Assembly: GCF_009900715.1 (NCBI RefSeq)
Contig: NZ_JAAAJC010000002.1
Location: forward strand, 1-64,000
Direction of reading: 5' to 3'
Origin: Halococcus salsus
GTDB taxonomy: Archaea; Halobacteriota; Halobacteria; Halobacteriales; Halococcaceae
Length of the DNA stretch: 64,000 bases
The position numbers were made by a program, and so were the translations under genes. This document shows, in pieces, positions 1-64,000 of this stretch; positions within the stretch are counted from its first letter, which is position 1, and each line of letters opens with the position of its first letter. The notes beneath the pieces are model-generated. The model had not been told where the DNA came from, ran no database searches, and saw nothing but the letters and a program-made list of their open reading frames with translations.

Positions 1-340
1 GGATGAAGGGCGACGGCGCGAGCGAAGCGAGCGCCGGAGGGCTTTGGCGGAGCGGGTGCGGTAGGCGGTGCGGAGGCGGAGCGGGTGCGGTAGGCGGTGC
101 GGAGGCGGAGCGGGTGCGGTAGGCGGTGCGGAGGCGGAGCGGGTGCGGTAGGCGGTGCGGAGGCGGAGCGGGTGCGGGAGAGAAGTGGTTGTACCGCGAG
201 TGAGCCAAAGGCGAACGAGCGGGCCGAGGAACCCCTGAGCGACTGAAAGGAGCGAGGGGGTGACGACGGCTTTTGATCCACATTTTGCCAGGGAGCGAAC
301 GAAGTGAGCGACCGCAGCAAAAGGTGGGGATGCGAAAGGT
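1..340 (+). repeat. Modular intergenic repeat element, copy A
   Basis: GC-rich gene-free stretch. It opens with a GGATGAAGGGCGA block, continues through a 29-base tandem repeat, then a block around GTGGTTGTACCGCGAG (183 onward), and ends with an imperfect inverted repeat: CCACATTTTGC at 278-288 against GCAAAAGGTGG at 317-327. The same modules recur at about 8860-9043, 61998-62222 (opposite strand) and in part at 50671-50868. It directly follows the 3' end of the minus-strand RNase H gene. No coding potential is seen. Confidence 0.75.
46..177. repeat. 29-bp tandem repeat
   Basis: Four perfect copies of a 29-base unit that begins GGCGGAGCGG lie at 46-74, 75-103, 104-132 and 133-161, followed by a partial fifth copy to about 177. 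The period and absence of spacers make it a simple tandem repeat and not a CRISPR array. It lies inside repeat element copy A. Confidence 0.9.
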
Positions 341-346
341 GGGGTT

Positions 347-967
347 CTAGTCACTCGCGGGCCGGTCGGCGCGCGAGGGCGGCGGGACCTCGTCGCGACC
401 GGCGGGGGTCGGCAGCACGCACCGGGGCGGCTCCTCGTTGACGTGGTGGTACTGCGCCGGCGTGTTGGCGAGCGGGTGGGCGGGGTTCTCGGCGCTCCGG
501 ATACGGGCGACACGGCACTCGCCGAAGCCTCGGAGGCGGGCGCGGATGCCGCGCCAGTGGTGGCGCGAGCGCTCGGGGATCGAGAGCGAGCGGGTCGAGT
601 GACAGCCACCGCGGGTCGCGAGCAGCGCCCGGTTGGCGTTCGCCGCGAGGTCGTCGTGGTCGACGAGCACCCCGACCCGGGCGTCGCCGGGGGCCCTGGC
701 GGCGAGCACGTCGAGCCCGAGGTGGAGCGCGCGGTACTCGGCGACGTTGTTGTCGGGTGCGGTGTCGGGTACCGCGAGGCGGGCGACGCGGTCGCCGCTC
801 CGGGTCTCGATCACCACGCCGAGCCCGCCGGTCCCATCCGAGAGGCGATAGGAGCCGTCGGTGGCGACGTAGAACTCCCGGCGATGCGTCCGCGGTGGGT
901 GGGCGATGTGCGGGGTGGGCGAGTCATCGAAGAGGTCCCGAAGCGCCGGCCGGCCGTATGCGGCCAT
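347..967 (-). CDS. rnhA: RNase HI-like protein
   Basis: 206 aa. Ribonuclease H-fold protein expected to cleave the RNA strand of RNA-DNA hybrids in the cytoplasm. The domain starts near residue 33 with the ATDGSY strand (Asp37), followed by NNVAEYRAL (Glu77) and VLVDHDD (Asp103), three of the four usual acidic catalytic residues. In the final motif, normally N..AD.LA, the sequence reads NPAHPLAN, so His stands where Asp is usual. The first 30 residues and the Pro-rich C-terminus are extensions. An ATTTAA box (minus strand, 992-997) lies about 26 bases upstream of the ATG, consistent with a leaderless transcript. Repeat element copy A follows the stop directly. Confidence 0.85.
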   Translation of the reverse strand: MAAYGRPALRDLFDDSPTPHIAHPPRTHRREFYVATDGSYRLSDGTGGLGVVIETRSGDRVARLAVPDTAPDNNVAEYRALHLGLDVLAARAPGDARVGVLVDHDDLAANANRALLATRGGCHSTRSLSIPERSRHHWRGIRARLRGFGECRVARIRSAENPAHPLANTPAQYHHVNEEPPRCVLPTPAGRDEVPPPSRADRPASD

Positions 968-991
968 GCCAACGCTTGTCTCCCCCGGAAC

Positions 992-997
992 TTAAAT
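992..997 (-). promoter_or_regulatory. TATA box of the RNase HI gene
   Basis: ATTTAA on the minus strand, centred about 27 bases upstream of the ATG at 967. This is the spacing expected for a haloarchaeal leaderless promoter. Confidence 0.5.
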
Positions 998-1116
998 CGT
1001 GCGGCGAGGGTCGTTTCCGGATCCCGATCGGTTGTTGGGGGCCCCACGTCGGCAGAGGGGATCAGGACACCCAAGTTTTCGCGCCACGGACGGTCGGACG
1101 GTACTCGATACAGTCA

Positions 1117-2031
1117 ATGAGATTTCGAAACGCCACCCTGTTCGTGGCACTGTCGATAGCGTGGGGGTCCGCGTTCACGGCGATCAAGGCGGGGTTGGAG
1201 TTCTTCCCGCCGGTGCTCTTCGCCGCCGTTCGCTACGACCTGGCCGGCGTCCTGATGATGGCCTACGTCCTCCTGACGACGGACCACTGGCTCCCGAGGG
1301 ACCGCGAGGAGTGGTTGGTGGTCGGCATCGACGGCTTACTGTTGATAGCCGCCTACCACGCCTTCCTGTTCGTCGGCGAGCAAGGGACGACCAGCGGTGC
1401 GTCGGCCATCGTCGTCAGCCTCTCACCGATACTGACCACCGTCTTCGCCAGGGCGTTCCTCCCCCACGAACGGCTCACCACCGTGGGGACCATCGGTCTC
1501 GTGCTTGGGTTCGTCGGCGTCGGCATCCTGAGCGACCCCGACCCGGGAAACCTCCTCGGGACGAGGACGGTCTCGCTCGGCTTCGTGTTCGTCGCGGCAG
1601 TGGCGTTCGCCCTGGGGAGCGTCCTCACCCAGCGGCTCGACACCGAGATGCCGGCCAGGACGATGGAGGGCTGGTCGATGGTCATCGGTGCCGGGCTGTT
1701 GCACGCGGCGAGCGCCGGCATCGGGGAATCGGTCGCCAGCGTCGACCTGACCCTCGAAGCTATCGGCGCGTTGGTCTTCCTCTCGGTCGTCTCCAGCGCC
1801 ATCGGTTTCCTGATATACTTCGACCTGCTGAAGCGGCTCGGCTCGATAGAGATCAACCTGGTGTCCTATGCGGCCCCGGTCGTCGCCACGGCCACGGGAT
1901 TCGTCTTCCTCTCCGAGACGCCGACCGCGCTCACGGTCGTCGGTTTCGGGTTCGTCTTCGGCGGGTTCGTGCTCCTGAAACGACGGACGATCCGGAACCA
2001 GATCGTTCGAAATCGGTCGTACGCGGACTGA
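1117..2031 (+). CDS. EamA (DMT) family transporter
   Basis: 304 aa integral membrane protein with about ten hydrophobic segments arranged as two EamA halves, the layout of drug/metabolite exporters of the 10-TMS DMT superfamily. The first helix (FVALSIAWGSAFTAIKAGL) and the FAAVRYDLAG segment are typical of the family. The ATG at 1117 was chosen because it places the first membrane helix at the N-terminus; longer in-frame readings upstream give Arg-rich, non-family sequence. It stands alone, divergent from the RNase H gene. Substrate cannot be inferred. Three more EamA-type genes occur in the window. Confidence 0.88.
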   Translation: MRFRNATLFVALSIAWGSAFTAIKAGLEFFPPVLFAAVRYDLAGVLMMAYVLLTTDHWLPRDREEWLVVGIDGLLLIAAYHAFLFVGEQGTTSGASAIVVSLSPILTTVFARAFLPHERLTTVGTIGLVLGFVGVGILSDPDPGNLLGTRTVSLGFVFVAAVAFALGSVLTQRLDTEMPARTMEGWSMVIGAGLLHAASAGIGESVASVDLTLEAIGALVFLSVVSSAIGFLIYFDLLKRLGSIEINLVSYAAPVVATATGFVFLSETPTALTVVGFGFVFGGFVLLKRRTIRNQIVRNRSYAD

Positions 2032-2158
2032 GGGCTTCGAACCGCCGGAGGTCGTCGTACCCGTTCGGGCACGTCGAGTTGGTCGCCGCTATCGATAGGA
2101 CGACCCTCTGAGATGTCCATCGCGGGGGCACCGACGACGATGGACGTCGTTCGACCGC

Positions 2159-2419
2159 TCACTCCGAGAACGCTTCGCGGAGCGCCGCGCGGTCCTCGGG
2201 GTCGAGGTCGGTCGCGAGGTCGGCGGTGAACGGGCTCTCGGCGAGCGTGGCGAACGCGCGCTCGGTCTTCTCCCGGATGCGCTCGACGGCCGCCTCGACC
2301 GTCTCGATCGAGGCGTCGCGCTCGTCGGCGATCGCCACCGGGTCGGTGCCCGCCGCGAGGGCGGCCGCGACCGCGCGCTCCTCGTGGCTGAGGATCGACT
2401 GGGTGGGGTCCTCGGTCAT
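2159..2419 (-). CDS. Small HTH-like conserved haloarchaeal protein
   Basis: 86 aa acidic protein. Residues about 10-50 (ILSHEERAVAAALAAG, then DPVAIADERDASIETVEAA) read like a LuxR/sigma-region-4 type helix-turn-helix, so a DNA-binding or adaptor role is possible. No other domain is visible. The ATG at 2419 lies 26 bases from a TAAAT-containing box on the minus strand (2443-2447), consistent with a leaderless message. I do not recognise a specific function. Confidence 0.7.
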   Translation of the reverse strand: MTEDPTQSILSHEERAVAAALAAGTDPVAIADERDASIETVEAAVERIREKTERAFATLAESPFTADLATDLDPEDRAALREAFSE

Positions 2420-2467
2420 GCCCGATCCGGGAGGGCACGCGGTAAATGAGTGACTACCCGGGGACGA

Positions 2468-2893
2468 TCAGCCGAGGGCTGCGACGGCGACCGTGTGGGG
2501 GCCGTGGTCGCCGTCGAGTTCGACCGACTCGACCACCCGGTCGGCGAGCGCCGCGCGCCACGCGTCCACCGCCGCGGTGTGGCGCTCGTGGTGGCGTTCG
2601 ACGGTGTACTCGACCTCGGGGTCGTCCCGGAGGCGCTCCTCAGTCGCGTCGGGAGTCGGGTGGGGTGGAGCATCGACGAGACGTCCCGGGTCGATGTGGA
2701 GCGGTGTGAGGCTTCCCGCGTACTCTCCCTCGTGCTCGACGTGGATCCGCGCGCGCATCCGGGGGGTGAACGGCGGCGTCACCCGGAGCACCGTCCGCGG
2801 GCCGGCCGTGTGGTTGGCCTCGACCGCCGTCACGATGTCGTCCGTGTGGACCGCGATCGAGCGGATCGTGCGATAGTCGCCGTCGTCCGGCAT
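2468..2893 (-). CDS. Conserved haloarchaeal hypothetical protein
   Basis: 141 aa acidic soluble protein with no signal peptide and no membrane segment. The N-terminal half (RTIRSIAVHTDDIVTAVEAN, then TVLRVTPPF, then RARIHVEHEG) looks like a beta-rich domain; the C-terminal half is mostly helical. The ATG at 2893 sits about 27 bases downstream of a GTTTAG box on the minus strand (2919-2924). It is in tandem with the small HTH-like gene, but each appears to have its own promoter. Function not recognised. Confidence 0.75.
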   Translation of the reverse strand: MPDDGDYRTIRSIAVHTDDIVTAVEANHTAGPRTVLRVTPPFTPRMRARIHVEHEGEYAGSLTPLHIDPGRLVDAPPHPTPDATEERLRDDPEVEYTVERHHERHTAAVDAWRAALADRVVESVELDGDHGPHTVAVAALG

Positions 2894-2987
2894 TCCCGGC
2901 GGTACGCGGTCCGCGTTCCTAAACCATCCGGGCGAGGCCGCGAGGGTTTCAGAACGCTTTTGCTCGCGCCGAATCTTCTCGAAGGAT

Positions 2988-3383
2988 ATGGATCGACGAG
3001 GCTATCTCGCGCGGGTCGGGGCCGTGAGCATCGGCGGGTTCGCGCTGCTGGCGGGCTGTTCGGGGAACGGCGACGGGAGCGATGGAAACGGAAGCGGCAA
3101 CGGGAGCGACCCGGGCGGCGGAACGCCCGCCGACGAGGAGAGCGGCGAGGACGGGACCGCGGCGAGCGGGGCGGACGGTGAGGACGGGTCGGCCGCGTCC
3201 ACCTCGACCGCGGCGGAGGAGGAGGGAGAGATACTCACGACCGGTGACGAGGCGCTCGACACCGGGCAGGCTCCACCGAGCGTCACCGCGACCCAGTACG
3301 AGAACACCGCCACCGTCCCCGAGGTCGACGGGCTCGAAACCGGGCAAGCACCGAACGCGGGCGGGAACAACTCCAGTAGCTGA
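2988..3383 (+). CDS. Tat-type lipoprotein, low-complexity
   Basis: 131 aa. The N-terminus carries a twin-arginine motif (DRRGYL), a short hydrophobic stretch and a lipobox (LLAGC, Cys at about residue 23), so it is probably Tat-exported and lipid-anchored on the outer face of the membrane. Mature residues 24-75 are a Gly/Ser/Asp/Glu-rich linker. The C-terminal 55 residues contain two related segments (EALDTGQAPPSV and DGLETGQAPNAG), an internal repeat. No catalytic domain is seen. Start ATG at 2988. Confidence 0.75.
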   Translation: MDRRGYLARVGAVSIGGFALLAGCSGNGDGSDGNGSGNGSDPGGGTPADEESGEDGTAASGADGEDGSAASTSTAAEEEGEILTTGDEALDTGQAPPSVTATQYENTATVPEVDGLETGQAPNAGGNNSSS

Positions 3384-3423
3384 GGCGCACCACCGAGAAC
3401 GGGGTTTTTCGTTGGAGAGCGGG

Positions 3424-4419
3424 TTACTGTTCGCCTGCACGCGCCGTGTCGATGCGCTCGCGCTGGTCGTCGGAGAGCGAGATCTCGACCGCGCCGACGT
3501 TGTCGTCGAGTTGGTCGGTGGTGCGCGCGCCGACGATCGGGACACAGGTGAACTGCTCGCGCTCAATGAGCCAGCGGAGCGCGACCTGGGCCGGCGTGGC
3601 GTCGAGCTCGTCGGCGATCGCCCGAACCTCGTCGAGGACGTCCCAGCCGCGGTCGGAGACGTAGTAGTCGTCGAAGAACTCGTCGAAGGTGCCACGGGAG
3701 CCGTCGGGCGACTCGACGTCGTGGGTCCCCTCGCCAGCGCGCTCGTACTTCCCGGTGAGGAAGCCGCCCGCGAGCGGCGAGTACGGACAGACGGCCAGGT
3801 CCTGGTCGGCACAGACGTCCAGGTACTCGGCGACGTCGTCGTAGTAGGCGGCGTGGAAGAGCGGCTGGGTGACGTCGAACCGTTCGAGGTTTTCCACATC
3901 CGACTTCCAGAGCGCCTTCGTGAGCTGCCAGCCCGCCATCGTGCTCGCCCCGAGGTAGTTGACCTTCCCCTTGCGGACGAGGTCGTTGAGGGTGCGAAGC
4001 GTCTCCTCGATCGGGGTGTCCTCGTCGAAGCGGTGGATGTAGTAGAGGTCGAGGTAGTCGGTTCCCAACCTATCGAGGGTCCCCTCGATCTGGGTGCGGA
4101 TGTGCTTGCGACCGAGGCCGCTGCCGTTGGGGTTGTCGGGGTCGAAGCCGAAGAAGACCTTCGAGGCGATGACGTAGTCCTCGCGGTCGCGGCCCTCCAG
4201 CCAGTTCCCGATGTACTTCTCGGCCGTGCCGTTCGGGTCGCCGTAGACGTTCGCGGTGTCGATGAAGTTGATGCCGTGGTCGGCGGCGGCGTCGAGGAGC
4301 TCGTGGCCCTCCTCCTCGTCGGTTTCGAGCACGTCGCCGGTTCGCTTGCCGAAGCGCCACGTCCCGAAACAGAGTTCTGAAACCGTCAGTCCCGTCGAGC
4401 CGAGTGTCGTGTATTCCAC
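3424..4419 (-). CDS. Aldo/keto reductase
   Basis: 331 aa from the GTG at 4419, which gives the family-typical N-terminus VEYTTLGSTGLTVSELCFG; an upstream in-frame GTG at 4443 would add eight residues. A (beta/alpha)8 NAD(P)H-dependent oxidoreductase related to the YghZ/YdjG-type AKRs. The catalytic tetrad is visible: Asp and Tyr in FIDTANVYGDPNG, Lys in VIASKVFFG and His in YYIHRFDEDT. The C-terminal cofactor segment VPIVGARTTDQLDDN is present. Convergent with the lipoprotein gene. Substrate unknown. Confidence 0.9.
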   Translation of the reverse strand: MEYTTLGSTGLTVSELCFGTWRFGKRTGDVLETDEEEGHELLDAAADHGINFIDTANVYGDPNGTAEKYIGNWLEGRDREDYVIASKVFFGFDPDNPNGSGLGRKHIRTQIEGTLDRLGTDYLDLYYIHRFDEDTPIEETLRTLNDLVRKGKVNYLGASTMAGWQLTKALWKSDVENLERFDVTQPLFHAAYYDDVAEYLDVCADQDLAVCPYSPLAGGFLTGKYERAGEGTHDVESPDGSRGTFDEFFDDYYVSDRGWDVLDEVRAIADELDATPAQVALRWLIEREQFTCVPIVGARTTDQLDDNVGAVEISLSDDQRERIDTARAGEQ

Positions 4420-4491
4420 ATCGGCCGATCGACGGTTGTCCACAAAGCGATTCGGGATGCGGCGGTTCGGACGAGCGCGCCCGACGTCGCC

Positions 4492-5472
4492 TCAGTCGTC
4501 GCACTCGTTCCAGGTCTCCGGGTTCGCGTCGGGCCCGCCGGCGGTGTCGGAGTCGACGAACGCCGCGAGCCGCCGGAGTTCGACCCGGAGTTCCCGCCGG
4601 CCCAGCACGGCGAACCCGAGCGCGACCACCGCGAACCCGAGGACGGTCGTCGGGGTGATGGACTCGCCGAGGAGGAGCCAGCCGCCGACCGCCGACACGA
4701 CGGGCACGACGTAGAACGCGAGGTTCGCCCGGATCGCGCCGACGTCGTCGAGCAGCCCGAAGTAGACGATGTAGGCGATCGCGCCGGAGAACAGACCGAC
4801 GTAACCGAGCGCGAGGAGCGCCGTGGGCGTCCACTCGATCGCGCTCAGCTGCTCGCCCGCGCCGAACGCGACGAGGTGACAGAGGAGCGCCCCGACCGGC
4901 ACACCCCACGCCGTCCGGGCGATGCTCGTGTAGTCGGCGTCGGCCCACCGGATCAACACGCTCCCGAGCGCGGCACACACCGCCCCGCCGAACAGGACGA
5001 GGTACCCGGCGAGACCGCTGTCGAGCAGGGTCGCCGGGTCGATACCCACGACGAGCGCGACGCCGACGAACGCGACCGCCATCCCGACCGCGCCGTACTC
5101 CGGCAGCGACTCGTCGGAGAGGAGGAGGGCGGCGAAGATCGGGGTCAGCACGGGGTTGAGGCTGAAGACGATCGAGGCCACCGCGCTCGTGGCGTACTGC
5201 TGGCCGACGAACAGACACGCGTTCGCCAGCCCGATCGCGAACACGCCGGCCGCGAGCGACCCCAGAACGTCGTTCCTGGTTCGTGGGATCCACTCGGACC
5301 GGTCGTGGGTCAGCACCACGAACCCGAGCAGGAGGACCGTGGCGATGTCGAACCGAAACGAGACGAACAGCAGCGGCGGGATGTAGGCGATGCCGGCCTT
5401 CGCCGCGACGAACGTCCCGCCGAACAGCAGGGCCGTCGCGACGAACAGCAGGGGGACCCGGTGGCGCGCCAC
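4492..5472 (-). CDS. EamA (DMT) family transporter
   Basis: 326 aa, about ten membrane helices in two EamA repeats. The N-terminus, VPLLFVATALLFGGTFVAAKAGI, is the standard first helix with the G-G-T-F turn. The start is a GTG at 5472. The C-terminal 30 residues are hydrophilic and acidic and probably face the cytoplasm. It is transcribed toward the aldo/keto reductase, 72 bases away, and may be cotranscribed with it. It is distinct from the EamA protein at 1117-2031. Confidence 0.88.
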   Translation of the reverse strand: MARHRVPLLFVATALLFGGTFVAAKAGIAYIPPLLFVSFRFDIATVLLLGFVVLTHDRSEWIPRTRNDVLGSLAAGVFAIGLANACLFVGQQYATSAVASIVFSLNPVLTPIFAALLLSDESLPEYGAVGMAVAFVGVALVVGIDPATLLDSGLAGYLVLFGGAVCAALGSVLIRWADADYTSIARTAWGVPVGALLCHLVAFGAGEQLSAIEWTPTALLALGYVGLFSGAIAYIVYFGLLDDVGAIRANLAFYVVPVVSAVGGWLLLGESITPTTVLGFAVVALGFAVLGRRELRVELRRLAAFVDSDTAGGPDANPETWNECDD

Positions 5473-5592
5473 CCTACCGCTCCCTCCGGTTCGACACGAC
5501 GGGTCCGTTCATACCGTCGAGACGGCGTTGCGGGTGAAATACCTGTGCAGAAACGCCGACGGACCCTGATCGAATTTCACTGCGCGACGCGT

Positions 5593-5607
5593 ATTCACGG
5601 CGTGAAT
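5593..5607. promoter_or_regulatory. 15-bp palindrome between divergent genes
   Basis: ATTCACG-G-CGTGAAT, a perfect dyad with 7-base arms, in the intergenic region between the minus-strand EamA gene (start 5472) and the plus-strand operon at 5757. It resembles an operator for a dimeric regulator. No regulator can be named. Confidence 0.35.
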
Positions 5608-5700
5608 CGACCGCGACGAGGTCCCGCCATCCGGCGATCACACGGCCGATACCGAACAACGGAGCCGGTTCGAAGCGACCCGGTCGAACGCCACATGGGA

Positions 5701-5754
5701 TTTTAGGCAACCCGAAAAACCGAAACGCCTTTACCTCTTTAGGGTTGCCTAAAA
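5701..5754 (+). promoter_or_regulatory. Double DtxR/Idr/SirR-like operator around a TATA box
   Basis: Two dyads of the form TTTAGG-N4-CCTAAA flank the promoter. The downstream one, TTTAGGGTTGCCTAAA (5738-5753), has perfect half-sites and overlaps the expected transcription start. The upstream one (5702-5717) has TTTAGG and CCGAAA, one mismatch. Together they also form a perfect 13-base inverted repeat (5701-5713 and 5742-5754). The TATA-like element TTTACC (5730-5735) lies between them. The half-site matches what I know of haloarchaeal Idr/SirR (DtxR-family, Fe/Mn) sites. Confidence 0.6.
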
Positions 5755-5756
5755 CC

Positions 5757-5861
5757 ATGAACACGTTCGTCTCCGGATGGTCGGCCCCGGCGGGTTCGAG
5801 GGAAGCGGCCGGCCGTCCGGCAGCGCAGGTCGAATCGAGTACGGGGACGACCCGGTCATGA
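5757..5861 (+). CDS. Short leader ORF of the DUF7552/DUF7260-like operon
   Basis: 34 aa ORF starting at the first ATG after the double operator, about 26 bases from the TATA-like box, so it is the likely leaderless first cistron. Its TGA (5859-5861) overlaps the ATG of the next gene (5858) in ATGA fashion, the arrangement seen again at the next junction. The sequence (MNTFVSGWSAPAGS...) matches nothing I recognise. It may be a translation-coupling leader and not a functional protein. Confidence 0.45.
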   Translation: MNTFVSGWSAPAGSREAAGRPAAQVESSTGTTRS

Positions 5862-6211
5862 GCTCCCACCCGACGCTCCGCGAGATCCGTGCGCGGCTCG
5901 TCTCGCTCGCCAGCGAGGACGGCCGCTACGTCGTCGTCTGCGGGCGCACGGATGCCCGACCGGTGCCGGTTTCGGGGCTTCGGTTCGCCGACCGTGGGAC
6001 CGCGGCGAGCGCGGTTCGGGTGGCCGAGGCCTACCGCGCTCGTCTCCGTCGGTACGACCCCCGGCTCCCGGTCCACGAGTTCGTCGTCCACGAGACGGCC
6101 GCGACCGACCCGCGGGGCCAGCACCGGCGGGTGCCCGTATCGGTCGGCTGTGACGAGCCCTCACCGGCGAGTGACCGCGAAACGGCCGGTATGGCGGGTG
6201 ACGACCGATGA
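5858..6211 (+). CDS. DUF7552-like haloarchaeal domain protein
   Basis: 117 aa. The core (LREIRARLVSLASEDGRYVV, then ARPVPVSGLRFADR, then AAEAYRARLRRYDPRLPVHEF-like segments) fits a family seen only in Halobacteria, which I recall as DUF7552; the number is from memory. One Cys follows the VVV strand. The ATG at 5858 overlaps the upstream leader ORF, and the stop overlaps the next gene by four bases, so the three are translationally coupled. The promoter carries DtxR/Idr-like boxes, pointing to control by iron or manganese. Biochemical role unknown. Confidence 0.75.
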   Translation: MSSHPTLREIRARLVSLASEDGRYVVVCGRTDARPVPVSGLRFADRGTAASAVRVAEAYRARLRRYDPRLPVHEFVVHETAATDPRGQHRRVPVSVGCDEPSPASDRETAGMAGDDR

Positions 6212-6996
6212 CCGTCGAGACGTACGTCGAGCGCGCACGGGGCCGAGTGGACGACGAGCGAACCGCCACCGAGAACAAACGAGCGGCCTACCGCCGGTTC
6301 GTCGCGAGCGTGAAGGAGACGCCGACCGACTCGCCGGTCGGCCGTGGCGGCGGCCCGACCGCGATCGGGTCGGTGGCGGCGGCGAGTTCGACGGGATCGA
6401 GCGGCTGCGACCGGGTCCGCGAGCGGTTCGCCGACACCGTGGCCGGCCACCGAACCGTCGATTCGGACCCCGCCGACGGACTCCTCGAAACCGTCGCCGC
6501 CGAGCTCTCGGAGGGTATCGCGGTCGCGCTCGCGCCCGCGAACGGTGCCGCGAGCCTCACCGACGGGCTGAAACAGCGTGTGGTCTCGGAGGCGACCACC
6601 CGCCAGCACGAACTCCGCGTGATGGCGCGCGCCCTCGAAACCGAGGCCGAATCGCTGGCGGCGGCGGACGAGGCGCTCGGCGACGTCATCGAGTGGCTCG
6701 TCGAGGCGAACGAGACGCCGCTCACCGACTGCGACTTCGACGCACTGGCCGAACGGCACGACCGGCTCGCGACCCACCGCGAGCGCTGCCGGACGGTCGC
6801 GCGCGACCGGCAGGGGGTGCTTCGGACCACGACGAGCATCGACGCGACGATCGGGCTCGCTCAGCGGGAACTCACCGGCGGCCTCTACGAGGGATTTTCG
6901 GTGAACTACCCCGTCCTCTCGACGGCCGTCCGACTCGACGGGCTGTGTGCGGACTGCCAGGACGTCGTGCGCGACCACCTCGTCCGACGCGTTTGA
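6208..6996 (+). CDS. DUF7260-like haloarchaeal protein
   Basis: 262 aa, mostly helical, opening with TVETYVERARGRVDDERTA and the AYRRFVASVKE segment, which I associate with the haloarchaeal DUF7260 family. Long Arg/Glu-rich helices (residues 1-40 and 110-220) suggest a coiled-coil-like scaffold. A Gly/Ser-rich linker lies at about 45-60. The last residues hold a Cys pair (LCADCQD), a possible metal site. No signal peptide or membrane helix. ATGA overlap with the preceding gene. Function unknown; the likely metal-responsive promoter is the best clue. Confidence 0.75.
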   Translation: MTVETYVERARGRVDDERTATENKRAAYRRFVASVKETPTDSPVGRGGGPTAIGSVAAASSTGSSGCDRVRERFADTVAGHRTVDSDPADGLLETVAAELSEGIAVALAPANGAASLTDGLKQRVVSEATTRQHELRVMARALETEAESLAAADEALGDVIEWLVEANETPLTDCDFDALAERHDRLATHRERCRTVARDRQGVLRTTTSIDATIGLAQRELTGGLYEGFSVNYPVLSTAVRLDGLCADCQDVVRDHLVRRV

Positions 6997-7130
6997 CGAC
7001 CCGACCGGGTCGAGCGCTGCCGAAGTGCTCGATGATGGGGTTTCCACCCATCGTCGTCCGGTCGTGACGGGGTCGATCGACCGGAACCGAACGCGCCGGC
7101 TTTACGTCCCGGCCACGGGTTCGCAAACGA

Positions 7131-8315
7131 ATGACGGCGCGCGCTTCAGGGTGGTGGTCGCGACTCGGCGGGTACGACACGCTGGGGCTCGCGGCTGGAC
7201 TCTGGTTCCTCGCGAAGTTCCTCCGCTACGGGATCTCGGCGCTGTTCCCCCAGTTCCAGACGGCCTTCGGGGTCTCGAACGCCACCCTCGGGGCCGCCTT
7301 CTCCGCGATGATGGTACTCTACTCCCTCCTCCAGTTCCCGAGCGGCGCGCTCTCGGACCGGTTGGGAGAGGTCAAGATCATCGCCATCGGGAGCCTCGTG
7401 GCCGCGCTCGGGGCGTTCGTGCTCGGGGTCGGGGCTCCGTTCGCGGTCGTGCTCGTCGGGATGGCGCTCGTGGGACTCGGGACCGGGACCCACAAGACCG
7501 TCGCCGTCGAGCTGCTCGCGCGTGTCTACCCCGCGCGCGTCGGGCGGTCGCTCGGGATCTTCGACACCGTCGGCGCGCTCGGGGGCGTGGCCGCCCCCGC
7601 GGCGGTCGTGCTCGCGACGGGCACCGTGGGCTGGCGGGCCCTGTTCGCCCTCGGCGGGGTCTGCGGCGTCGTGCTCGTCGCAGGCGTCCTCCTCCGGGTG
7701 CCGCGTCGTGAGCGAACGGCGTCCGGGGGAGAGCGCTCGCTCGCGATCCGCCCCTACCTCGTGCTCTTTCGCGACCGCCGGCTCGCGGCGTTCGTCGTCG
7801 TGACGTTGTGTTTCGGGTTCGCGTACAACGGGCTCGTGGCGTTCCTCCCGCTCTACCTCACCCAGCGCGGCCTCGCGACCGGCACGGCCTCGTTGCTCTA
7901 CAGCCTCCTCTTCGCCGTCAGCGTGGTCCAGATCCTCACCGGCGGGCTCTCGGACCGGCTCGGCCGGCTCCCGCTCGCCGCGGTCGTGCTGAGCGTGGCG
8001 ACCGCCGGACTGGTGGGGCTCATCGGCCTCGGCGGTCTCGTGGGTCTCGGCGCGGCCGTCGTCGTGCTCGGGCTCGGGGGCCACGGCTTCCGACCGATCC
8101 GCGCGGCACACCTCTCGACGACCATCCCCGAGGAGATCGCCGGCGGCGGGTTGGGCCTCGTGCGAACCCTCCTGATGGGCGTCGGGGCGGTCGCACCCGC
8201 GGTGGTCGGGGTCATCGCCGACGTCTCGGATTTCAGGGTCGCGTTCTCGCTGCTCGCGGTCTCGATGGCCGCCGGCGCGGTCGTCGCGGTCGGGCTCGCC
8301 GTCACCGAGCAGTAG
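7131..8315 (+). CDS. MFS transporter
   Basis: 394 aa, about twelve membrane helices. The major facilitator signature G-x-L-x-D-R-x-G occurs in both halves: GALSDRLGEVK near residue 70 and GGLSDRLGRLP near residue 275, each in the cytoplasmic loop between helices 2-3 and 8-9. The ATG at 7131 follows a CTTTACG box by about 30 bases. It is a single gene; substrate cannot be inferred, though proteins of this type are often annotated as sugar or drug exporters. Confidence 0.88.
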   Translation: MTARASGWWSRLGGYDTLGLAAGLWFLAKFLRYGISALFPQFQTAFGVSNATLGAAFSAMMVLYSLLQFPSGALSDRLGEVKIIAIGSLVAALGAFVLGVGAPFAVVLVGMALVGLGTGTHKTVAVELLARVYPARVGRSLGIFDTVGALGGVAAPAAVVLATGTVGWRALFALGGVCGVVLVAGVLLRVPRRERTASGGERSLAIRPYLVLFRDRRLAAFVVVTLCFGFAYNGLVAFLPLYLTQRGLATGTASLLYSLLFAVSVVQILTGGLSDRLGRLPLAAVVLSVATAGLVGLIGLGGLVGLGAAVVVLGLGGHGFRPIRAAHLSTTIPEEIAGGGLGLVRTLLMGVGAVAPAVVGVIADVSDFRVAFSLLAVSMAAGAVVAVGLAVTEQ

Positions 8316-8407
8316 CGTCCCAACGTCACAGAATCCACGAACAAAACTCCATGGAGGTTTATCGGTGAGCGAAAACGGTTCGACGGGACCCACCGAACCG
8401 AGCGGGC

Positions 8408-8785
8408 ATGGTTCCAGAGGAAGGCGAGATCCGGTCGTACGAACGGATGTTCACCGAGGAGGACATCGAACGATTCGCCGAGCTCTCGGGTGACAGCGGG
8501 CGACAGCACGTCGAACGCGACGCGGAAGGGCGGCTCATGGCACAGGGACTGCTCACCGCGACGCTGCCGACCAAGATCGGTGGGGAGATGAACTACGTCG
8601 CGCGAACCCTCGACTTCGAGTTCCTCCAGCCAGTCTATGCCGGTGACACTATCACCTGCGAGACGGAGATGACGCGCGTCTCCGAGGAAGAACATCGAAC
8701 CCTGCTAGCCTCCGAGTTCGTGTGCACGAACGAAGATGGTACGGAAGTCCTCAGAGGCGAATCGGATGGACAGATCCCGAAATAG
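8408..8785 (+). CDS. MaoC-like hotdog-fold protein
   Basis: 125 aa, single hotdog domain of the MaoC/FabZ/thioesterase-like kind. The opening YERMFTEEDIERFAELSGDSG matches the substrate-binding helix of MaoC dehydratases, and LDFEFLQPVYAGDTITCETE is the typical second strand pair. The usual D-x4-H dyad is altered: the segment reads GDSGRQHVERD, and the R..HG helix motif reads LMAQGLL. An acyl-CoA or acyl-ester role is therefore likely, but the dehydratase chemistry is uncertain. It is a single gene. Confidence 0.75.
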   Translation: MVPEEGEIRSYERMFTEEDIERFAELSGDSGRQHVERDAEGRLMAQGLLTATLPTKIGGEMNYVARTLDFEFLQPVYAGDTITCETEMTRVSEEEHRTLLASEFVCTNEDGTEVLRGESDGQIPK

Positions 8786-8859
8786 GCATATCATCCCCTT
8801 TGACCGGATGGTAGCCTGTGGAATTTCGCGGTTTCGCGCACAAGCGCAGCATCCGTGGT

Positions 8860-9043
8860 CGGGGGCTTCGGCGGTGCTGTGCGGTGGCGGTTAGTGGTTG
8901 CGGGGGCGGTTAGTGGTTGTACCGCGAGCGAACGGAGTGAGCGGGCCAAGGAACCCCCGAGCGGAGCGAGGGGGTGACGCAGGCTTTTGATCCACATTTT
9001 GCCAGCGAAGGAGCGAAGCGACTGAGCGCAGCAAAAGGTGGGG
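8860..9043 (+). repeat. Modular intergenic repeat element, copy B
   Basis: Shares with copies A and C the GGCTTCGGCGGTGC block, the GTGGTTGTACCGCGAGCG block (8914 onward), the GAACCCCCGAGCGGAGCGAG segment, and the inverted repeat CCACATTTTGC (8992-9002) against GCAAAAGGTGG (9031-9041). It begins about seven bases beyond the 3' end of the minus-strand tRNA-Pro gene, so relative to that gene it lies downstream in the same orientation as copies A and C. Confidence 0.75.
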
Positions 9044-9049
9044 ACTGAA

Positions 9050-9122
9050 TGGGCCGGCGCGAATTCGAATCGCGGTTACGGCCACCCGAAGGCCGAAGGA
9101 TACCAAGCTACCCCACCGGCCC
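9050..9122 (-). tRNA. tRNA-Pro (anticodon CGG)
   Basis: The 73-nt minus-strand sequence folds into a full cloverleaf. The acceptor stem GGGCCGG pairs with CCGGCCC and is followed by discriminator A. The D-arm holds A14, G15, GG and A21. The anticodon stem CGGCC/GGCCG closes the loop TTCGGGT with anticodon CGG, which reads the proline codon CCG. The T-arm is CGCGA-TTCGAAT-TCGCG. CCA is not encoded and no intron is present. Too short for an ORF call. It lies between repeat copy B and the half-size EamA gene. Confidence 0.95.
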
Positions 9123-9163
9123 GCAGTCGGGTTGATGGCCACGACGGTGTTAACCCTTCCGTT

Positions 9164-9580
9164 CTATCCGGTGGCGGTGAGATAGACCGCGACGACGGCG
9201 AGCGCGATGCCGGCACCCTTCTGGAGGGTGAACGACTCGCTGAGGAAGAGGATCGAGAGCAGCGAACTGCCCACCAGAAACATCCCGAAGATGGGGGTGA
9301 CGACGCTCACCGGGCCCGCAGCGAGCGCGCGGTAGTAGGCGAGGATGCCGACCGCGAGGAAGACCCCCGCGGCCACCATGTAGATCCCGGTTCGACCCGT
9401 GAGATAGGTGAGGAACTGGTCGCCCTCGTAGAGGCTCACCGCGACCGCCGCGAACAGGAGGATGCCGTTGGCGACCACCGCGACCACGCTGGAGGGCGCG
9501 TTCCGGATCGCGAGCGAGGCGAGCGGGGTGAAGATGCTGTAGCCGACGAGCGCGAACAGCGCCCAGCCGAGGTAGTTCAT
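9164..9580 (-). CDS. Half-size EamA domain membrane protein
   Basis: 138 aa from the ATG at 9580, which begins directly at the first helix (NYLGWALFALVGYSIFTPLA); an ATG at 9604 would add eight residues and leave six bases to the trmY stop. Five membrane helices form one EamA domain instead of the usual two, so it probably works as a dimer, like EmrE-type small DMT proteins. The start closely follows trmY, suggesting cotranscription. A second single-domain EamA gene is at 30863-31288. Confidence 0.82.
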   Translation of the reverse strand: MNYLGWALFALVGYSIFTPLASLAIRNAPSSVVAVVANGILLFAAVAVSLYEGDQFLTYLTGRTGIYMVAAGVFLAVGILAYYRALAAGPVSVVTPIFGMFLVGSSLLSILFLSESFTLQKGAGIALAVVAVYLTATG

Positions 9581-9610
9581 CTCGATATCACGAACTCCAG
9601 TCATCTGTGT

Positions 9611-10222
9611 TCATCCGGTCGTGGATTCGGGTTCGTACCGCCTGAACCCCTCGGTATCGAGCCAGTTGTGCGCCACCGGTATCGCGTGGTTCGCGTGGAG
9701 GCGCTCGGGGCCGAGGGTCACTCGCGCCGCGGCCCGCGCTTCGAGGAGGTCGGCCTCACCCGCGGTGAAGTCCCGGTGGTCCGAGAGCACGAACACCGGG
9801 TCCGCGGGTGGGTCGACCTCCCCCACCGGGTTGCCGTCCTCGTGGAGTTCGATCACGGTGCCGTCGACCTCGTCGAGCACGTCCTCGAACCCGAACCGGA
9901 CTATCGACACCCCCGGCGAACTCTCGGCCGCCATGTGGCCGATCGCACCGTTCTTCGCGTCGAGCGCCCCACGAACCAGCGCCGCCGTCGAGCGCTCGTC
10001 GGGGTTGAGGTTCCGCACCTCGCTCCCCTCGAAGCGCACCGTGAACTCGTCCTGCAAGACGAGCCAGACGCGGACGTCCTCGCGGATGCCGTGCGAGAGA
10101 CACAGCGCCGCGGTCACGCACCGACAGAGCACGTCGAGGCGGCCCGCCGCACCGGCCAGATCGTCGAGCGAGAAGTCGGGCGAGAGCGGCGCTTCGTGAC
10201 CCAGAACGACGAACTGGCGCAC
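9611..10222 (-). CDS. trmY: tRNA (pseudouridine54-N1)-methyltransferase TrmY
   Basis: 203 aa SPOUT-class methyltransferase that converts pseudouridine 54 to N1-methylpseudouridine in the T-loop of archaeal tRNAs. The N-terminus [19 protein letters not shown] and the [16 protein letters not shown] helix are typical. The C-terminal knot includes [10 protein letters not shown] and [12 protein letters not shown], which form the S-adenosylmethionine pocket. Full length for the family. It precedes the half-size EamA gene on the same strand and ends six bases before that gene's alternative ATG. Confidence 0.93.
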
Positions 10223-10256
10223 GGCTACACCACCTGACTCGAAGCGACGCGCCCGC

Positions 10257-11552
10257 TCACCACGTCAGCCCCTCGTAGGTCATCCCCTCGCGCGGCTCGA
10301 CGATCCGCCGGCCGTCGACGACTATCTGACTACGCATCGTCTCGAACTCGTCGTCGAGCGCCCCGAACTCGTCCCAATCGGTGAGCACGAGCGCCCCGTG
10401 AGCATCGTCGAGCGCCGCCGCGGCCGACGCGACGTACTCCACGTCGGGGAACTTCTCGGCCATCGCGTCGGCGGCCACCGGGTCGTAGGCCACGACGTCC
10501 GCACCGCGCTCCAGCAGCCCGTCGATGGCGACCGTCGCGCGCGAGCCACGGATGTCGTCGGTGCCGGGTTTGAACGCGAGCCCGAGCACCGCGATACGGT
10601 TCCCGTCGAGGTCGACGTGCTGGGCGAGCAGGTCGAGCATTCTCCTGGGTTGGCCGTCGTTGACCCCGACCACCGCGTCGAGGAGCTGGGGTTCGTAGTC
10701 GACCGAGCGCGCCGCCGCCCGGAGCGCGTCGGTGTCCTTCGGGAAACACGAGCCGCCCCAGCCGACGCCGGACCGGAGGAATTTTTCACTGATCCGCTCG
10801 TCGAGCCCGATGGCGTCGGCGACCTCGTAGGAGTCCACGTCGAACTCCTTGCAGATGTTTCCGAGCTCGTTGATCAGGCTGATCTTCCCCGCGAGGAAGA
10901 CGTTGTTGGCGTACTTCACCATCGCCGCCTCGCGCTGGCCGGTCTCGACGACCGGCACGCCGTCGTTGGCCTCCACGAGCGGGTTGTAGAGTTCGTGGAG
11001 CGCCCCGAACGCTCGCTCGTCCTCGGCACCGAAGACGAGCTTGTCGGGATGCATGAAGTCCTCGACCGCCGAACCCTGGCTCTGGAACTCGGGGTTGACC
11101 GCGACACCGAACCCCTCGCCCGCCGTTTTCCCCGAGGCCTCTTCGAGGACGGGCTCGATCTCCTCCTCGATCATCCCCGGGATGACGGTGGATTTGACCA
11201 CGACGAGGTGGTAGCCGTCCTTCTCGGCGAGCGCCTTGCCCGTGTCCCGTGTGCCGGCCTTCAGTACTGAAAGATCGATCGAGCCGTCCTCGCGCGAGGG
11301 GGTCTGCATCGCGAGGATCGTCACGTCGGTGTCCGTGAGCGCGTCGTGTTCGGTGGTCGCCCGCAGTCGGCCGTCGGCGTGTTCTTCGACGAGTTCGGGC
11401 AGGCCCGGTTCGTGGATCGGCGTCTCGCCCGCGTTCACGGTGTCGACGATCTCTTGATCGATGTCGATCGCCACCACGTCGTGTCCGAGGTCCGCGAGAC
11501 ACGCCGCGACGGTGGTTCCCACGTAGCCGCTGCCGACGACGCTGACGTTCAT
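10257..11552 (-). CDS. aglM: UDP-glucose 6-dehydrogenase AglM
   Basis: 431 aa. Oxidises UDP-glucose to UDP-glucuronate with two NAD+; in Haloferax AglM this feeds S-layer N-glycosylation. The N-terminal Rossmann motif is [11 protein letters not shown]. The catalytic cysteine is in GGSCFPKD (about residue 255), and the C-terminal UDP-binding domain follows ([17 protein letters not shown]). The ATG at 11552 was chosen because GSGYVG then starts within ten residues; the open frame upstream encodes Ser/Pro-rich non-family sequence. The neighbouring aglF and glmU support a sugar-nucleotide role. Confidence 0.93.
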
Positions 11553-11646
11553 GCCGGGTCGTCGGTGGCTTCCGGCTTGAGGATTCGGGTTCGATAGTTG
11601 AGAACCGGGCGAACAGTCATGACGGTTCGGCGTGTGATCGGCGGGC

Positions 11647-12450
11647 ATGGTCGACGCAACCATCGACGTCATCGACCGCGGCGTGCTCGAAACCGACCTC
11701 AACTATCTCGTCGAGGGCAACACCCTCGGGAGCCACGACGAACCGAACCCCGACACCGACTACGTCGAGATCCCGGTGCCGAACTTCGTGATCGACCACC
11801 CCGAGGCGACCATCCTCTGGGATACGGGCTCGCATCACGACGCGGCGAACGGCCACTGGCCCGAGGGGCTCGTGCAGGCGTTCTATCCGAAGGACGCCCA
11901 CGAACACCGCCTCGACGACGACCTCGAGGACGCGGGCTACCCGATCGACGAGATAGACTGCGTGTTCCAGAGCCACCTCCACCTCGACCACGCCGGTGGC
12001 CTCGAATTCTTCGACGGGACGGATACGCCCATCTTCGTCCACGAGGAGGAGCTGAAGTTCGCCTACTACAGCGCGAAATCCGACGAGGGAAGTGCGGCCT
12101 ACGTGCTCGGCGACTTCGACCACGACCTCAACTGGGAGGTGATCCACCAGGATCGAGAAACCCACTTCGAGGGCGTCGAGTTCATCCAGCTGGCGGGTCA
12201 CACGCCGGGGATGACGGGCACGATGGTCGACCTCGAGGACGAGACGGTGGTGTTCGCAGGCGACGAGATCTACCAGTCCGTGAACTACGACGACGAGGTG
12301 CCGCTGGGTGCGGGACTGCTCTGGAGCCACCGCCACTGGTTCCGGAGCCTCCAGACCCTGAAGGAGCTCGAACGCAAACACGGGGCGGAGGTCGTCTACG
12401 GCCACGACCCCGAGCAGTTCCCCGAGATCGAGGAGGGATGGGGCCAGTGA
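11647..12450 (+). CDS. Metallo-beta-lactamase-fold lactonase (AttM/BlcC-like)
   Basis: 267 aa. The dinuclear zinc signature HLHLDH is at about residues 110-115, followed by metal ligands in LAGHTPG, FAGDE and VYGHD. The [12 protein letters not shown] segment and NGHWP match my memory of the AttM/BlcC branch of N-acyl-homoserine and gamma-butyrolactone lactonases. Expected reaction: ring-opening of a lactone to a hydroxy acid. The stop codon lies 13 bases inside the next gene, a hydroxyacid-oxoacid transhydrogenase-like enzyme, which suggests the product is passed on. Start ATG at 11647. Confidence 0.85.
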
Positions 12451-13760
12451 GCTACGAGCGCTCGGTGTCGGCCCCCGACCACCGCTTCGAACCCGAGACG
12501 GTCTGGAACCTCCAGATGCCCGAGATACGGTTCGGCCGGGGAGCCGTCGAGGAACTCGGCTTCCAGTTCCACGACCTCGGGGTCGCGGACGGCGCACACG
12601 GGCTCGTCGTCACGGATCGAAATCTCGCCGACCTCGGTCACGCCGACCGGGTTCGCGAACACCTCGAAGACGCGGGCTTCGAGGTCGACGTCTACGACGA
12701 CTGCGAACGCGAACCCTCCCTGGAGGCGGTCGGCGAGTGCCTCTCGTTCGTCCGCGACGAGCAGGGCGAGGCGGGCTACGACTTCTACGTGGGATTCGGG
12801 GGCGGGAGCTGTCTCGACACCGCGAAGGTCACCCGCGCAGTCATCGAAAACGGTGGCGAGCCGCTCGACTACGTCGCCGAGCCCACGGGAAAGGGCAAGG
12901 CGCTCACCCAATCGAATATTCCCTTGGTTCTGATGCCGACCACAGCCGGCACCGGGGCCGAAACCTCGCCGGTGGCGATCCTCTCGGTCGAGGAGAAGGA
13001 GACGAAGGAAGGGATTTCGAGCAACCACGTTCGGGCCGATGCCGCGGTGCTCGATCCCACCTTCACCACCACGCTCCCGCCGGACATCACGGCGAAGACC
13101 GCGATGGACGCGCTCGGCCACGCCATCGAGGGGTACACCACCCACCAGTTCGACGACCTCCTGCGCGCGGACGACCCCGCCTCGCGCCCGACCTACGCGG
13201 GCCGAACCCCGATCACCGACCAGTTCTCCGAGGCTGCGATTTCCCTCCTCTCCTCGAACGTCCGGCAGGTGGTGAACAACGGCGACGACATCGAGGCGCG
13301 CTCGGCGATGTTGCAAGGGGCCCTGTTCGGCGCGATAGCGGGCCTCACCGCGGGCGCGACGCTGTGTCACGCGATGGCCTACCCGGTCGGGAACCGCTAT
13401 CACACCTTTCATGGGGAAACCATCGCGGTGCTCACGCCCGCGAGCACGCTCGGCTACAACGCCGCGAGCGACCCCGAGCGGTTCGCGCGTCTCGCGGAGA
13501 TGCTCGGGGCCGATACGACGGGGATGAGCACGAGCGAGGCCGCCGGGGAGGCCAAGAAGGAGTACATCCGACTCCAGCAGGACCTAAACGTGCTCCCGAG
13601 CGGACTCAACGAGCTCGCGGGGATCACCGAGGACGACCTCGACTGGCTCGCCGAACAGACCACCGACACCCAGAAACGACTCCTCCGGACGAATCCCCGG
13701 CCCGTGACGACCGAGGACGTCCACGATATCTTCGCGGACGCGCTCTACAACTGGGAGTAG
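12438..13760 (+). CDS. Iron-containing alcohol dehydrogenase, hydroxyacid-oxoacid transhydrogenase type
   Basis: 440 aa class-III (Fe) alcohol dehydrogenase. The Gly-rich nucleotide motif GFGGGSCLDTAK and the TTAGTGAETS segment are present, as are metal ligands in DALGHAIEGYTTH and the His-rich YHTFHGE. The insertion DPASRPTYAGRTPITDQFSE is shared, as I recall, with ADHFE1/HOT enzymes, which oxidise 4-hydroxybutyrate to succinic semialdehyde while reducing 2-oxoglutarate. The start may be ATG 12438, overlapping the lactonase, or GTG 12447. The pair looks like a lactone-to-semialdehyde module. Confidence 0.87.
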   Translation: MGPVSYERSVSAPDHRFEPETVWNLQMPEIRFGRGAVEELGFQFHDLGVADGAHGLVVTDRNLADLGHADRVREHLEDAGFEVDVYDDCEREPSLEAVGECLSFVRDEQGEAGYDFYVGFGGGSCLDTAKVTRAVIENGGEPLDYVAEPTGKGKALTQSNIPLVLMPTTAGTGAETSPVAILSVEEKETKEGISSNHVRADAAVLDPTFTTTLPPDITAKTAMDALGHAIEGYTTHQFDDLLRADDPASRPTYAGRTPITDQFSEAAISLLSSNVRQVVNNGDDIEARSAMLQGALFGAIAGLTAGATLCHAMAYPVGNRYHTFHGETIAVLTPASTLGYNAASDPERFARLAEMLGADTTGMSTSEAAGEAKKEYIRLQQDLNVLPSGLNELAGITEDDLDWLAEQTTDTQKRLLRTNPRPVTTEDVHDIFADALYNWE

Positions 13761-13838
13761 GCGAACCCACGGTCGGCCCACGACGCGGCGAGCGACGATA
13801 GCGGCAGATTCTTGAGAGGTGGGGGCGCAGACCGACGC

Positions 13839-14558
13839 ATGCAAGCTGTCGTGCTGGCCGCCGGGAAGGGGACCCGGCTCCGGCCGCTCACCGACGACAA
13901 ACCGAAGGGGATGGTCGAGGTCGACGGAAAGCCCATCCTCACGCACTGTTTCGAACGCCTCGTCGAGCTCGACGCGAGCGAACTCCTCGTGGTCGTCGGC
14001 TACAAGCAGGAGGTCATCATCAGCCACTACGGCGACGAGTTCCAGGGCGTGCCGATCACCTACGCCCACCAGCGCGAACAGGCCGGGCTGGCCCACGCCC
14101 TCCTCACGGTGGAGGAGCACATCGACGACGACTTCATGTTGATCCTCGGCGACAACGTCTTCGAGGCCAACCTCGGGGACGTCGTCGAGCGCCAGCGCGC
14201 CGACCGCGCCGACGCCGCCTTCCTCGTCGAGGAGGTCCCGATGGAGGAGGCGGGTCGGTACGGCGTCTGTGACGTCACCGAGGACGGCGAGGTCACCGAC
14301 GTCATCGAGAAACCCGACGACCCGCCGAGCAACCTCGTCCTCACGGGCTTTTACACGTTCACGCCCGCGATCTTCCACGCCTGCCACCTCGTCCAGCCCT
14401 CCGCTCGCGGCGAGTACGAGCTCTCGGAGGCCGTCGACCTCCTCCTGCGTTCGGGTCGAACCATCGACGCCATCGAGATGGACGGCTGGCGGATCGACGT
14501 CGGCTATCCCGAGGACCGCGACGAGGCCGAACGGCGGCTCCAGAACAAACGCGAATAA
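13839..14558 (+). CDS. aglF: UTP-glucose-1-phosphate uridylyltransferase-like AglF
   Basis: 239 aa sugar-1-phosphate nucleotidyltransferase. The signature LAAGKGTRLRPLT with the following KPKGMVEV lies at residues 6-30, the LGDNVFE metal-binding motif near residue 106, and GFYTF near residue 172. It has no C-terminal left-handed helix, as expected for AglF (about 243 aa), which makes UDP-glucose for AglM. The ATG at 13839 puts the signature at the N-terminus. It is convergent with the epimerase operon that follows. Confidence 0.88.
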   Translation: MQAVVLAAGKGTRLRPLTDDKPKGMVEVDGKPILTHCFERLVELDASELLVVVGYKQEVIISHYGDEFQGVPITYAHQREQAGLAHALLTVEEHIDDDFMLILGDNVFEANLGDVVERQRADRADAAFLVEEVPMEEAGRYGVCDVTEDGEVTDVIEKPDDPPSNLVLTGFYTFTPAIFHACHLVQPSARGEYELSEAVDLLLRSGRTIDAIEMDGWRIDVGYPEDRDEAERRLQNKRE

Positions 14559-14581
14559 TCGAACTCGACCCGGAAACGTAG

Positions 14582-15556
14582 CTATTCCTCTCGAAGCCGG
14601 TCACGGACTGTGGCTTCGAGCGAGTGTTCGGTCTCCCAGCCGAGCTCCTCGCGCGCCCGGGTCGTGTCGACCGCGAAGGAGTCGACCATCGTCTCGCCCG
14701 CCCGCGGGTTCTCGACGAGTTCGATGTCGACCTCGATGCCGCGTTCCTCCTTTGCGACCCGCGCGACGAGTTCGGCGACCTCGTGGACGCTCGGGTCCTC
14801 GTCGCTCGCGAGTTCGTACTTCGTCGCGCCCGTCTCGCCCGCGGCGAGCCCCTCGACCATCCGCTCGGCGCTCTTGACGTAGGCCCGCGCGACGTCCTTG
14901 ACGTGGAGGTAGTTGCGCGATTGGGTGCCGGGCTCGTAGACGGTGAGCGTCTCGCCCGCGAGCGCGCGGTCGAGGAAGAAGTTCGTCACCGTACCCTTCG
15001 AAACCCGCGTTCCGTCCACGGTGTGGTCGCCGTAGAGGTTCGACTTCATGAACAGGTGAGCCGGGAACGCGCCCTCGGCCATCGTCTCGATGGTGCGCTC
15101 GGAGAGGAGTTTCGTCCGGCCGTACCAGTTGAGCGGGTGTCGCGGGTGGTCGATCGTGATCGGGAAGTCCTCGGGGTCGCCGATGACGCCCATGCTGTAC
15201 GGGAAGACGAGGCCGACCTCGTGTTTCCGACAGAACCACGCCACGTTCTCGGTGCCCTGAACGTTGACCTCGAAGGCCAGGTCGGGGTTCGTTGCGCAGT
15301 CGTCGACGCCGCTGATCGCCGCGAGGTGAAGCACGATGTCCGCCCCGTCGAGCGCGGCCTCCAGCCGGTCGCGGTCCCGGATGTCGACGTGGTCGATCGC
15401 GACCCCCTCGACCGCCCGGAGGTCGCCGACGTAGAAGTTGTCGAGCGCCGTCAGCTCCCAGTCGGGGTGGGCCTCGCGGAGGCGTTTGACCACACAGCTC
15501 CCGATGTAGCCCCCCGCGCCGGTGATGGCGATCGTGGGGGGCGTCGCGTCGCTCAT
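14582..15556 (-). CDS. NAD-dependent epimerase/dehydratase (third gene of sugar operon)
   Basis: 324 aa extended short-chain dehydrogenase. Rossmann motif TGAGGYIGS at residues 12-20, catalytic Tyr and Lys in WYGRTKLLSE, and the substrate-side strand SRNYLHVKDVARAY. It acts on a nucleotide sugar; the exact reaction (4-epimerisation or dehydration) cannot be told. Its ATG overlaps the stop of the upstream epimerase by four bases, so the two are translationally coupled in the order SQD1-like, epimerase, epimerase. It may complete the sugar made by the first gene. Confidence 0.87.
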   Translation of the reverse strand: MSDATPPTIAITGAGGYIGSCVVKRLREAHPDWELTALDNFYVGDLRAVEGVAIDHVDIRDRDRLEAALDGADIVLHLAAISGVDDCATNPDLAFEVNVQGTENVAWFCRKHEVGLVFPYSMGVIGDPEDFPITIDHPRHPLNWYGRTKLLSERTIETMAEGAFPAHLFMKSNLYGDHTVDGTRVSKGTVTNFFLDRALAGETLTVYEPGTQSRNYLHVKDVARAYVKSAERMVEGLAAGETGATKYELASDEDPSVHEVAELVARVAKEERGIEVDIELVENPRAGETMVDSFAVDTTRAREELGWETEHSLEATVRDRLREE

Positions 15557-16476
15557 GTGGCGAACCTCCCGGCGAGCTCGCGAACGCCCTCGCGGAGGGT
15601 GTACTCGGGTTCGAAGCCCGTCTCGGCCACCCGGTCGAAGTTGACGTGGTAGGACGGCCCCGGGTGTTCGTCTTCGAGGTAGGTCACGTCCGGTGTACCG
15701 ACCTCCTCGCTCACGGCCTCGGCGATCTCCCGGACCCGATAGTTCTCGGCGTTCGCGCCGACGTTGTAGACGGGGTCGGTCCAGTCCTCGGGTCGAAGCA
15801 CGGCGTCGCGGTAGGCCCGCGCGGCGTCCGCGACGTGGATGAACGGCCGCCAGTTCGAACCATCGCCGTAGACGGTCAGCGGCCGGCCGGTGAGCGCCCG
15901 GAAGACGAACGTGTTGACCACGAGGTTGAACCGGATGCCCGGCGCGTCGCCGTAGACGGTGCTGAGACGGAGCGCCGTCCCCGTCATCGACGACTCGGCG
16001 GTGACCTCCGCCAGGAGGTCCTCGGCGGCGGCCTTGGTCTCGGCGTAGGGGTTGATCGGGTCCGGGCTGGTCGTCTCGTCGATGTCGGTGCTGGTCGCCC
16101 GGCCGTAGATGTTACACGACGAGGCGACCACGACCCGCTCGACCCCGACCTTTCGCGCCGCGGTCAGGACGTTCTCGGTACCGTCGAGGTTGGTCGCGTA
16201 GGTCTCCTCGCGCCGGTCGTGGGTGCTGTCCGCACCGGTGATCGCCGCGAGGTGGACGACGCCGTCGACGTCGCGGACCGCGCTCTCGACGGCCCCGTAC
16301 TCCCGAACGTCGCCCTCGCGGAACTCGACCCCGTCGAGACAGCCCATCAGCGTCCGGGGCGACCCGCTGGAGAGGTCGTCGAGCACCACGACCCGCCCGA
16401 CCCGCTCGTCGTCGCGGAGCAGCGGCACCAGGGCGCTCCCGATGTAGCCACAGCCGCCGGTGACGAGGACGTCCAT
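15553..16476 (-). CDS. NAD-dependent epimerase/dehydratase (second gene of sugar operon)
   Basis: 307 aa extended short-chain dehydrogenase related to UDP-glucose 4-epimerases. TGGCGYIGSALV starts at residue 6; the catalytic Tyr-Lys pair is in NPYAETKAAAEDL; GDGSNWRPFIHVADAARAY is the substrate-binding strand. The start codon shares one base with the stop of the SQD1-like gene upstream, and the stop overlaps the next epimerase by four bases. Paralogous to, but clearly different from, the 14582-15556 protein. Confidence 0.88.
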   Translation of the reverse strand: MDVLVTGGCGYIGSALVPLLRDDERVGRVVVLDDLSSGSPRTLMGCLDGVEFREGDVREYGAVESAVRDVDGVVHLAAITGADSTHDRREETYATNLDGTENVLTAARKVGVERVVVASSCNIYGRATSTDIDETTSPDPINPYAETKAAAEDLLAEVTAESSMTGTALRLSTVYGDAPGIRFNLVVNTFVFRALTGRPLTVYGDGSNWRPFIHVADAARAYRDAVLRPEDWTDPVYNVGANAENYRVREIAEAVSEEVGTPDVTYLEDEHPGPSYHVNFDRVAETGFEPEYTLREGVRELAGRFAT

Positions 16477-17642
16477 CAGGACTCCAGGGCGTCCGGCAGG
16501 AAGCGGTCCTCGTGAGCCTCGACGACCTCCTGGCGCTCGACCATCGCGCCGAGCACGTCCCGCATCCCGGCCTCGAAGCCCACCGCGCTCCCGCCGATCA
16601 GGTCGTCGTACTTCTCGTACTCGATCTCCATCTGGTGGGTCTCGTCCTCCTCACGCGGGTTCTCGACGTGTTCCACGGTGATGTCGAGGTCGTACTCCGC
16701 GCCGACCTCGGCGATGGTCTCGGCGATCTCGACGATGCTGATCGCCCGCGTGGTCTGGTTGTAGACCGTGTGGGAGTCGGGTCGCTCGTCGGGATCGACG
16801 AGCGCGAGCCGCGCGAGCCCCTCGACGGCGTCCTCGAGGCTCACGAACGGCTTTCGCTGTTCGCCCTTGCCGTAGACGGTCAGGGGATAGCCCGCGACCG
16901 CCTGGGCCGCGAACCGGTGGGCGACGACCCCGAAGTAGTAATCGAAGTCCAACCGAGTACCGAGCCGGTCGTCGGCCCCCGTCTCCTCGGTGCCCGCACC
17001 GTAGACGATGGCGGTTCGGACGTCGCTGACCGGGATGTCGAACTGTTTGTGGGTCAGTCGGAGGTTGGCGGCGTCGTGGGACTTCGAGAGGTGATACCAG
17101 CTCCCCGCCATCGCCGGGAACGGCACCTCGTCGCGCTCGCCCTCGTTCTCCATCGTCGCACCGCCCTCCGGGATCGGGAACTCCGGCGCGCCGTAGACCC
17201 CCGTGGTGGTGGTCTCGATGAAGTGGGTGTCCGAGAGCCCGGCCTCGTGGAGCCCCCAGAGGAGGTTCCGGGTGGCCTGCATGTTGTTGTGCTGGGTGAA
17301 GTTCGCGCGCTCGCCGTCGATCTGGGAGTAGGGCGCGGAGGGCTGGGCGGCGGTGTGGACCACGGCGGTCGGTTCGTGGACCGCCAGCAGCTGGTCGACG
17401 AACGCCCGGTCCGCGAGGTCGCCCTCGACGAACGAGAGGTTGCGGTAGCCGTGCTCCGCGGCGGCCGCGACCCGCTCCTCGATCGAGGCGACGGCCGTTG
17501 TGCTCACCCCGCCGACCGACGCGACCCACTCGCGACGGCCGCCGTTGTCGACACAGATGACGCGCTGATCGGTACGGTCCGCGATCCTGAGGGCGGTCGG
17601 CCACCCGACGTAGCCGTCGGCCCCGGTGACGATGATCGACAT
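16476..17642 (-). CDS. UDP-sulfoquinovose synthase-like (SQD1/Agl3 type)
   Basis: 388 aa. Aligns in memory with plant SQD1 and Sulfolobus Agl3, which join sulfite to UDP-glucose. Shared hallmarks are GADGYVGWPTAL (residues 7-18), the VDNGGRREW turn, SAPYSQIDGERANFTQHNN, WYHLSKSHDA with the catalytic Tyr and Lys, and GYPLTVYGKGEQRKP. The expected product is UDP-sulfoquinovose for a sulfonated glycan or glycolipid. It is first in a three-gene overlapping operon with two epimerases. An 8-bp dyad lies immediately upstream of the ATG. Exact sulfur chemistry is inferred from family only. Confidence 0.8.
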   Translation of the reverse strand: MSIIVTGADGYVGWPTALRIADRTDQRVICVDNGGRREWVASVGGVSTTAVASIEERVAAAAEHGYRNLSFVEGDLADRAFVDQLLAVHEPTAVVHTAAQPSAPYSQIDGERANFTQHNNMQATRNLLWGLHEAGLSDTHFIETTTTGVYGAPEFPIPEGGATMENEGERDEVPFPAMAGSWYHLSKSHDAANLRLTHKQFDIPVSDVRTAIVYGAGTEETGADDRLGTRLDFDYYFGVVAHRFAAQAVAGYPLTVYGKGEQRKPFVSLEDAVEGLARLALVDPDERPDSHTVYNQTTRAISIVEIAETIAEVGAEYDLDITVEHVENPREEDETHQMEIEYEKYDDLIGGSAVGFEAGMRDVLGAMVERQEVVEAHEDRFLPDALES

Positions 17643-17643
17643 T

Positions 17644-17664
17644 GTTACTCGCTATCCGAGTAAC
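17644..17664 (-). promoter_or_regulatory. Dyad just upstream of the SQD1-like gene
   Basis: GTTACTCG (17644-17651) and CGAGTAAC (17657-17664) form a perfect 8-base inverted repeat with a 5-base spacer, two bases upstream of the start codon on the minus strand. A T-rich stretch at about 17677-17685 could be the TATA element, which would put the dyad over the transcription start. It could be an operator or a 5' hairpin. Confidence 0.45.
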
Positions 17665-17838
17665 TTTCCAGAGCGAGAAAAACGTTCCCCTCACGACGTG
17701 GACGGTGCGCCCGACCTCCGCGAGGTCGACGAAGCCGAGACCGACGAAACCGAGGTCGAACGAGAAACTGAACGACTGCCTGAAACCGACGAACGAGGCG
17801 GGGCGAACCGCTGCGGACGGACGTGGGCGAGCGCCGAC

Positions 17839-19626
17839 CTACTCGACGGTGACGCTCTTGGCGAGGTTGCGGGGTTTGTCGATCGAGCGGCCGAGGTCGG
17901 CGGCGGTGTGGTAGGCGAACAGCTGGAGCTGGACGCTCGCGAGCACCGCGGCGGTCCGCGGGTGGGTTTCGGGGACGGAGAGCACGTGGTCGGCGTAGCG
18001 TTCGATGTCCGACTGGCCGTCGGTGACGGCGATCACGGGTGCGTCGCGCGCCTCGACCTCCTTGACGTTGCCCACGGTCTTCCTGGCGAACTCGCCGTCG
18101 CCGGTGGCGACCGCGATGACGGGGGTGTTGTCGGTGACGAGCGCGAGCGGGCCGTGTTTGAGTTCGCCCGCGGCGAATCCCTCGGCGTGGCGGTAGGTGA
18201 TCTCCTTGAGCTTCAGCGCGCCTTCGAGCGCCACCGGGTGGTTCAGCCCCCGGCCGATGAAGAAGTAGGCGTCGGCGTCGAGGTACGCCGTCGCGACCTC
18301 GGCGGCGGTCGAGTCGTCGAGGATGGCCTGCACGGTGCTCGGGAGGTCCCGGAGCGAGCCGATGCTCTCGCGGTCGTGGTCGTCGGTGACGGCGAGCGCG
18401 AAGAGGTTGAGCGTCACGAGCTGGGAGGCGAACGTCTTCGAGGCCGCGACGCCGATCTCCGGGCCCGCCCGGATGTAGAGCACGTGGTCGCACTCGCGTG
18501 CGACGGTCGAGCCGACGACGTTGGTGAGCGCGAGGGTGCGCGCGCCGAGACGTTTGGCCGCCCGGAGCGCGCTCAGGGTGTCGGCGGTCTCGCCGCTCTG
18601 TGTGACACCGACCACGAGCGCGTCGTCGACCGGCGGCGGCGCGGTGACGTACTCGCTCGCGAGGAACGCCTGGGCCGGGATCCCGGCCTCCTGGAACAGC
18701 CGCGCGCCGTAGAGGGCGGCGTGGTAGGAGGTGCCACAGGCGACGAACTGGACGCTGGTCGGGTTGACGCCAGCGAGCTCCTCGAGCTCGACCTGTCCGC
18801 CGAGTTCGTCGACCCGGCCCTGGAGACACTGCCGGAGCGACCGGGGCTGTTCGTGGATCTCCTTCAGCATGAAGTGGTCGTAGCCGCTCTTCCCGGTGTC
18901 TTCGGGGTCCCAGTTCACCGTGTTGATGCTCTTCTCGACCGGCTCGCCGTCGAGGGTCGAGACCGCCCAGCCGTCCTCGTCGATCCGCGCGAGTTCGCCG
19001 TCCTCGAGGTAGATCACGCGGTCGGTGAACGCCCGGAAGGCCGGGACGTCGCTCCCGAGGTAGGTCGCGTCGTCGCCGACGCCGAGTACGAGGGGTGAGT
19101 CCTGGCGAGCGCAGTAGACCGCCTCGTGGTCGGCGAACACAGCCGCGATCGCGTAGCTCCCCTCGATCCGCCGGATCGCCGCCCGGAAGGCGTCCTCCTC
19201 CGTCGCCCCGTCGGCGAGCGCCGACTCGATGAGGTGGGGGACCACCTCGGTGTCGGTGTCGCTCTTGAACTCGTGGCCGGCGGCCTGGAGTTCGTCCTTG
19301 ATACCCTGGTAGTTCTCGATGATGCCGTTGTGGAGCACCGCGACCTGCTCCTCGCAGTCGGCGTGCGGGTGGGCGTTGCGGTCGTTCGGCGGGCCGTGGG
19401 TGGACCACCGGGTGTGGCCGATCCCAACCGCCCCTTCGAGGCTGACACCGTCGAGCGCGGCTTCGAGGTTCTCGAGTTTGCCCGCACGCTTTTCTATCTC
19501 GACGGAGCCGTTGGCGAGCGCGACGCCCGCCGAGTCGTAGCCCCGGTACTCGAGCTTCGAGAGGCCGTGCATCAACACGTCGAGGGTCTCGTCGGGCCGT
19601 CCGACGCAGCCGATCACGCCACACAT
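17839..19626 (-). CDS. glmS: Glutamine-fructose-6-phosphate transaminase GlmS
   Basis: 595 aa. Makes glucosamine-6-phosphate from fructose-6-phosphate and glutamine, the entry to UDP-N-acetylhexosamines. The N-terminal glutaminase domain starts MCGVIGCVGR, whose Cys2 is the nucleophile once Met is removed. Two SIS sugar-isomerase domains follow (VACGTSYHAALYGARLF near residue 292; YFFIGRGLNHPVALEGALKL near 465), and the protein ends in the usual KSVTVE. The start codon overlaps the glmU stop by one base, so the two are an operon. Confidence 0.95.
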   Translation of the reverse strand: MCGVIGCVGRPDETLDVLMHGLSKLEYRGYDSAGVALANGSVEIEKRAGKLENLEAALDGVSLEGAVGIGHTRWSTHGPPNDRNAHPHADCEEQVAVLHNGIIENYQGIKDELQAAGHEFKSDTDTEVVPHLIESALADGATEEDAFRAAIRRIEGSYAIAAVFADHEAVYCARQDSPLVLGVGDDATYLGSDVPAFRAFTDRVIYLEDGELARIDEDGWAVSTLDGEPVEKSINTVNWDPEDTGKSGYDHFMLKEIHEQPRSLRQCLQGRVDELGGQVELEELAGVNPTSVQFVACGTSYHAALYGARLFQEAGIPAQAFLASEYVTAPPPVDDALVVGVTQSGETADTLSALRAAKRLGARTLALTNVVGSTVARECDHVLYIRAGPEIGVAASKTFASQLVTLNLFALAVTDDHDRESIGSLRDLPSTVQAILDDSTAAEVATAYLDADAYFFIGRGLNHPVALEGALKLKEITYRHAEGFAAGELKHGPLALVTDNTPVIAVATGDGEFARKTVGNVKEVEARDAPVIAVTDGQSDIERYADHVLSVPETHPRTAAVLASVQLQLFAYHTAADLGRSIDKPRNLAKSVTVE

Positions 19627-20825
19627 CAGCTCATCACCTCCGCGTCGGCGACGATCTCACCGCGCACCCGGACCCCCGTGTGGAGGTGTGCGCCGGGCCC
19701 CACGAGGGTTCCCGGTTCGAAGCCGACCATCCCACCCGCGGTGACGCGGTCGGCGACCACCGCACCGAGCTGGCGGTCCTCGAACACTCGCCTGCCGACG
19801 CGGACGTCCGCGGGCCCGCCGGGAACGATGCTCCCCGCACCCAGCGTGACGTCCTCGCCGACCACGCAGTCGAGCACCGTGCTCCCGGGTCCGATCCGGG
19901 TGTCCGAATCCAAGACCGTGCGCTCGACCGTGGCGTTCGCCTCGACCGTGACGTTCCGCCCGAGCGCGACGTTCGGCCCGACGACCGCACCCGGACCGAC
20001 CTCGCAGTCCGACCCGACGACCACCGGGGCCTGGAGGGTGGCGTCGTCGTGGACCAGCGCCGTCTCGTCGACCCAGACGCCCTGTTCGCGAACGGGCTCG
20101 TCGACCCGGCCGCGCGCGAGGATCTCCCGGGTCACGGTGAGGAGGTCCCACGGGTAAGTGGCGTGGGGCGAGAGGCCGTCGACCCGGACCCCCCGGACGT
20201 CCTCGCCGTCGTCGATGAGGCGCGCGAGGGTGTCGGTGAGCTGGAGTTCGCCGTCGCGGCGCTCGGTCTCGCCGATGGCGTCGAAGATCGAGGTTCGGAA
20301 GGCGTAGACACCGGCGTTGATCAGGCGGTAGTCGTCGGAGTCGGGTTTCTCGACGAGCTTCTCGATCCGGCCTTCCGAGAGCGCGACCGCACCGTAGCGC
20401 CTGGCGTCGCGGTGTTCGAGCACGCCGAGCGTGGCGGCGGCGTCGGGGTAGGTCTCGAACTCCGCGACGACGTCCTGGACCAGCCCGGACTCGATGACGC
20501 GGTCGCCGTTCACCAGCAAGAACGGTTCGTCGACGGCCGATTCGGCACAGCGCAGGGCGTGACCGCTGCCGAGCTGTTTCTCCTGGGCGACGTACTCGAT
20601 CGGGACGTCGCGGTAGGTCGGGCCGAAGTGTTCCTGCACCCGGTCGCGCTTGTAGCCGATCACGACCGCTATCTCCTCGACCCCGGCGTCGATCAGCGCG
20701 TCGAAGACGTACTCGAGGACGGGTCTGTTCGCCGCGGGTAGCATGGGCTTTGGACGGTTGTGCGTCAGCGGGCGCAGCCGGTTGCCCTCGCCGGCCGCGA
20801 GAACGACCGCGGTGCGAATACTCAT
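19626..20825 (-). CDS. glmU: Archaeal bifunctional GlmU-type sugar-1-phosphate nucleotidylyltransferase/acetyltransferase
   Basis: 399 aa. Residues 1-235 form a nucleotidyltransferase domain (VLAAGEGNRLRPLTHNRPKP; LLVNGDRVIE). Residues about 245-399 form hexapeptide repeats of a left-handed beta-helix (VVGSDCEVGPGAVVGPNVAL), the acetyltransferase part. Archaeal members acetylate glucosamine-1-phosphate and couple it to UTP, giving UDP-GlcNAc. It overlaps glmS by one base, which supports this over a dTDP-glucose role. It is first gene of the operon; the region between it and the divergent gene at 21061 holds no clear TATA box for it. Confidence 0.88.
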   Translation of the reverse strand: MSIRTAVVLAAGEGNRLRPLTHNRPKPMLPAANRPVLEYVFDALIDAGVEEIAVVIGYKRDRVQEHFGPTYRDVPIEYVAQEKQLGSGHALRCAESAVDEPFLLVNGDRVIESGLVQDVVAEFETYPDAAATLGVLEHRDARRYGAVALSEGRIEKLVEKPDSDDYRLINAGVYAFRTSIFDAIGETERRDGELQLTDTLARLIDDGEDVRGVRVDGLSPHATYPWDLLTVTREILARGRVDEPVREQGVWVDETALVHDDATLQAPVVVGSDCEVGPGAVVGPNVALGRNVTVEANATVERTVLDSDTRIGPGSTVLDCVVGEDVTLGAGSIVPGGPADVRVGRRVFEDRQLGAVVADRVTAGGMVGFEPGTLVGPGAHLHTGVRVRGEIVADAEVMS

Positions 20826-21060
20826 CGATCCATCAATCCAGGCGGATCGGCTTCAACGTTCTGGGCACGTCCCGACCCGAACCCCATCCATCGTGGACGA
20901 TCGTTTCGGAATCGGCGGTCGAGAACGCGCATCGACGTTTCGCCACCCGGGACGGCGATGGCCCGAAGGTGCGACCGGGTGCGGTCGGTTCGTACGGGCG
21001 ATCCGTTGGGTTACACGGCGACGAACAGACCTAACCACGGGCCGTTCGTACCGCGGCGCG

Positions 21061-21339
21061 ATGACCGACGACACCGTCCGCGTCTGGCTGGTCGAACGCA
21101 CCTTCGCCGAGGACCTCCCGAACCTCATCGTGTTGACCTACGCGACCCCCGACGGCGAACGCGACTATCGCAAGGAACGCGCGCTCCAGATGCCCGGCGG
21201 CGGAGGGCGAGAGACCACCGCGGCGCTCGACGTCGATCCCGACAACCTCGGGGAGGTCTCGGACCCCGAGACGCGCGAGCGCTACGCCACGGAGGCGGCC
21301 CGGATGGCCGAGAAATACGACCCCGACGAAGTGGTCTGA
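21061..21339 (+). CDS. Small conserved haloarchaeal protein
   Basis: 92 aa acidic protein without signal or membrane segment. It begins DDTVRVWLVERTFAEDLPNL, continues with LIVLTYATPDGERDYRKERA and ends in a helical tail. The beta-strand plus Arg/Lys-rich pattern suggests a compact alpha/beta domain. ATG at 21061 was preferred to upstream in-frame ATGs, which add Arg-rich non-acidic sequence. Convergent with the RaSEA gene, 16 bases away. I believe it is conserved in Halobacteria but cannot name a function. Confidence 0.7.
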   Translation: MTDDTVRVWLVERTFAEDLPNLIVLTYATPDGERDYRKERALQMPGGGGRETTAALDVDPDNLGEVSDPETRERYATEAARMAEKYDPDEVV

Positions 21340-21355
21340 GAGGGCACAGGCCGAT

Positions 21356-22426
21356 TCAGTTCGTCAGTGGCATCCCGTAGCTCCGCTCGCGCTCCATCAC
21401 CACGTCCCAGGTCGCCTCGCACTCACAGGAGACCTGATCGAAGACAGTAGGATCCTGTCGGAGGTCGAAGTCCTTGATAGCCGTCTGGACGTGGTCGTCG
21501 CACTCGCCGCAGTTGTGAGGGCCGCGATCCGAGCCGTGGCCCACCGGGTCGGAGATAACGATGGCGTCCGCGTCGGCGGTCTCGCGGAGGACTTCGGCGA
21601 CCGACCAGAGCCACGGCGGGCGGTAGCCCCCGTCGTGATAGAGTTCCTCGACCATCGTGTGACGCTGGACGTTACAGGGGTTCATCGAGACGGTGTGGGC
21701 GTACTCGGCACAGCGCTCGACGGAGGAGACCATGTCCGCGACGGCCTCCGACTCGGTGAGGAATGGCGGTTTCATCAGGAGGTAGGCCTTGATGCCCACG
21801 CCCGCCTCGTCCGCGCGCTCGCTCGCCGCGACGAAGTCGGCGAAGTCGAAGTACTTGTTGACGCAGTCGTGACGAACTCGATCCGTGGCGGTTTCGAGCC
21901 CCACCGCGACGTCGACCGCGAGTCCCTTCTCGGTGAAGTCGGCGAGGCGCTCCGGCTGGACGAAGTCGGGCAGCGATTCGAGCACGATCCGCTCGCGGTC
22001 GGCGAAGGCCTCGGCGACCGCCTCCCGGGCCGCGGCGGGCACCTCGCGCTCGTCGAGGAAGCTCCCCGAGGTGTAGATCTTGATCAGCGGGCAGGGCTCG
22101 TCGGCGTTCTCGCGCTCGTGTTCGAGGCAGACCTCCAACTGGTCGACGAGCGCCTCGTGCGGGACGGTGCCGCCCTCGACGGACTCGGCGACGTAGCCGC
22201 ACATCGTACAGCCACCGGCGCGTGCCCACCGACAGCCGCCCGTATTCAGGATGATCGTCAGCGACTGGCGCACGCCGTCGGGCGTGTTGTCCTCGTCGAC
22301 CCAGACCCGCGTGGGTTCGTGGGGGTCGTAGGTCCGGTCGTTGCGCGCGCGGATCTCACGCATCGCGGCGTTGTGGGCGTCCATCCCGCGCCCGGACTCG
22401 TAGACCTCCGGCGATGGCTGGCTCAT
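21356..22426 (-). CDS. Archaeosine synthase radical-SAM subunit RaSEA
   Basis: 356 aa radical SAM protein of the TIGR01210 type. The iron-sulfur cysteines are in GGCRWARAGGCTMCGY (C-x6-C-x2-C, about residues 66-75). Conserved segments KIYTSGSFLDEREVP, GLETATDRVRHDCVNKYF and AYLLMKPPFLTE follow, and a second Cys-rich stretch near the C-terminus (CGECDDHV; SCECE) may bind metal. With ArcS it converts the lysine adduct of preQ0 at tRNA position 15 to archaeosine. It is transcribed alone; arcS is not in the window. Confidence 0.9.
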   Translation of the reverse strand: MSQPSPEVYESGRGMDAHNAAMREIRARNDRTYDPHEPTRVWVDEDNTPDGVRQSLTIILNTGGCRWARAGGCTMCGYVAESVEGGTVPHEALVDQLEVCLEHERENADEPCPLIKIYTSGSFLDEREVPAAAREAVAEAFADRERIVLESLPDFVQPERLADFTEKGLAVDVAVGLETATDRVRHDCVNKYFDFADFVAASERADEAGVGIKAYLLMKPPFLTESEAVADMVSSVERCAEYAHTVSMNPCNVQRHTMVEELYHDGGYRPPWLWSVAEVLRETADADAIVISDPVGHGSDRGPHNCGECDDHVQTAIKDFDLRQDPTVFDQVSCECEATWDVVMERERSYGMPLTN

Positions 22427-23277
22427 TGAGTGGGGAAGGAAGTCAGCGCGAAAAGCGGCTTCGGTCCGGGCGGTGGCTGGTCAGTGACGAACGGTTGTAG
22501 TATCATTGCGGTGGTGGATAAACTGGTGGCGTTTCTCCAGCACCCTCAGCGTGAACCCGATTGAGAGATCAACGGCTTCTAATCTGGTGTCTTCTTCAGT
22601 GGCGTGTAGGATCGGACATTAATCGACCAACGATACGCCTGTTTCCCGTTGGTCTTGATTCGAATTCATATCTAACCGCGAATTCCCTGCACAGTGGCTA
22701 TCTCAGAAGTGTTGGCTTGGATGACTGACTGGTGTTCGTTCATAGAGAGGTTCGAGTCTCTGATCGAAGTTACACATGGAAGCAGATTCGAGTAGTATTC
22801 ATTGCACATCGGTGAGTTGACTTGATGTGTGACGAGGGGGAAACGATTCTATCGGCATGAAATCCCGTGCAGTTGCCTCAGAACAGGGTCGCAAGCGAAC
22901 AACCGGCTAGGGGGTAAGGAGAGGAACAAGGCATGGTCCGAGAGTATCCTAGTGTAGAGAGTCACGCTCTATTCGGCTGGTTAGAGTTCCGTGCTTTTAG
23001 AACCCCTGTCGAAAGGAAAGGGATGCTGACGGGAGTCAGCTCGGTAGATAAGAGGCATTGTCTTGCCCTATAGGCAGCCCAGTAGTTGCTGACACCCTGT
23101 CAGCAATCATGTGGCTACCAACAGAGGCATGTCATAGCATGATCGTTACCGAATCCGATATTATATTGTAAATCCGATTTCCTGCATCTCATCTCTGGTA
23201 AGTGTCCTTCTGGAGAGAACGGAGTAGACGGCCCTTGCAGAACGAACGGTTTTGCCTGTCGAGCCTGCAGTATCGTC
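22427..23277. other. Gene-poor, lower-GC intergenic region at the edge of the accessory block
   Basis: About 850 bases without a convincing gene. GC is visibly lower than in the flanking core genes. The minus strand at about 22500-22590 keeps a short open stretch (DLSIGFTLRVLEKR) that looks like a decayed coding fragment, but I cannot assign it. A 46-codon ORF at 22933-23073 has no recognisable product. The part from 22860 to 23110 is rich in hairpins and is listed separately. Confidence 0.6.
23025..23106. repeat. Paired hairpins with complementary loops
   Basis: Hairpin 1 is GCTGAC-GGGA-GTCAGC (23025-23040). Hairpin 2 has the 9-bp stem TTGCTGACA/TGTCAGCAA with loop CCC (23086-23106). Both share the GCTGAC/GTCAGC stem, and their loops (GGG and CCC) are complementary. 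A third small hairpin, TGCC-CTATA-GGCA, lies between them. This could be a structured RNA or the end of a degraded mobile element; neither is proven. Confidence 0.5.
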
Positions 23278-24564
23278 GTGCGTCTCATCCGCCTGCTGGC
23301 CGACGAAGAACACCTTGAGGAAATCTTCGAGATTCTCAACGACAACGACATCGATTTCATCGTTACACCCGGTGACGAGGATTCTCCCGACTCGAAGGTC
23401 ATCGAATTCCCGATCCCGACGGATGGACTCGGACTCATCCTCGAGAAGGTTCGCGAGGCAGGACTCGACGACAATTACATCATCGTTCTGAACGCCGAGA
23501 ACGCGAACACACCCCACATCGAGGAGCTTCAGGACCGGTACGCCAACGACTACGATCCGCTCCGTCTCCCCGAATTACGCTCGAAAGCACGCGACCAAAG
23601 TCAGGACCCGCTGTCGTACGCGATGATGATATTTCTCAGCGCGATCATCGCTGCAGCCGGACTGCTCGTCGGTTCACCGGCGATCGTCGTCGGCTCGATG
23701 GTGATCGCTCCCCTCGTCGGCCCGGTTCTCACCGCGACGGTTGGAGCAGCTGCCGGCGATCGCCCGATGCTCGTCGACAGCGTTCGTATCCAGGCGCTCG
23801 GTCTCGTCGCTGGCATACTCGGTGCGATCGTGTTCGGATTCGTCGCCAAAACCATCGGGCTCGCCCCCTCCTCGCTCGATATCACGTCGCTTCAGCTCAT
23901 ATCGCTCCGTGCGGCCCCGACACCGTTTTCGATCATCGTTGGTGCCGCCGCCGGAGCGGCTGCAGCGTTCGGGCTCACAACGAAGGGTTCGAACTCGCTT
24001 GTCGGCGTCATGATCGCTGCCGCACTCATTCCTGCTGCAGCGACCGTCGGAATCGCGATAGCATGGAGCGAGTATTTGGTTGCGCTCGGGAGTGGGCTAC
24101 TTCTGGTGAGCACGATGGCAGTCGTGAACCTCGCGATGTATCTCGTTCTGTGGGTGTTGTACCGGGACCAAGACCCGAGCAAGCTCTCGTTTGCGGACCG
24201 AGTTCCGACCCGGGCGGCAGTCGTCACGGTCGTTCTCATCGTTGGAGCGGTTGCCGTCACGGGCGTTGCAGTCTCCCAGCAGGCACTCTTTCAGCAGACG
24301 GTCACACAAAGCGTCGATACCGTCCTCGACGACCCGGCGTACTCGGGTGTTGACTCGGTGTCGGTCCAAACCGAATACGCCGGGATCGGGAGTCATCTCA
24401 CCTCATCCTCAAAATCGACGACGGTCACCGTCAGCGCATCGAACGAGTCGTATCCAAGCCTCTCGGAGCGCCTTCGCGACCGCATCCAATCACAAGCGGG
24501 AGGGACACGAGTGACGGTTCGCTTCAATACCTTCCAACAGGCCAATCAAACAGCAACCACATAA
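23278..24564 (+). CDS. DUF389 (TIGR00341-type) membrane protein
   Basis: 428 aa. Residues 1-95 are a soluble alpha/beta domain (MRLIRLLADEEHLEEIFEIL when read from GTG). Then come about seven to eight membrane helices carrying the DUF389 core (YAMMIFLSAIIAAAGLLVG, then IVVGSMVIAPLVGPVL, then AALIPAAATVGIA). Residues 335-428 form an outward-facing or cytoplasmic tail. The start is GTG at 23278, with no ATG nearby in frame. Family members are uncharacterised; a transport or stress role is sometimes suggested. First gene of the accessory region. Confidence 0.85.
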   Translation: MRLIRLLADEEHLEEIFEILNDNDIDFIVTPGDEDSPDSKVIEFPIPTDGLGLILEKVREAGLDDNYIIVLNAENANTPHIEELQDRYANDYDPLRLPELRSKARDQSQDPLSYAMMIFLSAIIAAAGLLVGSPAIVVGSMVIAPLVGPVLTATVGAAAGDRPMLVDSVRIQALGLVAGILGAIVFGFVAKTIGLAPSSLDITSLQLISLRAAPTPFSIIVGAAAGAAAAFGLTTKGSNSLVGVMIAAALIPAAATVGIAIAWSEYLVALGSGLLLVSTMAVVNLAMYLVLWVLYRDQDPSKLSFADRVPTRAAVVTVVLIVGAVAVTGVAVSQQALFQQTVTQSVDTVLDDPAYSGVDSVSVQTEYAGIGSHLTSSSKSTTVTVSASNESYPSLSERLRDRIQSQAGGTRVTVRFNTFQQANQTATT

Positions 24565-24700
24565 ATAGTCGCTCGCGAATTCGTCAGCTCCGAAAGTTCG
24601 AGTAGGGAGACTCTTTGCGGTGAATCGGCCTCGCACACACTACTGGAACCGACAAATGGGAAGTAGACTGGAGTTCTCCTCCAGCGCTCGTCGAAGAGGG

Positions 24701-25051
24701 TTATTGAGTAGTGTCTGCGTCCGAATCGTCACCTAGATCGTCGGACTTTTCCTCTGTTTGGGACTGCACATCGCCAACGTCTACGTCAGTTCCCAACTGG
24801 TCTTCGTCGATAGCGGATTCTAAGGTATCCCGGTTCGTGACTGCACTAAGACCGTCTTTTTCGACGGCTGATTTGACCGTCTCAGTATCAATAGCCCCAT
24901 CGACGTTTTCCGTGCCGGTGCTGGATTTGAGACTCCGCTTGACGAGGGCATACCCGACTGCTGCGGCACTCCCCGTTGCGATGGCACCGGGGATTCCAGC
25001 GCGTTTGTACCCAAACTTCAGTGCTTTCTTCCCGAGGGTGAGTCCAATCAC
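24701..25051 (-). CDS. Small acidic-tailed protein with a possible membrane helix
   Basis: 116 aa from the GTG at 25051 (IGLTLGKKALKFGYKRAG); GTG at 25105 or ATG at 25159 would extend it to 134 or 152 aa. Residues 18-35 (GIPGAIATGSAAAVGYALV) could be one membrane helix, followed by a basic patch and a strongly acidic tail of about 65 residues ending in DSDADTTQ. It resembles small haloarchaeal membrane-associated proteins. No function recognised. It is transcribed against the DUF389 gene. Confidence 0.6.
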   Translation of the reverse strand: MIGLTLGKKALKFGYKRAGIPGAIATGSAAAVGYALVKRSLKSSTGTENVDGAIDTETVKSAVEKDGLSAVTNRDTLESAIDEDQLGTDVDVGDVQSQTEEKSDDLGDDSDADTTQ

Positions 25052-25201
25052 TGCATCGCCTTTCTCGCTGAACAAGGGAAAGGAGACTGCTTGCAATTCA
25101 ATCACTCTTCCAGACTGAAACACCTCAGATTCGTTCGTTCGCGTTGGCAAGCACGACACCTATTGAACTACCTATCGATCGATTTCATGAGGTAACCATA
25201 G

Positions 25202-25273
25202 ATGTTCTACCACGACGACGAACGCCAGTACGAGGTCGAGGTCATCGAGGCCATGCACAACGAGATCAACTGA
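25202..25273 (+). pseudogene. Manganese-catalase N-terminal fragment
   Basis: A 23-codon ORF beginning MFYHDDERQYEVEV, which matches the conserved N-terminus of haloarchaeal manganese catalases as I recall it (MFYHDGELQYEVEVEEPDP...). After 15 residues it switches to an unrelated tail (EAMHNEIN) and stops. A full catalase is near 280-300 aa, so this is a remnant left by a deletion or rearrangement. The next gene (25341) is unrelated. Confidence 0.55.
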
Positions 25274-25340
25274 CGTTGAAAGTTCAAGAGATTTCCTGCA
25301 TTCTGCAGTGCTTTCCCGTGAACAACGCAATCCAACGAAC

Positions 25341-25772
25341 ATGAGTACAATCTCTGGCCTTAAGGAAGGACTCGTGGGTGGGTTCTTCGCAACAGTCGTA
25401 ATGACGATATTTCGGGAACCGACCGCTCGGTCACTGCCGCCGACAGCCGAATTGATCGCTCAGTACACTGGGGGTGACCCCGAGGAGTATCACGTATCCT
25501 CGCTCACCCTTCATGGGCTGTACGGAATCGTTGGCGGTGCCCTGTTTAGCCTCCTCTTCGGGGAGCATATTAACGAGACCAGTGAGCCGGAGACCGTCGG
25601 GTTAGTTGCTGGAGCCGTATACGGGACCGTTTCATCCCTCTTCGGTGAGCGGGTCGTCCTCCGGCACGTGCTCGGGATGGACCTCGAAACGGACGAGTCA
25701 GCGATCTTCCACACTGGACACCTCATCTACGGATTAGCGCTGGGAGCCTGGATCGGCTCACGCCACGAGTGA
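25341..25772 (+). CDS. DUF6789-like membrane protein
   Basis: 143 aa with about four membrane helices. It begins STISGLKEGLVGGFFATVVM and contains TLHGLYGIVGGALFSLLFGE and GLVAGAVYGTVSSLFGERVV, a pattern I recall from the haloarchaeal DUF6789 family. ATG at 25341 was preferred over one at 25308, which adds non-conserved residues. His in LTLHG, LRHVLG and FHTGHLIYG might line a membrane site. Function unknown. Confidence 0.72.
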   Translation: MSTISGLKEGLVGGFFATVVMTIFREPTARSLPPTAELIAQYTGGDPEEYHVSSLTLHGLYGIVGGALFSLLFGEHINETSEPETVGLVAGAVYGTVSSLFGERVVLRHVLGMDLETDESAIFHTGHLIYGLALGAWIGSRHE

Positions 25773-25796
25773 AAATTGAAAGATTGCGGAGCTGTC

Positions 25797-26015
25797 TTAG
25801 GCTTCGAGTTCGTCTTGGGCCTTCTCGGTGAGGTCGGTCTGCTCGATGTAGCTCGCCATCGTGAGGATCGTGGGTGCCCAGAGCCCCACGAATATCCCTT
25901 GCGTTCGCTTGCCCTGTATGTAGAACAGGTAGAGCGAGTAGAGTACGGAGAGTCCCGCTGCCACGACTGCTCCGGTCGATGCTTTCTCTTCTGATTCCAT
26001 CTGTTGGTCTGCCAT
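25797..26015 (-). CDS. Small membrane protein
   Basis: 72 aa from the ATG at 26015. Two membrane helices: residues about 16-34 (VVAAGLSVLYSLYLFYI) and 40-58 (GIFVGLWAPTILTMASYI), joined by a short GKRTQ loop, with an acidic cytoplasmic tail (KAQDELEA). An ATG at 26048 would add eleven residues. Proteins of this size and layout are common and uncharacterised in Halobacteria. Convergent with the DUF6789-like gene. Confidence 0.68.
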   Translation of the reverse strand: MADQQMESEEKASTGAVVAAGLSVLYSLYLFYIQGKRTQGIFVGLWAPTILTMASYIEQTDLTEKAQDELEA

Positions 26016-26122
26016 CGGCAAGGAAGGGAAGGCCTTGAAATGCATCATCAGTGGGCTTGCAGGTGCGAGATGGGTCTGAAGCGATAGTGACAGGCTTTGA
26101 GAGACAACTTGGCGGTGAGCCC

Positions 26123-26515
26123 TTACGGATATGTGTTTCCGGAGACCGTTATGTTCGCCGTTCCAACGGTCGTTCCGTCGACTGTATTTGTCGCAATGAT
26201 CTGTGCGGTGCCCATTGGAAGTGGGAGTGTGACGCTCGTTTGCCCTGGGTCGAGCGATGTCGTATAGAACGAACTCCCGTTAGCTGTGACGACCGAGAGT
26301 TTCGTTACTCCTTCACTGGTCGTCGCTCCCGGTGCCAAGGTGATCGACGTCTGGAGTGAGGACGTCCCCCAGGAGTCAGCCGTCGAGATACTCTCGAAAA
26401 CTGCTGGATCGTTCGTCGCCGAATCAAGCGTCGGTTGGGCCGTCACACACCCTCCACAGACAACTGCTATCGCGAGCAGGACAAGGACGCTCCTGCGTCG
26501 GTAATTCTTCGTCAC
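26123..26515 (-). CDS. Secreted lipoprotein, hypothetical
   Basis: 130 aa. A basic N-terminus (TKNYRRRSVLVLL) and hydrophobic core precede a lipobox ending at VCGGC (Cys about residue 23), so it is likely anchored outside the cell. The remaining 107 residues are Thr/Ser/Val-rich and beta-like (SLQTSITLAPGATT; VTLPLPMGTAQIIAT), resembling one Ig-like domain. Less acidic than most proteins in the window. No function recognised. Confidence 0.68.
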   Translation of the reverse strand: MTKNYRRRSVLVLLAIAVVCGGCVTAQPTLDSATNDPAVFESISTADSWGTSSLQTSITLAPGATTSEGVTKLSVVTANGSSFYTTSLDPGQTSVTLPLPMGTAQIIATNTVDGTTVGTANITVSGNTYP

Positions 26516-26653
26516 TACCGCACGATTTCGACTACGCGGATTTCATTCCTCCGACTGAGGGTTGCGGATTCAGTGGATAGAACGTGTGAAGCGGGGGATA
26601 TTGCCGATACGGATGTGAAGGCCCAAACCCCTCTCTTCCTGAAGGTAGTTTGC

Positions 26654-26863
26654 ATGGATAACGACCAGTCGTCGAGATACGAATACTACACTCTCCGTCC
26701 TCCGCGGGAGGCCACCAAAAAGGAGGCTGCCGATCCTGTCGACGAACTCAACGACCTCGGGGCCGACGGATGGGAACTCATTACAACCGTCGAGTACAGC
26801 GGTGGCGGCACGAAATTTCTCGTGCTCCGACGGCCCTACACTGGAGAGTCTTCCCAGCGATGA
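26654..26863 (+). CDS. DUF4177-like small protein
   Basis: 69 aa. The pattern YEYYTLRPPRE, followed by VDELNDLGADGWELITTVEY and FLVLRRP, matches the small alpha/beta DUF4177 fold, with the diagnostic LN.LG..GWELV-type motif. The ATG at 26654 was chosen to fit this domain. Its TGA overlaps the ATG of the following membrane protein (26860) in ATGA fashion, so the two are translationally coupled and may act together. Confidence 0.78.
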   Translation: MDNDQSSRYEYYTLRPPREATKKEAADPVDELNDLGADGWELITTVEYSGGGTKFLVLRRPYTGESSQR

Positions 26864-27930
26864 GTGACGCTGCGGATACTCTTGATCCAGAAGAGGACGA
26901 CCCGAATATTGAACAGGGGAGTATTGAGAACATCAGTACCGCGAACACGATGCGCGAGCGCTCGGGCGAGACTCGTCTCAAGGTTTGGTTCTTCCTTGAG
27001 GGCCATCGACTACTCGTCACCGGCCTGCTGGCGTTGTTGATATTCGGCGTGTTCGTCCTTGGGGGCACGTACTTCTATCAGTATCTCCTCACCGACGCCC
27101 AGACCGCCGATACCATCGAAACACTGTTCTCGACGATGATCTCGGCTATCATCACCGGTGTCACGCTGGTGTTGACCATCTCTCAGATCGTTATTTCTCA
27201 GGAGAACGGTCCGCTCGGCGACCAGCGCGAACGCATGAGCAACACGATGGACTTTCGAGACTACACCGAGGAGTTGACCGGTGCACCCACGCCTGCCGAT
27301 CCCTCGGCGTTCCTCCGTGCATTGGTGCTCGAAGCCAAAGACCGCGCCCACACTCTCAGTGAGAGCGTCTCCGGTAACGACAACGATACCCTCACTGGGG
27401 AGGTCGACGAGTTCACGAACAGCCTCATCGAAAACGCGGATACCGTCTCGGGCAAACTCGACGAACAATCGTTCGGGACGTTCACCGTGGTCTCGGCCGC
27501 GCTAGACTTCAACTACTCCTGGAAGGTCTTCCAAACCGAACGTATTGCCGACCAACACCAAGACGAACTCTCAGAGGAGTCGTTCGCGGCGCTCGACGAC
27601 CTCAAAACCCTCCTCTCGATGTTCGGACCGGCGCGCGAGCACATCAAGACCCTCTACTTCGAGTGGGAGCTGATCAGTCTCTCACAGAACATCCTCTATG
27701 TATCGGTACCGGCACTGCTCGTCGCGGGCTTCATGACGACGTTCCTCGGTGGAAGCTCGCTCTCAGGGGTCTTCCTCGGAGTCTCAGTGCTCATCTGGGT
27801 GACTTCAGTGGCGTTCACAGTGACGACCCTGCCGTTCTTATTGACGATTTCGTACATCGCGCGAGTAGCGACGATCGCAAAACGTACTCTCGCCATCGGA
27901 CCGTTCATCCTCCGCGATTCCCAGCGCTGA
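26860..27930 (+). CDS. Unrecognised four-helix membrane protein, paralogue 1
   Basis: 356 aa. An N-terminal acidic tail precedes an NTMRERSGETRLKVWFFLEG motif. Two membrane helices follow (about 50-75 and 85-110), then a soluble, mostly helical middle of about 165 residues with a conserved FNYSWKV motif, two more helices (about 275-297 and 305-335), and the C-terminal signature LAIGPFILRDSQR. The gene at 29787 encodes a protein with the same order of motifs (NTMRERVGYSRAKMWFLVEG; YNYSWKV; LTIGPFILRE). Coupled to the DUF4177 gene. Function unknown. Confidence 0.8.
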   Translation: MSDAADTLDPEEDDPNIEQGSIENISTANTMRERSGETRLKVWFFLEGHRLLVTGLLALLIFGVFVLGGTYFYQYLLTDAQTADTIETLFSTMISAIITGVTLVLTISQIVISQENGPLGDQRERMSNTMDFRDYTEELTGAPTPADPSAFLRALVLEAKDRAHTLSESVSGNDNDTLTGEVDEFTNSLIENADTVSGKLDEQSFGTFTVVSAALDFNYSWKVFQTERIADQHQDELSEESFAALDDLKTLLSMFGPAREHIKTLYFEWELISLSQNILYVSVPALLVAGFMTTFLGGSSLSGVFLGVSVLIWVTSVAFTVTTLPFLLTISYIARVATIAKRTLAIGPFILRDSQR

Positions 27931-28068
27931 AGACTGGGATATTCGAGGGCTAACTCTCGCCGTCTTCCTCGTTCGGCGATTCCGCACCCGCTAAGTTTCG
28001 CTCTACGATCGCACTGGTGGATTCGGTCATATCCTCTCATTAATGAGTGTGCTTGCAATAGCTGGTGT

Positions 28069-28740
28069 ATGGCGACTATCGCGGAGTTCACGATCCCAGC
28101 CCACGAGTTCGCACTCTCAGAGACCCTCGAACGTCGCCCTGATATTACTATCAACATTGACCGCGTCGTCGCTCACAACACGAGTCAAGTCGTTCCATTT
28201 GTTCGGGTTACCAATGGCGAAGTCGAAGGGCTGACCGAGATACTCGAAGCCGATGCAAGCGTCATGGAGATCGAACTCTTCGGTGAAACCGACGACGAAC
28301 GATTCTATCGGCTAGTGTGGAACGAAACTGCCGAAATCGTCGGCTACATGATCAACGAGCATGATGCTACTGTCCAAGAGGCCACCGCCACTGATGGCGT
28401 ATGGCACCTCCGTGTACTCTTTCCCGACAGAGAAGACCTCTCCGCTATAGGTGAATACGCCACTGAGAACGGCATTACTCTCGATGTGAAGAGGATCTAC
28501 GGCACCGATGAGTTTGAAGCGGCTCGCTACAACCTCACCGAATCGCAGCATGAAACCCTTTCCAAGGCTATCAAAGAGGGATATTACGAGATCCCACGCG
28601 GGATAAATACTCAGGAACTCGCCAATGAACTCGACATTTCTCATCAAGCACTCTCCGAACGATTCCGACGAGCAACGAAGAATCTCGCGCTGAGTGCGTT
28701 GGCCATTGAGGATGACGACGACCGAAACACAGAGACATAG
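28069..28740 (+). CDS. Bat-type HTH-10 transcriptional regulator
   Basis: 223 aa. Residues 1-150 form the N-terminal domain typical of bacterio-opsin activator (Bat)-like regulators (ATIAEFTIPAHEFALSETLE; FRLVWNE-like segment; WHLRVLFPDRE). Residues 160-215 carry the HTH_10 domain (LTESQHETLSKAIKEGYYEI; ELANELDISHQALSERFRRA). It binds DNA and probably senses a small ligand or redox state. ATG at 28069 follows a TTAATG box by about 27 bases. It stands alone and could control the flanking accessory genes. Confidence 0.88.
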   Translation: MATIAEFTIPAHEFALSETLERRPDITINIDRVVAHNTSQVVPFVRVTNGEVEGLTEILEADASVMEIELFGETDDERFYRLVWNETAEIVGYMINEHDATVQEATATDGVWHLRVLFPDREDLSAIGEYATENGITLDVKRIYGTDEFEAARYNLTESQHETLSKAIKEGYYEIPRGINTQELANELDISHQALSERFRRATKNLALSALAIEDDDDRNTET

Positions 28741-29171
28741 GCTCAGATCTGCCGAAACGAGTGTGAAAAGTAAGTGCAGCCCCCTGTCAGTGGACTAGCA
28801 TTACCTAGAGAAGACGACGAATTTCACCATCTACGGAAACACCGCGACACTTCGGCACGCATGAGAAACACGCGCGGTTCGAGAGGAACGGCAACCGCTC
28901 CACCATGCTCGCTGCGTCGTCGCGCGGTTCTCACCAGCTGGCTCCGACGCAGAACGCCGTCACCACCGCGACAGCCCCGCTAAGGAGTCCCGGCCCAGAG
29001 GGCCGACCAAAGCCCGACCGCGTACCCACCTCCGCGCCCGCCCACCTCCACGGCCCTGCTCGCGACCACAGGGCGCTATGCGGGCTTTCGCGGGCAGAAG
29101 GGTGTCGAAAGTGTCGGGAATCCTATATCACTCATCGGTCGATCCTCCGAAAGCGGCGCGGGGGACTGAGT
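28741..29171. other. Gene-free intergenic stretch
   Basis: 430 bases without a supported gene. The first 120 bases are moderately AT-rich; the remainder is GC-rich with a GGCCC-AGA-GGGCC hairpin at 28992-29004. ORFs here are short and Arg/Pro-rich, as expected by chance. I see no tRNA or repeat shared with the other intergenic elements. Confidence 0.5.
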
Positions 29172-29654
29172 TTAGGTCGCCTGCGTCCCATCGGAATCCC
29201 GACGTGCGTCGACGGTGAGAGCGATCGCAGCGGCGATGAGGAACACCGTCGGGAACATGAAGTACCAGCCGATGCTCCACAGACCGAGGATCGAGACGAC
29301 CGCGCCGACACCGGCGGCCATCGAGGTGACGTACCGATGTCCCGTCCAGGCGGCGACGCCACCCACGGTGACGAGCACGAGGAGAACCACCGCCCAGAAG
29401 AAGAACACGCCGGCGTTGCCGCCACCGCCTCCGAGGAGGTAGTCGATACCCGCCTCACAGCCGCGGGCAACCGTGGTCTCGGTAGAATCGAGGCCGCCTG
29501 CGCTGGTCGCCGTCCCGCCGGCCGACACGCTCGTCCAGCAGGAGACCGGCCCGAACGCACCCATCAGCCGCAGAAATCCGGCCGCCCCGGAGAGACCGGC
29601 CAGTCCAGCGACGACCCGAACGGTTCGTGAGAGCGTGAGGTCTGGTGTATTCAT
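29172..29654 (-). CDS. Four-helix membrane protein, hypothetical
   Basis: 160 aa. Helix 1 at about 12-32 (VVAGLAGLSGAAGFLRLMGA) is followed by an extracytoplasmic Ser/Thr/Gly-rich loop with two Cys (SCWTS; ARGCEAG) that could form a disulfide. Three more helices follow (FFFWAVVLLVLVTVGG; MAAGVGAVVSILGLW; FPTVFLIAAAIALTV), and a short charged tail. It is divergent from the second membrane-protein paralogue. Function not recognised. Confidence 0.68.
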   Translation of the reverse strand: MNTPDLTLSRTVRVVAGLAGLSGAAGFLRLMGAFGPVSCWTSVSAGGTATSAGGLDSTETTVARGCEAGIDYLLGGGGGNAGVFFFWAVVLLVLVTVGGVAAWTGHRYVTSMAAGVGAVVSILGLWSIGWYFMFPTVFLIAAAIALTVDARRDSDGTQAT

Positions 29655-29786
29655 CCCGTCACGTACGCTACGTAACTATTTAGCGATGTAGGAGGCAGGG
29701 AGTGACCCGGATACGAACCCGCTTTCGAGGAGTTTGGGCGATACGACACGGAACCCTCAATCCACTCAAGGCAGTAGAGCGGTTGG

Positions 29787-30839
29787 ATGGAAAAGACCGA
29801 GACGGAGACGGAGACCATCGCTCCGCCGGCGAACACGATGCGCGAGCGGGTCGGTTACAGTCGGGCGAAGATGTGGTTTCTCGTCGAAGGCAATCGCTGG
29901 TTGGTGAGCGGGGTGTTGCTGTTGGTCACCTTCGCCATCGTCGTCCTCGCCGGCGTGTTCGTCTCCGGGTCGGTCGCCGACGCGTTCGACAACAGCACGA
30001 TCGCGTCGCTGTTTCAGTCGATCTTCCTGGCGATCGTAACGAGCGTCGCGCTGACCCTGGCGATCGGACAGCTGATCCTCTCACAGGAGATGGGTCACTT
30101 GGGCGAGCAGCGCGAGAAGATGCTGTCCGAAGTCTCGTTTCGGGGCGACGTCGAGCAATCGGCGGGGGTCGGGGTGAGCCCGGCGACGCCGGCCGGGTTC
30201 CTCCGGACGCTGATCAGGGCCGTCGAGGAGAAGGCGACACGCGTCAAGGAGTCCGTGGCGGACGACGCCGACGACGAGGCGACGGCCCAGGTCGCCGAGT
30301 TCGCCGAGGTCGTCACCGACCACAGCCAGCAGATCGACGCGGACCTGGAGACCGCCGAGTTCGGTTCGTTCGACGTCGTCTCGGCGATCCTCGATTACAA
30401 CTACTCCTGGAAGGTCCGGACGGGCCGCCGACTCCAGGACAAACACACTGGGGCGATCGCCGAACGGACCGAGGAGCGGCTCGACGCACTCGTCCGGAAC
30501 CTCCAGCTGTTCGGACCGGCACGTCAGTACTTCAAACTCATCTACTACCAACACGAACTGATCGACGTCTCCCGCGTGCTGCTCTATACGGTGATGCCGG
30601 CTCTGGGCGTCTCGGCGTACATGAGCTTCGCGTTCGACGTGAACCGGTTCAGCGGCAGCGTCGTCGGTATCGACACCGCGTTTCTGGTGATCAGTTTCGT
30701 GGCGATGATCGGCCTGTTCCCGTTCGCCGTCCTCGTCGCGTTCATCTTTCGGCTGATCACCGTCTCACAGCGAACGTTGACGATCGGGCCGTTCATCCTC
30801 CGCGAGTCCTCGGACTCCGGACAGATCAAGGAAGTCTAA
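29787..30839 (+). CDS. Unrecognised four-helix membrane protein, paralogue 2
   Basis: 350 aa, the same architecture as the protein at 26860-27930: a short Glu/Thr-rich tail, an NTMRER...KMWFLVEGNRWLVSG motif, helices at about 38-60 and 70-95, and a helical soluble region with ILDYNYSWKV. The second helix pair lies at about 265-330, ending with the RTLTIGPFILRES signature. The soluble regions are acidic. Unlike paralogue 1, it has no DUF4177 partner. ATG at 29787. The family looks haloarchaea-specific; function unknown. Confidence 0.8.
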   Translation: MEKTETETETIAPPANTMRERVGYSRAKMWFLVEGNRWLVSGVLLLVTFAIVVLAGVFVSGSVADAFDNSTIASLFQSIFLAIVTSVALTLAIGQLILSQEMGHLGEQREKMLSEVSFRGDVEQSAGVGVSPATPAGFLRTLIRAVEEKATRVKESVADDADDEATAQVAEFAEVVTDHSQQIDADLETAEFGSFDVVSAILDYNYSWKVRTGRRLQDKHTGAIAERTEERLDALVRNLQLFGPARQYFKLIYYQHELIDVSRVLLYTVMPALGVSAYMSFAFDVNRFSGSVVGIDTAFLVISFVAMIGLFPFAVLVAFIFRLITVSQRTLTIGPFILRESSDSGQIKEV

Positions 30840-30862
30840 CCCGGTTCGGGGCACATCGAGCG

Positions 30863-31288
30863 CTATCGCGCGACCAGCACCACGCCGACCACGGCGAACG
30901 CGATGCCGACGACCCTCGTCAGCGTGACCGCCTCCCCGAGCACGCCCATACTGATGACGGCCGCGACGATGAAGTACATGGCACCGAGCGTCGAGACGAC
31001 CGTCGTCGAGCCGTGCGCGAACCCCATGTACATCGAGATGAGGCCGATCCCGGTGAACACACCAGCGACACCAGCGAGGACTCCACCCCGCATCGTGACG
31101 GCGAGCGATGCGTCCGAGACGAGCACGAAGCCGAGCGCGAGGAGCCCCGCCGTCAGATACGAGATGGCGGCCGCAGTTCTGGGGTCGATCGATTCCGACG
31201 CGGCGTTGCCGACGACGATCCAGACGCCCCACGTCACCATCGTGACCAACCCGAAGCCAACGGCCGAGTTCAGTTCTGCGAACTCCAT
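30863..31288 (-). CDS. Half-size EamA domain membrane protein
   Basis: 141 aa from the ATG at 31288, which lies 26 bases from a TTAGGG-type box on the minus strand and so fits a leaderless start; an ATG at 31300 would add four residues. Five helices, single EamA domain (VGFGLVTMVTWGVWIVVGNA at the N-terminus; GEAVTLTRVVGIAFAVVGVV at the C-terminus). It probably dimerises. It is only distantly similar to the half-size protein at 9164-9580. Substrate unknown. Confidence 0.82.
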   Translation of the reverse strand: MEFAELNSAVGFGLVTMVTWGVWIVVGNAASESIDPRTAAAISYLTAGLLALGFVLVSDASLAVTMRGGVLAGVAGVFTGIGLISMYMGFAHGSTTVVSTLGAMYFIVAAVISMGVLGEAVTLTRVVGIAFAVVGVVLVAR

Positions 31289-31363
31289 TAGGGCAACCAT
31301 CGTCTCGCACCCCTAAGCCACTTCGTCACTCCGCCGCAGTTCAGGCACCCACTAACGCGGAGA

Positions 31364-31753
31364 TCATCGTTCGGTCCACGGTCGCCGTCGTAACACGTGG
31401 TCGAATCCGGTGGCGAGCGCCACACCGACGACCGCGCCGAGGACGTCCGCACCCCAGTCGAGCAAGGAGGGGTCGCGCCCGACGAAGCCCTGGACGACCT
31501 CGATCCCACCGCCGTAGAGCGAGGTGACGACGACCGCGAGCGCTGCCGCCGCGACCCAGCGCCGGTCCGGCGCGAGCGCGAACGCCAGCGCCCCGCCGAG
31601 ACAGAAGTAGGCAAAGGCGTGGGTGTACTTGTCCGCACCGACGAGCCCGAACGGGCCGAGCGTGGTCTCGCCCCCGGGAAGCGGGACGACCGACCCCACG
31701 AAGACGACGACGGCGAAGGCGACCACGGGGAGCCAGCGATATCGTCGATCCAT
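31364..31753 (-). CDS. VanZ-like family membrane protein
   Basis: 129 aa, four membrane helices. VanZ hallmarks: helix 1 ending SVVPLPGG, the DKYTHAFAYFCLGG motif (Asp-Lys-x-x-His near residue 41), and the ...EVVQGFVGRDPSLLDWGADVLGAVVG segment. The ATG at 31753 was chosen because MDRRYRWLPVVA then leads straight into helix 1; the longer open frame upstream is Arg-rich. Family function is unclear outside teicoplanin resistance. It lies downstream of the uracil-DNA glycosylase gene on the same strand. Confidence 0.82.
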   Translation of the reverse strand: MDRRYRWLPVVAFAVVVFVGSVVPLPGGETTLGPFGLVGADKYTHAFAYFCLGGALAFALAPDRRWVAAAALAVVVTSLYGGGIEVVQGFVGRDPSLLDWGADVLGAVVGVALATGFDHVLRRRPWTER

Positions 31754-31812
31754 GGGAAATTCGTGCTGGGACGGACCGAGGAAGTTTCGGATCCCGTTCG
31801 ATTCGGTGTCGC

Positions 31813-32439
31813 TCACTCGACCGCCGCGAGCGTCTCCCGGACCGCATCGAGATACGATTCGTAGGAGTAGCCGAGCCGGGAAATCCAGATCTCCTGGTAG
31901 GAAGGGTGGAGGATCGGCACGAGGGTCGTGTGCAGACCGGGGAGCGGAACGGGGTCGAGGACCGAGTCCACGAACCCATCGAGTTCCAGGTTCTCGGTAG
32001 CGAGCAAGCTCGTCGTGGCGTGTTTTCCGGTGGCGACCACCGCTCGGGGTTCGATCTCCCGAACCTCCTGTTCGAGATACGGCCGACAGTTCTCGTGTTC
32101 CTCGTCCGTCGGTTCGCGGTTCGACCCCTCGCCGTCCGACGGAAAGCACTTCACCGCGTTGGTGTAGTAGCACGCGTCCCGATAGCCGAGGTCCGCCATC
32201 ATCTCTCGAATTTTGCGCCCGGAGTGGCGTGCAGTGTAGGCTAGTCCGGTGAAGTTGCCGCCCTTCCACAGGTCGGCTTCGGGCGTGCCCGCGCCGGGTG
32301 CCTCGCCGACAACCACGATGTCGGCGTCGAGCGGGCCGTTGCCCCACGAGATGCACTCGCGGGCCTCGACCAGCGCGGGACATCGCCGGCAGTCGGCGGC
32401 GAGCGGGTGCTTCGCGTCGGGTTCGGGATACTCGGCCAC
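31813..32439 (-). CDS. Uracil-DNA glycosylase, iron-sulfur (family 4/5 type)
   Basis: 208 aa from the GTG at 32439 (VAEYPEPDAKHPLAADCRRC). Removes uracil from DNA. The active-site motif GEAPGAGTPEADLWKGGNF is near residue 45-60 and the second motif, HPSYQE, near residue 183. Four Cys, in DCRRC, KCFPSD and EHENCRP, can hold a 4Fe-4S cluster. A longer reading to 32535 would overlap the ileS start and adds atypical residues, so it was rejected. Divergent from ileS. Confidence 0.87.
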   Translation of the reverse strand: MAEYPEPDAKHPLAADCRRCPALVEARECISWGNGPLDADIVVVGEAPGAGTPEADLWKGGNFTGLAYTARHSGRKIREMMADLGYRDACYYTNAVKCFPSDGEGSNREPTDEEHENCRPYLEQEVREIEPRAVVATGKHATTSLLATENLELDGFVDSVLDPVPLPGLHTTLVPILHPSYQEIWISRLGYSYESYLDAVRETLAAVE

Positions 32440-32533
32440 CCCGGTCCTACTGGATCCGGCGGTTTGAGTCTGGCTACAGCAGCCGGACCTGCACAACCAA
32501 TCAGTCTTTAGGCCCCGACCGGATAGTCGCGCC

Positions 32534-35500
32534 ATGAGCAGGTTCGAGGACGTCGCGGAGCGGTACGACCCCGACGCGGTCGAGGAGCGGGTGTTCGACT
32601 ACTGGGACGCGGTCGACGCCTACGAGCAGACCAAGGAGCACCGTGCCGACGCCGAGCCCTTCTTCTTCGTCGACGGCCCGCCGTACACCTCCGGGGCGGC
32701 CCACATGGGCACGACCTGGAACAAGACCCTGAAGGACGCCTACATCCGCTGGCATCGAATGCGCGGCTACGACGTCACCGACCGGCCGGGCTACGACATG
32801 CACGGGCTCCCCATCGAGACCCGCGTCGAGGAGAACCTCGGCTTCGAGAACAAGAAGGACATCGAGGAGTTCGGGATGGAGCCGTTCATCGAGGCGTGCA
32901 AGGAGTACGCCGACGAGCAGCTGGACGGTCTCCAGAGCGATTTCAAGTCCTTCGGCGTCTGGATGGACTGGGAGAACCCCTACCGGACCGTGAATCCCGA
33001 GTACATGGAGGCGGCGTGGTGGGCCTTCGGCGAGGCCGCCGACCGGGGACTCGTCGAGCAGGGCAAGCGCTCGATCACCCAGTGTCCGCGGTGTGAGACC
33101 GCCATCGCGAAGAACGAGGTCGAGTACCACGAGGTCGAGGACCCCTCGATCTACGTGAAATTCCCGCTCACGGACCGCGAGGGCAGCCTCGTGATCTGGA
33201 CCACGACCCCGTGGACGGTCCCCGCGAACACCTTCGTCGCGGTCGACGAGGACGTCGAGTATCTGGAGGTGCAGGCCGAACGCGACGGGGAGAGCGAGGT
33301 GCTCTACCTCGCCGACGGTGTAGTCGAGGACGTGCTGAAGAAGGGCGGGTACGACGACTACGAGGTGCTCGACGAGTTGGCCGGCGAGGAGCTGCTCGGC
33401 TGGGAATACGAGCGCCCGCTGGCGGACGTCCTCCCCGAGCGCGACGAGACCGAGGGTGCGTTCGAGGTCTATCACGCCGACTACGTCGAGGTCGACAGAA
33501 CTGGATTGGTTCACTCCGCGCCCGGCCACGGTCAGGAGGACTTCGAGCGCGGTTCGGAGCTCGGCCTGCCCGTGTTCTGTCCCGTCGGCGACGACGGGGT
33601 CTACCTCGACGGAGCCGGGAAGTACGCGGGCGAGTTCGTTCGCGACGCGAACCAGGAGATCATCGCGGACCTCGACGAGCGGGGCGCGCTGCTCGCCGAG
33701 GAGACCTACACTCACGACTACGGCCAGTGCTGGCGGTGCGATACGGACATCGTCTTCCTCGCCACCGACCAGTGGTTCGTGACGGTGACGGACGTCAAAG
33801 CGGAGATGCTCGCGAACATCGAGGACTCCGAGTGGTACCCCCCGGAGGCCCGCGACGGCCGCTTCCGGGACTTCGTGGAGGGCTCGCCCGACTGGAACGC
33901 CTCACGCCAGCGCTACTGGGGCATCCCGATCCCGATCTGGACCCCGGAGGACTGGGCCGGCGGGATGGACGAGGTGGTCGTGATCGCCACCCGCGAGGAG
34001 CTCGCCGAGCGGGTCGATCAGTCTATCGACCCCGAGACGGTCGACCTCCACCGCCCGACCGTCGACGACCTCACCATCACCGAGGACGGGAAGACGTACA
34101 CCCGCGTTCCGGACGTCTTCGACGTCTGGCTCGACTCGGCGGTGGCCTCGTGGGGCACGCTCGACTATCCCGAAGAGGAGGAAAAGTTCGAGGAGCTCTG
34201 GCCGGCCGACCTCATCATGGAGGCCCACGACCAGACCCGCGGCTGGTTCTGGTCACAGCTCGCGATGGGGACGACGGCGCTCGGGGAGGTCCCCTACGAG
34301 CGGGTGCTGATGCACGGCTACGCCAACATGCCCGACGGCCGCGGGATGTCGAAGTCGAAGAACATCACCGTCGAACCCGGCGAGGTCATCGCGGAGTACG
34401 GGGTCGACCCGATGCGGCTGTTCCTGCTCTCGGTGACCCCGCAGGGTGACGACATGCGCTTCTCGTGGGAGGAGACCGAGACGATGCAGCGCACCCTCAA
34501 CATCCTCTGGAACGTCTTCCGGTTCCCGCTGCCGTACATGCGCCTCGACGGCTTCGATCCCAGCGAAACGAGCCTCGACGACGTCTCCCTCGAACTGGAG
34601 GACGAGTGGGTGCTCTCGCGGCTCCAGACCGTGGAAGCCGAGATGACCGAGGGATGGGAGGAGTTCCGCCAGGACCGCGCGCTCAACGCGCTACTCGACT
34701 TCGTGGTCGAGGACGTCTCGCGGTTCTACGTCCAGAGCGTACGTGAGCGGATGTGGGAGGAGGCCGACAGCGACTCGAAGCGGGCGGCCTACGCCACCTT
34801 CTACGAGGTGCTCTCGGAGGTCGTGGCGTTGCTCGCACCCTACGCGCCGTTCGTGGCCGAGTCGATGTACGGCACCCTCACCGGCGACGACGGCTTCGAC
34901 ACCGTCCACATGCGCGACTGGCCCGAACCCGACGCGAACTACCGGGACCCCGACCTCGAACGCGAGGTGGCGGTCGCCCGCGGAGTCGAGGAGGCCGGCT
35001 CGGCGGCGCGCCAGCAGGCCGAACGCAAGCTCCGCTGGCCCGTCACCCGCGTCGTCGTCGACACCGAGAGCGAGGCGGTCGCTGACGCGGTGCGCTCGCG
35101 CTCGGCGATGGTCGAGGACCGGCTCAACGCCCGCCGCGTCGAGGTCGTCGGCCCCGACGAACAGTGGGGCGAGCTCCGCTACAGCGCCGAAGCCGACATG
35201 TCGGTGCTCGGCCCCGCGTTCGGCGAGCAGGCCGGCGAGGTGATGACCGCCCTCAACGAAGCCCGGATCGAGGAACCCACCCTCTCGGCGCTCGAAGACG
35301 CGGTGGCCGACGCGCTCGGTGAGTCGGTCGAGGTCACCGACGAGATGGTCGAGTTCGTGGTCGAACTCCCCGACGACGTGGCGGGGAGTTCGTTCGATGC
35401 GGAGGGCGGCGGCACCGTCTACGTCGACACCACGCTCACCGAGGATATCGAGAGCGAGGGCTACGCCCGCGACGTCGTCCGGCGTGTCCAGGAGATGCGC

Positions 35501-35719
35501 AAGGAGCTCGACCTCGACCTCGAAGCGCGGATCCGACTCGACCTCGATATCGCCGACGACCGGGTCGCCGACCTCGTCCGCGAGCACGAGGAGCTCATCA
35601 AGACGGAGGTTCGCGCCGAGGAGCTCGGCGCGGTGGCGGACGGCCACCGACGCGAGTGGGACGTCGAGGAGACGACCGTCGAGATCGCCATCGAGCCGCT
35701 CGTGGAAGCCCAGGCGTAG
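32534..35719 (+). CDS. ileS: Isoleucyl-tRNA synthetase
   Basis: 1061 aa class-I synthetase that charges tRNA-Ile. The HIGH motif appears as HMGT in GAAHMGTTWNK (about residue 56), and the KMSKS motif as MSKSKN in GRGMSKSKNITV (about 610). Zinc-type CxxC pairs are in TQCPRCETA and GQCWRCDTD. The CP1 editing domain (WTTTPWTVPANTFVAVDE) lies between, and the anticodon-binding and C-terminal zinc/tail domains follow. Length suits archaeal enzymes. A CTTTAG box 27 bases before the ATG fits a leaderless start. Confidence 0.97.
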   Translation: MSRFEDVAERYDPDAVEERVFDYWDAVDAYEQTKEHRADAEPFFFVDGPPYTSGAAHMGTTWNKTLKDAYIRWHRMRGYDVTDRPGYDMHGLPIETRVEENLGFENKKDIEEFGMEPFIEACKEYADEQLDGLQSDFKSFGVWMDWENPYRTVNPEYMEAAWWAFGEAADRGLVEQGKRSITQCPRCETAIAKNEVEYHEVEDPSIYVKFPLTDREGSLVIWTTTPWTVPANTFVAVDEDVEYLEVQAERDGESEVLYLADGVVEDVLKKGGYDDYEVLDELAGEELLGWEYERPLADVLPERDETEGAFEVYHADYVEVDRTGLVHSAPGHGQEDFERGSELGLPVFCPVGDDGVYLDGAGKYAGEFVRDANQEIIADLDERGALLAEETYTHDYGQCWRCDTDIVFLATDQWFVTVTDVKAEMLANIEDSEWYPPEARDGRFRDFVEGSPDWNASRQRYWGIPIPIWTPEDWAGGMDEVVVIATREELAERVDQSIDPETVDLHRPTVDDLTITEDGKTYTRVPDVFDVWLDSAVASWGTLDYPEEEEKFEELWPADLIMEAHDQTRGWFWSQLAMGTTALGEVPYERVLMHGYANMPDGRGMSKSKNITVEPGEVIAEYGVDPMRLFLLSVTPQGDDMRFSWEETETMQRTLNILWNVFRFPLPYMRLDGFDPSETSLDDVSLELEDEWVLSRLQTVEAEMTEGWEEFRQDRALNALLDFVVEDVSRFYVQSVRERMWEEADSDSKRAAYATFYEVLSEVVALLAPYAPFVAESMYGTLTGDDGFDTVHMRDWPEPDANYRDPDLEREVAVARGVEEAGSAARQQAERKLRWPVTRVVVDTESEAVADAVRSRSAMVEDRLNARRVEVVGPDEQWGELRYSAEADMSVLGPAFGEQAGEVMTALNEARIEEPTLSALEDAVADALGESVEVTDEMVEFVVELPDDVAGSSFDAEGGGTVYVDTTLTEDIESEGYARDVVRRVQEMRKELDLDLEARIRLDLDIADDRVADLVREHEELIKTEVRAEELGAVADGHRREWDVEETTVEIAIEPLVEAQA

Positions 35720-35786
35720 ACTTCGTCACGGGACCTCGATCGGTTCGTCGGATTTTCGAGCGTTCGGAGAAGCGACGAGAGGGTTC

Positions 35787-36524
35787 TCAGGCCGCCTCGG
35801 CCGTCCAGTGGTCGTAGGCCCGTGCGGCCGCGATGAAGAGGAAGACGACCCCGACCATGTCGACGAGCGTGCTGACCAGCGGCGCGAGGAAGGAGACGGG
35901 ACCGAGCACGCCGACGAGCAGCGTGCCCACGACCTGCAACACGACGCTCACGAGGACGAGCACGACCACCAGCCCCGCGACCGCGAGCGGCGCGTCCGCG
36001 AGCACGCCGAAGCTCCGCCGGAACGCCCGCACGACGTTGTCGTCCTCCACCGCGACGAACGCGAACGCGAACAGCGACGCCGCCGCGACGACCACGACGA
36101 CGACGAAACCGACCGCGATCCCGACGATTCCGAAGAGGCCCGCGAGCACGAGCCTGACGACGAGGGCGGCGAGCCCGACGACGAACACCCCGAGGAAGTT
36201 GAGGAGGCCGAACCCGAGGTTGTGGGTGAGGTGGTGGCGTTCGACGATCCCCCACTGGTCGGCGAAGACCCGGACGAGGAGGAGCGAGAGATACAACAGG
36301 ACCACGAGCAGGACGAGGCTCGCGACCAGTGGGAGCGGGCTGGCGGTGAGCAGCGGGGGCGAGGCCCCCCCGCCCGCCGCGATGAGTCCGAGGTCGGCCC
36401 CGCCGCTCGGAACCAGCGCGACCGCCGTCTCGACGACCACGAGCGCCAGAAGGACGAGCAGCGCGGGGCCGGTCGCCAGCCGTCGGAGCGACTCGCGGAG
36501 CACCGTGCCGACGCTAAATGCCAT
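35787..36524 (-). CDS. Multi-pass membrane protein (DUF7847-like)
   Basis: 245 aa with about six hydrophobic segments, rich in Val and Leu. The layout starts with FSVGTVLRESLRRLATGPAL, has a conserved-looking central stretch (RRSFGVLADAPLAVAGLV) and ends with VGVVFLFIAAARAYDHWTAE, similar to what I recall as DUF7847 or glycerophosphoryl-diester-phosphodiesterase-like membrane domains in Halobacteria. The family number is uncertain. Convergent with ileS. Function unknown. Confidence 0.7.
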   Translation of the reverse strand: MAFSVGTVLRESLRRLATGPALLVLLALVVVETAVALVPSGGADLGLIAAGGGASPPLLTASPLPLVASLVLLVVLLYLSLLLVRVFADQWGIVERHHLTHNLGFGLLNFLGVFVVGLAALVVRLVLAGLFGIVGIAVGFVVVVVVAAASLFAFAFVAVEDDNVVRAFRRSFGVLADAPLAVAGLVVVLVLVSVVLQVVGTLLVGVLGPVSFLAPLVSTLVDMVGVVFLFIAAARAYDHWTAEAA

Positions 36525-36605
36525 GTCGAATCGAATTCGAGCCGGAATACTGTGTTTTGCGGTTTCGAAACCGGTGGCGTGGACCGGTTCCGGGGACGTG
36601 GCCGG

Positions 36606-37562
36606 TCAGTTGGTTTCGAGCGGCGGGAGCATCCCCTCGATGCGCTCGATGTCGACGTCGAGCCAGTCGGGCACCTTGAGCTGGTCGCCGTACTCCGCGG
36701 GGTCCTGGTCGATCTCGAAGCCGGGCCCCATCGTCGCGTACTCGAAGACCGAGCCGCCCGGTTCGGTGATATAGCGCGAGTGGAAGTAGTCGCGGTCCTT
36801 GCGCGACGTGGTGATGTAGCCGTTCTCGCGAAGCAGGTCGCTCACCGCGTCCTGTTCCCAAGTGTTCTCCACCTGGAAGGCGACGTGGAGGTAGGTCCCG
36901 ATCCCCATCACGCCGTCGGGCGCGTTCGGGCGGATCAGCACGTCGACTTTGTCGGCACACGGCGCGTCCCCCGGCGCTCGATATCGGATGCGGTCGCCAC
37001 GCTGTGGGTGGGTAGCCTCGCCGATCCGATCCCAGCCCATCACTTCGAGGACGTCCATCGTGCCGGCGGGGTCGGCCGAGTGGATGGTCGTGTTGAACAT
37101 CCCGCGGATGGCGTGCTCGGCGGGCACGTCGTTGCCCTCGGTCCAGGGTTCGATATCGGACTCGCCGGTCACGAGTTCGAAGGGTAAGCCGTCGGGGTCG
37201 GTGAACTCGATGGCGGTCTCGCCGAAGCGTTCGTCCATCGTGTAGGTGACCTCGTGGTCCTCGAAGCGGCCCTGCCAGTACTCGACCGACCCCTCCGGGA
37301 TGGTCAGCCCGACCGACCGGAGCTTCCCCTTCCCGACCACGCCCTGCTCCATCGGCATGTTGGTCATCGGGAAGTAGGTCACGATCGAACCGGGGGTGCC
37401 CACCTCGTCGCCGTAGTAGAGGTGGTAGATCTTCTCCGGGACGTCGAATCTGACCGTGCGCTTGACGAAGCGGAGGCCCAGCACGTTCGTGAAGAAGTCG
37501 TAGTTCTCCTGGGGGTCGTCACAGAACGCGGTGACGTGGTGGATTCCGTCTATGTTCGGCAT
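36606..37562 (-). CDS. Ring-cleaving dioxygenase of the VOC superfamily (MhqO-like)
   Basis: 318 aa from the ATG at 37562 (PNIDGIHHVTAFCDDPQENY). Two VOC (glyoxalase/bleomycin) modules are visible. The first carries the metal-ligand His in IHHVTAF; the second starts near residue 150 (MFNTTIHSADPAGTMDVLEV) and ends with HSRYITEPGGSVFEYATMGPG, where the Glu ligand lies. MhqO/LinE-type proteins open hydroquinone or catechol rings or act in quinone resistance. It is a single gene, possibly cotranscribed with the hydrolase upstream. Confidence 0.85.
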   Translation of the reverse strand: MPNIDGIHHVTAFCDDPQENYDFFTNVLGLRFVKRTVRFDVPEKIYHLYYGDEVGTPGSIVTYFPMTNMPMEQGVVGKGKLRSVGLTIPEGSVEYWQGRFEDHEVTYTMDERFGETAIEFTDPDGLPFELVTGESDIEPWTEGNDVPAEHAIRGMFNTTIHSADPAGTMDVLEVMGWDRIGEATHPQRGDRIRYRAPGDAPCADKVDVLIRPNAPDGVMGIGTYLHVAFQVENTWEQDAVSDLLRENGYITTSRKDRDYFHSRYITEPGGSVFEYATMGPGFEIDQDPAEYGDQLKVPDWLDVDIERIEGMLPPLETN

Positions 37563-37670
37563 GGTGTGGTCCGGCACCACATACGACGGGGCCCTAAATG
37601 TAATTGTTGTTTACAGAAGACTTTGCAGGGCGGTCAGTCGCCGGTCGATGCGGGTAGCGGGACCACCGGC

Positions 37671-38489
37671 TCACATCCCACGAACGAACTCGCGAAGCTC
37701 CTCGTTGAATCGTTCAGGAGCCTCCCGGAACGGCGTGTGGCCGACGGCCGGATAGAGCGAGGTTCGCGCGTCCGAGGCGAGCGCTGCGGTGACTTCGACC
37801 GCCCTCGGTTCGACGATCCGGTCCTCCGCGCCGTGGGTGAACAGCAGGGGAACGTCGAGTTCGGCGACCGTCTCCCGGTGTGAGAGGGTTCGTGAGCGCA
37901 TCCCGTCGCGGACGAACGGCGGGACGACGACGTTGTAGCCGAGGACGAAGTAGCGCTCGACCGGATCGAGGTCGCCCACGACGGAGCGCTCGACGAACCG
38001 TTCGAGCGTCCGCACGCTCTCCTCGGCGTCCTCTGAGGTGATGGCGGGGAACAGTTCGAGATAGGCCGAACCGAGCAGTTCGGTCGCGGCGTCGGTGCCC
38101 ATCCCGGAGACGACGCCGACGAAGTTCACCCCTCGAATATCGTCGGTTCCGTACGCGCGGAGGTAGTCGAGGGCGACCAGACAACCGTACGACCACGCCA
38201 CGATGACCACCTCGTCGAGGGTCTCGACGACGGCCTGTACGTCCGCCGCCCAGAGCGACGAGTCGGTGTAGGCGCGCTTCTCACGAGGGGTCTCCGAGCG
38301 GCCGTGACCCCGGTTGTCCACCCGCACGAGGCGGAACTCGTCGGCGAGGGGCGACTCGAACTGCTTCGTCCACGACAGCCGGCTCTGGGAGTAGCCGTGG
38401 AGGAACAGGACAGTCGGTCCGTCCGCGGGTCCCGTCTCCTCGACGTAGAGCTCCACGCCATCGCCGCCGCGAACCGTCCGTGATCGCAT
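37671..38489 (-). CDS. Alpha/beta-fold hydrolase
   Basis: 272 aa from the ATG at 38489; an ATG at 38516 would add nine residues. The oxyanion loop is in VLFLHGYSQSRLSW, the nucleophile elbow is AWSYGCL (Ser near residue 100), the acid Asp is in GAEDRIV and the catalytic His in YPAVGHTPFRE. It belongs to the epoxide hydrolase/haloperoxidase/esterase-like group. No signal peptide, so cytoplasmic. Upstream of the VOC dioxygenase on the same strand, a pairing that hints at aromatic or ester breakdown. Confidence 0.87.
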   Translation of the reverse strand: MRSRTVRGGDGVELYVEETGPADGPTVLFLHGYSQSRLSWTKQFESPLADEFRLVRVDNRGHGRSETPREKRAYTDSSLWAADVQAVVETLDEVVIVAWSYGCLVALDYLRAYGTDDIRGVNFVGVVSGMGTDAATELLGSAYLELFPAITSEDAEESVRTLERFVERSVVGDLDPVERYFVLGYNVVVPPFVRDGMRSRTLSHRETVAELDVPLLFTHGAEDRIVEPRAVEVTAALASDARTSLYPAVGHTPFREAPERFNEELREFVRGM

Positions 38490-38607
38490 GACGGTCGAGA
38501 GACGGTACCGAGTCATTTGATTCTTCGTGCCGTCGTCGACCCGAGAGACCGAGCGAGCGCGCTGCTGTGGACTGAAGGTATAAACTCCCGCCGAGCCAGT
38601 CTCGACC

Positions 38608-39609
38608 ATGGCACCGCCGTATCCGACTCAGCGCCCGACGGACGCGACACACCTCCCGGCGGACGAGTTCGACCTCCCGACGGAACTCCTCAACCTCCCG
38701 TGGATCGACAGCCACACCCACGCCCAGACCCTCTCGTGGGCGGACCGCGAGCGCTACTCGCTGGCCGGCTGTCGCGCGATGGTGATGGTCGCGTCGGGCT
38801 ATCACTGGACGCCGTACAAACCCGTGACCGCCGCGGACGTCCGATACCTCTGGGACGACGCGATCAACCGTCGGCGGGCGATCGAACGTAACCACTTCTT
38901 CGAGGCCGGGCTCGCGCTCGGGGCGCACACGGGCGTCCGGATCGAGAACCCGGCCGACCTCGTCGGCTCGATGGCCGACTACTGCGGGCTCGACGAGGTC
39001 GTCGCCGTCGGTGAGACGGGGATCACCCCGGCCCAACACGTCGAGTCGTGGGATCTCGACGCCCAGTTCGAGCTCGTGCAGGCCCAGATGGAGCTCGCGG
39101 ACGAACACGACCTGCCGGTGATCCTCCACACCCCGAACGCGACCGGCGAGGGACCGGACTACCGACCGGGTGTCGGGCTACCGGGGTTCGAGCTGAACAC
39201 CGAACTCGCCGAGGAGCCGGTGCTCACCGGCGAAAACCCCGCGCTCGAAGCCGTCGAGATCGACGTCGACGCCGCGCGGGAGGCGGGGCTCGCGGAGGAG
39301 CGGATCGTCGCCTCCCACGCCGACCCCAACAACGTCGACTACCTGCTCGGCGAGACGGACTGCTATGCGAGCTTCACCGTCGGCTACGAGTGGCTGACGG
39401 GCGTCTCGGCCGCCGACGTCGCCGCGGCCATCGAGGCGTACGGCCCCGATCGGGTGCTCGTCGAGACGGACTGTGCGAACGTGCTCGACACGGACGTCTT
39501 CTCGGTCAAACGGACGATCCTCGAACTCTACCGCCTCGGGATCGATATCGACGACATCCGACAGGTCGTCTTCGAGAACCCCCGGAGCGTCTACGGCCTC
39601 GCGGATTGA
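38608..39609 (+). CDS. TatD-like metal-dependent hydrolase
   Basis: 333 aa amidohydrolase-fold protein. Metal ligands are visible in order: HTH in IDSHTHAQ (near residue 34), Glu in VGETGIT, His in VILHTPN, His in ASHADPN and Asp in VETDCAN. Compared with canonical TatD nucleases (about 260 aa) it carries an N-terminal extension and a distinctive ASGYHWTPYKPV segment, resembling the EboB/TatD-like branch in the ebo cluster as I recall it. Substrate unknown. Divergent from the hydrolase gene. Confidence 0.83.
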   Translation: MAPPYPTQRPTDATHLPADEFDLPTELLNLPWIDSHTHAQTLSWADRERYSLAGCRAMVMVASGYHWTPYKPVTAADVRYLWDDAINRRRAIERNHFFEAGLALGAHTGVRIENPADLVGSMADYCGLDEVVAVGETGITPAQHVESWDLDAQFELVQAQMELADEHDLPVILHTPNATGEGPDYRPGVGLPGFELNTELAEEPVLTGENPALEAVEIDVDAAREAGLAEERIVASHADPNNVDYLLGETDCYASFTVGYEWLTGVSAADVAAAIEAYGPDRVLVETDCANVLDTDVFSVKRTILELYRLGIDIDDIRQVVFENPRSVYGLAD

Positions 39610-39634
39610 GCCCGCTCGGGAGCTGCCACGAGCC

Positions 39635-40495
39635 TCAGTCGTAGTCGTAGAACCCGCGACCGGTCTTCTTTCCCAGGTCGCCCGCCTCGACCTTGCGTTT
39701 CAGGAGGTAGGCGGGCGTGTAGCGGTCGCCGAGTTCGTCGTGGAGCGTTTGCGTCGCGTCGAGGCAGATGTCGAGCCCGATGTGGTCGGCCAACTCGAGG
39801 GGCCCCATCGGGACGTTGGTCCCGAGCTTCATCCCGCAGTCGATGTCGGCCTTCGTGGCGACACCCTCGTCGAAGGCTCTGATCCCCTCATTGATCCACG
39901 GCATCAGGATCCGGTTCGAGACGAAGCCCGGTTTGTCGTCGGACTCCCAGGTTTCTTTACCCAAGTCCTCGGCGAACGCGTGAGCGAGGTCGACCACTGC
40001 CGCGTCGGTGTGCTCGCCGACGACCAACTCGACGCCCTTCATCACGGGCACGGGGTTCATGAAGTGGAGCCCCACGACGAGGTCGGGCCGCTCGGTCGCG
40101 CTCGCGATGGATGTCACTGAAAGGGTACTCGTGTTGGTCGCGAGCACCACGTCCTCGGGCACGACCTCGTCGAGGTCCGCGAAGATGTCCTGTTTCACGG
40201 TCATATTCTCGACGGCGGCCTCGACCACGAGGTCGCAGTCGGCGAGCGCGTCGAGATCGGTGGTGCCCGTGACCCGCTCGCGGGCACTCTCGGCTTCCTC
40301 GTCGGTGAGTTTCTCGCTGCCGACCAATCTGTCGAGACTGCTCTCGATGGCGTCGAGGCCCCGGTCGACGAACTCGGTTTCGATGTCACGCATCACCACG
40401 TCGTAGCCGGCCATCGCCGCGACCTGGGCGATGCCGTTGCCCATCGTGCCCGCACCGACGACGCCCACGGTCGAGATCGAATCGAGCTCTCGCAT
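39635..40495 (-). CDS. 3-hydroxyacyl-CoA dehydrogenase
   Basis: 286 aa. NAD motif GVVGAGTMGNGIAQVAAMAG at residues 9-28, catalytic His in VVGLHFMNPVPVMKGVELV (about residue 136) and a C-terminal helical domain with FVSNRILMPWINEGI. This is the short form without a hydratase domain, as in clostridial Hbd and haloarchaeal beta-oxidation or PHA pathways. It oxidises 3-hydroxyacyl-CoA to 3-ketoacyl-CoA. It lies downstream of the LeuA-type gene on the same strand, but 90 bases away. Confidence 0.93.
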   Translation of the reverse strand: MRELDSISTVGVVGAGTMGNGIAQVAAMAGYDVVMRDIETEFVDRGLDAIESSLDRLVGSEKLTDEEAESARERVTGTTDLDALADCDLVVEAAVENMTVKQDIFADLDEVVPEDVVLATNTSTLSVTSIASATERPDLVVGLHFMNPVPVMKGVELVVGEHTDAAVVDLAHAFAEDLGKETWESDDKPGFVSNRILMPWINEGIRAFDEGVATKADIDCGMKLGTNVPMGPLELADHIGLDICLDATQTLHDELGDRYTPAYLLKRKVEAGDLGKKTGRGFYDYD

Positions 40496-40585
40496 GGGTC
40501 GGGTCGGGACGGTGCGGTCGTAAGCCTGCTGATGCGGCGGCGGAGGGGGCGGTGGCGGACGGGGCGCGATGGTGGAGTGGCGAGG

Positions 40586-42091
40586 TCAGGCGAGCAGGCG
40601 GTCGAACGCCTCGACCATCGCCGCGACGCTCGCGCGCGTGATGTCGGTGTCGCTGGCCGCCACCGACACTGACTGGTCGTCGCGCGTCATCTCGATCTCG
40701 ACCGTGACGACCGCGTCGGTCCCACCCGTGATCGCGTCGACGTGGTAGGAATCGAGGGTCGCGTCGCCCCGTGGACCGAGCGCGCTCCGAACGGCCTTGA
40801 CCGCCGCGTCGACCGGGCCACTCCCGGTGCCGCTGGCGGTGCGCTCCTCGCCATCCACCACCAGTTTGACGCTGGCCGCGGGGGTGCCGTTGCCGCTCGC
40901 GGCCGTGAGGTCTTCGAGTTCGACCCGGCGCTCGCGCTCGCGACCCTGTACGGTTTCGGCGAGCGCGAGCACGTCGGCGTCGGTGACGCGCTTGCCCGTG
41001 TCGCCGAGGTCGGTCACGCGGTCCGTGACCTCCGCGAGTTCGTCGGGGCTCACCGCGACCTGGTGTTCGGCGAGCGCGGCCTCGACGCCCGCCCGACCCG
41101 CGTGTTTGCCGAGCGCGAGCCGTCGTTCCCGACCGACGGTTTCCGGCGGATAGGGTTCGTACATCGCGTCGTCCTTCAGCTGGCCGTCGGTGTGGATCCC
41201 CGACTCGTGGGTGAAGGCGTTCTCGCCGACGACGGCCTTGTTGGGCGCGAGCGGGATCCCCGTGAAGTCCGCGACGGTTCGCGCGAGGTCGTACAACCCT
41301 GTTGTGTCGACCGTCTCGACGTCGTAGCCCTCCGCGAGCGCGATGGCGACCTCTTCGAGCGCGACGTTGCCCGCACGTTCGCCGATGCCGTTTACCGTCG
41401 TGTGGACGAGGTCGGCCCCCGCCGCGAGCGAGGCCAGCGCGTTCGTCACCGCCAGCCCGAGGTCGTCGTGGGTGTGGGTGCTCGTCGGGCCGAGTTCGGC
41501 CAGCGCCGAGACGGCCTCCATCGTTCGCTCGGGGGTCGCGTAGCCAACGGTATCGCAGTAGCACACCCTATCCGCGCCCGCTTTCAGGGCTTCACCCATG
41601 AGTTCCGTGAGGAACTCGGTGTCGGCGCGGCTCCCATCCTCGCCGAGTACCTCGACCCAGAGGCCGTGGTCGCGGGCGTACTCGGTGAGCTCGACGGTGG
41701 TCTCGACGACCCCGCCACGGGTGGTGCCGACTTTTTGCTCGATGTGGCGCTCGCTCGCGGGCACCACGAGGTTGACCCCGTCGACCCCGCAGTCGAGTGC
41801 GAGGTCGATGTCGGATCGGATGCCGCGGCAGAAGCTCGTGACCCGCGCGTCGGGGTTCGACTGGGCGACTCGCGAGATGGTCTCGCGCTCGCCCGCGCCG
41901 GTGCAGGCGCTCCCGGCTTCGATCACCGAGACCCCGGTGGCATCGAGCTTGCGTGCGATCTCGACCTTCTGGTCGGGCGAGAGCGACACGCCCGGGGCTT
42001 GTTCCCCGTCGCGAAGCGTCGTATCGAGAAACTGTGCGTCAGTATCGGACAGCGGAGTGGTTTCGGGGGAGCCCCCGAATAAAACGTTCAC
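40586..42091 (-). CDS. leuA: 2-isopropylmalate/citramalate synthase family (LeuA-type)
   Basis: 501 aa. An HMGL-like TIM barrel with FLDTTLRDGEQAPGVSLS near residue 22, metal ligands in STHTHDDLGLAVTNAL, NGIGERAGN and the ENAFTHESGIHTDG segment, then the C-terminal LeuA dimer/allosteric domain (residues about 375-500). It condenses acetyl-CoA with 2-oxoisovalerate (leucine) or pyruvate (citramalate, isoleucine); the two cannot be told apart with certainty here. The likely start is GTG at 42091. A TTTAA box lies at 42130-42136, and a perfect palindrome covers codons 5-10. Confidence 0.88.
   Translation of the reverse strand: MNVLFGGSPETTPLSDTDAQFLDTTLRDGEQAPGVSLSPDQKVEIARKLDATGVSVIEAGSACTGAGERETISRVAQSNPDARVTSFCRGIRSDIDLALDCGVDGVNLVVPASERHIEQKVGTTRGGVVETTVELTEYARDHGLWVEVLGEDGSRADTEFLTELMGEALKAGADRVCYCDTVGYATPERTMEAVSALAELGPTSTHTHDDLGLAVTNALASLAAGADLVHTTVNGIGERAGNVALEEVAIALAEGYDVETVDTTGLYDLARTVADFTGIPLAPNKAVVGENAFTHESGIHTDGQLKDDAMYEPYPPETVGRERRLALGKHAGRAGVEAALAEHQVAVSPDELAEVTDRVTDLGDTGKRVTDADVLALAETVQGRERERRVELEDLTAASGNGTPAASVKLVVDGEERTASGTGSGPVDAAVKAVRSALGPRGDATLDSYHVDAITGGTDAVVTVEIEMTRDDQSVSVAASDTDITRASVAAMVEAFDRLLA
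42062..42079. promoter_or_regulatory. Perfect palindrome in the leuA 5' end
   Basis: TTCGGGGG-AG-CCCCCGAA, 8-base arms, within codons 5-10 of the LeuA-type gene. On the mRNA it would form a strong hairpin just after the start. An out-of-frame ATG at 42098 opens a 19-codon ORF through the same hairpin. This could be a translational or attenuation device. Confidence 0.35.
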
Positions 42092-42463
42092 CGGTCATGA
42101 TAGCCATTCACACCGCCGCACGGCACCGACTTAAACCGGCGTGTTGTGACAGATGTTGCTGTGGGCGCGATTCGATAGCATGGTAGGAGATAACGTAGAC
42201 AATTTCGAATTCGATGGTGGACGGTGGCGGTCTGCGGTATTGCGGTTGGCGCGCGGGAGCACGCGGAGCGTGCGACTCGCGCGAGGGATGAACGACGCGA
42301 GGGCGGAGCCCGAGCGGAGTGAATCGGCTGGGGAGGATGTGGCGCGGGGTGGTGCGGTGGCGGGAGCGGTCTCTCGTTTGGAACGGGATTTGCCAACAGC
42401 GAATCAGTCAGCCCAGAAACCAAGGAAAAACGAACAATCGAGAAAAAGGCCGATCCCGGGAAC
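42092..42463. other. Intergenic region with leuA promoter and repeat family 2
   Basis: 372 bases without a gene. The leuA TATA-like box is TTTAA on the minus strand (42130-42136). From 42240 to 42360 the sequence is GC-rich and shares blocks GCGAGGGATGA (42281-42291) and TCGGCTGGGGAGG (42324-42336) with the region at 55316-55382, defining a second intergenic repeat family. Nothing else is seen. Confidence 0.55.
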
Positions 42464-43183
42464 CTACTCAGAAAGCTGCGCAACAACAGAGCGAGCGAGT
42501 ACCTCGAAATCCGCTGACTCCGGCACGACGTCCACCGAGACCCCCTCGCGCTCGGCGGTCGCGCGGGTCGGCTCGCCGATAGCGCCGACCACACAGTCCT
42601 CCAGCCCGTCGACCGCCGCCGCGCGAACGCCGCGTTCGTCGGCCGCCGCGAGGAAGTTCTCGACCGTCAACGAGGAGGTGAACACCGCGCCGTCCAGTTC
42701 GCCCGCCGCCGCGAGCGTCGCCGACTCACCCGCCTCGGGAGGAACGACGAGTTCGTAGAGAACCGTCTCGTGGACGTACGCACCGGCACGTTCGAGGCCG
42801 TTCGTGAGCACCGGCGAGCCGTGGTTGCTCCGGGCGACTTCGCAGCGCTGGCCTGCGACCCGGTCTTCGAGCGCCGCCACGAGCCCGACCGACGAGAACT
42901 CGTCGGGAATCAGGTCCACTCGATACCCCGCCGCGCGGAGCGCCGCGGCGGTCGCGTCGCCGATGGCGCACACCGTTCCCGAGGGTTGCCACCCTGCCGC
43001 GGCAGCGAGCTCCACACCGGTCTTGCTCGTCACGACGGTGAATTCACTGTCCTCGCGCGGGGCGGCTCCCGTGGCCTCGACCGCGAGCATCGGGTCGGGA
43101 ACGGGCTCGACCCCGAGCGAGTCGAGCAGCGAGACCGCCCGCGCGAGGCGGTCGTCGTCGGGTCGGAAGATGGCGACCTTCAT
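42464..43183 (-). CDS. hemD: Uroporphyrinogen-III synthase
   Basis: 239 aa two-domain HemD fold that closes and inverts ring D of hydroxymethylbilane. Weakly conserved family, recognised by AIFRPDDDRLARAVSLLDSL at the N-terminus, FTVVTSKTGVELAAAAG, and the second-domain segment DGAVFTSSLTVENFLAAA with CVVGAIGEPTRATA. Context is decisive: it lies two bases after the uroporphyrinogen methyltransferase stop and downstream of hemC on the same strand, giving the order hemC, SUMT, hemD. Confidence 0.92.
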   Translation of the reverse strand: MKVAIFRPDDDRLARAVSLLDSLGVEPVPDPMLAVEATGAAPREDSEFTVVTSKTGVELAAAAGWQPSGTVCAIGDATAAALRAAGYRVDLIPDEFSSVGLVAALEDRVAGQRCEVARSNHGSPVLTNGLERAGAYVHETVLYELVVPPEAGESATLAAAGELDGAVFTSSLTVENFLAAADERGVRAAAVDGLEDCVVGAIGEPTRATAEREGVSVDVVPESADFEVLARSVVAQLSE

Positions 43184-43185
43184 GG

Positions 43186-43926
43186 TTACGAGCGGGTGGC
43201 GAGCGTCTCGCGCTCGCCCACGACCCCACCGATCACGGTGATGGCGGGTGGTTCGATTTCGGCCTCCGCGGCGACCTCGGTGATGGTCGAGAGCGTCCCG
43301 GTGACGACCCGCTGTTCGGGTCGGCTCGCGCGCTCGACCAGCGCGACGGGCGTTTGAGAATCCATCCCGGCCTCGCGGAGCGCGGCGGTGTAGTCCGGGA
43401 GTTTGCCGACGCCCATCAGCACGACGATGGTACCACCAGTAGCGGCGAGCGCGCCCCAGTCGACCGCGGATTCGTCCTTCGTCGGGTCCTCGTGGCCCGT
43501 CACGAAGGAAACACAGGAGGCGTGATCGCGGTGGGTCGTGGGGATCCCGGCGAGTTCGGGGCCCGCGAAGGCCGAGGAGATACCGGGCACGACGTCGAAA
43601 TCGACCCCGTTCGCGGCGAGGTGGCTCATCTCCTCGCCGCCGCGCCCGAAGACGAATGGGTCGCCGCCCTTCAGTCGGACGACCTCGTTCCCTTCCTGGG
43701 CGAGTTCCACGAGACGGTCGTTGGTGTACTCCTGGCTCGTGCGTTCGCCGCCCGCGCGCTTGCCGACGTCCTCGCGTTTGCCCTCGGGGATGGTCGAGAG
43801 GATCTCGGGGCCCGGGAGCTTGTCGTGGAGCACCACGTCGGCCTCGTCGATGAGTCGGCGAGCCTTGATCGTGAGGAGTTCGGGGTCGCCGGGGCCGCTC
43901 CCCACGAGGTGCACGATGCCGGTCAT
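43186..43926 (-). CDS. Uroporphyrinogen-III C-methyltransferase (SUMT)
   Basis: 246 aa. Methylates uroporphyrinogen III twice to precorrin-2, opening the siroheme, cobalamin and archaeal haem branch. Hallmarks: VHLVGSGPGDPELLTIKA (residues 5-22), VLHDKLPG, the RLKGGDPFVFGRGGEE loop and GIPTTHRDHASCVSFVTGHE. The ATG at 43926 overlaps the hemC stop by four bases. The single-domain SUMT is full length. Partner precorrin-2 dehydrogenase is at 59984-60667. Confidence 0.94.
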   Translation of the reverse strand: MTGIVHLVGSGPGDPELLTIKARRLIDEADVVLHDKLPGPEILSTIPEGKREDVGKRAGGERTSQEYTNDRLVELAQEGNEVVRLKGGDPFVFGRGGEEMSHLAANGVDFDVVPGISSAFAGPELAGIPTTHRDHASCVSFVTGHEDPTKDESAVDWGALAATGGTIVVLMGVGKLPDYTAALREAGMDSQTPVALVERASRPEQRVVTGTLSTITEVAAEAEIEPPAITVIGGVVGERETLATRS

Positions 43927-45053
43927 GTCGCCCGTTTCGCCTCCTCGTCGGCGTCGCGGGCGCGTTCGATCAGTTCGGCCGCGCCATCGTCGGCGAGTTC
44001 CGCCGCGAGGTCGCGCGCGGCTTCGGGATGGCGTTCGACGGGGAGGTCGCGCGTCGCCGCCACCTCCTCGGTGCCGTCCTCGCTGAGTACCCGAACCGAG
44101 GTGTGGACGTAGCCGCCTTCGAGCACCGCGTAGGCCCCCATCGGCGCGACACAGCCGCCACCGAGTTCCTCCAGTACGACTCGCTCGGCGGTGGTCTCGA
44201 CCCTGGTTCGTGGGTGGTCGAGCGCGTCGTTCAGCGTCGTCGCGAACGCGTCGTCGCGTGCCGTCACCGCGATCGCGCCCTGGCCGGGGGCCGGGACGAA
44301 CTGTTCGGGGGGAAGTGCTTCCGTGTGGACGTGGCGGTCGAGACCGATCCGTTCGAGCCCCGCCGCCGCCAGCACGATCGCGTCGAACTCGTCCTCGACC
44401 TCGCGTTCGAGCGAGCGACGTTCGATCTCGGTCAGGTCCTCGAACCACTCCTGTGGCGTGCGCTCGAAGTCCACCGGGTCGTCGTTCCCGTCGTCGCCGT
44501 CTGACTCGTCGTTCCCCTCGCTCTCTTCGGCCGCCTCGACCCGTCGTTCGTGCTCGCGCTGGCGATGCGGCGCGAGGAGTTTCTCGATCCGCGTGTCGAC
44601 GTTGCCGCGAACCCCGAGCACGTCGAGATCAGGCCGGGCGGCGAGGAGCTCGGCCTTCCGTCGAAGGCTCGCGGTCCCGACGGTGGCCCCCTCGGGGAGG
44701 TCGGAAAAGGACGTTCCGTCGGGCGTGACGAGCAGGTCGCCCGGCGCGGCGCGTTCGGGGACCCCCGCGACCACGAGGTCCTCCATGTCCTCGGTCGGGA
44801 CGTCCTTCATCGAGTGGACCGCGGCGTCGCAGTCGCCGTCGAGGACCGCCTCGTCGAGCGCGCGGGCGAACGCACCGGTCTTCCCGAGTCGGCGGATAAG
44901 GTCGTCGCGGAGCTGGTCGCCGGTCGTCTCGATCTCGACGAGCTCGACCGTGCGGCGGCGGGTTTCGAGTCGGTCCTTGACGGTGCTCGCCTGCCGGAGC
45001 GCGAGGTCCGAGCTCCGCGTCGCCAGGCGAACGGTGTCCTCGCGTGTGTTCAT
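43923..45053 (-). CDS. hemC: Hydroxymethylbilane synthase
   Basis: 376 aa. Joins four porphobilinogens to hydroxymethylbilane. VRLATRSSDLALRQA at the N-terminus, HSMKDVPTE near residue 83, and the dipyrromethane-cofactor Cys in LGGGCVAPMGAY near 290. An insertion of roughly 40 residues, very rich in Glu, Asp and Asn (about 170-210), separates the domains; bacterial enzymes are about 310 aa, so this is a halophile-type expansion. First gene of hemC-SUMT-hemD. The ATG at 45053 was chosen because upstream residues are non-family. Confidence 0.93.
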   Translation of the reverse strand: MNTREDTVRLATRSSDLALRQASTVKDRLETRRRTVELVEIETTGDQLRDDLIRRLGKTGAFARALDEAVLDGDCDAAVHSMKDVPTEDMEDLVVAGVPERAAPGDLLVTPDGTSFSDLPEGATVGTASLRRKAELLAARPDLDVLGVRGNVDTRIEKLLAPHRQREHERRVEAAEESEGNDESDGDDGNDDPVDFERTPQEWFEDLTEIERRSLEREVEDEFDAIVLAAAGLERIGLDRHVHTEALPPEQFVPAPGQGAIAVTARDDAFATTLNDALDHPRTRVETTAERVVLEELGGGCVAPMGAYAVLEGGYVHTSVRVLSEDGTEEVAATRDLPVERHPEAARDLAAELADDGAAELIERARDADEEAKRAT

Positions 45054-45146
45054 ACCCCGACTCGGGGGTCGGGGTTCAAACCCCCTTCGAGAGACGCCAG
45101 TCGCCACACCGCGAGCCGTCCCCGGTGGCCGACTCGTGGACGAGGA

Positions 45147-45153
45147 TTTATAT
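45147..45153 (+). promoter_or_regulatory. TATA box of the Cas4-like gene
   Basis: TTTATAT, 24-30 bases upstream of the ATG at 45177, the best-looking TATA element in the window. The spacing indicates a leaderless transcript. Confidence 0.65.
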
Positions 45154-45176
45154 CGGATACCGGGGCCACCCGTGGT

Positions 45177-45839
45177 ATGTCGAAACACGCGTTCAGCGAC
45201 CTCAGGACCGCGGCGTACTGTCCGCGGCAGTGCTACTATCGTCGCCAGGAGGACGACCGCGACCCGCCGCCCGAGGTCGAGACGCGTCGCGAACTCGCCT
45301 TCCGATACGAGGAGCTGCTCGACGAGGCGGACCTGGCGACCGAGCCGATAGCGGTCACGCCGACCCAGTTTCGGACCAATCTCTCCTGTGCGAAGGCCCG
45401 CTTCGACGCCTTCGACGAGCTCTGCCGTCCCACCGAGCGCGACGTGTTCCTCGACGGCAAGGAGTGTCGCGGGGTCGCGCACAAGGTCCTCGACCTCGAC
45501 CCCCCGGTACCGTCGCTGGTCTCGGCCGGGAGTCCACCGGAGGACGGCGTCTGGCATCCCCAAACCGTCCACGCCGTCGCGGCGGCGAAAGCCCTCGCGT
45601 GGGAGCGCGAAACCCCGATCGAGCGTGCGTTCGTGGAGTATCCGACCTACGGAACGATCCGCGAGGTCCGACTCACGACCCGGCGGAAGGCCGCCTACCG
45701 CGCCACAGTTCACGTGCTCGACTCGATCGACGGCCCGCCGCCGCGTCTCGCCAATACCGAGAAGTGCGAGTCCTGCGAGTATCGCGGCGACTGCGGTGTG
45801 AAGACGCGCTCGCTCCGGTCGCTGCTCGGGTTCGGTTAG
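45177..45839 (+). CDS. Stand-alone Cas4-like (DUF83) protein
   Basis: 220 aa. N-terminal SKHAFSDLRTAAYCPRQCYYRR carries the first Cys of the Cas4/Dna2 iron-sulfur cluster, and the C-terminal TEKCESCEYRGDC supplies the remaining three. The middle has the PD-(D/E)XK-like strand arrangement (AFVEYPTYGTIREVRLTTRR), but the acidic catalytic residues are not obvious. No CRISPR repeats or other cas genes are in the window, so a DNA-repair-related role is as likely as CRISPR adaptation. Its stop overlaps the convergent YrdC gene by four bases. Confidence 0.78.
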   Translation: MSKHAFSDLRTAAYCPRQCYYRRQEDDRDPPPEVETRRELAFRYEELLDEADLATEPIAVTPTQFRTNLSCAKARFDAFDELCRPTERDVFLDGKECRGVAHKVLDLDPPVPSLVSAGSPPEDGVWHPQTVHAVAAAKALAWERETPIERAFVEYPTYGTIREVRLTTRRKAAYRATVHVLDSIDGPPPRLANTEKCESCEYRGDCGVKTRSLRSLLGFG

Positions 45840-46423
45840 TTTCGTTCGATCCAGGCCTCGATCTCGTCGGCGAGCGCCCCGCGACGGTGGATCGTCCCCG
45901 CCGAGACGTCGACCACGGTGCTCTCGGTACCGGGGAGTTCGCCGGCGTCGAGCACCGCGCCGCACGCGGTTCGAACCGAGTCGTCGATCTCGTCGACCGT
46001 TCGCGCACTCCCGGTTCCGCTCCGGTTCGCGCTCGTGGCGGTCAGCGGGCCGGCTTCCCGAAGGAGGTCGAGCGCGACCGGATGGTCCGGGATCCGTATC
46101 CCGACGCGCTCTCGCCCGCCGGTCAGCGCCTCGGGGATCGCCCCGCCCGCCTCGACCACGACGGTGACGGGACCGGGGAGGAACGCCCGCATGAATTCGA
46201 CCTCTCGATCGGTCGGGTGAGTGTATTCGGTCGCGCGCTCGACGCTCGCGACCCCGAACGACACGGGGTCGTCGCGCGGTCGGCCCTTCGCCTCGAAGAC
46301 GCGTTCGACGGCCGGTTCCGAGAGCGCGTCCGCACCGAGGCCGTAGACGGTCTCGGTCGGGTAGACCACCAGCTCCCCGCTCCGGGCGCTCTCGGCCGCC
46401 CGTTCGACTCGCTCTGGGTCCAT
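45836..46423 (-). CDS. YrdC/Sua5-family threonylcarbamoyl-AMP synthase
   Basis: 195 aa from the ATG at 46423. Makes threonylcarbamoyl-AMP for the t6A37 modification of ANN-reading tRNAs. Signature VVYPTETVYGLGADAL near residue 20, EAKGRPRDDPVSF near 45 and the TATSANRSG motif near 128. It lacks the C-terminal Sua5 domain, so it is YrdC-like. It shares one base with the redoxin gene upstream and is the third gene of a three-gene string. Confidence 0.9.
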   Translation of the reverse strand: MDPERVERAAESARSGELVVYPTETVYGLGADALSEPAVERVFEAKGRPRDDPVSFGVASVERATEYTHPTDREVEFMRAFLPGPVTVVVEAGGAIPEALTGGRERVGIRIPDHPVALDLLREAGPLTATSANRSGTGSARTVDEIDDSVRTACGAVLDAGELPGTESTVVDVSAGTIHRRGALADEIEAWIERN

Positions 46424-46929
46424 CAGACGTCGTCGATGGCGGCCTCGATCGCGTCGTAGTCGGGGAAGTCGGGCCACTCCGCGGCGACCCAGGCGTACTG
46501 GATCGTGCGCTCGCCGTCGATCACGAAGGCCGCGGGACGTGGTTCCTCGATCCCCGCCATCCCGTCGAGGTCGTTGACGATGCCGTATTCCTCGGCGACG
46601 CCGTTCTGCGGGTCCGAGAACACTCGCGCGTCGACGTCACGGTCCTTGAGGAGCCGTTTGTGCTCGTAGGGCGAAGAGATCGAGAGCCCGACGACGGTGA
46701 TCGCGTCGGTCCAGCCACGGTCCCGGACCTCGTTCCAGATGTAGGTCGCGGGGAACGCACCGTCCATCGAGTGGAAGAGCAGGAGGAGTGGTCCCTCGTC
46801 GGTGAGTTCCGAGAGCGCGACGTCCTCCCAGAACTCCGCGTTGACGAGCGGCCGGGTGAAGTCGGGGGCCGCCTCGCCCGCCTCGGGGTTGTCGGCGGGG
46901 TCGAGGTCGACCACGTCGAAGTCGGGCAT
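46423..46929 (-). CDS. Redoxin-fold (AhpC/TSA-like) protein without cysteine
   Basis: 168 aa thioredoxin-fold protein like peroxiredoxins (LLLLFHSMDGAFPATYIWNE; TVVGLSISSPYEHKRLLKD; FSDPQNGVAEEYGI; AAFVIDGERTIQYAWVA). At the position of the peroxidatic Cys (usually in a T..C motif) it reads HSMDGAFPAT, and there is no Cys in the whole protein, so classical peroxidase activity is not expected. ATG at 46929 shares one base with the preceding glutaredoxin-like gene, suggesting a redox pair. Function uncertain. Confidence 0.85.
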   Translation of the reverse strand: MPDFDVVDLDPADNPEAGEAAPDFTRPLVNAEFWEDVALSELTDEGPLLLLFHSMDGAFPATYIWNEVRDRGWTDAITVVGLSISSPYEHKRLLKDRDVDARVFSDPQNGVAEEYGIVNDLDGMAGIEEPRPAAFVIDGERTIQYAWVAAEWPDFPDYDAIEAAIDDV

Positions 46930-47201
46930 CAGGCGGCTCCCTCGCCGTAGGTACCGTCGAGGTACTCGACGATGTTCGCGCTCTCGGACATCGTGACGCC
47001 CGTGTTGGGGTCGTCGATCGCGGGGACGGTCCGCTTGCCGCTGACGCGTTTGACGACCGTGCGCTCGGAGTGGAGCGGTTCGATGAACCGCGATTCGTAC
47101 GCGACGTCGAGCTCCTGGAGTCGACGGACGACGCGCTCGCAGAACGGGCACGCCTGGAGCCGATAGAGGGTGATCGGGTCGGTCGCCTGCGGCTGACTCA
47201 T
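46929..47201 (-). CDS. Glutaredoxin/GST N-terminal-like protein
   Basis: 90 aa. Residues 10-85 form a thioredoxin-like domain with the active-site CPFC in LQACPFCERVVRRL (Cys near residues 18 and 21), a cis-Pro in RTVPAIDD and the ESANIVEYLD end typical of glutathione-S-transferase N-terminal or glutaredoxin domains. Halobacteria use gamma-glutamylcysteine instead of glutathione, so the partner thiol probably differs. First gene of the string with the redoxin and YrdC genes. Confidence 0.88.
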   Translation of the reverse strand: MSQPQATDPITLYRLQACPFCERVVRRLQELDVAYESRFIEPLHSERTVVKRVSGKRTVPAIDDPNTGVTMSESANIVEYLDGTYGEGAA

Positions 47202-47289
47202 GGCTTCGAATTGGAACGAGACCCGCCTAAGCCCTTCGCCTCAGCCATGCGAACGTTTAATCCCCGGCCCGGATAACTCCGCGACACTG

Positions 47290-48678
47290 ATGAGTTTCAC
47301 CCGGTTCGTGCCGTCCGTGTCACCCGTTCCGGTCCGAGTCGATATCCTCGGGTTCTCCATGTCGGAGACGACGTTCACAGCGATCGGCGTCGTCGTCATC
47401 GTGGTGTTGATCGGGCTCTCGGCCTTCTTTTCGTCGTCCGAGCTCGCGATGTTCTCGCTCGCCTCCCACCGGGTGGAGGCGGTCGTCGAGGAGGGAAAGC
47501 CGGGAGCGGACACGATGCAGCGCCTCAAGTCCGACCCCCATCGACTCCTGGTGACGATCCTCGTGGGGAACAACCTCGTCAACATCGCGATGACCTCCAT
47601 CTCGACGGGGTTGCTCGCGATCTACCTCTCACAGGGGGCGGCGGTCGCGGTCTCGACGTTCGGCATCACCGCGCTCGTGCTCCTCTTCGGCGAGAGCACG
47701 CCGAAGTCCTACGCGGTCGAGCACCCCGAATCGTGGGCGCTCACGGTCTCGCGCCCGCTGTTGTACGCCCAGTACGTCCTCCTCCCGCTCGTGGTGTTGT
47801 TCGATTACCTCACCCGGCAGATCAACCGGATCACCGGCGGCGGGACGGCGATCGAGACCTCCTACGTGACCCGCGACGAGATCCAGGGTATGATCGAGAC
47901 CGGCGGGCGCGAGGGCGTGATCGAGGAGGACGAACGCGAGATGCTCCAGCGGATCTTCCGGTTCAACAACACCATCGCGAAGGAGGTGATGACGCCCCGG
48001 CTCGACGTCACCGCGGTGGACGCCGACTCCACCGTGGACGAGGCGATCGAGACGTGTATCCACAGCGGTCACGCCCGGATCCTGGTCTACGAGGGCGACC
48101 TCGACAACGCCATCGGCACCGTGAACATCCGCGACCTGGTTCGCGAGGACAACTACGGCGAGTCGCGCGACCTCGAACTCCGGGACCTGATCGAGCCGAC
48201 GCTCCACGTCCCCGAGTCGAAGAACGTCGACGAGCTCCTGCGCGAGATGCGCGCCGACCGCCTCCGGATCGCGATCGTGATCGACGAGTTCGGCACCACC
48301 GAGGGGATCGTCTCGGTCGAGGACATGATCGAGGAGATCGTGGGCGAGATCCTGGAGGGCGGCGAACGCGAACCCATCGAGCGCATCGACGACGACACCG
48401 TCCTCGTGGCGGGCGAGGTCAACATCGAGGGCGTTAACGACGCGCTCGGGATCGAACTTCCGGAGGGCGAGGAGTTCGAGACCATCGCGGGCTTCATCTT
48501 CAACCGGGCGGGCCGGCTGGTCGAGGAAGGAGAGACCATCGAGTACGAGGAAGTCGAGATAACCGTCGAGTCGGTCGAGAACACCCGGATCACCACCGCG
48601 CGTGTCCATCGACTACCCGAATCGGAGATGGACGAGGCGGACGCCAACCAGGTCGAAGCCGACGTCGGCGAGGATTAG
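47290..48678 (+). CDS. CNNM/CorC-type (DUF21-CBS) membrane protein
   Basis: 462 aa. DUF21 membrane domain with about four helices (residues 30-190; GLSAFFSSSELAMFSLASHR). A tandem CBS pair follows (VMTPRLDVTAVDADSTVDEA; near 320, IVIDEFGTTEGIVSVEDMIEEI), then a CorC_HlyC domain. Homologues move Mg2+ or Na+ or are called hemolysin-like. The CBS domains may sense nucleotides. ATG 47290 was preferred to 47200 because upstream residues are hydrophilic and non-family; ATG 47359 is also possible. Its stop overlaps the convergent DUF5828 gene by four bases. Confidence 0.88.
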   Translation: MSFTRFVPSVSPVPVRVDILGFSMSETTFTAIGVVVIVVLIGLSAFFSSSELAMFSLASHRVEAVVEEGKPGADTMQRLKSDPHRLLVTILVGNNLVNIAMTSISTGLLAIYLSQGAAVAVSTFGITALVLLFGESTPKSYAVEHPESWALTVSRPLLYAQYVLLPLVVLFDYLTRQINRITGGGTAIETSYVTRDEIQGMIETGGREGVIEEDEREMLQRIFRFNNTIAKEVMTPRLDVTAVDADSTVDEAIETCIHSGHARILVYEGDLDNAIGTVNIRDLVREDNYGESRDLELRDLIEPTLHVPESKNVDELLREMRADRLRIAIVIDEFGTTEGIVSVEDMIEEIVGEILEGGEREPIERIDDDTVLVAGEVNIEGVNDALGIELPEGEEFETIAGFIFNRAGRLVEEGETIEYEEVEITVESVENTRITTARVHRLPESEMDEADANQVEADVGED

Positions 48679-49364
48679 TTGGTCGTGAAGTCGGTGTCCT
48701 GTTCGGGTTCGGGGGCCTCGATACCCTCGGCGGCCTCGGCCATCTCGGTCCGTTTCTCGGTGGTGACGTGCCAGCGGTCGACCCGGTCCTCGTACTCCGC
48801 GAGGCGCTCCGAGACCTCGTCCTTGAGTTCATCGTCGTTGACGTTGACCTCGAAGACGTAGCCCGCGTACTCGCCGTCGCGCGCGCCGTCGGTGCGCTGG
48901 AGGTTCGCGCTCACGAGTTCGTTGTCGAAGTAGTAGGGGGCGACCTGCGTCATCACATTGCGATAGACCGTGTCCTCGACGGTGCGGATCGCCTTCCGCC
49001 CGACCGAGTCCGCCGCGCGCGCGACGTACTCGACCGAGTCCACGACCGACTCGGCGACCTCGTCCGGTTCGTCGATGTTGGCGGCGGACGCCGAGAGCAT
49101 CTCGCCGGCGCTCCGGAGGTCGTCGTTGGGGTCCTTGCCGGCGCGCTCGCCCGCTCCTTCGTCGATACTCGCCTGCTCGGCGGTCTTCTCGTTGACGTCC
49201 TCGTCGAGGCGCTCGTGGTTCTTCGGTCGCCACTCGTCCCACTCGGTGAAGGCCTCGCCGTCGCCGGCACCGAACTCCACGAGCGCGTTCGTGATCCGCT
49301 CGCCGTGCTCGACGATGTCGTGCCATCCACCCCGCTCCTTGAATCCCGAAATACTCTCTTCCAT
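48675..49364 (-). CDS. DUF5828 family protein
   Basis: 229 aa acidic soluble protein, mostly helical (EESISGFKERGGWHDIVEHG; SVEYVARAADSVGRKAIRTV), ending in PEQDTDFTTN. It matches the haloarchaeal DUF5828 family as I recall it, often annotated in Halobacteria and uncharacterised. No signal peptide or membrane segment. Convergent with the CNNM/CorC gene, with which it shares the last four bases. Function unknown. Confidence 0.8.
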   Translation of the reverse strand: MEESISGFKERGGWHDIVEHGERITNALVEFGAGDGEAFTEWDEWRPKNHERLDEDVNEKTAEQASIDEGAGERAGKDPNDDLRSAGEMLSASAANIDEPDEVAESVVDSVEYVARAADSVGRKAIRTVEDTVYRNVMTQVAPYYFDNELVSANLQRTDGARDGEYAGYVFEVNVNDDELKDEVSERLAEYEDRVDRWHVTTEKRTEMAEAAEGIEAPEPEQDTDFTTN

Positions 49365-49527
49365 CTACAGTCCGTGAGGGGCCCGCGGCTCGACTGCTGG
49401 CCGCGAGGCCGGCGCGTGTTCGTCCCGTCCCCGCCTCGCCCCGGCGGGGGTCGCCGTGCGACGCGTTCGTTTCATCGGCGGGCCGTAGGTCAAGCCGCCG
49501 TTTAAACGTTCCCGTGGCGGTCGCCGG

Positions 49528-50487
49528 TCACAGAAGACCGAGCGCGTCCACGACCGTATAGAGCAGGTCGCCGTAGACGAGCGCGAGACAGAGCCCCGCG
49601 AACAACGCGACCAGGAAGGGGATCCCCGGCGACACCCAGAGGCGCTCGCGGGCGACGACCGCATCGAGCGCTTCCCGAAGACGGGCCGGCGTGGTGCCGT
49701 AGGCGTCGCCGTCGAGACCGTCGAGGAACGCCGCCGCCCCCCACTGGTCGGCGTGGGTGACCGCCCGTCCGCCGTCCGTGATGGGTCCGACGGCACCGTC
49801 GCCGGGTGGATGGGGCTCGGCGGGGAGGCTCGCGGGGTCGCGGGCGCGGTCGGGCGTGGCCCGGAGGTCCCGGAGGCGCTCGCCGCGCCACGCGAGGTAC
49901 ATCCGGAGGGCGTCGAGGTCGAGACCGGCGTCGAGCCCGTTCGGGCGGGCGAGCAGCCGGCCGTGGGTCGTGGGAAGCGCGCGCCAATCGACGGGGCGGC
50001 CGACGAACCCCGCGAGCGAGAGCCGACCCGCGAGCGCGTTCCGGACGAACAGGAAGAGGGGGACGAGGCCGGCGAGCAACACCGCGTCGGTGAGTATCGA
50101 GAGCGAGAAGGCCCCGCTGACCGGCGAGAGCGGGAGGGTCGTCGTACCGAGGAGATAGGCGGGTGGGAGGGGAAAGAGCACGCAGACCGCCGCGAGCGCC
50201 TTCGCGTCCGCGCCGCCGAACGCGCCGAGCCACCAGAACGCGAAGCCGAGCGGCGCGACCACGCCGACGCCGACCGCCACCCGAAGGGCGAACAGCCCGG
50301 GGGCGGCGGTGTCCCACGCGTCCCACGTGAGCAGGACGGCACCGAACGCTACCAGGGGAAGCCACGTCCGGTTCGGCACGCGGCGGGTCCGGAGGTCGCG
50401 AGCGGCAGCCCACGCCAGCACCGGCAGCGAGAGCAGGCGGAGCAGGTCGGTAGCCCCGTTCACGGTAGACGGGACGAGCGATAGCAC
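49528..50487 (-). CDS. pibD: Prepilin peptidase (A24 family, PibD-like)
   Basis: 319 aa membrane aspartyl protease that cleaves class-III signal peptides of archaeal pilins and archaellins. Two catalytic aspartates are visible: one in AARDLRTRRVPN near residue 30, the other in the G-x-x-D motif FGGADAKAL near residue 92. About six membrane helices, a long hydrophilic acidic loop (residues about 165-275), and a C-terminal helix. Longer than Sulfolobus PibD. Pilin genes are not in the window. Confidence 0.88.
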   Translation of the reverse strand: MLSLVPSTVNGATDLLRLLSLPVLAWAAARDLRTRRVPNRTWLPLVAFGAVLLTWDAWDTAAPGLFALRVAVGVGVVAPLGFAFWWLGAFGGADAKALAAVCVLFPLPPAYLLGTTTLPLSPVSGAFSLSILTDAVLLAGLVPLFLFVRNALAGRLSLAGFVGRPVDWRALPTTHGRLLARPNGLDAGLDLDALRMYLAWRGERLRDLRATPDRARDPASLPAEPHPPGDGAVGPITDGGRAVTHADQWGAAAFLDGLDGDAYGTTPARLREALDAVVARERLWVSPGIPFLVALFAGLCLALVYGDLLYTVVDALGLL

Positions 50488-50670
50488 ATAGCTTTTACTC
50501 TAGTCGAACCGGCCCGGGTGCGGGAACGGGACGGCCGCGTCGTGGCGGGCGGTAGCGGGGCGGTCGGCCGTGCTGCGGTGCGGTCGCGGTGCGGACGGGT
50601 GCGGTTCCTGGTGTCTCGGCGAGCGCCGAAGGCGCGAGCCGAGGCTCAGGAGAGCGGTGTTCTCCTGGCG

Positions 50671-50868
50671 GATGAAGGGCGAGCGAGGGGAGGTTCGACT
50701 GAAAGGAGGACCTCGGACGCGAACGGGGAGCGGAGCGATCCGTGAGCGCCCGGAGTGAGCGAGGGCTTCGGCGGTGCGGAGGCGGTCGCGGAAAGCGATA
50801 GCGTCCACACGAGCGGAGCGAGTGTGGTTCACCGCGAGCGAGGCGGAGCCGAGCGAGCGGCCCTTTTT
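50671..50868 (+). repeat. Modular intergenic repeat element, partial copy D
   Basis: Shares with copies A and C the GGATGAAGGGCGAGCGAG block (50671 onward) and GAGCGAGGGCTTCGGCGGTGCGGAGG (about 50756-50783, written here as a positional match), then a variant of the CACCGCGAGCG block at 50829-50868. The TTTTGATCCACATTTTGC hairpin module is missing and is replaced by the hairpin array that follows. Confidence 0.5.
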
Positions 50869-50876
50869 AGTCCGCC

Positions 50877-50977
50877 GGAAGACGCGAAGCGTCTTCCGAG
50901 CTGCTCGAAAACGCTTCGCGTTTTCGGCATCGCGAAACGCGGAAAGCGTTTCGAACGACTTCGTTCGCGCTCCGCGC
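50877..50977 (-). repeat. Array of five back-to-back hairpins
   Basis: Consecutive inverted repeats: GGAAGACGC-GAA-GCGTCTTCC (50877-50897), CGAAAACGC-TTC-GCGTTTTCG (50906-50926), CGAAACGC-GGAAA-GCGTTTCG (50933-50953), CGAACG-ACTT-CGTTCG (50952-50967) and GCGC-TCC-GCGC (50967-50977). They lie 17 bases beyond the stop of the minus-strand HAD gene and would be transcribed in its 3' untranslated region. They may act as a terminator or RNA-stability element. Confidence 0.65.
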
Positions 50978-50993
50978 TCACGAAGACAGGTTT

Positions 50994-51653
50994 CTACCTC
51001 GTCGGGTTCGCCATTGGCGAACCGCTCCTCGGTGAAAAGTGGAGGTCCCGGAGACGGTGATCCGCCCGCACGCAGCGACCACGGCGGGTGTGGCCGTGGC
51101 GTTCGAGGTGGACCCCGTCGAGGCCGGCGTTCCAGGCCGCGCCGACGTCGTGTGCGCCGTCGCCGACGAACGCGCCGCGACCCGAGACACCCATCTCGTC
51201 CATCGCGAGTTCGACGGGTGCCGGGTCGGGCTTCCAGCCGATGTCGCCGGTACAGCAGACCACGGTGTCGAAGCGGTCGTCGAGGTCGAGCTGGGCGAGG
51301 ACCGGCTCCGTGAGGTAGCGCTGGCAGTGGGTGACGATCCCGACGGGGACATCGAGGGCATCGAGGAACGCGCGGGCGTCGTCGTGGAGGTAGGTCGCGG
51401 CGGCGCGCTCCGTCGGGTCCTCGACGGCGTGGAGGGTCTCCCAGAACCGTTCGACGTCCACGTTCCACGACCGTATCAGGGCGTTTCGCTGGCCGGCGAG
51501 CCCGTGCCAGAGGATCTCGGCCTCCTGATCGGTGAACGGTCGGTCGAGGCGCTCGCCGACGCGGTCGAGCAGCCGGCGGACGTAACCCGGTTCGACGTCG
51601 ACGAGCGTGCCGTCGAGGTCGCACAGCCAGAAGTCGTACCCGGTGGGGTCCAT
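50994..51653 (-). CDS. HAD-family hydrolase
   Basis: 219 aa. Haloacid dehalogenase-like phosphatase: motif I WLCDLDGTLVDVEPG with the nucleophile Asp near residue 11, motif II in VGIVTHCQR, the Lys of motif III in GWKPDPAPVELAM and motif IV in AFVGDGAHDVGAAWNAG. The helical cap after motif I resembles phosphoglycolate or pyrophosphatase-type enzymes. A GATTTATTC box on the minus strand (51680-51688) precedes the ATG. The C-terminal 20 residues are basic and may be a recent extension into the repeat region. Confidence 0.88.
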   Translation of the reverse strand: MDPTGYDFWLCDLDGTLVDVEPGYVRRLLDRVGERLDRPFTDQEAEILWHGLAGQRNALIRSWNVDVERFWETLHAVEDPTERAAATYLHDDARAFLDALDVPVGIVTHCQRYLTEPVLAQLDLDDRFDTVVCCTGDIGWKPDPAPVELAMDEMGVSGRGAFVGDGAHDVGAAWNAGLDGVHLERHGHTRRGRCVRADHRLRDLHFSPRSGSPMANPTR

Positions 51654-51786
51654 CGAGGGGACCAGCTACGACGGTCGGGAATAAATCAGTTGTGTCGCGG
51701 TACCAACCCACTGATTCCCGAGGACGACTGGATAGCTATCGGTCACGAACGGGGCGTGAAGGGAGGAGAAACCGTGGGGCGGTAGG

Positions 51787-51791
51787 TATAT
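51787..51791 (+). promoter_or_regulatory. TATA box of the dnaG leader
   Basis: TATAT within GGTAGGTATATCCG, 26 bases upstream of the ATG at 51813. Its position fits transcription starting at that ATG, so the His-rich mini-ORF would be the leaderless first ORF of the dnaG message. Confidence 0.55.
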
Positions 51792-51812
51792 CCGTCGCGA
51801 TCGCCCATTCAT

Positions 51813-51848
51813 ATGTGCATCAGTGATCACGATCATCACAATCACTAG
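51813..51848 (+). CDS. His-rich 11-residue leader ORF upstream of dnaG
   Basis: ATG to TAG encodes MCISDHDHHNH: four His, two Asp and one Cys in eleven residues, an obvious metal-binding composition. A TATA box sits 26 bases upstream. Three bases after the stop comes a GC hairpin (GCCCC-CCAC-GGGGC, 51852-51865), then the dnaG ATG at 51879. This arrangement resembles a leader-peptide attenuator that would respond to His-tRNA supply or to metal. It could still be a chance ORF. Confidence 0.45.
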   Translation: MCISDHDHHNH

Positions 51849-51851
51849 CCA

Positions 51852-51865
51852 GCCCCCCACGGGGC
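51852..51865 (+). promoter_or_regulatory. GC hairpin between leader ORF and dnaG
   Basis: GCCCC-CCAC-GGGGC, a 5-bp all-GC stem with a four-base loop, three bases after the leader stop and 13 bases before the dnaG ATG. It could block ribosomes or RNA polymerase depending on translation of the leader. Confidence 0.4.
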
Positions 51866-51878
51866 AGTTCACTCACTC

Positions 51879-53327
51879 ATGGAGGACACAGACAAATACC
51901 TGATTCACGCGGACGTGACCGCCGAGGGGGTGGTCGAACGGAACGACGTCGTCGGCGCGATCTTCGGGCAGACCGAGGGGCTCCTCGGCGACGACCTCGA
52001 CCTGCGGGGGCTCCAGCAGTCCTCGAAGGTCGGCCGGATCGACGTCAGTATCAACTCCCAGAACGGCCAGTCGTTCGGCCGTATCACGATCGCGAGCGGG
52101 CTCGACAAGGTCGAGACCGCGATCCTCGGTGCATCGCTCGAAACCATCGAACGCATCGGGCCGTGTCGCTCGACGGTCTCGGTCGAGCGGATCGAGGACG
52201 TTCGAGCCGCGAAACGCCGAACGGTGGTCGAGCGCGCGAAGTCGCTGCTCGGCGCGTTCGAGGAGAGCACGATGAGTTCAGCCGAGATCATCGACGCGGT
52301 TCGCGAGAGCGCCCGCACCGGCGACATCACGACCTACGAGGGCCTCCCCGCCGGGCCGCGGGTCGCCGAGGGCGATGCGGTCATCGTCGTCGAGGGTCGT
52401 GCCGACGTCCTCACCCTGCTCGGCTACGGCGTCAAGAACGCCGTGGCGGTCGAGGGCACCAACGTCCCCGACGCCGTGGCCGAACTCACCGGTCATCGAA
52501 CGACCACCGCCTTCCTCGACGGCGACCGCGGCGGCGACCTGATCCTGAAGGAGTTGACCCAGGTCGGCGACATCGACTACGTCGCGGTCGCGCCCGCCGG
52601 CAAGAGCGTCGAGGACCTCTCGCGCGAGGAGGCGCTGTCGGCGCTCCGCGAGAAGGTCGCCCACGACCTCGTGGTCGAGGCGGGGAACGCGCGCGAGGCG
52701 GTCGCCGCGACCGACGGGAGCGCCCGGCCCGCGCCGCCGATGCCCGAGCACGAATCGACCAATCCCGCGACCGACGAACCGACCGCCGAACCCGCCCCAC
52801 GCGCCGGGCCCACCGAACCATCGACCCCCGATCTCGGACCAACCGAACCGACCCCGACCGCCGAAGCGGACGTGTCGGAGCCGGAGCCGACTGCGGGCAC
52901 GGCGGCGGACGTGGGGACGGCCACCGAAGCCGATCAGGACTCGGTCGAGGGCGTCGGGAACGAGGACGGAGCTGAGGACGGATCGGCGGCCGACGAGGCG
53001 GACGAAGCGACCACGCTCGGCGGCCACGTCGAGCACGTCATCGGCGACGGGATGGAGGTCGCTCGTCTGCTCGACGGCGAGTTCGCGGTGCTCGCGGAGG
53101 TCGAGGCGAGCGAGACGTTCGACGCGCTCGCCGAGGGGTCGGCGGTTCCCGCGACCGTCGTGCTCGACGGCGAACTCACCCAGCGCGTGCTCGACGTGGC
53201 GGCCCAGCGCGGGGTCGGACAGGTCGTCGCCCGCACGACGGGCGAGTTCGTCAAACAGCCCACCGACGTTCGGATCAGAACCGCCGGTCAGCTCCCCGAG
53301 GCGTCGTCCGATACCGAGTCGGACTGA
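51879..53327 (+). CDS. dnaG: Archaeal DnaG primase-like protein
   Basis: 482 aa. Residues 1-160 match archaeal DnaG N-terminal sequence (DKYLIHADVTAEGVVERNDV; STVSVERIEDVRAAKRRTVV). A Toprim domain begins near 165 (AVIVVEGRADVLTLLGYGVK, with Glu), followed by FLDGDRGGDLI with the D-x-D pair. A Pro/Glu/Thr-rich acidic linker (about 270-390) precedes a C-terminal domain. Archaeal DnaG lacks the bacterial zinc finger and associates with the exosome as well as having primase activity. It overlaps the convergent GNAT gene by 40 bases. Confidence 0.93.
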   Translation: MEDTDKYLIHADVTAEGVVERNDVVGAIFGQTEGLLGDDLDLRGLQQSSKVGRIDVSINSQNGQSFGRITIASGLDKVETAILGASLETIERIGPCRSTVSVERIEDVRAAKRRTVVERAKSLLGAFEESTMSSAEIIDAVRESARTGDITTYEGLPAGPRVAEGDAVIVVEGRADVLTLLGYGVKNAVAVEGTNVPDAVAELTGHRTTTAFLDGDRGGDLILKELTQVGDIDYVAVAPAGKSVEDLSREEALSALREKVAHDLVVEAGNAREAVAATDGSARPAPPMPEHESTNPATDEPTAEPAPRAGPTEPSTPDLGPTEPTPTAEADVSEPEPTAGTAADVGTATEADQDSVEGVGNEDGAEDGSAADEADEATTLGGHVEHVIGDGMEVARLLDGEFAVLAEVEASETFDALAEGSAVPATVVLDGELTQRVLDVAAQRGVGQVVARTTGEFVKQPTDVRIRTAGQLPEASSDTESD

Positions 53328-53719
53328 CGGACGAGACGAACCGCGTCACCGTCTTCGTAGTAGCCGGGGAGCGATTTCTCGACCCGGAAGGCGTGTCGTT
53401 CGTAGAAACGCCGAGCGCGTTCGTCGTCCGCCCGAACGGTGAGTCGAAACGCGCCCCCGCGGGCGAGGAGGGATTCGAGGAGCGCCGAGCCACGGCCCGC
53501 GTTCCGGTGGTCGGGCGCGACCGCGAGTTCCACGAGGTCGGTGGGGTCGTGACCGACTGCGAGCGCGTAGCCCGTCGGCCGCCGGCCGGCGACGAGCACG
53601 GTGGCCGCCCCGCGAAGCCCGGCATCGAGGAGCGAGGGCTGGGGCGAATCGAGCGACGCCGCCTGGATGGCGAGGAGCGTGGGGCGGTCGGCGGGCGTGG
53701 CGGGTCGGACGTGGGTCAC
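53288..53719 (-). CDS. GNAT-family N-acetyltransferase (RimI-like)
   Basis: 143 aa from the GTG at 53719, whose bases overlap the DUF92 stop (GTGA). A typical GNAT core: THVRPATPADRPTLLAIQAA at the N-terminus, then the acetyl-CoA motif VELAVAPDHRNAGRGSALLE (R-x-x-G-x-G type) and FYERHAFRVEKSLPGYY. RimI-like enzymes acetylate protein N-termini, and archaeal ones act cotranslationally. The 3' end overlaps dnaG by 40 bases on the opposite strand, which is unusually long. Confidence 0.85.
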   Translation of the reverse strand: MTHVRPATPADRPTLLAIQAASLDSPQPSLLDAGLRGAATVLVAGRRPTGYALAVGHDPTDLVELAVAPDHRNAGRGSALLESLLARGGAFRLTVRADDERARRFYERHAFRVEKSLPGYYEDGDAVRLVRQSDSVSDDASGS

Positions 53720-55113
53720 AGCGGGGCGAGCCCGACGACGACCGCGAGCACCGCACACACGACCGCGGCGACGAGGGTCGTGAGGAAGTTCACGGCGGTG
53801 TTGCCGACGCGGTGCTCGCCGAGGTCGGGGGCGAGTCGCCCCACGACGGCGTCGATCCGGTGGTTCTCGACGAGCGCGCCGAGGAGGCTGTCGACCAGCG
53901 TGCCGACGACGCCCGCGGCGCAGATGACGAGCGCGCCCGCGGGCGAGGTCCCGAGCGCGAGCACGGCGAGACCGGCGACCAGCGCCGCGCCGCCGACCCC
54001 CGCGAGCCCGCCCTGCCACGTCACGCCACCGTCGGTCCCCGGCGGGACGGGTTCGAGCGTCGTGACGAGTCGGGGCGTATCGTAGAGCCCGCCGACCTCG
54101 CTCGACAGGGTGTCGGCCATCGCGGCGGCGAGCGAACCCGCGAAGACGTAGAGGAATATCGCGCGCGGCATCGGGAACAGCGGGCTCGCGGCGTAGCCGA
54201 CGACCGCCGCGAGCGCGACCGCCGCGTTCGCGAGGACGTTGGCGCTCCCGCGCGCGCCACCGTTGGCCTCCGCGAGGCCGCGTTCCTGCTTTCGGTCGTA
54301 GCCGAACCGGGTCGAGAGCCCGCCGATGCCGAAGAAGGCGATCAGGAGCGCGAACCAGCCGAAGCCGCCGAGCACCACCATCACGAGCGCCGCGAGCACG
54401 CCCGTCAGCATCCCCGAGACGGAGGCGACCCCGAGCGCGTAGGCCAGCCCGCCGAAGCCCGCCGAGACCACGACCGCGGCGAGGACCGTCGCCGGCGAGG
54501 GGTCGATCGGGAGCGCGGTGAGGAGCCAGACCGTCAGCCCCGCCGAGAACAGCACCAGCGCGTCGTCGCGCGGGGAGAGCCCCGTCCGAACCAGGGCGGC
54601 GACGAGCGCGGCGTTCGCAGACAGGAAGGCCACGAACGCGGGCCGGGAGACCAGGTCCGGGGTCGCGAGGCCGACGAGCAGCTGGCCGGCGAGCCCCGCA
54701 GCGGCCCCGACGACGACGAACGCCGTCGTAGCGAACGCCGTCGAGCGATAGCCCTCGGCCACGGCCTCCGCGAGGTCGCCCGCCGAGAGGACGAGGACGC
54801 TGACGAGGAACACCGGGAGCGGGAGGTCGAACAGCGCGACCAAGAGTCCGAGCCCGGCGGCGGCGAGCGAGAAGCCTACGAGGCCGTAGAGCGTGTGCTC
54901 CTCGTGCTCGCCGGGGCGGGCGAACAGCTCGAACACGGGACCGTCGTCGATGACGAACGCCGCGAGCCCCGCGACGACGACGAACGGCGCGGCGCTCGCG
55001 GGGCCGAGCGCCGGGGCGGCGAGCGCGAGCGCGCCCACGACCGCGAACCCGCCCGCCCGCCGAACTCTTCGATTCACTGCCCGGTCACTGGCCGTGTTTT
55101 CGCGGATGGCCAC
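53716..55113 (-). CDS. DUF92 family membrane protein
   Basis: 465 aa with about twelve membrane segments. The C-terminal half (from about residue 230) matches DUF92/TIGR00297: GGFGWFALLIAFFGIGGLSTRFGYDRKQ, then GARGSANVLANA, AMADTLSSEVGGLY and GVVGTLVDSLLGALVEN. Eukaryotic relatives include TMEM19 and plant VTE6, a phytyl-phosphate kinase, so an isoprenoid-phosphate role is possible. The N-terminal half is an added membrane domain. Its stop overlaps the GNAT start. Confidence 0.85.
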   Translation of the reverse strand: MAIRENTASDRAVNRRVRRAGGFAVVGALALAAPALGPASAAPFVVVAGLAAFVIDDGPVFELFARPGEHEEHTLYGLVGFSLAAAGLGLLVALFDLPLPVFLVSVLVLSAGDLAEAVAEGYRSTAFATTAFVVVGAAAGLAGQLLVGLATPDLVSRPAFVAFLSANAALVAALVRTGLSPRDDALVLFSAGLTVWLLTALPIDPSPATVLAAVVVSAGFGGLAYALGVASVSGMLTGVLAALVMVVLGGFGWFALLIAFFGIGGLSTRFGYDRKQERGLAEANGGARGSANVLANAAVALAAVVGYAASPLFPMPRAIFLYVFAGSLAAAMADTLSSEVGGLYDTPRLVTTLEPVPPGTDGGVTWQGGLAGVGGAALVAGLAVLALGTSPAGALVICAAGVVGTLVDSLLGALVENHRIDAVVGRLAPDLGEHRVGNTAVNFLTTLVAAVVCAVLAVVVGLAPL

Positions 55114-55704
55114 TTAACCCTCCCGAAGGTGAGAGAGCGCCGAACCCCGCGATTGAGTCGATCCGCACTGCAAAACACACGATGATGACGACACGAACCC
55201 ACGGAACGGCGCGATTGCTCCGACACAGCCGCCGGCGGTACGGAAGCGGTACGGATGCTGTGGCGCGCGCTCGCGGTCGTGCGCGAGTGAAACGAGCGCC
55301 GACCGCGGACACTGTGCGAGGGATGAGCACCGCAGCGAGCCGAAGGCGAGCGAGGAGCGCAGTCGGCTGGGGAGGCGTGTGGCTGTCGCGGGGCAGTGCG
55401 GTTGCGGTTCTCATTTGTGTCGGGTAAGTGGCGGACGAAGCGGTGCGGGCAAGAGTTGGACGGAGCGGTGCGGACAGGAATGCGGACAGAGCGGTGTGGA
55501 CAGGAATGCGGACAGAGCGGTGTGGACAGGAATGCGGACGAAGCGGTGTGGACAGGAATGCGGTCGAAGCGGTACGGACAGGAGCGCAAAATGACCGACG
55601 AGAAACGACACCGGAGAACCGACGAGAAGCAGCGATCAATATCCAACACTGCCACAACCGTTTCGAGTCGGATGATTTAGGCCACATCACCACCACACCT
55701 CGCT
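55114..55704. other. Gene-free region with repeat family 2 and 26-bp tandem repeat
   Basis: 591 bases between divergent genes. About 55260-55400 is a copy of repeat family 2 (shared blocks GCGAGGGATGA and TCGGCTGGGGAGG with 42281-42336). About 55448-55590 is a 26-base tandem repeat. The last 80 bases lead into the GTG start of the UppS-like gene. ORFs spanning it are repetitive and Arg/Cys-rich, not credible proteins. Confidence 0.6.
55448..55590. repeat. 26-bp tandem repeat
   Basis: The unit ACAGGAATGCGGACAGAGCG plus GTGTGG repeats at 55474-55499 and 55500-55525, with variants at 55526-55551 and 55552-55577, a diverged unit before (55448-55473) and a partial one after. There are no unique spacers, so it is not CRISPR. 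Confidence 0.8.
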
Positions 55705-56313
55705 GTGGGACTCTACGACCGGTATCTCGCGGCACGGGTTCGCCGAAACGACGCGCCGCTCCCCGAGCAGGTGGCGGTGGTCATCACCGAGCGCGACCTG
55801 CTGGAGGGCGGCGCGTACCGGACCCTCGAATCCTTCTTCGGGTGGGCGTTCGAGTACGGTGCCGAGCGGGTGCTGGTCTACGTCAGCGTGCTCGACCCCG
55901 GTGCGGTGCCGACGATCCGACGGGTGATCGAGCGGTGTGAGGCCCCGCGGCCGGTCGCGGTTCGGGGCCCCGACGACGCCGAGCGCGCCGACAGCCCGAT
56001 CCAGGTCAGCATCGGCCTCGGGGGCAAACACGAGTTCGCGGCGGCGGTTCGCGACGTCGCCACCGAGGTCGAGTCCGGCACGCTCGCGGTCGAGGAGATC
56101 GACGGCGAGGCGATCGAGAACCGGTTAGTGTTCCCGACCGACCCGGACCTCGTGATCAAGACCGGTGCGGAGCGCCTCTCGGATTTCATGATCTGGCAGT
56201 CGGTCTACTCCGAACTCTACTTCACCGACGTCAACTGGCGGGACTTCCGCGAGCGCGACTACCTCCGGGCGCTCCGGGACTACCAGAACCGACAGCGCCG
56301 CTACGGCAAGTAA
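55705..56313 (+). CDS. UppS-family protein lacking the catalytic N-terminal motif (putative cis-prenyltransferase partner subunit)
   Basis: 202 aa, GTG start at 55705. The C-terminal part has the cis-prenyltransferase pattern PDLVIKTGAERLSDFMIWQS followed by VYSELYFTDVNWRDF. The N-terminal catalytic motif (normally DGNxRW) is replaced by VAVVITERDLLEGGA, so the diphosphate-binding Asp and Asn are missing, as is the FSTEN-type motif. This resembles non-catalytic subunits of heteromeric cis-prenyltransferases such as NgBR. A complete catalytic relative is encoded 550 bases away (56862-57791). Confidence 0.75.
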   Translation: MGLYDRYLAARVRRNDAPLPEQVAVVITERDLLEGGAYRTLESFFGWAFEYGAERVLVYVSVLDPGAVPTIRRVIERCEAPRPVAVRGPDDAERADSPIQVSIGLGGKHEFAAAVRDVATEVESGTLAVEEIDGEAIENRLVFPTDPDLVIKTGAERLSDFMIWQSVYSELYFTDVNWRDFRERDYLRALRDYQNRQRRYGK

Positions 56314-56399
56314 GCCCTCGTTTCGAGTCCGGGAACGCCCGTGATCGGGAGAATCGTACACAACCTTCATTGCTCGTCGAGCCGAACTGTTCGTGAACG

Positions 56400-56783
56400 A
56401 TGAACGGACATGCCACCGGCGGGAGACGGTCGCGGTTCGGTTTCGCCGGGCGAGCGACGGGTGTGCTCGGGATGGTCGTTGGACTGCTCGGCGCGGGATA
56501 CCTCGTCACCGTCGGCGTCGTGCCGTACCTGTTCTCGACGGGCGACAGCCTCGCCGTGGCGAACGCCCCCACGATCCTCGCCTGGTCCCTCGTCATCGCA
56601 GTGACCGCGGTCGGCGTCGGGTACTGGGCGTGGACCGCGAACGTGTGGAAGCTCTGTGGCCTCGCCGCCGCTTTGTCGGTGGTCTCGGTGGTCTCGCTCT
56701 TCAGTATCGGGAGAGTGGTCGTCCCGTTCGCGGTGCTGTCGGTGATCGCTGGCGTCCTGTTGACCCTCGAACGGACGGCGTGA
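56400..56783 (+). CDS. Small four-helix membrane protein
   Basis: 127 aa. A short basic N-terminus (NGHATGGRRSRFGF) precedes four membrane helices (ATGVLGMVVGLLGAGYLVTV; ILAWSLVIAVTAVGVGYWA; LCGLAAALSVVSVVSLF; VVVPFAVLSVIAGVLLTL). No recognisable family. It lies between the two UppS-family genes on the strand of the first, 86 bases after it, and could be cotranscribed. Function unknown. Confidence 0.68.
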   Translation: MNGHATGGRRSRFGFAGRATGVLGMVVGLLGAGYLVTVGVVPYLFSTGDSLAVANAPTILAWSLVIAVTAVGVGYWAWTANVWKLCGLAAALSVVSVVSLFSIGRVVVPFAVLSVIAGVLLTLERTA

Positions 56784-56861
56784 GAACGGAGCAGGCTCCT
56801 GAGTACCGACTCCGGTCGACGGATCCGACGTCGCCAGCCGTCCGGAGCGGTCCCGTCTCCC

Positions 56862-57791
56862 TCAGTCCGAGGCGACCGGGTCGGGGTCGGTATCGGTGGT
56901 CTCGATGCCGTCGAGCGCGCCGCGTGGGAGGTACTCGGCTAGGCGCTCGACGATGGCGCGGGCCTCGTCGAGTTCCGCGCCGCCGACCGCCCGAACCAGC
57001 GCGAGCGCGCGCCGCGCGCGGGTCCGCCGCCAGGAGTGCTCGCGCGACTCGTAGGTCCGGATCGCGCGCAGGAAGTCCTTCTTCGCGAACGCGGGCCAGT
57101 AGGGTGTACAGAAGAAGACGGCGGCCTCGTTGCCGTTAGCGTGCCACGGCAGGAAGTTCGAGGTGCGCTCGTCGCCGCCGGTCCGGATGATGAGGTCGAC
57201 GTCGCGCGCGGGGCCGTTGGCGAGCCGGTGTTCGACCTCCTCGACGTCGATGTCGCCGGGCGCGAGGTCGCCGGACTCGACTGCGCGGGCGGCGTTGCGC
57301 GCCGCTCCGAGGAGTTCGGTGCGACCGCCGTAGGCGAGCGCGATGTTGAGGGTGAGCTCGTCGTAGGCGCGCGTCCGCCGTTCGGCGTAGTCGATGGCGT
57401 CGCGGAGGGAGTCGGGGAGGCGGTCCGTCTCGCCGATGGCGCGTATTCGGACCTCGGAGTCGTGGACGCGGTCGGCCTCGGCGAACTCGTGGAGCTTCTC
57501 CTCGAGCATCTCGAAGAGGTGTTCGCGCTCGCCGGCCGGCCGGTCGAAGTTCTCGGTCGAGAAGGTGTAGAGGGTGAGCTCCTCGACGCCGCACTCGGCA
57601 CACCAATCGAGGACCGCTTCGGTGGTTTCGGCCCCGGCGCGGTGGCCGTCGGCGGCGTCCTTGCCGTGCTCGTCGGCGTAGCGTCGGTTGCCGTCCTGTA
57701 TCACCGCGACGTGGCTCGGCGCGCCGTCGACCTCGCGCTGCAACAGTCGCTCGTAGGTCCGGTTCAGGAGGGTCCGGGTTCGCGAGGACAT
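56862..57791 (-). CDS. uppS: cis-Prenyltransferase UppS (polyprenyl diphosphate synthase), catalytic
   Basis: 309 aa. Extends allylic diphosphates with isopentenyl diphosphate to a long cis-polyprenyl chain, the precursor of the dolichol carrier. Catalytic motif HVAVIQDGNRRYADEHGKDA near residue 26 and TLYTFSTENFDRP near 77 are intact. In the C-terminal region RTGGDERTSNFLPW is followed by HANGNEAAVFFCTPYWPAF, where the usual W-Q-x-x-Y-x-E is altered. This is the inverse of the degeneration in the 55705-56313 protein, so the two may form a heteromer. Confidence 0.9.
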   Translation of the reverse strand: MSSRTRTLLNRTYERLLQREVDGAPSHVAVIQDGNRRYADEHGKDAADGHRAGAETTEAVLDWCAECGVEELTLYTFSTENFDRPAGEREHLFEMLEEKLHEFAEADRVHDSEVRIRAIGETDRLPDSLRDAIDYAERRTRAYDELTLNIALAYGGRTELLGAARNAARAVESGDLAPGDIDVEEVEHRLANGPARDVDLIIRTGGDERTSNFLPWHANGNEAAVFFCTPYWPAFAKKDFLRAIRTYESREHSWRRTRARRALALVRAVGGAELDEARAIVERLAEYLPRGALDGIETTDTDPDPVASD

Positions 57792-57926
57792 CGTTCACGG
57801 GGGGAACTCGGGGCGAAGGGATGAATCTTGTGACATGCGTATCGGGCGAGCGAGAGTCGGAACGGACGAACGGGCGTTCCAGGCGGATCGTGCGTCGTCT
57901 CAACACGGCGGGTGGTGTTTGCGCAA

Positions 57927-57937
57927 CTTTTTATGTA
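57927..57937 (+). promoter_or_regulatory. TATA box of the cold-shock gene pair
   Basis: CTTTTTATGTA centred about 29 bases upstream of the first ATG (57961). It is one of the strongest T/A-rich promoter elements in the window, in keeping with an abundant transcript. Confidence 0.6.
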
Positions 57938-57960
57938 CCCGGCACGTCGGGTCGAGTGCA

Positions 57961-58155
57961 ATGGCGTCAGGTACGGTTGACTTCTTCAACGACACGGGCG
58001 GCTACGGCTTCATCGAAAGCGACGACTCCGAGGAAGATGTGTTCTTCCACATGGAGGACGTCGGCGGCCCGGACTTGGAGGAAGGACAGGAGGTAGAGTT
58101 CGACATCGTGCAGGCTGACAAGGGACCGCGGGCGGAGAACCTGGAGCGGCTGTAA
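57961..58155 (+). CDS. cspA: Cold-shock protein (CspA-like), copy 1
   Basis: 64 aa single cold-shock domain, an RNA chaperone that melts mRNA secondary structure. The RNP-1-like GGYGFIE and RNP-2-like VFFHMEDV motifs are present. Strongly acidic, unlike bacterial CspA. The second copy starts two bases after its stop and differs in only a handful of residues (ESDDSEED versus ETDEADED). The shared promoter is at 57927. Tandem duplication. Confidence 0.95.
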   Translation: MASGTVDFFNDTGGYGFIESDDSEEDVFFHMEDVGGPDLEEGQEVEFDIVQADKGPRAENLERL

Positions 58156-58157
58156 AC

Positions 58158-58352
58158 ATGGCAACTGGAACAGTGGACTTCTTCAACGACACGGGTGGCT
58201 ACGGCTTCATCGAGACCGACGAGGCCGACGAAGACGTGTTCTTCCACATGGAAGACGTCGGCGGCCCGGACCTCGAAGAGGGACAGGAAGTCGAGTTCGA
58301 CATCGTGCAGGCCGACAAGGGCCCGCGCGCCGAGAACCTCGAACGACTGTAA
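58158..58352 (+). CDS. cspA: Cold-shock protein (CspA-like), copy 2
   Basis: 64 aa, same length as copy 1 and nearly identical (ATGTVDFFNDTGGYGFIETD; DVFFHMEDVGGPDLEEGQ). It begins two bases after the copy 1 stop and has no promoter of its own, so both are made from one transcript. The close similarity at DNA level indicates recent duplication or gene conversion. Confidence 0.95.
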   Translation: MATGTVDFFNDTGGYGFIETDEADEDVFFHMEDVGGPDLEEGQEVEFDIVQADKGPRAENLERL

Positions 58353-58438
58353 ACGAACGGCGTTTTCATGCTGCTCGGTCACCGAAGCGGTGCGGTCGGG
58401 ACCGAGGAGCGTATCTTTTCCCGGCCCGAGCGACGGGT

Positions 58439-58834
58439 ATGAGCGAACTCATCGACGAGGACCTCTACCAGCGAGCGAAGGCGCTGCTCGAACCCGGCGA
58501 GATCGAACTGAACGGATTGGTGCTCCACACCGACTTCGACCAGACCGAGGAGAGTCTGATGCACCGTACGACCGTCGAGGTGGGCGACACCATCGCCGCC
58601 CACGCCGAGTCGGGCGACACCTACGTCTTCTCGGGCACCGACGACCCCGATTTCGGGCTGAACCAGCACCAGGGGCTCACCCTCGCCGACGACGACTTCG
58701 TCTGGGAGTGCCAGCAGCTCCTCCGTGAGGGGACCTACGACGTGGTGTTCTACTACGAGGCGAGCGCCGACCACGAGGCCATCCTCGACGACCTCCGGGA
58801 CGCGGGCCACGAGGTCACGGGCGTCGAGGGATGA
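58439..58834 (+). CDS. DUF5778 family protein
   Basis: 131 aa acidic soluble protein. SELIDEDLYQRAKALLEPGE at the N-terminus, a central TTVEVGDTIAAHAESGDTYV and the end FYYEASADHEAILDDLRDAG match the haloarchaeal DUF5778 family as I recall it. No membrane segment. It precedes the siroheme decarboxylase-like gene by 37 bases on the same strand, which may reflect a shared transcript. Function unknown. Confidence 0.78.
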   Translation: MSELIDEDLYQRAKALLEPGEIELNGLVLHTDFDQTEESLMHRTTVEVGDTIAAHAESGDTYVFSGTDDPDFGLNQHQGLTLADDDFVWECQQLLREGTYDVVFYYEASADHEAILDDLRDAGHEVTGVEG

Positions 58835-58871
58835 GCGGGGCGCTTATCCGCGGCGCGGACCTCCCACAGCC

Positions 58872-59987
58872 ATGAACGACGCGGACGCCGGGATCGACCT
58901 CGACGAGCGCGACCGCGCGGTCCTCAACGGGTTTCAGGGCGGCTTTCCGACCGTCGAACGGCCGTTCGAGCCCGCCGCACGCGCGCTCCGCGAACGCGGC
59001 ATCGAGGTCTCGGCCGACGAACTCGTCGAGCGGGTCCGACGGCTCGACGACGAGGGAACCCTCTCGCGGTTCGGCGCGCTGATCGACGCCGAGGCCATCG
59101 GCGGCACCGCGACGCTGGTGGCGATGCACGCCGACGAAGAGGCGTTCGACGCGGTCGCCGAGCAGGTCAACGCCCACCGCGAGGTCGCCCACAACTACGA
59201 GCGCGAACACCCGTACCTCAACATGTGGTTCGTGGTCTCCGTCGCGGACGAAGAGGAGGTCGAACGGGTGCTCACCGAGATCGAGGCGGAGACGGGCGAG
59301 GAGACCTACAACCTCCCGAAGGAGCGCGAGTTCCGGGTCGAGGCGAAGTTCCTGTTGGACGGGCCGATCTCGGATGGCGACCTCGACCTCTCGGGTCTCG
59401 GCCCCGACGTCGAGCCCAGTAGTCGAAGTTCGCTGACGCCCGCCGAGCGCGACCTCGTGGTCGAACTTCAGGGCGGGCTCCCCATCACGGCGACCCCCTA
59501 CCGCGACGTCGCCGACGCGCTCGGGGCGGACGTCGAGTGGGTCGTCTCGACGATCAAGCGGTTCGTCATCGAAGGCAAGGTCCGACGGGTCGGCGTGGTG
59601 CCGAACCACTACGCGCTGGGCTACACGGAGAACGGGATGACCGTCTGGAACGTGCCCGACGACCTCGTCGCCGAGGTCGGTCCGGCCATCGCGGAGCTCG
59701 ACTTCGTGACCCACTGCTATCAGCGCCCGCGCCACGAGGGCGTCTGGCCCTACAACTTCTTCGCGATGACCCACGGGCGGAGCGAGGCCGAGAGCCAGCG
59801 CCGGGTCGAGCAGGTTCGCGAGCGAATGACCGGGTTCTTCGAGGTCGACGAGGACGACTGGGACACCCTCTTCTCGACACGGATCCTGAAGAAGACCGGC
59901 ATCAGGATGGCCGAGCGTGCCGCCGCCAACACCGACGAGGGGGAGGGCGCGAGTCCCGAAGCTGCCGACGAGCCGACCACGAAATGA
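58872..59987 (+). CDS. Fused AhbA/AhbB-like siroheme decarboxylase
   Basis: 371 aa made of two Lrp/AsnC-like halves. Half 1 is at about residues 7-175 (LDERDRAVLNGFQGGFPTVE; TLSRFGALIDAEAIGG); half 2 at about 185-345 (LTPAERDLVVELQGGLPITA; RRVGVVPNHYALGYTENGM). AhbA and AhbB are normally separate subunits of about 150-190 aa that decarboxylate siroheme to didecarboxysiroheme in archaeal haem synthesis. Fusion is supported by the length, and by coupling to the precorrin-2 dehydrogenase gene by ATGA overlap. Confidence 0.87.
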   Translation: MNDADAGIDLDERDRAVLNGFQGGFPTVERPFEPAARALRERGIEVSADELVERVRRLDDEGTLSRFGALIDAEAIGGTATLVAMHADEEAFDAVAEQVNAHREVAHNYEREHPYLNMWFVVSVADEEEVERVLTEIEAETGEETYNLPKEREFRVEAKFLLDGPISDGDLDLSGLGPDVEPSSRSSLTPAERDLVVELQGGLPITATPYRDVADALGADVEWVVSTIKRFVIEGKVRRVGVVPNHYALGYTENGMTVWNVPDDLVAEVGPAIAELDFVTHCYQRPRHEGVWPYNFFAMTHGRSEAESQRRVEQVRERMTGFFEVDEDDWDTLFSTRILKKTGIRMAERAAANTDEGEGASPEAADEPTTK

Positions 59988-60667
59988 TACCGCTGCTCCA
60001 CGATTTCGCCGGGTCGACGGTCCTGGTCTTCGGCGGCGGCCGGGTCGGCGCGCGGAAGGCCCGCCGGTTCGCGCGCGAGGCGCGGGTCGTGGTCGTGAGC
60101 CCGACGTTCGCGGACGCGGCGTTCGGCGACGTGGAGCGGGTTCGGGCCGCGCCGACCCCCGACGACGTCCCCGAGTGGTTCGACCGGACGAACCCGGCGC
60201 TCGCGGTCGCCGCGACGGACGACGACGACCTCAACGACGCCGTCGCGCGGGCGGCGCGCGAGCGCGGGTGTTTGCTGAATCGGGCGGACCGGAGTCGGAG
60301 GGGGAACGAGTCGGCCGATGGAGCCGCCAGGGGTGAACGGAGCCGCGAGGTGGTCGTGCCCGCGACCGTTCGCGACGACCCGGTGGTGATGGCGGTCGCC
60401 ACGGGCGGGCGGAGCCCGGCGCTGAGTCGCTACCTCCGCGAGCGCTTCGAGACGGAGTTCGCGGGCGCGGGTGCGATGGCGGACCTCACGGGCGAGATCC
60501 GAACGGAGCTCCGCGACCGATATCCACCCGAAAAACGGCGGGCGGCGGTCCGGGCGGTGGTCCGGTCCGATCGGGTTTGGAAGGCTTTAGGTGACTCAAG
60601 CACCAACGCAAAGCAAGAGGCACATTCAGTGATCTGCGATATGCTCTCGGGAGGTGGCGGTCGATGA
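59984..60667 (+). CDS. Precorrin-2 dehydrogenase/sirohydrochlorin ferrochelatase-like
   Basis: 227 aa. Siroheme-synthase N-terminal fold: Rossmann motif LVFGGGRVGARKARR (residues 13-28), LAVAATDDDDLNDAV, the loop GCLLNRADRS, and the MAVATGGRSPALSRYLR segment. It oxidises precorrin-2 with NAD+ and may insert iron. The first 20 residues are typical (IPLLHDFAGSTV). Its ATG overlaps the decarboxylase stop, and its stop overlaps the hemA ATG, so the three are one operon. Confidence 0.9.
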   Translation: MIPLLHDFAGSTVLVFGGGRVGARKARRFAREARVVVVSPTFADAAFGDVERVRAAPTPDDVPEWFDRTNPALAVAATDDDDLNDAVARAARERGCLLNRADRSRRGNESADGAARGERSREVVVPATVRDDPVVMAVATGGRSPALSRYLRERFETEFAGAGAMADLTGEIRTELRDRYPPEKRRAAVRAVVRSDRVWKALGDSSTNAKQEAHSVICDMLSGGGGR

Positions 60668-61995
60668 CGGTGGCTACCGGCGTGATCTCGGGCGTAAGCC
60701 TCGCCCACGGCACCGCGAGCGTCGAGCAGATCGAGGCCGCGTGCGTGGCGGACGACCACGCCGCCGTCGAGGCGCTGCTGGCGCACGACGGGGTTCGGGA
60801 GGCAGTCTGCCTCCAGACTTGCAACCGGTTCGAGGTCTACGTGGTCTCCGACGACCCCGAGCGGGGTCGCGAGGTGGTCACCTCGGTGGTCGAGGAGTTC
60901 CCCGACGAGGCGGTCGTCGACCTGAGCCACGAGGAGAGCCTGCGCCACCTCATGCGGGTCGCGTGCGGGCTCGAATCGCTCGTGCTCGGCGAGGACCAGA
61001 TCCTCGGCCAGGTCCGCGAGGCCTACACGGCCGCGCGGTCGGTTGGCGGCATCGGGCCGGTCCTCGAAGAGGCGATCGAGAAGGCGATCCACGTCGGCGA
61101 GCGCGCCCGCACTGAAACGGAGATCGGCGAGGGCGTGGTCTCGCTCGGCAGCGCCGCCGTCGAACTCGCTGCCGACGAGCGCTCGCTGGCCGAGGCCACC
61201 GGACTGGTGATCGGCGCGGGCGAGATGGGGACCATCGCCGCCCAGTCGCTCGCCCGGTCGCTCGACCGACTGCTCGTCGCCAACCGCACCGAGGCGAACG
61301 CGGCGCACGTCGCCGACCAGGTCGAGACCGACGCCGCGGCGGTCGCGCTCGACGAGCTCCCCGACGCGCTCGCGGTAGCCGACGTGGTGGTTTCGGCGAC
61401 CGGCAGCCCGAACCTCGTCGTCGACGCGGCCGACCTCGACGCCGCCGGCGAGACGCTCTTCATCGACATCGCCCAGCCCCGCGACGCACCCGCCGCCGCC
61501 GCCGACCTCGACAACGTCGACCTCCGCGACCTCGACGCGCTCGAATCGGTGACGGACGAGACCCGCGAGCGCCGTCGCGAGGCCGCCGCCCGGGTCGAGG
61601 CCATGATCGACCGGGAGTTCGACCACCTGCTCGCCCACTACAAGCGCGCCCGCGCCGACGAGGTCATCGCGTCGATGTACGAGAACGCCGAGCGGATGAA
61701 ACACCGCGAGCTCTCGCGCGCGGTCTCGAAGCTCGAGGCCGACGGCCTCACCGACGACCAGCGCGCGGTGGTCGAGTCGCTCGCCGACACACTGGTGAGC
61801 CAGCTCCTCGCCGCCCCCACGAAGAGCCTCCGGGACGCCGCCGAGGCCGACGACTGGACCACCATCAACAGTGCGCTCCGGCTGTTCGACCCCTCCTTCG
61901 ACGGACCGAGCATCCCCGAACCCGAGACCACCGAGGTCTCCGCCGAGACCCGCCACGCGCTCGCGACCGCGGTCCGCGAGCACCTCGACGACTAA
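60664..61995 (+). CDS. hemA: Glutamyl-tRNA reductase
   Basis: 443 aa. First committed step of tetrapyrrole synthesis: reduces glutamyl-tRNA to glutamate-1-semialdehyde. The active-site Cys is in VCLQTCNRFEVYVVS (about residue 50). SLVLGEDQILGQVREAY and the NADPH motif VIGAGEMGTIAAQSLARS follow, then the helical dimerisation tail. ATG at 60664 overlaps the preceding stop (ATGA). It is followed at once by repeat element copy C. Partner hemL is not in the window. Confidence 0.95.
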   Translation: MTVATGVISGVSLAHGTASVEQIEAACVADDHAAVEALLAHDGVREAVCLQTCNRFEVYVVSDDPERGREVVTSVVEEFPDEAVVDLSHEESLRHLMRVACGLESLVLGEDQILGQVREAYTAARSVGGIGPVLEEAIEKAIHVGERARTETEIGEGVVSLGSAAVELAADERSLAEATGLVIGAGEMGTIAAQSLARSLDRLLVANRTEANAAHVADQVETDAAAVALDELPDALAVADVVVSATGSPNLVVDAADLDAAGETLFIDIAQPRDAPAAAADLDNVDLRDLDALESVTDETRERRREAAARVEAMIDREFDHLLAHYKRARADEVIASMYENAERMKHRELSRAVSKLEADGLTDDQRAVVESLADTLVSQLLAAPTKSLRDAAEADDWTTINSALRLFDPSFDGPSIPEPETTEVSAETRHALATAVREHLDD

Positions 61996-61997
61996 AC

Positions 61998-62222
61998 CCC
62001 ACCTTTTGCTGCGCTTCGCTCGCTAGCGCTCGCTTCGCTGGCAAAATGTGGATCAAAAGCGCGTCGGGTTCCCTCCGGTCACCCTCGCGCCCGCTCACTC
62101 ACTTCGTTCGTTCACGGTACAACCACTATCGTCCCGCATCCGCAAGCCGCACCGCTGACCACCTCCGTACCGCAACCGCACCGCCGAAGCCCTCGCTCAC
62201 TCCGTTCGCTCGCCCTTCATCC
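61998..62222 (-). repeat. Modular intergenic repeat element, copy C
   Basis: Opposite orientation to copies A and B on the chromosome, but the same relative to the upstream gene: it starts three bases after the hemA stop. Order from hemA: CCACCTTTTGC (61999-62009) pairing with GCAAAATGTGG (62041-62051) around a GC-rich loop that is itself palindromic; then the reverse complement of the GTGGTTGTACCG block (about 62117-62130); then the reverse complement of the GGATGAAGGGC block (to 62222). About 113 bases of CCGCACCG-rich sequence follow, up to the gene at 62336. Confidence 0.75.
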
Positions 62223-62335
62223 ACCAGGGACGCAACCACCCCGCCACCGCATCCGTCCGCACCGCGACCGCACCGCCGCCGCACCGCAACCGCTGTGCCG
62301 CAACGCTTTCGCCGAACCGGAAGCGAGGGGTCGTC

Positions 62336-63112
62336 ATGAGCACCATCGACGAGAAGCGCGTCCACGCCGCGAACACGGACCCGCTGACGCTGTTCGTCGC
62401 CACCGACGTCGGCCTCGTACGCGTTGCCGTCGCGGGCGAGCGCGTCGGCGAGATCGGGCTCCTCGACCGCCGACCCGCCCACGACGTGGCGACGGCCGAC
62501 GAGACCATCGCCGTGGCGACCGACGAGGACGTCCTGTTCGGCGAGGACCTCGACGAGACCGGCTTCGGCCCCGCGACGGCCGTCGGGTTCTCGAACGACC
62601 TCGTCGCAGCCGCCCCCGACGGCACCGTCGCGCGACGAACCGACGACGAGTGGCTCGACTGCGGCCAGCTCGAAGACGTCAGAGCCATCGACGACGACCT
62701 GCTCGCCACGCCGGACGGCGTCTATCGCCTCGCCGACGACGAACTCGAATACGCGGGGCTCGACGACGTTCACGACGTCGCGGGAGGCACGCCACGCGCC
62801 GCGACCGCCGATGGACTGTTCCGCCTCGGAAACGGCTGGCTCGACGAACTCGACGGCCGCTTCGGGATGGTCGCCAGTGGCCCGTCCGGAGTCGCACACG
62901 CCGCCACCGAGACGGCGTTCTACGCCTTCGACGGCGAGTGGACCCGTGTCGAGGCGGTCGAACGGCGGGTCGTCGACGTCGCTCGCGGGGTTTACGCGGT
63001 CTGTGCCGACGGAACCCTCCTGACCGCCACCGACGACGGCTGGCGCGAACACCCGCTCGGCACGCCCGGCGCGCACGCGGTGGTCGCGCGCCCGGACCGA
63101 AAACCCGTTTAG
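62336..63112 (+). CDS. HVO_0234-like beta-propeller-type protein
   Basis: 258 aa acidic protein built from short repeated strands (ATDVGLVRVAVAG; TIAVATDEDVLF; DDLLATPDGVYRL; ATADGLFRLGNGWL; RGVYAVCADGTLLTATDDGW), spaced by about 35-45 residues, as in a small beta-propeller. It matches the haloarchaeal family named after HVO_0234, as I recall. No signal peptide. Twenty-two bases separate it from prs on the same strand, an arrangement that suggests a shared transcript. Function unknown. Confidence 0.82.
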   Translation: MSTIDEKRVHAANTDPLTLFVATDVGLVRVAVAGERVGEIGLLDRRPAHDVATADETIAVATDEDVLFGEDLDETGFGPATAVGFSNDLVAAAPDGTVARRTDDEWLDCGQLEDVRAIDDDLLATPDGVYRLADDELEYAGLDDVHDVAGGTPRAATADGLFRLGNGWLDELDGRFGMVASGPSGVAHAATETAFYAFDGEWTRVEAVERRVVDVARGVYAVCADGTLLTATDDGWREHPLGTPGAHAVVARPDRKPV

Positions 63113-63133
63113 CTGCCCCGCGAAGGGGTGGAC

Positions 63134-63985
63134 ATGATCGTCAGCGCCTCCACCTCACAGTCACTCGCGAGTGCGCTCGCCGCCGAGACGGGCGAGCCGC
63201 TCGCGACGACCACCGTCGAGCGCTTCCCCGACGGCGAGTTCCAGGTCTCGGTCCCCGAGTTCGACGCCGAACGCGCCGTCGTGGTCTGTGCCACCACGAC
63301 GGCCGACGCCCACCTCGAAGCGCTCCAGCTCCAGGACGCGGTTCGCGAGGCGGGCGCGACGGAGGTCGTCACCGTGATCCCCTATCTCGGTTACGCCCGC
63401 CAGGACAAGGCGTTCGAACCCGGCCAGCCGGTCTCCGTCCGAGCCATCGCACGGGCACTGAGCACCGGCACCGACCGGGTCGTCACCGTCACTCCCCACG
63501 AGGACTCCGTCCGCGAGTTCTTCGACGTTCCCTGCACGACCGTCGACGCCGCCGGCGTCCTCGCCGACCCGCTCCCCGACCTCCGCAACCCGGTCTTCAT
63601 CGCGCCCGACGCGGGCGCGACCGACCTCGCCGCCACCGTGCAGGACGCCTACGGCGAGGGCGCGGTCGACCACTTCGAGAAGACCCGCCACAGCAGCACG
63701 GAGGTCGAACTCGAACCGCACGAGTCGGCGGTCGCCGACCGCGACGTGGTGCTCGTCGACGACATCATCGCCACCGGGTCGACGATGGCCGGCGCGGTCG
63801 CCCACCTCCAGGAGGGCGGTGTCGGCCGGGTGTTCGTGACCTGCGTGCACCCCGTGCTCGCGGGCACCGCACGGCTCCGGCTCGCACGCGCGGGCGTCGA
63901 GGCCGTCTACGGTACCGACACCGTCGAACGCGCCGAGACGACCGTCAGCGTCGCGCCCGCCGTCGCCGACGCGCTCGACGGCTGA
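63134..63985 (+). CDS. prs: Ribose-phosphate diphosphokinase
   Basis: 283 aa. Makes phosphoribosyl diphosphate from ribose-5-phosphate and ATP for nucleotide, His and Trp synthesis. The start IVSASTSQSLA and TTVERFPDGEFQV are typical, with the flexible-loop segment VIPYLGYARQDKAFEPGQPV near residue 85 and the PRPP-binding loop VVLVDDIIATGSTMAGAV near 210. ATG at 63134 was preferred to GTG at 63128. Its stop is 15 bases from the window end, so downstream context is not visible. Confidence 0.95.
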   Translation: MIVSASTSQSLASALAAETGEPLATTTVERFPDGEFQVSVPEFDAERAVVVCATTTADAHLEALQLQDAVREAGATEVVTVIPYLGYARQDKAFEPGQPVSVRAIARALSTGTDRVVTVTPHEDSVREFFDVPCTTVDAAGVLADPLPDLRNPVFIAPDAGATDLAATVQDAYGEGAVDHFEKTRHSSTEVELEPHESAVADRDVVLVDDIIATGSTMAGAVAHLQEGGVGRVFVTCVHPVLAGTARLRLARAGVEAVYGTDTVERAETTVSVAPAVADALDG

Positions 63986-64000
63986 CCGACGCGAACGCTA

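Follow-up and report, generated by a model that had tools for sequence, protein, structure and literature searches.

An apparently undescribed family of structured extragenic repeats dispersed at gene boundaries in Halobacteria

Copies of the element in the window

The stretch of DNA analyzed here (the window, C2:1-64000, 64,000 nucleotides) belongs to a Halococcus draft genome of 3.52 Mb, hereafter G000. It carries three copies of a modular element, each of which turns its terminal hairpin, P3, towards the 3' end of a gene (encoding an RNase H-like protein, tRNA-Pro and HemA, respectively), together with a longer fourth member and two more distant relatives (Table 1). The three copies, with their modules, order and orientation, were recovered where the first-pass annotation of this DNA had placed them: the P3 arms CCACATTTTGC/CCACCTTTTGC were found in each copy (8 matches against 1.06 expected), and GTGGTTGTACCGCGA was located in all three, at 185, 8913 and 62112. 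A distance of 20 nt separates the P3 end of copy 1 from the stop codon of the RNase H-like gene (347-967).

Table 1. Members of the element family and adjoining genes in the window.
Feature	Position	Strand	Details
Copy 1	1..331	+	5' domain A 1-50; GCGG-rich tandem ~50-184; core 193-327
Copy 1, hairpin P1	192..222	+	CCGC-GA..GA-GCGG
Copy 1, hairpin P2	223..270	+	Module type A, CCGAGGAACCCC..GGGGGTGACGACGGC
Copy 1, T tract, GATC, hairpin P3	269..327	+	P3 arms 278-288 / 317-327
RNase H-like gene (RVT_3)	347..967	-	3' end towards copy 1
Copy 2	8861..9043	+	Partial 5' domain A 8861-8874; core 8921-9041; P3 arms 8992-9002 / 9031-9041
tRNA-Pro(CGG)	9050..9122	-	3' end towards copy 2
Diverged relative of 5' domain B	about 42249..42388	+	Ends GCGGTCTCTCGTTTGGAACGGGA
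Fourth, longer member	50607..51042	+	5' domains A' and A 50607-50774; P1-type hairpin 50831-50866
Relative built on 5' domain B	55262..55424	+	Ends GCGGTTCTCATTTGTGTCGGG
hemA (glutamyl-tRNA reductase)	60664..61995	+	Stop codon 3 nt from copy 3
Copy 3	61999..62225	-	Core 61999-62118; 5' domain A 62181-62225; P3 arms 61999-62009 / 62041-62051

The left side of copy 1 is truncated by the contig end. Position 1 coincides exactly with the GGATGAAGGGCGA module of this copy, and an assembly break at the repeat probably explains why the contig starts inside it. The tandem of copy 1 is made of four 32-bp GCGG-rich units, and similar GCGG-rich tracts of differing length lie to the left of most copies. 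The longer member has the T-rich end of class II (defined below), running from TTTTTAGTCC at 50861 to GAAAAGTGG near 51042, as well as large extra hairpins, and a minus-strand HAD-hydrolase frame extends into it. The relative at 55262-55424 was counted with the family because domain B is elsewhere joined to class I or class II ends.

Modular anatomy and conserved fold

Read on its purine-rich strand, the element is composed of a GCGG-rich tract, a 5' domain of type A (CCTGGYGGATGAAGGGCGA, a hairpin and GAGGGCTTCGGCGG) or type B (GACACTGTGCGAGGGATGAGC, a hairpin and CAGTCGGCTGGGGAGG), the hairpin P1 (CCGC-GA..GA-GCGG), in class I the hairpin P2, then a T tract, GATC and the hairpin P3. Class I copies contain one P2 module out of three alternatives and a P3 of the form GCTTTTGATCCACATTTTGC..GCAAAAGGTGG. 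In class II, which replaces class I at orthologous genes in other Halococcus species, P3 is TTTTTAGTCCAGGTTTTTG..AAAAAAGTGG. The core with its three hairpins measures 109-181 bp and the whole element, which includes three or more helices and no ORF, 125-350 bp. P1, P2 and P3 are connected by invariant single-stranded segments. Within the stems, Watson-Crick pairs alternate with tandem G.A pairs, which form regular 2-by-2 internal loops in the structures predicted for the three copies of the window, and GNA triloops close most of the hairpins. The modular layout read earlier from the window, with a conserved stem and a variable loop, is borne out by these comparisons. Both strands have invariant T tracts, whose lengths vary in concert, being 4,4,4 in 172 of 231 cases and 5,5,5-7 in 48.

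Base pairing is maintained by compensatory changes. We counted 52 compensatory cells in an alignment of 40 sequences against 15.2 in shuffles, and 129 against 27.6 in a class-wide alignment of 70 sequences that was fitted to the covariance model. In both cases none of 500 shuffles reached the observed value, and slid registers on the larger alignment gave at most 24 cells. A pair of P3 that is C-G in Halococcus becomes G-C or A-U elsewhere (27/10/3 in the 40-sequence and 20/35/12 in the 70-sequence alignment). The suggestion that structure is under selection, previously based on the window copies, is thereby supported at the scale of the class.

The purine strand is the one that folds, as deduced from a strand-neutral test on the variable hairpins in which G.A mismatches largely exceeded C.T (180 versus 3) and G.T exceeded A.C (16 versus 5). 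For copy 1, the folding energy was -60.4 kcal/mol on the purine strand (z -5.2) versus -43.1 on the other (z -2.6). This strand is antisense to the gene adjoining P3. A 3'-UTR structure of that gene, one of the functions initially proposed, was rejected because the conserved fold lies on the opposite strand.

The wobble excess leans weakly towards folding as RNA rather than as single-stranded DNA. It would suit a cis-acting structured RNA transcribed from the purine strand (riboswitch-like, RNA-stabilising or antisense), a reading that we regard as unlikely. Such an RNA could perhaps build a U.A-U triple helix from its A tract and two T tracts, which the concerted tract lengths (4/4/4 or 5/5/5-7) would fit, but independent changes of tract length are few, and no promoter box was seen by eye in the element.

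Abundance and distribution

A search of G000 with the 20-mer GCTTTTGATCCACATTTTGC, allowing up to two mismatches, gave 49 occurrences, versus 0 for the reversed control, and the same element is present in the named relatives H. thailandensis and H. morrhuae. At a threshold of E<=0.001, R1, a covariance model of 125 core positions, matched 248 of the 292 genomes of Halobacteria searched. As the weak ones can be lone P1-like hairpins, we considered separately the strong matches (best E about 1e-9 or lower), which cover about 50 of 77 genera and nine families as read from the results table. When 26 genomes of 26 genera were run again, all matched at E<=1e-8, nearly all at full length. Because few candidates were scored in each genome, the copy numbers from these searches across the class are lower bounds. 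The first-pass annotation knew three to four copies; the searches with the hairpin motif and the covariance model raise this number to 49 in the genome and extend the conserved structure to the class.

No R1 match was obtained at 1e-7 among about 100 genomes of the other classes of the phylum (in a sample of 120 genomes), and 264 kb of non-haloarchaeal DNA containing a chance 19-mer scored at most 15 bits. Four 19-mer matches in viral contigs were due to chance, and phage records gave none. No Rfam 15 family matched at the element, whether by gathering score or by E-value, and we found no description of it in the open-access literature searched by sequence string and by topic. The element thus apparently represents a large, undescribed family of dispersed repeats present in most genera of the Halobacteria.

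The 5' module is found in 39-75 copies in each of ten Halococcus genomes, which differ only in the class of the right end. With this module numerous in all ten, a recent burst of copies in two species is ruled out.

Position relative to genes

Forty-eight copies of G000 have an intact end hairpin. In 30 of them, a gene oriented towards the P3 end has its stop codon there; in seven, P3 lies at the 3' end of a tRNA or SRP RNA; ten point towards a gene start and one is unclear. Neighbours were assigned by eye on gene calls from a codon-usage script, some tRNAs being recognised by their 3' sequence alone. A proportion of 37 gene 3' ends among the 47 classifiable P3 ends is higher than one half (p=5e-5) and than the 0.37 expected by intergenic length (p=7.5e-9), whereas the left side of the element is near random (25:20). 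The enrichment at gene 3' ends in one orientation, noticed on the window copies, therefore holds for the genome; orientation relative to genes is not random and compensatory changes are not absent from the stems. The initial wording that the hairpin always adjoins a gene 3' end has to be limited to 37 of the 48 intact copies, the ten at gene starts contradicting it.

When all genera were taken together, 53 stop codons were called at 40 nt or less, 38 of which lie 0-7 nt from the P3 end. Gene starts beside P3, when near, are usually 31-47 nt away, which is about the length of a basal promoter. The P3 end is therefore located about as close to its neighbour as this neighbour allows. Other families exhibit the same placement of P3 at 3' ends, for instance at tRNA-Pro and SRP RNA, and tRNA-Pro(CGG), in particular, has a copy beside it in several Halococcus species and also in a second family (L296).

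Several individual sites recur between distant genomes. The 3' end of the SRP RNA gene is abutted by the element in Halococcus and in another family (L003, L291), and in G000 a second copy points at the 5' side of this gene too. The same gene (product ending in ..ETTGAEPKY or similar) has the element behind its stop codon at six loci (L056, L068, L090, L223, L253, L256), an orthologous placement that is conserved between genera and was seen in at least five genomes. At three others, from two families (L294, L297, L300), it abuts the same conserved sequence ..GTACGCCCGGAACACTAACGACCGAC.., which has no Rfam match and is possibly an unannotated RNA or gene end.

In three Natrialbaceae genera (L208, L236, L252) the element is located between a trpE-like gene and trpG, in sense orientation, and its P3 arm ends in the TTG start codon (annotated or apparent) of trpG. 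A translational control element is possible at these loci, and the conserved gene order, together with the overlap of the P3 arm and the trpG start, agrees with the structured-RNA reading introduced above. The near-random orientation of left neighbours argues against that reading, since the purine strand would often be left without transcription.

Fixed sites and exchanged hairpins

We could pair 34 sites between G000 and its sister G002, with a median identity of 94% in the flanking DNA. The P3 insert was identical at two of these sites, for about one expected from random dealing, and 16 of the G002 inserts were found at other G000 sites, so that 32 of the 34 sites have been dealt anew. The type of P2 module differed in half of the typed pairs (14/28). 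The swapped hairpins stay self-complementary. A related element was present in G002 at each of the 14 G000 sites tested, and the Halococcus copies are flanked by fixed housekeeping genes. Between these sister species, the sites are thus fixed and their content has been reshuffled. In these polyploid archaea, the reshuffling would be explained by ectopic gene conversion from one dispersed copy to another.

The situation differs in Natrialbaceae, where identical copies of about 170 bp occur between unrelated flanks (genomes G263, G176 and G175), mostly away from gene ends. Their presence at unrelated places indicates that the unit can reach other sites. Such copies would be expected from a selfish, non-autonomous mobile element of the PATE, MITE or REP kind, whose folded strand (single-stranded DNA or RNA) would be the substrate of an enzyme acting in trans and whose copies beyond gene ends would be those spared by purifying selection. 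We consider this explanation possible but rather doubtful. It is also consistent with the dispersal of a unit devoid of ORF and with a P3 end that comes as near its neighbours as those permit. However, random insertion followed by selection leaves the difference between the two sides unexplained (37:10 at P3 vs 25:20 on the left), and the Halococcus sites are old and shared, as seen in G002. Mobility, one of the possibilities raised at the outset, is thus supported by the identical Natrialbaceae copies but not by Halococcus, in which only the content of old, fixed sites moves.

The flanks of 27 copies were compared for terminal inverted repeats of the MITE type, which were clear at L246 alone and are not a consistent feature. 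We did not find a transposase linked to the element: G000 contains a single Y1 gene, followed by a TnpB-like frame, with no copy beside it, and the link expected for a REP-associated Y1 transposase (RAYT) was thus not encountered. An IS200/IS605 origin was rejected, this Y1 gene being unlinked to any copy.

Cassette-exchange sites in Natrialbaceae

A search for empty sites with joined flanks retrieved none; instead, one Natrialbaceae site (L245) was found filled by differing cassettes. This site and its homologues (L346-L359) have constant borders, ..GATCA|GTATAGG and GCACGTGTAGTGTCC.., with wholly different DNA between them. Depending on the genome, the interval is occupied by a class I or a class II-like element, by other elements with hairpins, or by small ORFs. 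The locus has the appearance of a cassette-exchange site, and since its contents differ, part of the spread in Natrialbaceae corresponds to cassette exchange at an old site. At five other loci (L366, L367, L370, L373, L375), units of 168-898 nt are located between direct 21-bp sites GTAGTTRCCGTTCAGTACAGG. Most of these units enclose a single ORF (for a DUF2270 membrane protein, a DUF7344 protein or an unknown product), and one contains the structured element alone. Their arrangement is reminiscent of gene cassettes of the integron or pdif type, and in Natrialbaceae the element is also found as one sort of cassette at a site of integron-like exchange.

Integron attC sites are located after stop codons in a fixed orientation, fold on the bottom strand and have variable hairpins. 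Most copies of our element, not all, likewise fold on the bottom strand right after a stop codon. An attC-like site of single-strand recombination, with hypervariable terminal hairpins, would agree with the position, the orientation and the folded strand, with the exchange of content at fixed sites and with the Natrialbaceae element being one of several cassettes. We nevertheless judge this explanation very improbable. The Halococcus copies are single and fixed at housekeeping genes, which are not cassettes, without a cassette array or an integrase at the sites, and the element is larger, with several helices. The 21-bp borders of Natrialbaceae were not seen at Halococcus copies, and a scan of ten proteins encoded at the Natrialbaceae loci revealed no recombinase.

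Discussion

The element shares traits with several known systems. Like the REP/BIME sequences of bacteria, it is dispersed, extragenic, imperfectly palindromic and often near stop codons; many REPs of E. coli are located within 15 nt of a stop codon (PMC12306157). REPs are given as 20-40 bp long in one source (PMC3733652), whereas our element measures 125-350 bp and displays at least three helices, tandem G.A stems and invariant linkers instead of one short hairpin. The PATEs and SMRs of Haloquadratum are likewise short, noncoding palindromic repeats of haloarchaea without their own transposase (PMC3119063). PATEs are described as near-terminal palindromes related to IS605 transposons, with strain-specific insertions (PMC3119063); by this description they differ from our element, whose sites are conserved and for which the link with IS605, sought via the Y1 gene, was not found. 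Haloarchaeal oligo-T terminators also place a T tract just after the gene (PMC7237163), but there the tract suffices, whereas in our element it forms part of an extensive conserved fold of the opposite strand. The element works like REPs and oligo-T terminators and shares the geometry of attC sites, but it departs from REPs and attC sites in defining traits and is at most a probable terminator. We therefore regard it as a new family of extragenic, structured repeats that resembles each of them.

The interpretation that we favor, to which we give an even chance, is that of dispersed structured elements of gene boundaries, homogenised by recombination, in which the T tract of P3 ends the transcription of the neighbour and the other strand ends opposing transcripts. 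On the sense strand of the neighbour, P3 sets an oligo-T tract about 8-12 nt downstream of the stop codon, or immediately past the 3' end of a tRNA or SRP RNA, and would thus act as its terminator. On the opposite strand, the stable hairpins P1 and P2 followed by two T tracts would form a terminator for transcripts coming from the other side. Transcript 3' ends would then be expected in CCACCTTTTGC / CCACTTTTTTAC on the strand of the neighbour and past CTTTTGATC on the opposite one. The modules would be shuffled by ectopic recombination or by gene conversion, and rarer transposition or cassette exchange would found new sites.

An oligo-T tract, CNACCTTTTGC or CCACTTTTTTAC, mostly begins 0-7 nt after the stop codon, and T4+ is present within 60 nt of all ten called genes that end near an element versus 54 of 380 others. 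In Haloferax volcanii, a T5C tract terminates 95% of transcripts (PMC7237163). Termination at the element thus probably takes place on both strands, as judged from its sequence. The terminator function put forward in the first-pass annotation gains from the T tracts found right after stop codons on both strands, while remaining a reading of sequence.

Some observations count against a terminator. Ten of the 48 copies are turned towards the start of a gene, and some copies separate divergent genes, which need none. The invariant P1/P2 segments and the long 5' domain exceed what an oligo-T terminator requires, and the tracts of class I are just T4. The identical Natrialbaceae copies are also mostly away from gene ends. 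One could further imagine an ancient antisense-folding element, fixed at a short distance behind stop codons and the ends of tRNAs and SRP RNA, that sets transcript boundaries on both strands and whose modules are exchanged by a dedicated recombination system, as at the Natrialbaceae cassette site, a combination that we find decidedly unlikely.

The near-total swap of hairpins at fixed sites between sister species constitutes a natural experiment in structure-preserving recombination. The element may also contaminate the annotation of haloarchaeal repeats, palindromes and RNAs. With about 50 genera concerned and 49 class I copies in one genome, it would rank among the more abundant noncoding features of haloarchaea, and if it sets transcript ends, archaeal termination gains a structured, genome-wide cis element.

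Follow-up and report, generated by a model that had tools for sequence, protein, structure and literature searches.

In Halococcus salsus, the operon coding for a DUF7552 and a DUF7260 protein very probably belongs to the haloarchaeal iron regulon; this membership in the low-iron response is proposed because the dyads of its promoter recur in front of its relatives in many genera, often beside genes of siderophore-iron transporters. The DtxR-type regulators of haloarchaea include FeR, Idr1/Idr2, SirR and TroR, and Leyn and Rodionov reportedly described, in 2015, the haloarchaeal iron regulon of FeR. The dyad itself, TTTAGG-N4-CCTAAA, is one that we take to be a site of the FeR/Idr/SirR type. 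This assignment draws on the iron genes that accompany the dyad in this genome and on the ferR signal found on all fhu genes and operons of Haloferax volcanii, as stated in a study of that species (PMC11349517). Regulons of this kind are already known; among the papers searched, which did not include that of Leyn and Rodionov, none assigns DUF7552 or DUF7260 to one of them or names either family.

Twin Dyads in the Promoter

The window, i.e., the whole stretch of 64,000 nucleotides that was analysed, contains the operon with the following elements.

5702–5717, no strand assigned: box 1, the upstream dyad TTTAGGCAACCCGAAA, with one mismatch, 5′ of the BRE/TATA
5720–5735, + strand: BRE-like CCGAAA (5720–5725) and TATA-like CTTTACC (5729–5735), as read from the sequence
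5738–5753, no strand assigned: box 2, the downstream dyad TTTAGGGTTGCCTAAA, with no mismatch, between the TATA and the first ATG
5757–5861, + strand: leader, a frame of 34 codons of no family, dN/dS about 1.1, with an ATGA overlap with DUF7552
5858–6211, + strand: DUF7552 protein, 117 aa, short form (Pfam PF24422, 1.1e-32)
6208–6996, + strand: DUF7260 protein, 262 aa, helical, ending in C-x-x-C...HLVRRV (Pfam PF23921, 8.3e-70)

Dyads were searched with the pattern TTTAGG-N4-CCTAAA, and the reversed pattern served as control. The original prediction of two dyads 36 bases apart, with a TATA element between them, agrees with what was located: one box is perfect, the other has one mismatch, their starts are 36 bp apart and the BRE/TATA-like elements lie in between. 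In the 64 kb of the window the two boxes are the sole matches at up to two mismatches, with 0.14 expected, and none of 100 shuffles of the window gave two matches. The ATG at 5757 is the first one and lies about 25 nt past the centre of the TATA-like element, which puts the probable start of transcription on this ATG or beside it; box 2 would therefore be placed between the TATA and the start, and not on the likely start itself, where the perfect box had been put. An Rfam scan of positions 5400–7300 gave no match, and a scan for sigma-70 promoters, which is of a type not suited to archaea, found none.

Dyads in the Genome and in the Genus

The whole genome (3.5 Mb) contains 18 dyad sites at up to one mismatch vs 0 for the reversed pattern; at up to two mismatches there is no excess (30 dyads vs 47 reversed controls), and weight was thus given only to dyads with 0–1 mismatch. 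Across ten Halococcus genomes, perfect dyads number 40, against one for the control. The 18 sites were grouped into 14 places, one of which is the DUF7552-DUF7260 operon, while nine belong to iron genes, as follows: an ATPase gene of the ABC type adjoining FecCD; two binding-protein genes, one divergent from a ferritin-like gene and one from a peroxidase gene; four more Peripla_BP_2 genes (C2:249079, C4, C5 and C7:53617, by contig); a siderophore-synthesis operon with Aminotran_3, pyridoxal decarboxylase, IucA_IucC and acetyltransferase; and the gene of a short DtxR-like protein (Fe_dep_repress), located behind a perfect dyad. The remaining four places, C1:549076, C2:324084, C3:68173 and C7:12742, are without an evident iron gene, the one at C3:68173 being near a cupin gene and a methyltransferase gene. 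Another Peripla_BP_2 gene, on C3 near 247437, has a dyad pair with two mismatches each and stands outside the count of 14.

The operon resembles the known DtxR-family iron regulon of haloarchaea in that the same dyads precede, in this genome, genes for siderophore-type binding proteins, transporters, siderophore synthesis and a DtxR-family protein; it differs in the genes that are controlled, which here are DUF7552 and DUF7260. The DtxR-family regulators encoded in the genome comprise two PF02742 matches over the cut-off, together with the short Fe_dep_repress protein. The original prediction had tied the operon, through DtxR-family control, to either iron or manganese; the companion iron genes and the conserved dyads speak for iron, whereas the manganese half of the claim is not sustained, the recognisable companions being all ferric-siderophore or iron genes. 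Control by manganese, or by metals in general, was also considered and rejected, as no manganese transporter is present among the dyad-controlled genes whose families were scanned, a subset of the dyad neighbours. Counting against the iron reading, a proteome study of iron-starved Hfx. volcanii found that SirR and TroR did not change significantly (PMC11349517).

Conservation of the Dyads in Relatives

Of the 195 genomes that were sampled within the order, 112 contain DUF7552, and the comparison set consisted of 80 loci, kept out of 107, from named genomes. In 45 of the 80 a perfect dyad lies within 450 bp upstream of DUF7552, vs 0/80 for the reversed control, and a downstream control interval of the same length (+300 to +750) has a dyad in a single locus; the density of perfect dyads is 1430 per Mb upstream vs 22 downstream, i.e., about 65-fold higher. 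Allowing one mismatch, a dyad is present within 450 bp in 46 loci and anywhere upstream in the locus stretch in 70, while the ten loci without a dyad in the stretch examined are mostly a second Haloferax paralogue. This dyad-less paralogue (L081, L095, L110, L111, L112, L118, L119 and L133) has TrkA-like and FAD oxidoreductase genes among its neighbours, and another paralogue in the genus does have a dyad.

When DUF7552 is directly followed by DUF7260, a dyad is found upstream in all 29 loci, within 450 bp in 27 and farther up in two; the loci derive from 13 named genera (12 from Natrinema and 16 from 12 other named genera, plus one from a MAG), and being related, with 12 of the 29 in Natrinema, they do not give independent counts. 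Conservation upstream of the orthologues, on which the original prediction hinged, was thus observed. Adjacent dyad pairs in the 80 loci are 34–37 bp apart in 54 of 55 cases, and exactly 36 bp apart in 39; moreover, the location of the BRE/TATA between the two boxes is common to 27 aligned twin-dyad promoters of relatives. A dyad was also found upstream in 26 of 28 loci of a separate order-level set, in which 12 sequences are identical to members of the 80. The shared twin-dyad promoter, with its spacing of about 36 bp, offers a sharp pattern for listing further members of the regulon.

Seven Halococcus genomes contain eight DUF7552-DUF7260 operons, all with a dyad upstream. It is directly in front of the operon in five; in one it is 2.1 kb away, at a gene for a binding protein, and 870 bp separate that gene from DUF7552; in G005 and G006 a dyad pair heads a tight operon with the order binding protein-small ORF-FAD oxidoreductase-DUF7552-DUF7260, one box of the G006 pair having two mismatches. 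No dyad with up to one mismatch was detected at the 22 other DUF7260 loci retrieved from Halococcus, where some 1.5 kb to each side were covered.

Gene Neighbours

The companions most often seen in the 80 DUF7552 neighbourhoods are a binding protein (25), an FAD oxidoreductase (21), NifU (19), an ABC ATPase (19) and FecCD (16). Several Halorubrum loci show the order FecCD, ATPase, box-box, binding proteins, FAD oxidoreductase, DUF7552-DUF7551, and annotated plasmids agree with the location of DUF7552 beside siderophore-transport genes. In many relatives, DUF7552 is found in or beside ferric-siderophore ABC uptake operons (Peripla_BP_2, FecCD, ABC ATPase); however, transporter genes of this kind are not adjacent to it in the window or in the closest relative, G002, and neither DUF7552 nor DUF7260 is a transporter subunit by Pfam. 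The neighbours of the operon in the window are instead the following.

3424–4443: aldo/keto reductase
4492–5472: EamA transporter
7131–8315: MFS transporter

Among eight Halococcus stretches tested, the EamA and MFS genes of the window were matched only in G002; in G005 and G006, too, the operon is flanked by an ORF resembling the aldo/keto reductase of the window.

In Halostagnicola and Halobaculum, a short gene of the DtxR-like kind comes after a DUF7260 gene, the two overlapping by 4 nt in Halostagnicola larsenii, and in Haladaptatus and Hfx. mediterranei such a gene is near DUF7260. Short DtxR-like genes (126–140 aa) located after or near a DUF7260 gene or fragment are those at L152:4950–6151, L185:4001–5327, L151:6911–8401 and L154:5001–5881.

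The DUF7552 and DUF7260 Proteins

The two proteins match their Pfam families far above the gathering score of 27, with 112.5 bits for DUF7552 (PF24422, residues 6–80) and 235.4 bits for DUF7260 (PF23921, full length); together with the ATGA overlaps between consecutive frames at 5858 and 6208, these matches confirm the family assignments and the layout that had been proposed for them. No membrane-spanning stretch was found in the two proteins, the maximum 19-residue hydropathy being 1.28 and 0.59, and Pfam detects no DNA-binding domain in either. The Cys-x-x-Cys pair claimed to end the last protein is present as C247-x-x-C250, 12 residues from the end of DUF7260, but it is only part of a wider Cys/His set: in an alignment of 31 sequences C67 is conserved in 28, H184 in 29, C247 in 30, C250 in 27 and H257 in 28, and some members of the family are without the CxxC. 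In DUF7552, one Cys is conserved in 44 of 44 aligned sequences. The DUF7260 model is helical, with a mean pLDDT of 89.5; comparison of its fold with the PDB gave no useful structural match, and the VIA Z of up to 9.8 against helical bundles does not reach the caution level that the tool sets for helical proteins. Searching the PDB with sequence profiles yielded no hit of E <0.1, and an NCBIfam scan gave nothing above the cut-off.

Most relatives of DUF7552 are about 300 aa long and carry a DUF7551 domain behind DUF7552 (PF24420 was found in four long relatives scanned). In the window protein Pfam gives DUF7552 only, with DUF7551 absent, and a short form of this kind is shared with 8 of the 80 relatives. 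An alignment of DUF7551, with 44 rows of which two are without the domain, shows C123 conserved in 43, H124 in 41 and C164 in 42. The DUF7551 model (H. thailandensis, L084:2265–3194, residues 119–303) aligns with H-NOX, TRAPP and V4R-type domains with Z of 5.1–6.5; the match to H-NOX domains is weak, with an rmsd of 4.3–5.2 over about 150 residues, and a Foldseek search gave no match at E up to 0.001. The likeness consists in the helical front half and the alpha/beta back half, which align over the whole domain, while the difference lies in the low Z (not above 6.5), the rmsd of 4.4 and the lack of DUF7551 in the window protein. On the model, DUF7551 may be weakly H-NOX/TRAPP/V4R-like, which is to be taken as a hint only.

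The Leader Frame

The operon had been said to encode a leader of 34 aa. The frame exists, with its ATGA overlap, but the notion that it encodes a functional protein did not hold: its dN/dS between the two closest genomes is about 1.1, vs 0.14 for DUF7552 and 0.27 for DUF7260, and the 34-aa ORF has no match in Pfam. A functional leader peptide was ruled out on these grounds, there being neither a family nor protein-level selection. At the corresponding position, three other genomes of Halococcus have an in-frame extension of DUF7552, likewise unconstrained, with a dN/dS >1. Short frames that open 2–5 nt past the box and close between −4 and +9 relative to where DUF7552 starts occur in 13 of 17 eligible loci vs 5.3 in shuffles; however, those ending exactly at −4 are not in excess (6 vs 4.7 expected) and the count includes the near-duplicate pairs L104/L106 and L120/L134, so that the recurrence of short frames between box and DUF7552 is suggestive only.

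The binding-protein genes behind dyads start at a distance similar to that of the leader, and in Halosimplex aquaticum (L075, just upstream of 5989) the frame is clearly what is left of a lost gene, being the N-terminal part of a binding protein with a Tat lipobox (E 5e-14). Unlike this case, origin of the window leader from a lost binding-protein gene was not borne out: its comparison with the binding protein gave E 0.8, at shuffle level, with no relic detectable, and that of the L087 leader is marginal and also at shuffle level. The leader looks like a translated spacer, which in some lineages may be the remnant of a lost binding-protein gene.

Proposed Mechanism and Alternative Explanations

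The operon is likely to be repressed by iron through twin operators, and DUF7552 and DUF7260 are most likely cytosolic accessory factors of ferric-siderophore uptake. With sufficient iron, a metal-loaded regulator of the DtxR family would occupy both dyads and deny TBP/TFB and RNA polymerase access to the promoter; from the position of the dyads, which flank the BRE/TATA, a dimer on each of them would block assembly of the pre-initiation complex, and under iron starvation the promoter would open. Since transcription probably begins at or next to the ATG at 5757, translation would be leaderless and begin on the short spacer frame, followed by translation of DUF7552 and DUF7260 by termination-reinitiation at the ATGA overlaps; coupling of this type is established in Haloferax for other gene pairs (PMC6728339). 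Once the ferric siderophore has been imported, both proteins would work together with the FAD oxidoreductase that is encoded with them in many relatives, and would take part in freeing, passing on or sensing the iron; the conserved Cys/His are candidate ligands of a metal or cofactor. Post-import iron handling was preferred in view of the partner genes, which code for the FAD oxidoreductase and transporters, and of the conserved Cys/His; we consider the chances about even that the proteins are factors handling or sensing iron rather than anything else.

The dyads might also be due to chance, or be common to promoters in general and unrelated to iron, and at up to two mismatches they indeed show no excess over the reversed control (30 vs 47). 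This explanation is contradicted by the dyad counts, i.e., 40 perfect dyads vs 1 control in ten Halococcus genomes and a density about 65-fold higher upstream of DUF7552 than downstream (1430 vs 22 per Mb); the spacing fixed near 36 bp and the iron genes found as companions also argue against it, and it is extremely improbable.

Two further alternatives keep the operon within the iron regulon and assign its products other roles; we regard both as unlikely, and equally so. They could be regulatory proteins, DUF7552-DUF7551 sensing siderophore or haem via a V4R/H-NOX-like fold and tuning the regulon together with DUF7260 and the short DtxR-like protein, in which case the window copy would be a cut-down one, with no sensor domain. 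The fold hint of DUF7551 (H-NOX/V4R/TRAPP) and the short DtxR-like gene after DUF7260 in Halostagnicola and Halobaculum, or near it in Haladaptatus and Hfx. mediterranei, are consistent with such a role; however, the fold match is weak, with Z not above 6.5, the window protein is without DUF7551, at most loci the common families of neighbours do not include a DtxR-like gene and, by Pfam, DUF7552 and DUF7260 are without a DNA-binding domain. Alternatively, the operon could serve iron sparing or stress repair, e.g., Fe-S supply or remodelling, rather than siderophore processing, as the NifU-like gene near 19 of the 80 loci and the conserved Cys/His might suggest; yet NifU lies several kilobases farther downstream, in loci that are syntenic with one another, whereas the partners in tight operons are genes for the binding protein, the FAD oxidoreductase and the ABC transporter.

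To our knowledge, how iron is released from an imported ferric siderophore has not been worked out in haloarchaea. For Hfx. volcanii, evidence on siderophore export and reimport was lacking, as stated in the study of that species (PMC11349517). As a tentative extension of the accessory role, one that we hold to be somewhat improbable in its full form, DUF7552(-DUF7551) and DUF7260 may constitute an undescribed cytosolic module of haloarchaea that releases, chaperones or senses siderophore iron together with the FAD oxidoreductase. In most species this module would include a ligand domain of the H-NOX/V4R-like type; it would have conserved Cys/His sites and, in iron-rich cells, be repressed through its twin operators. 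The connection of these unnamed families with the iron regulon and with siderophore transporter operons makes them concrete candidates for deletion in tractable strains.
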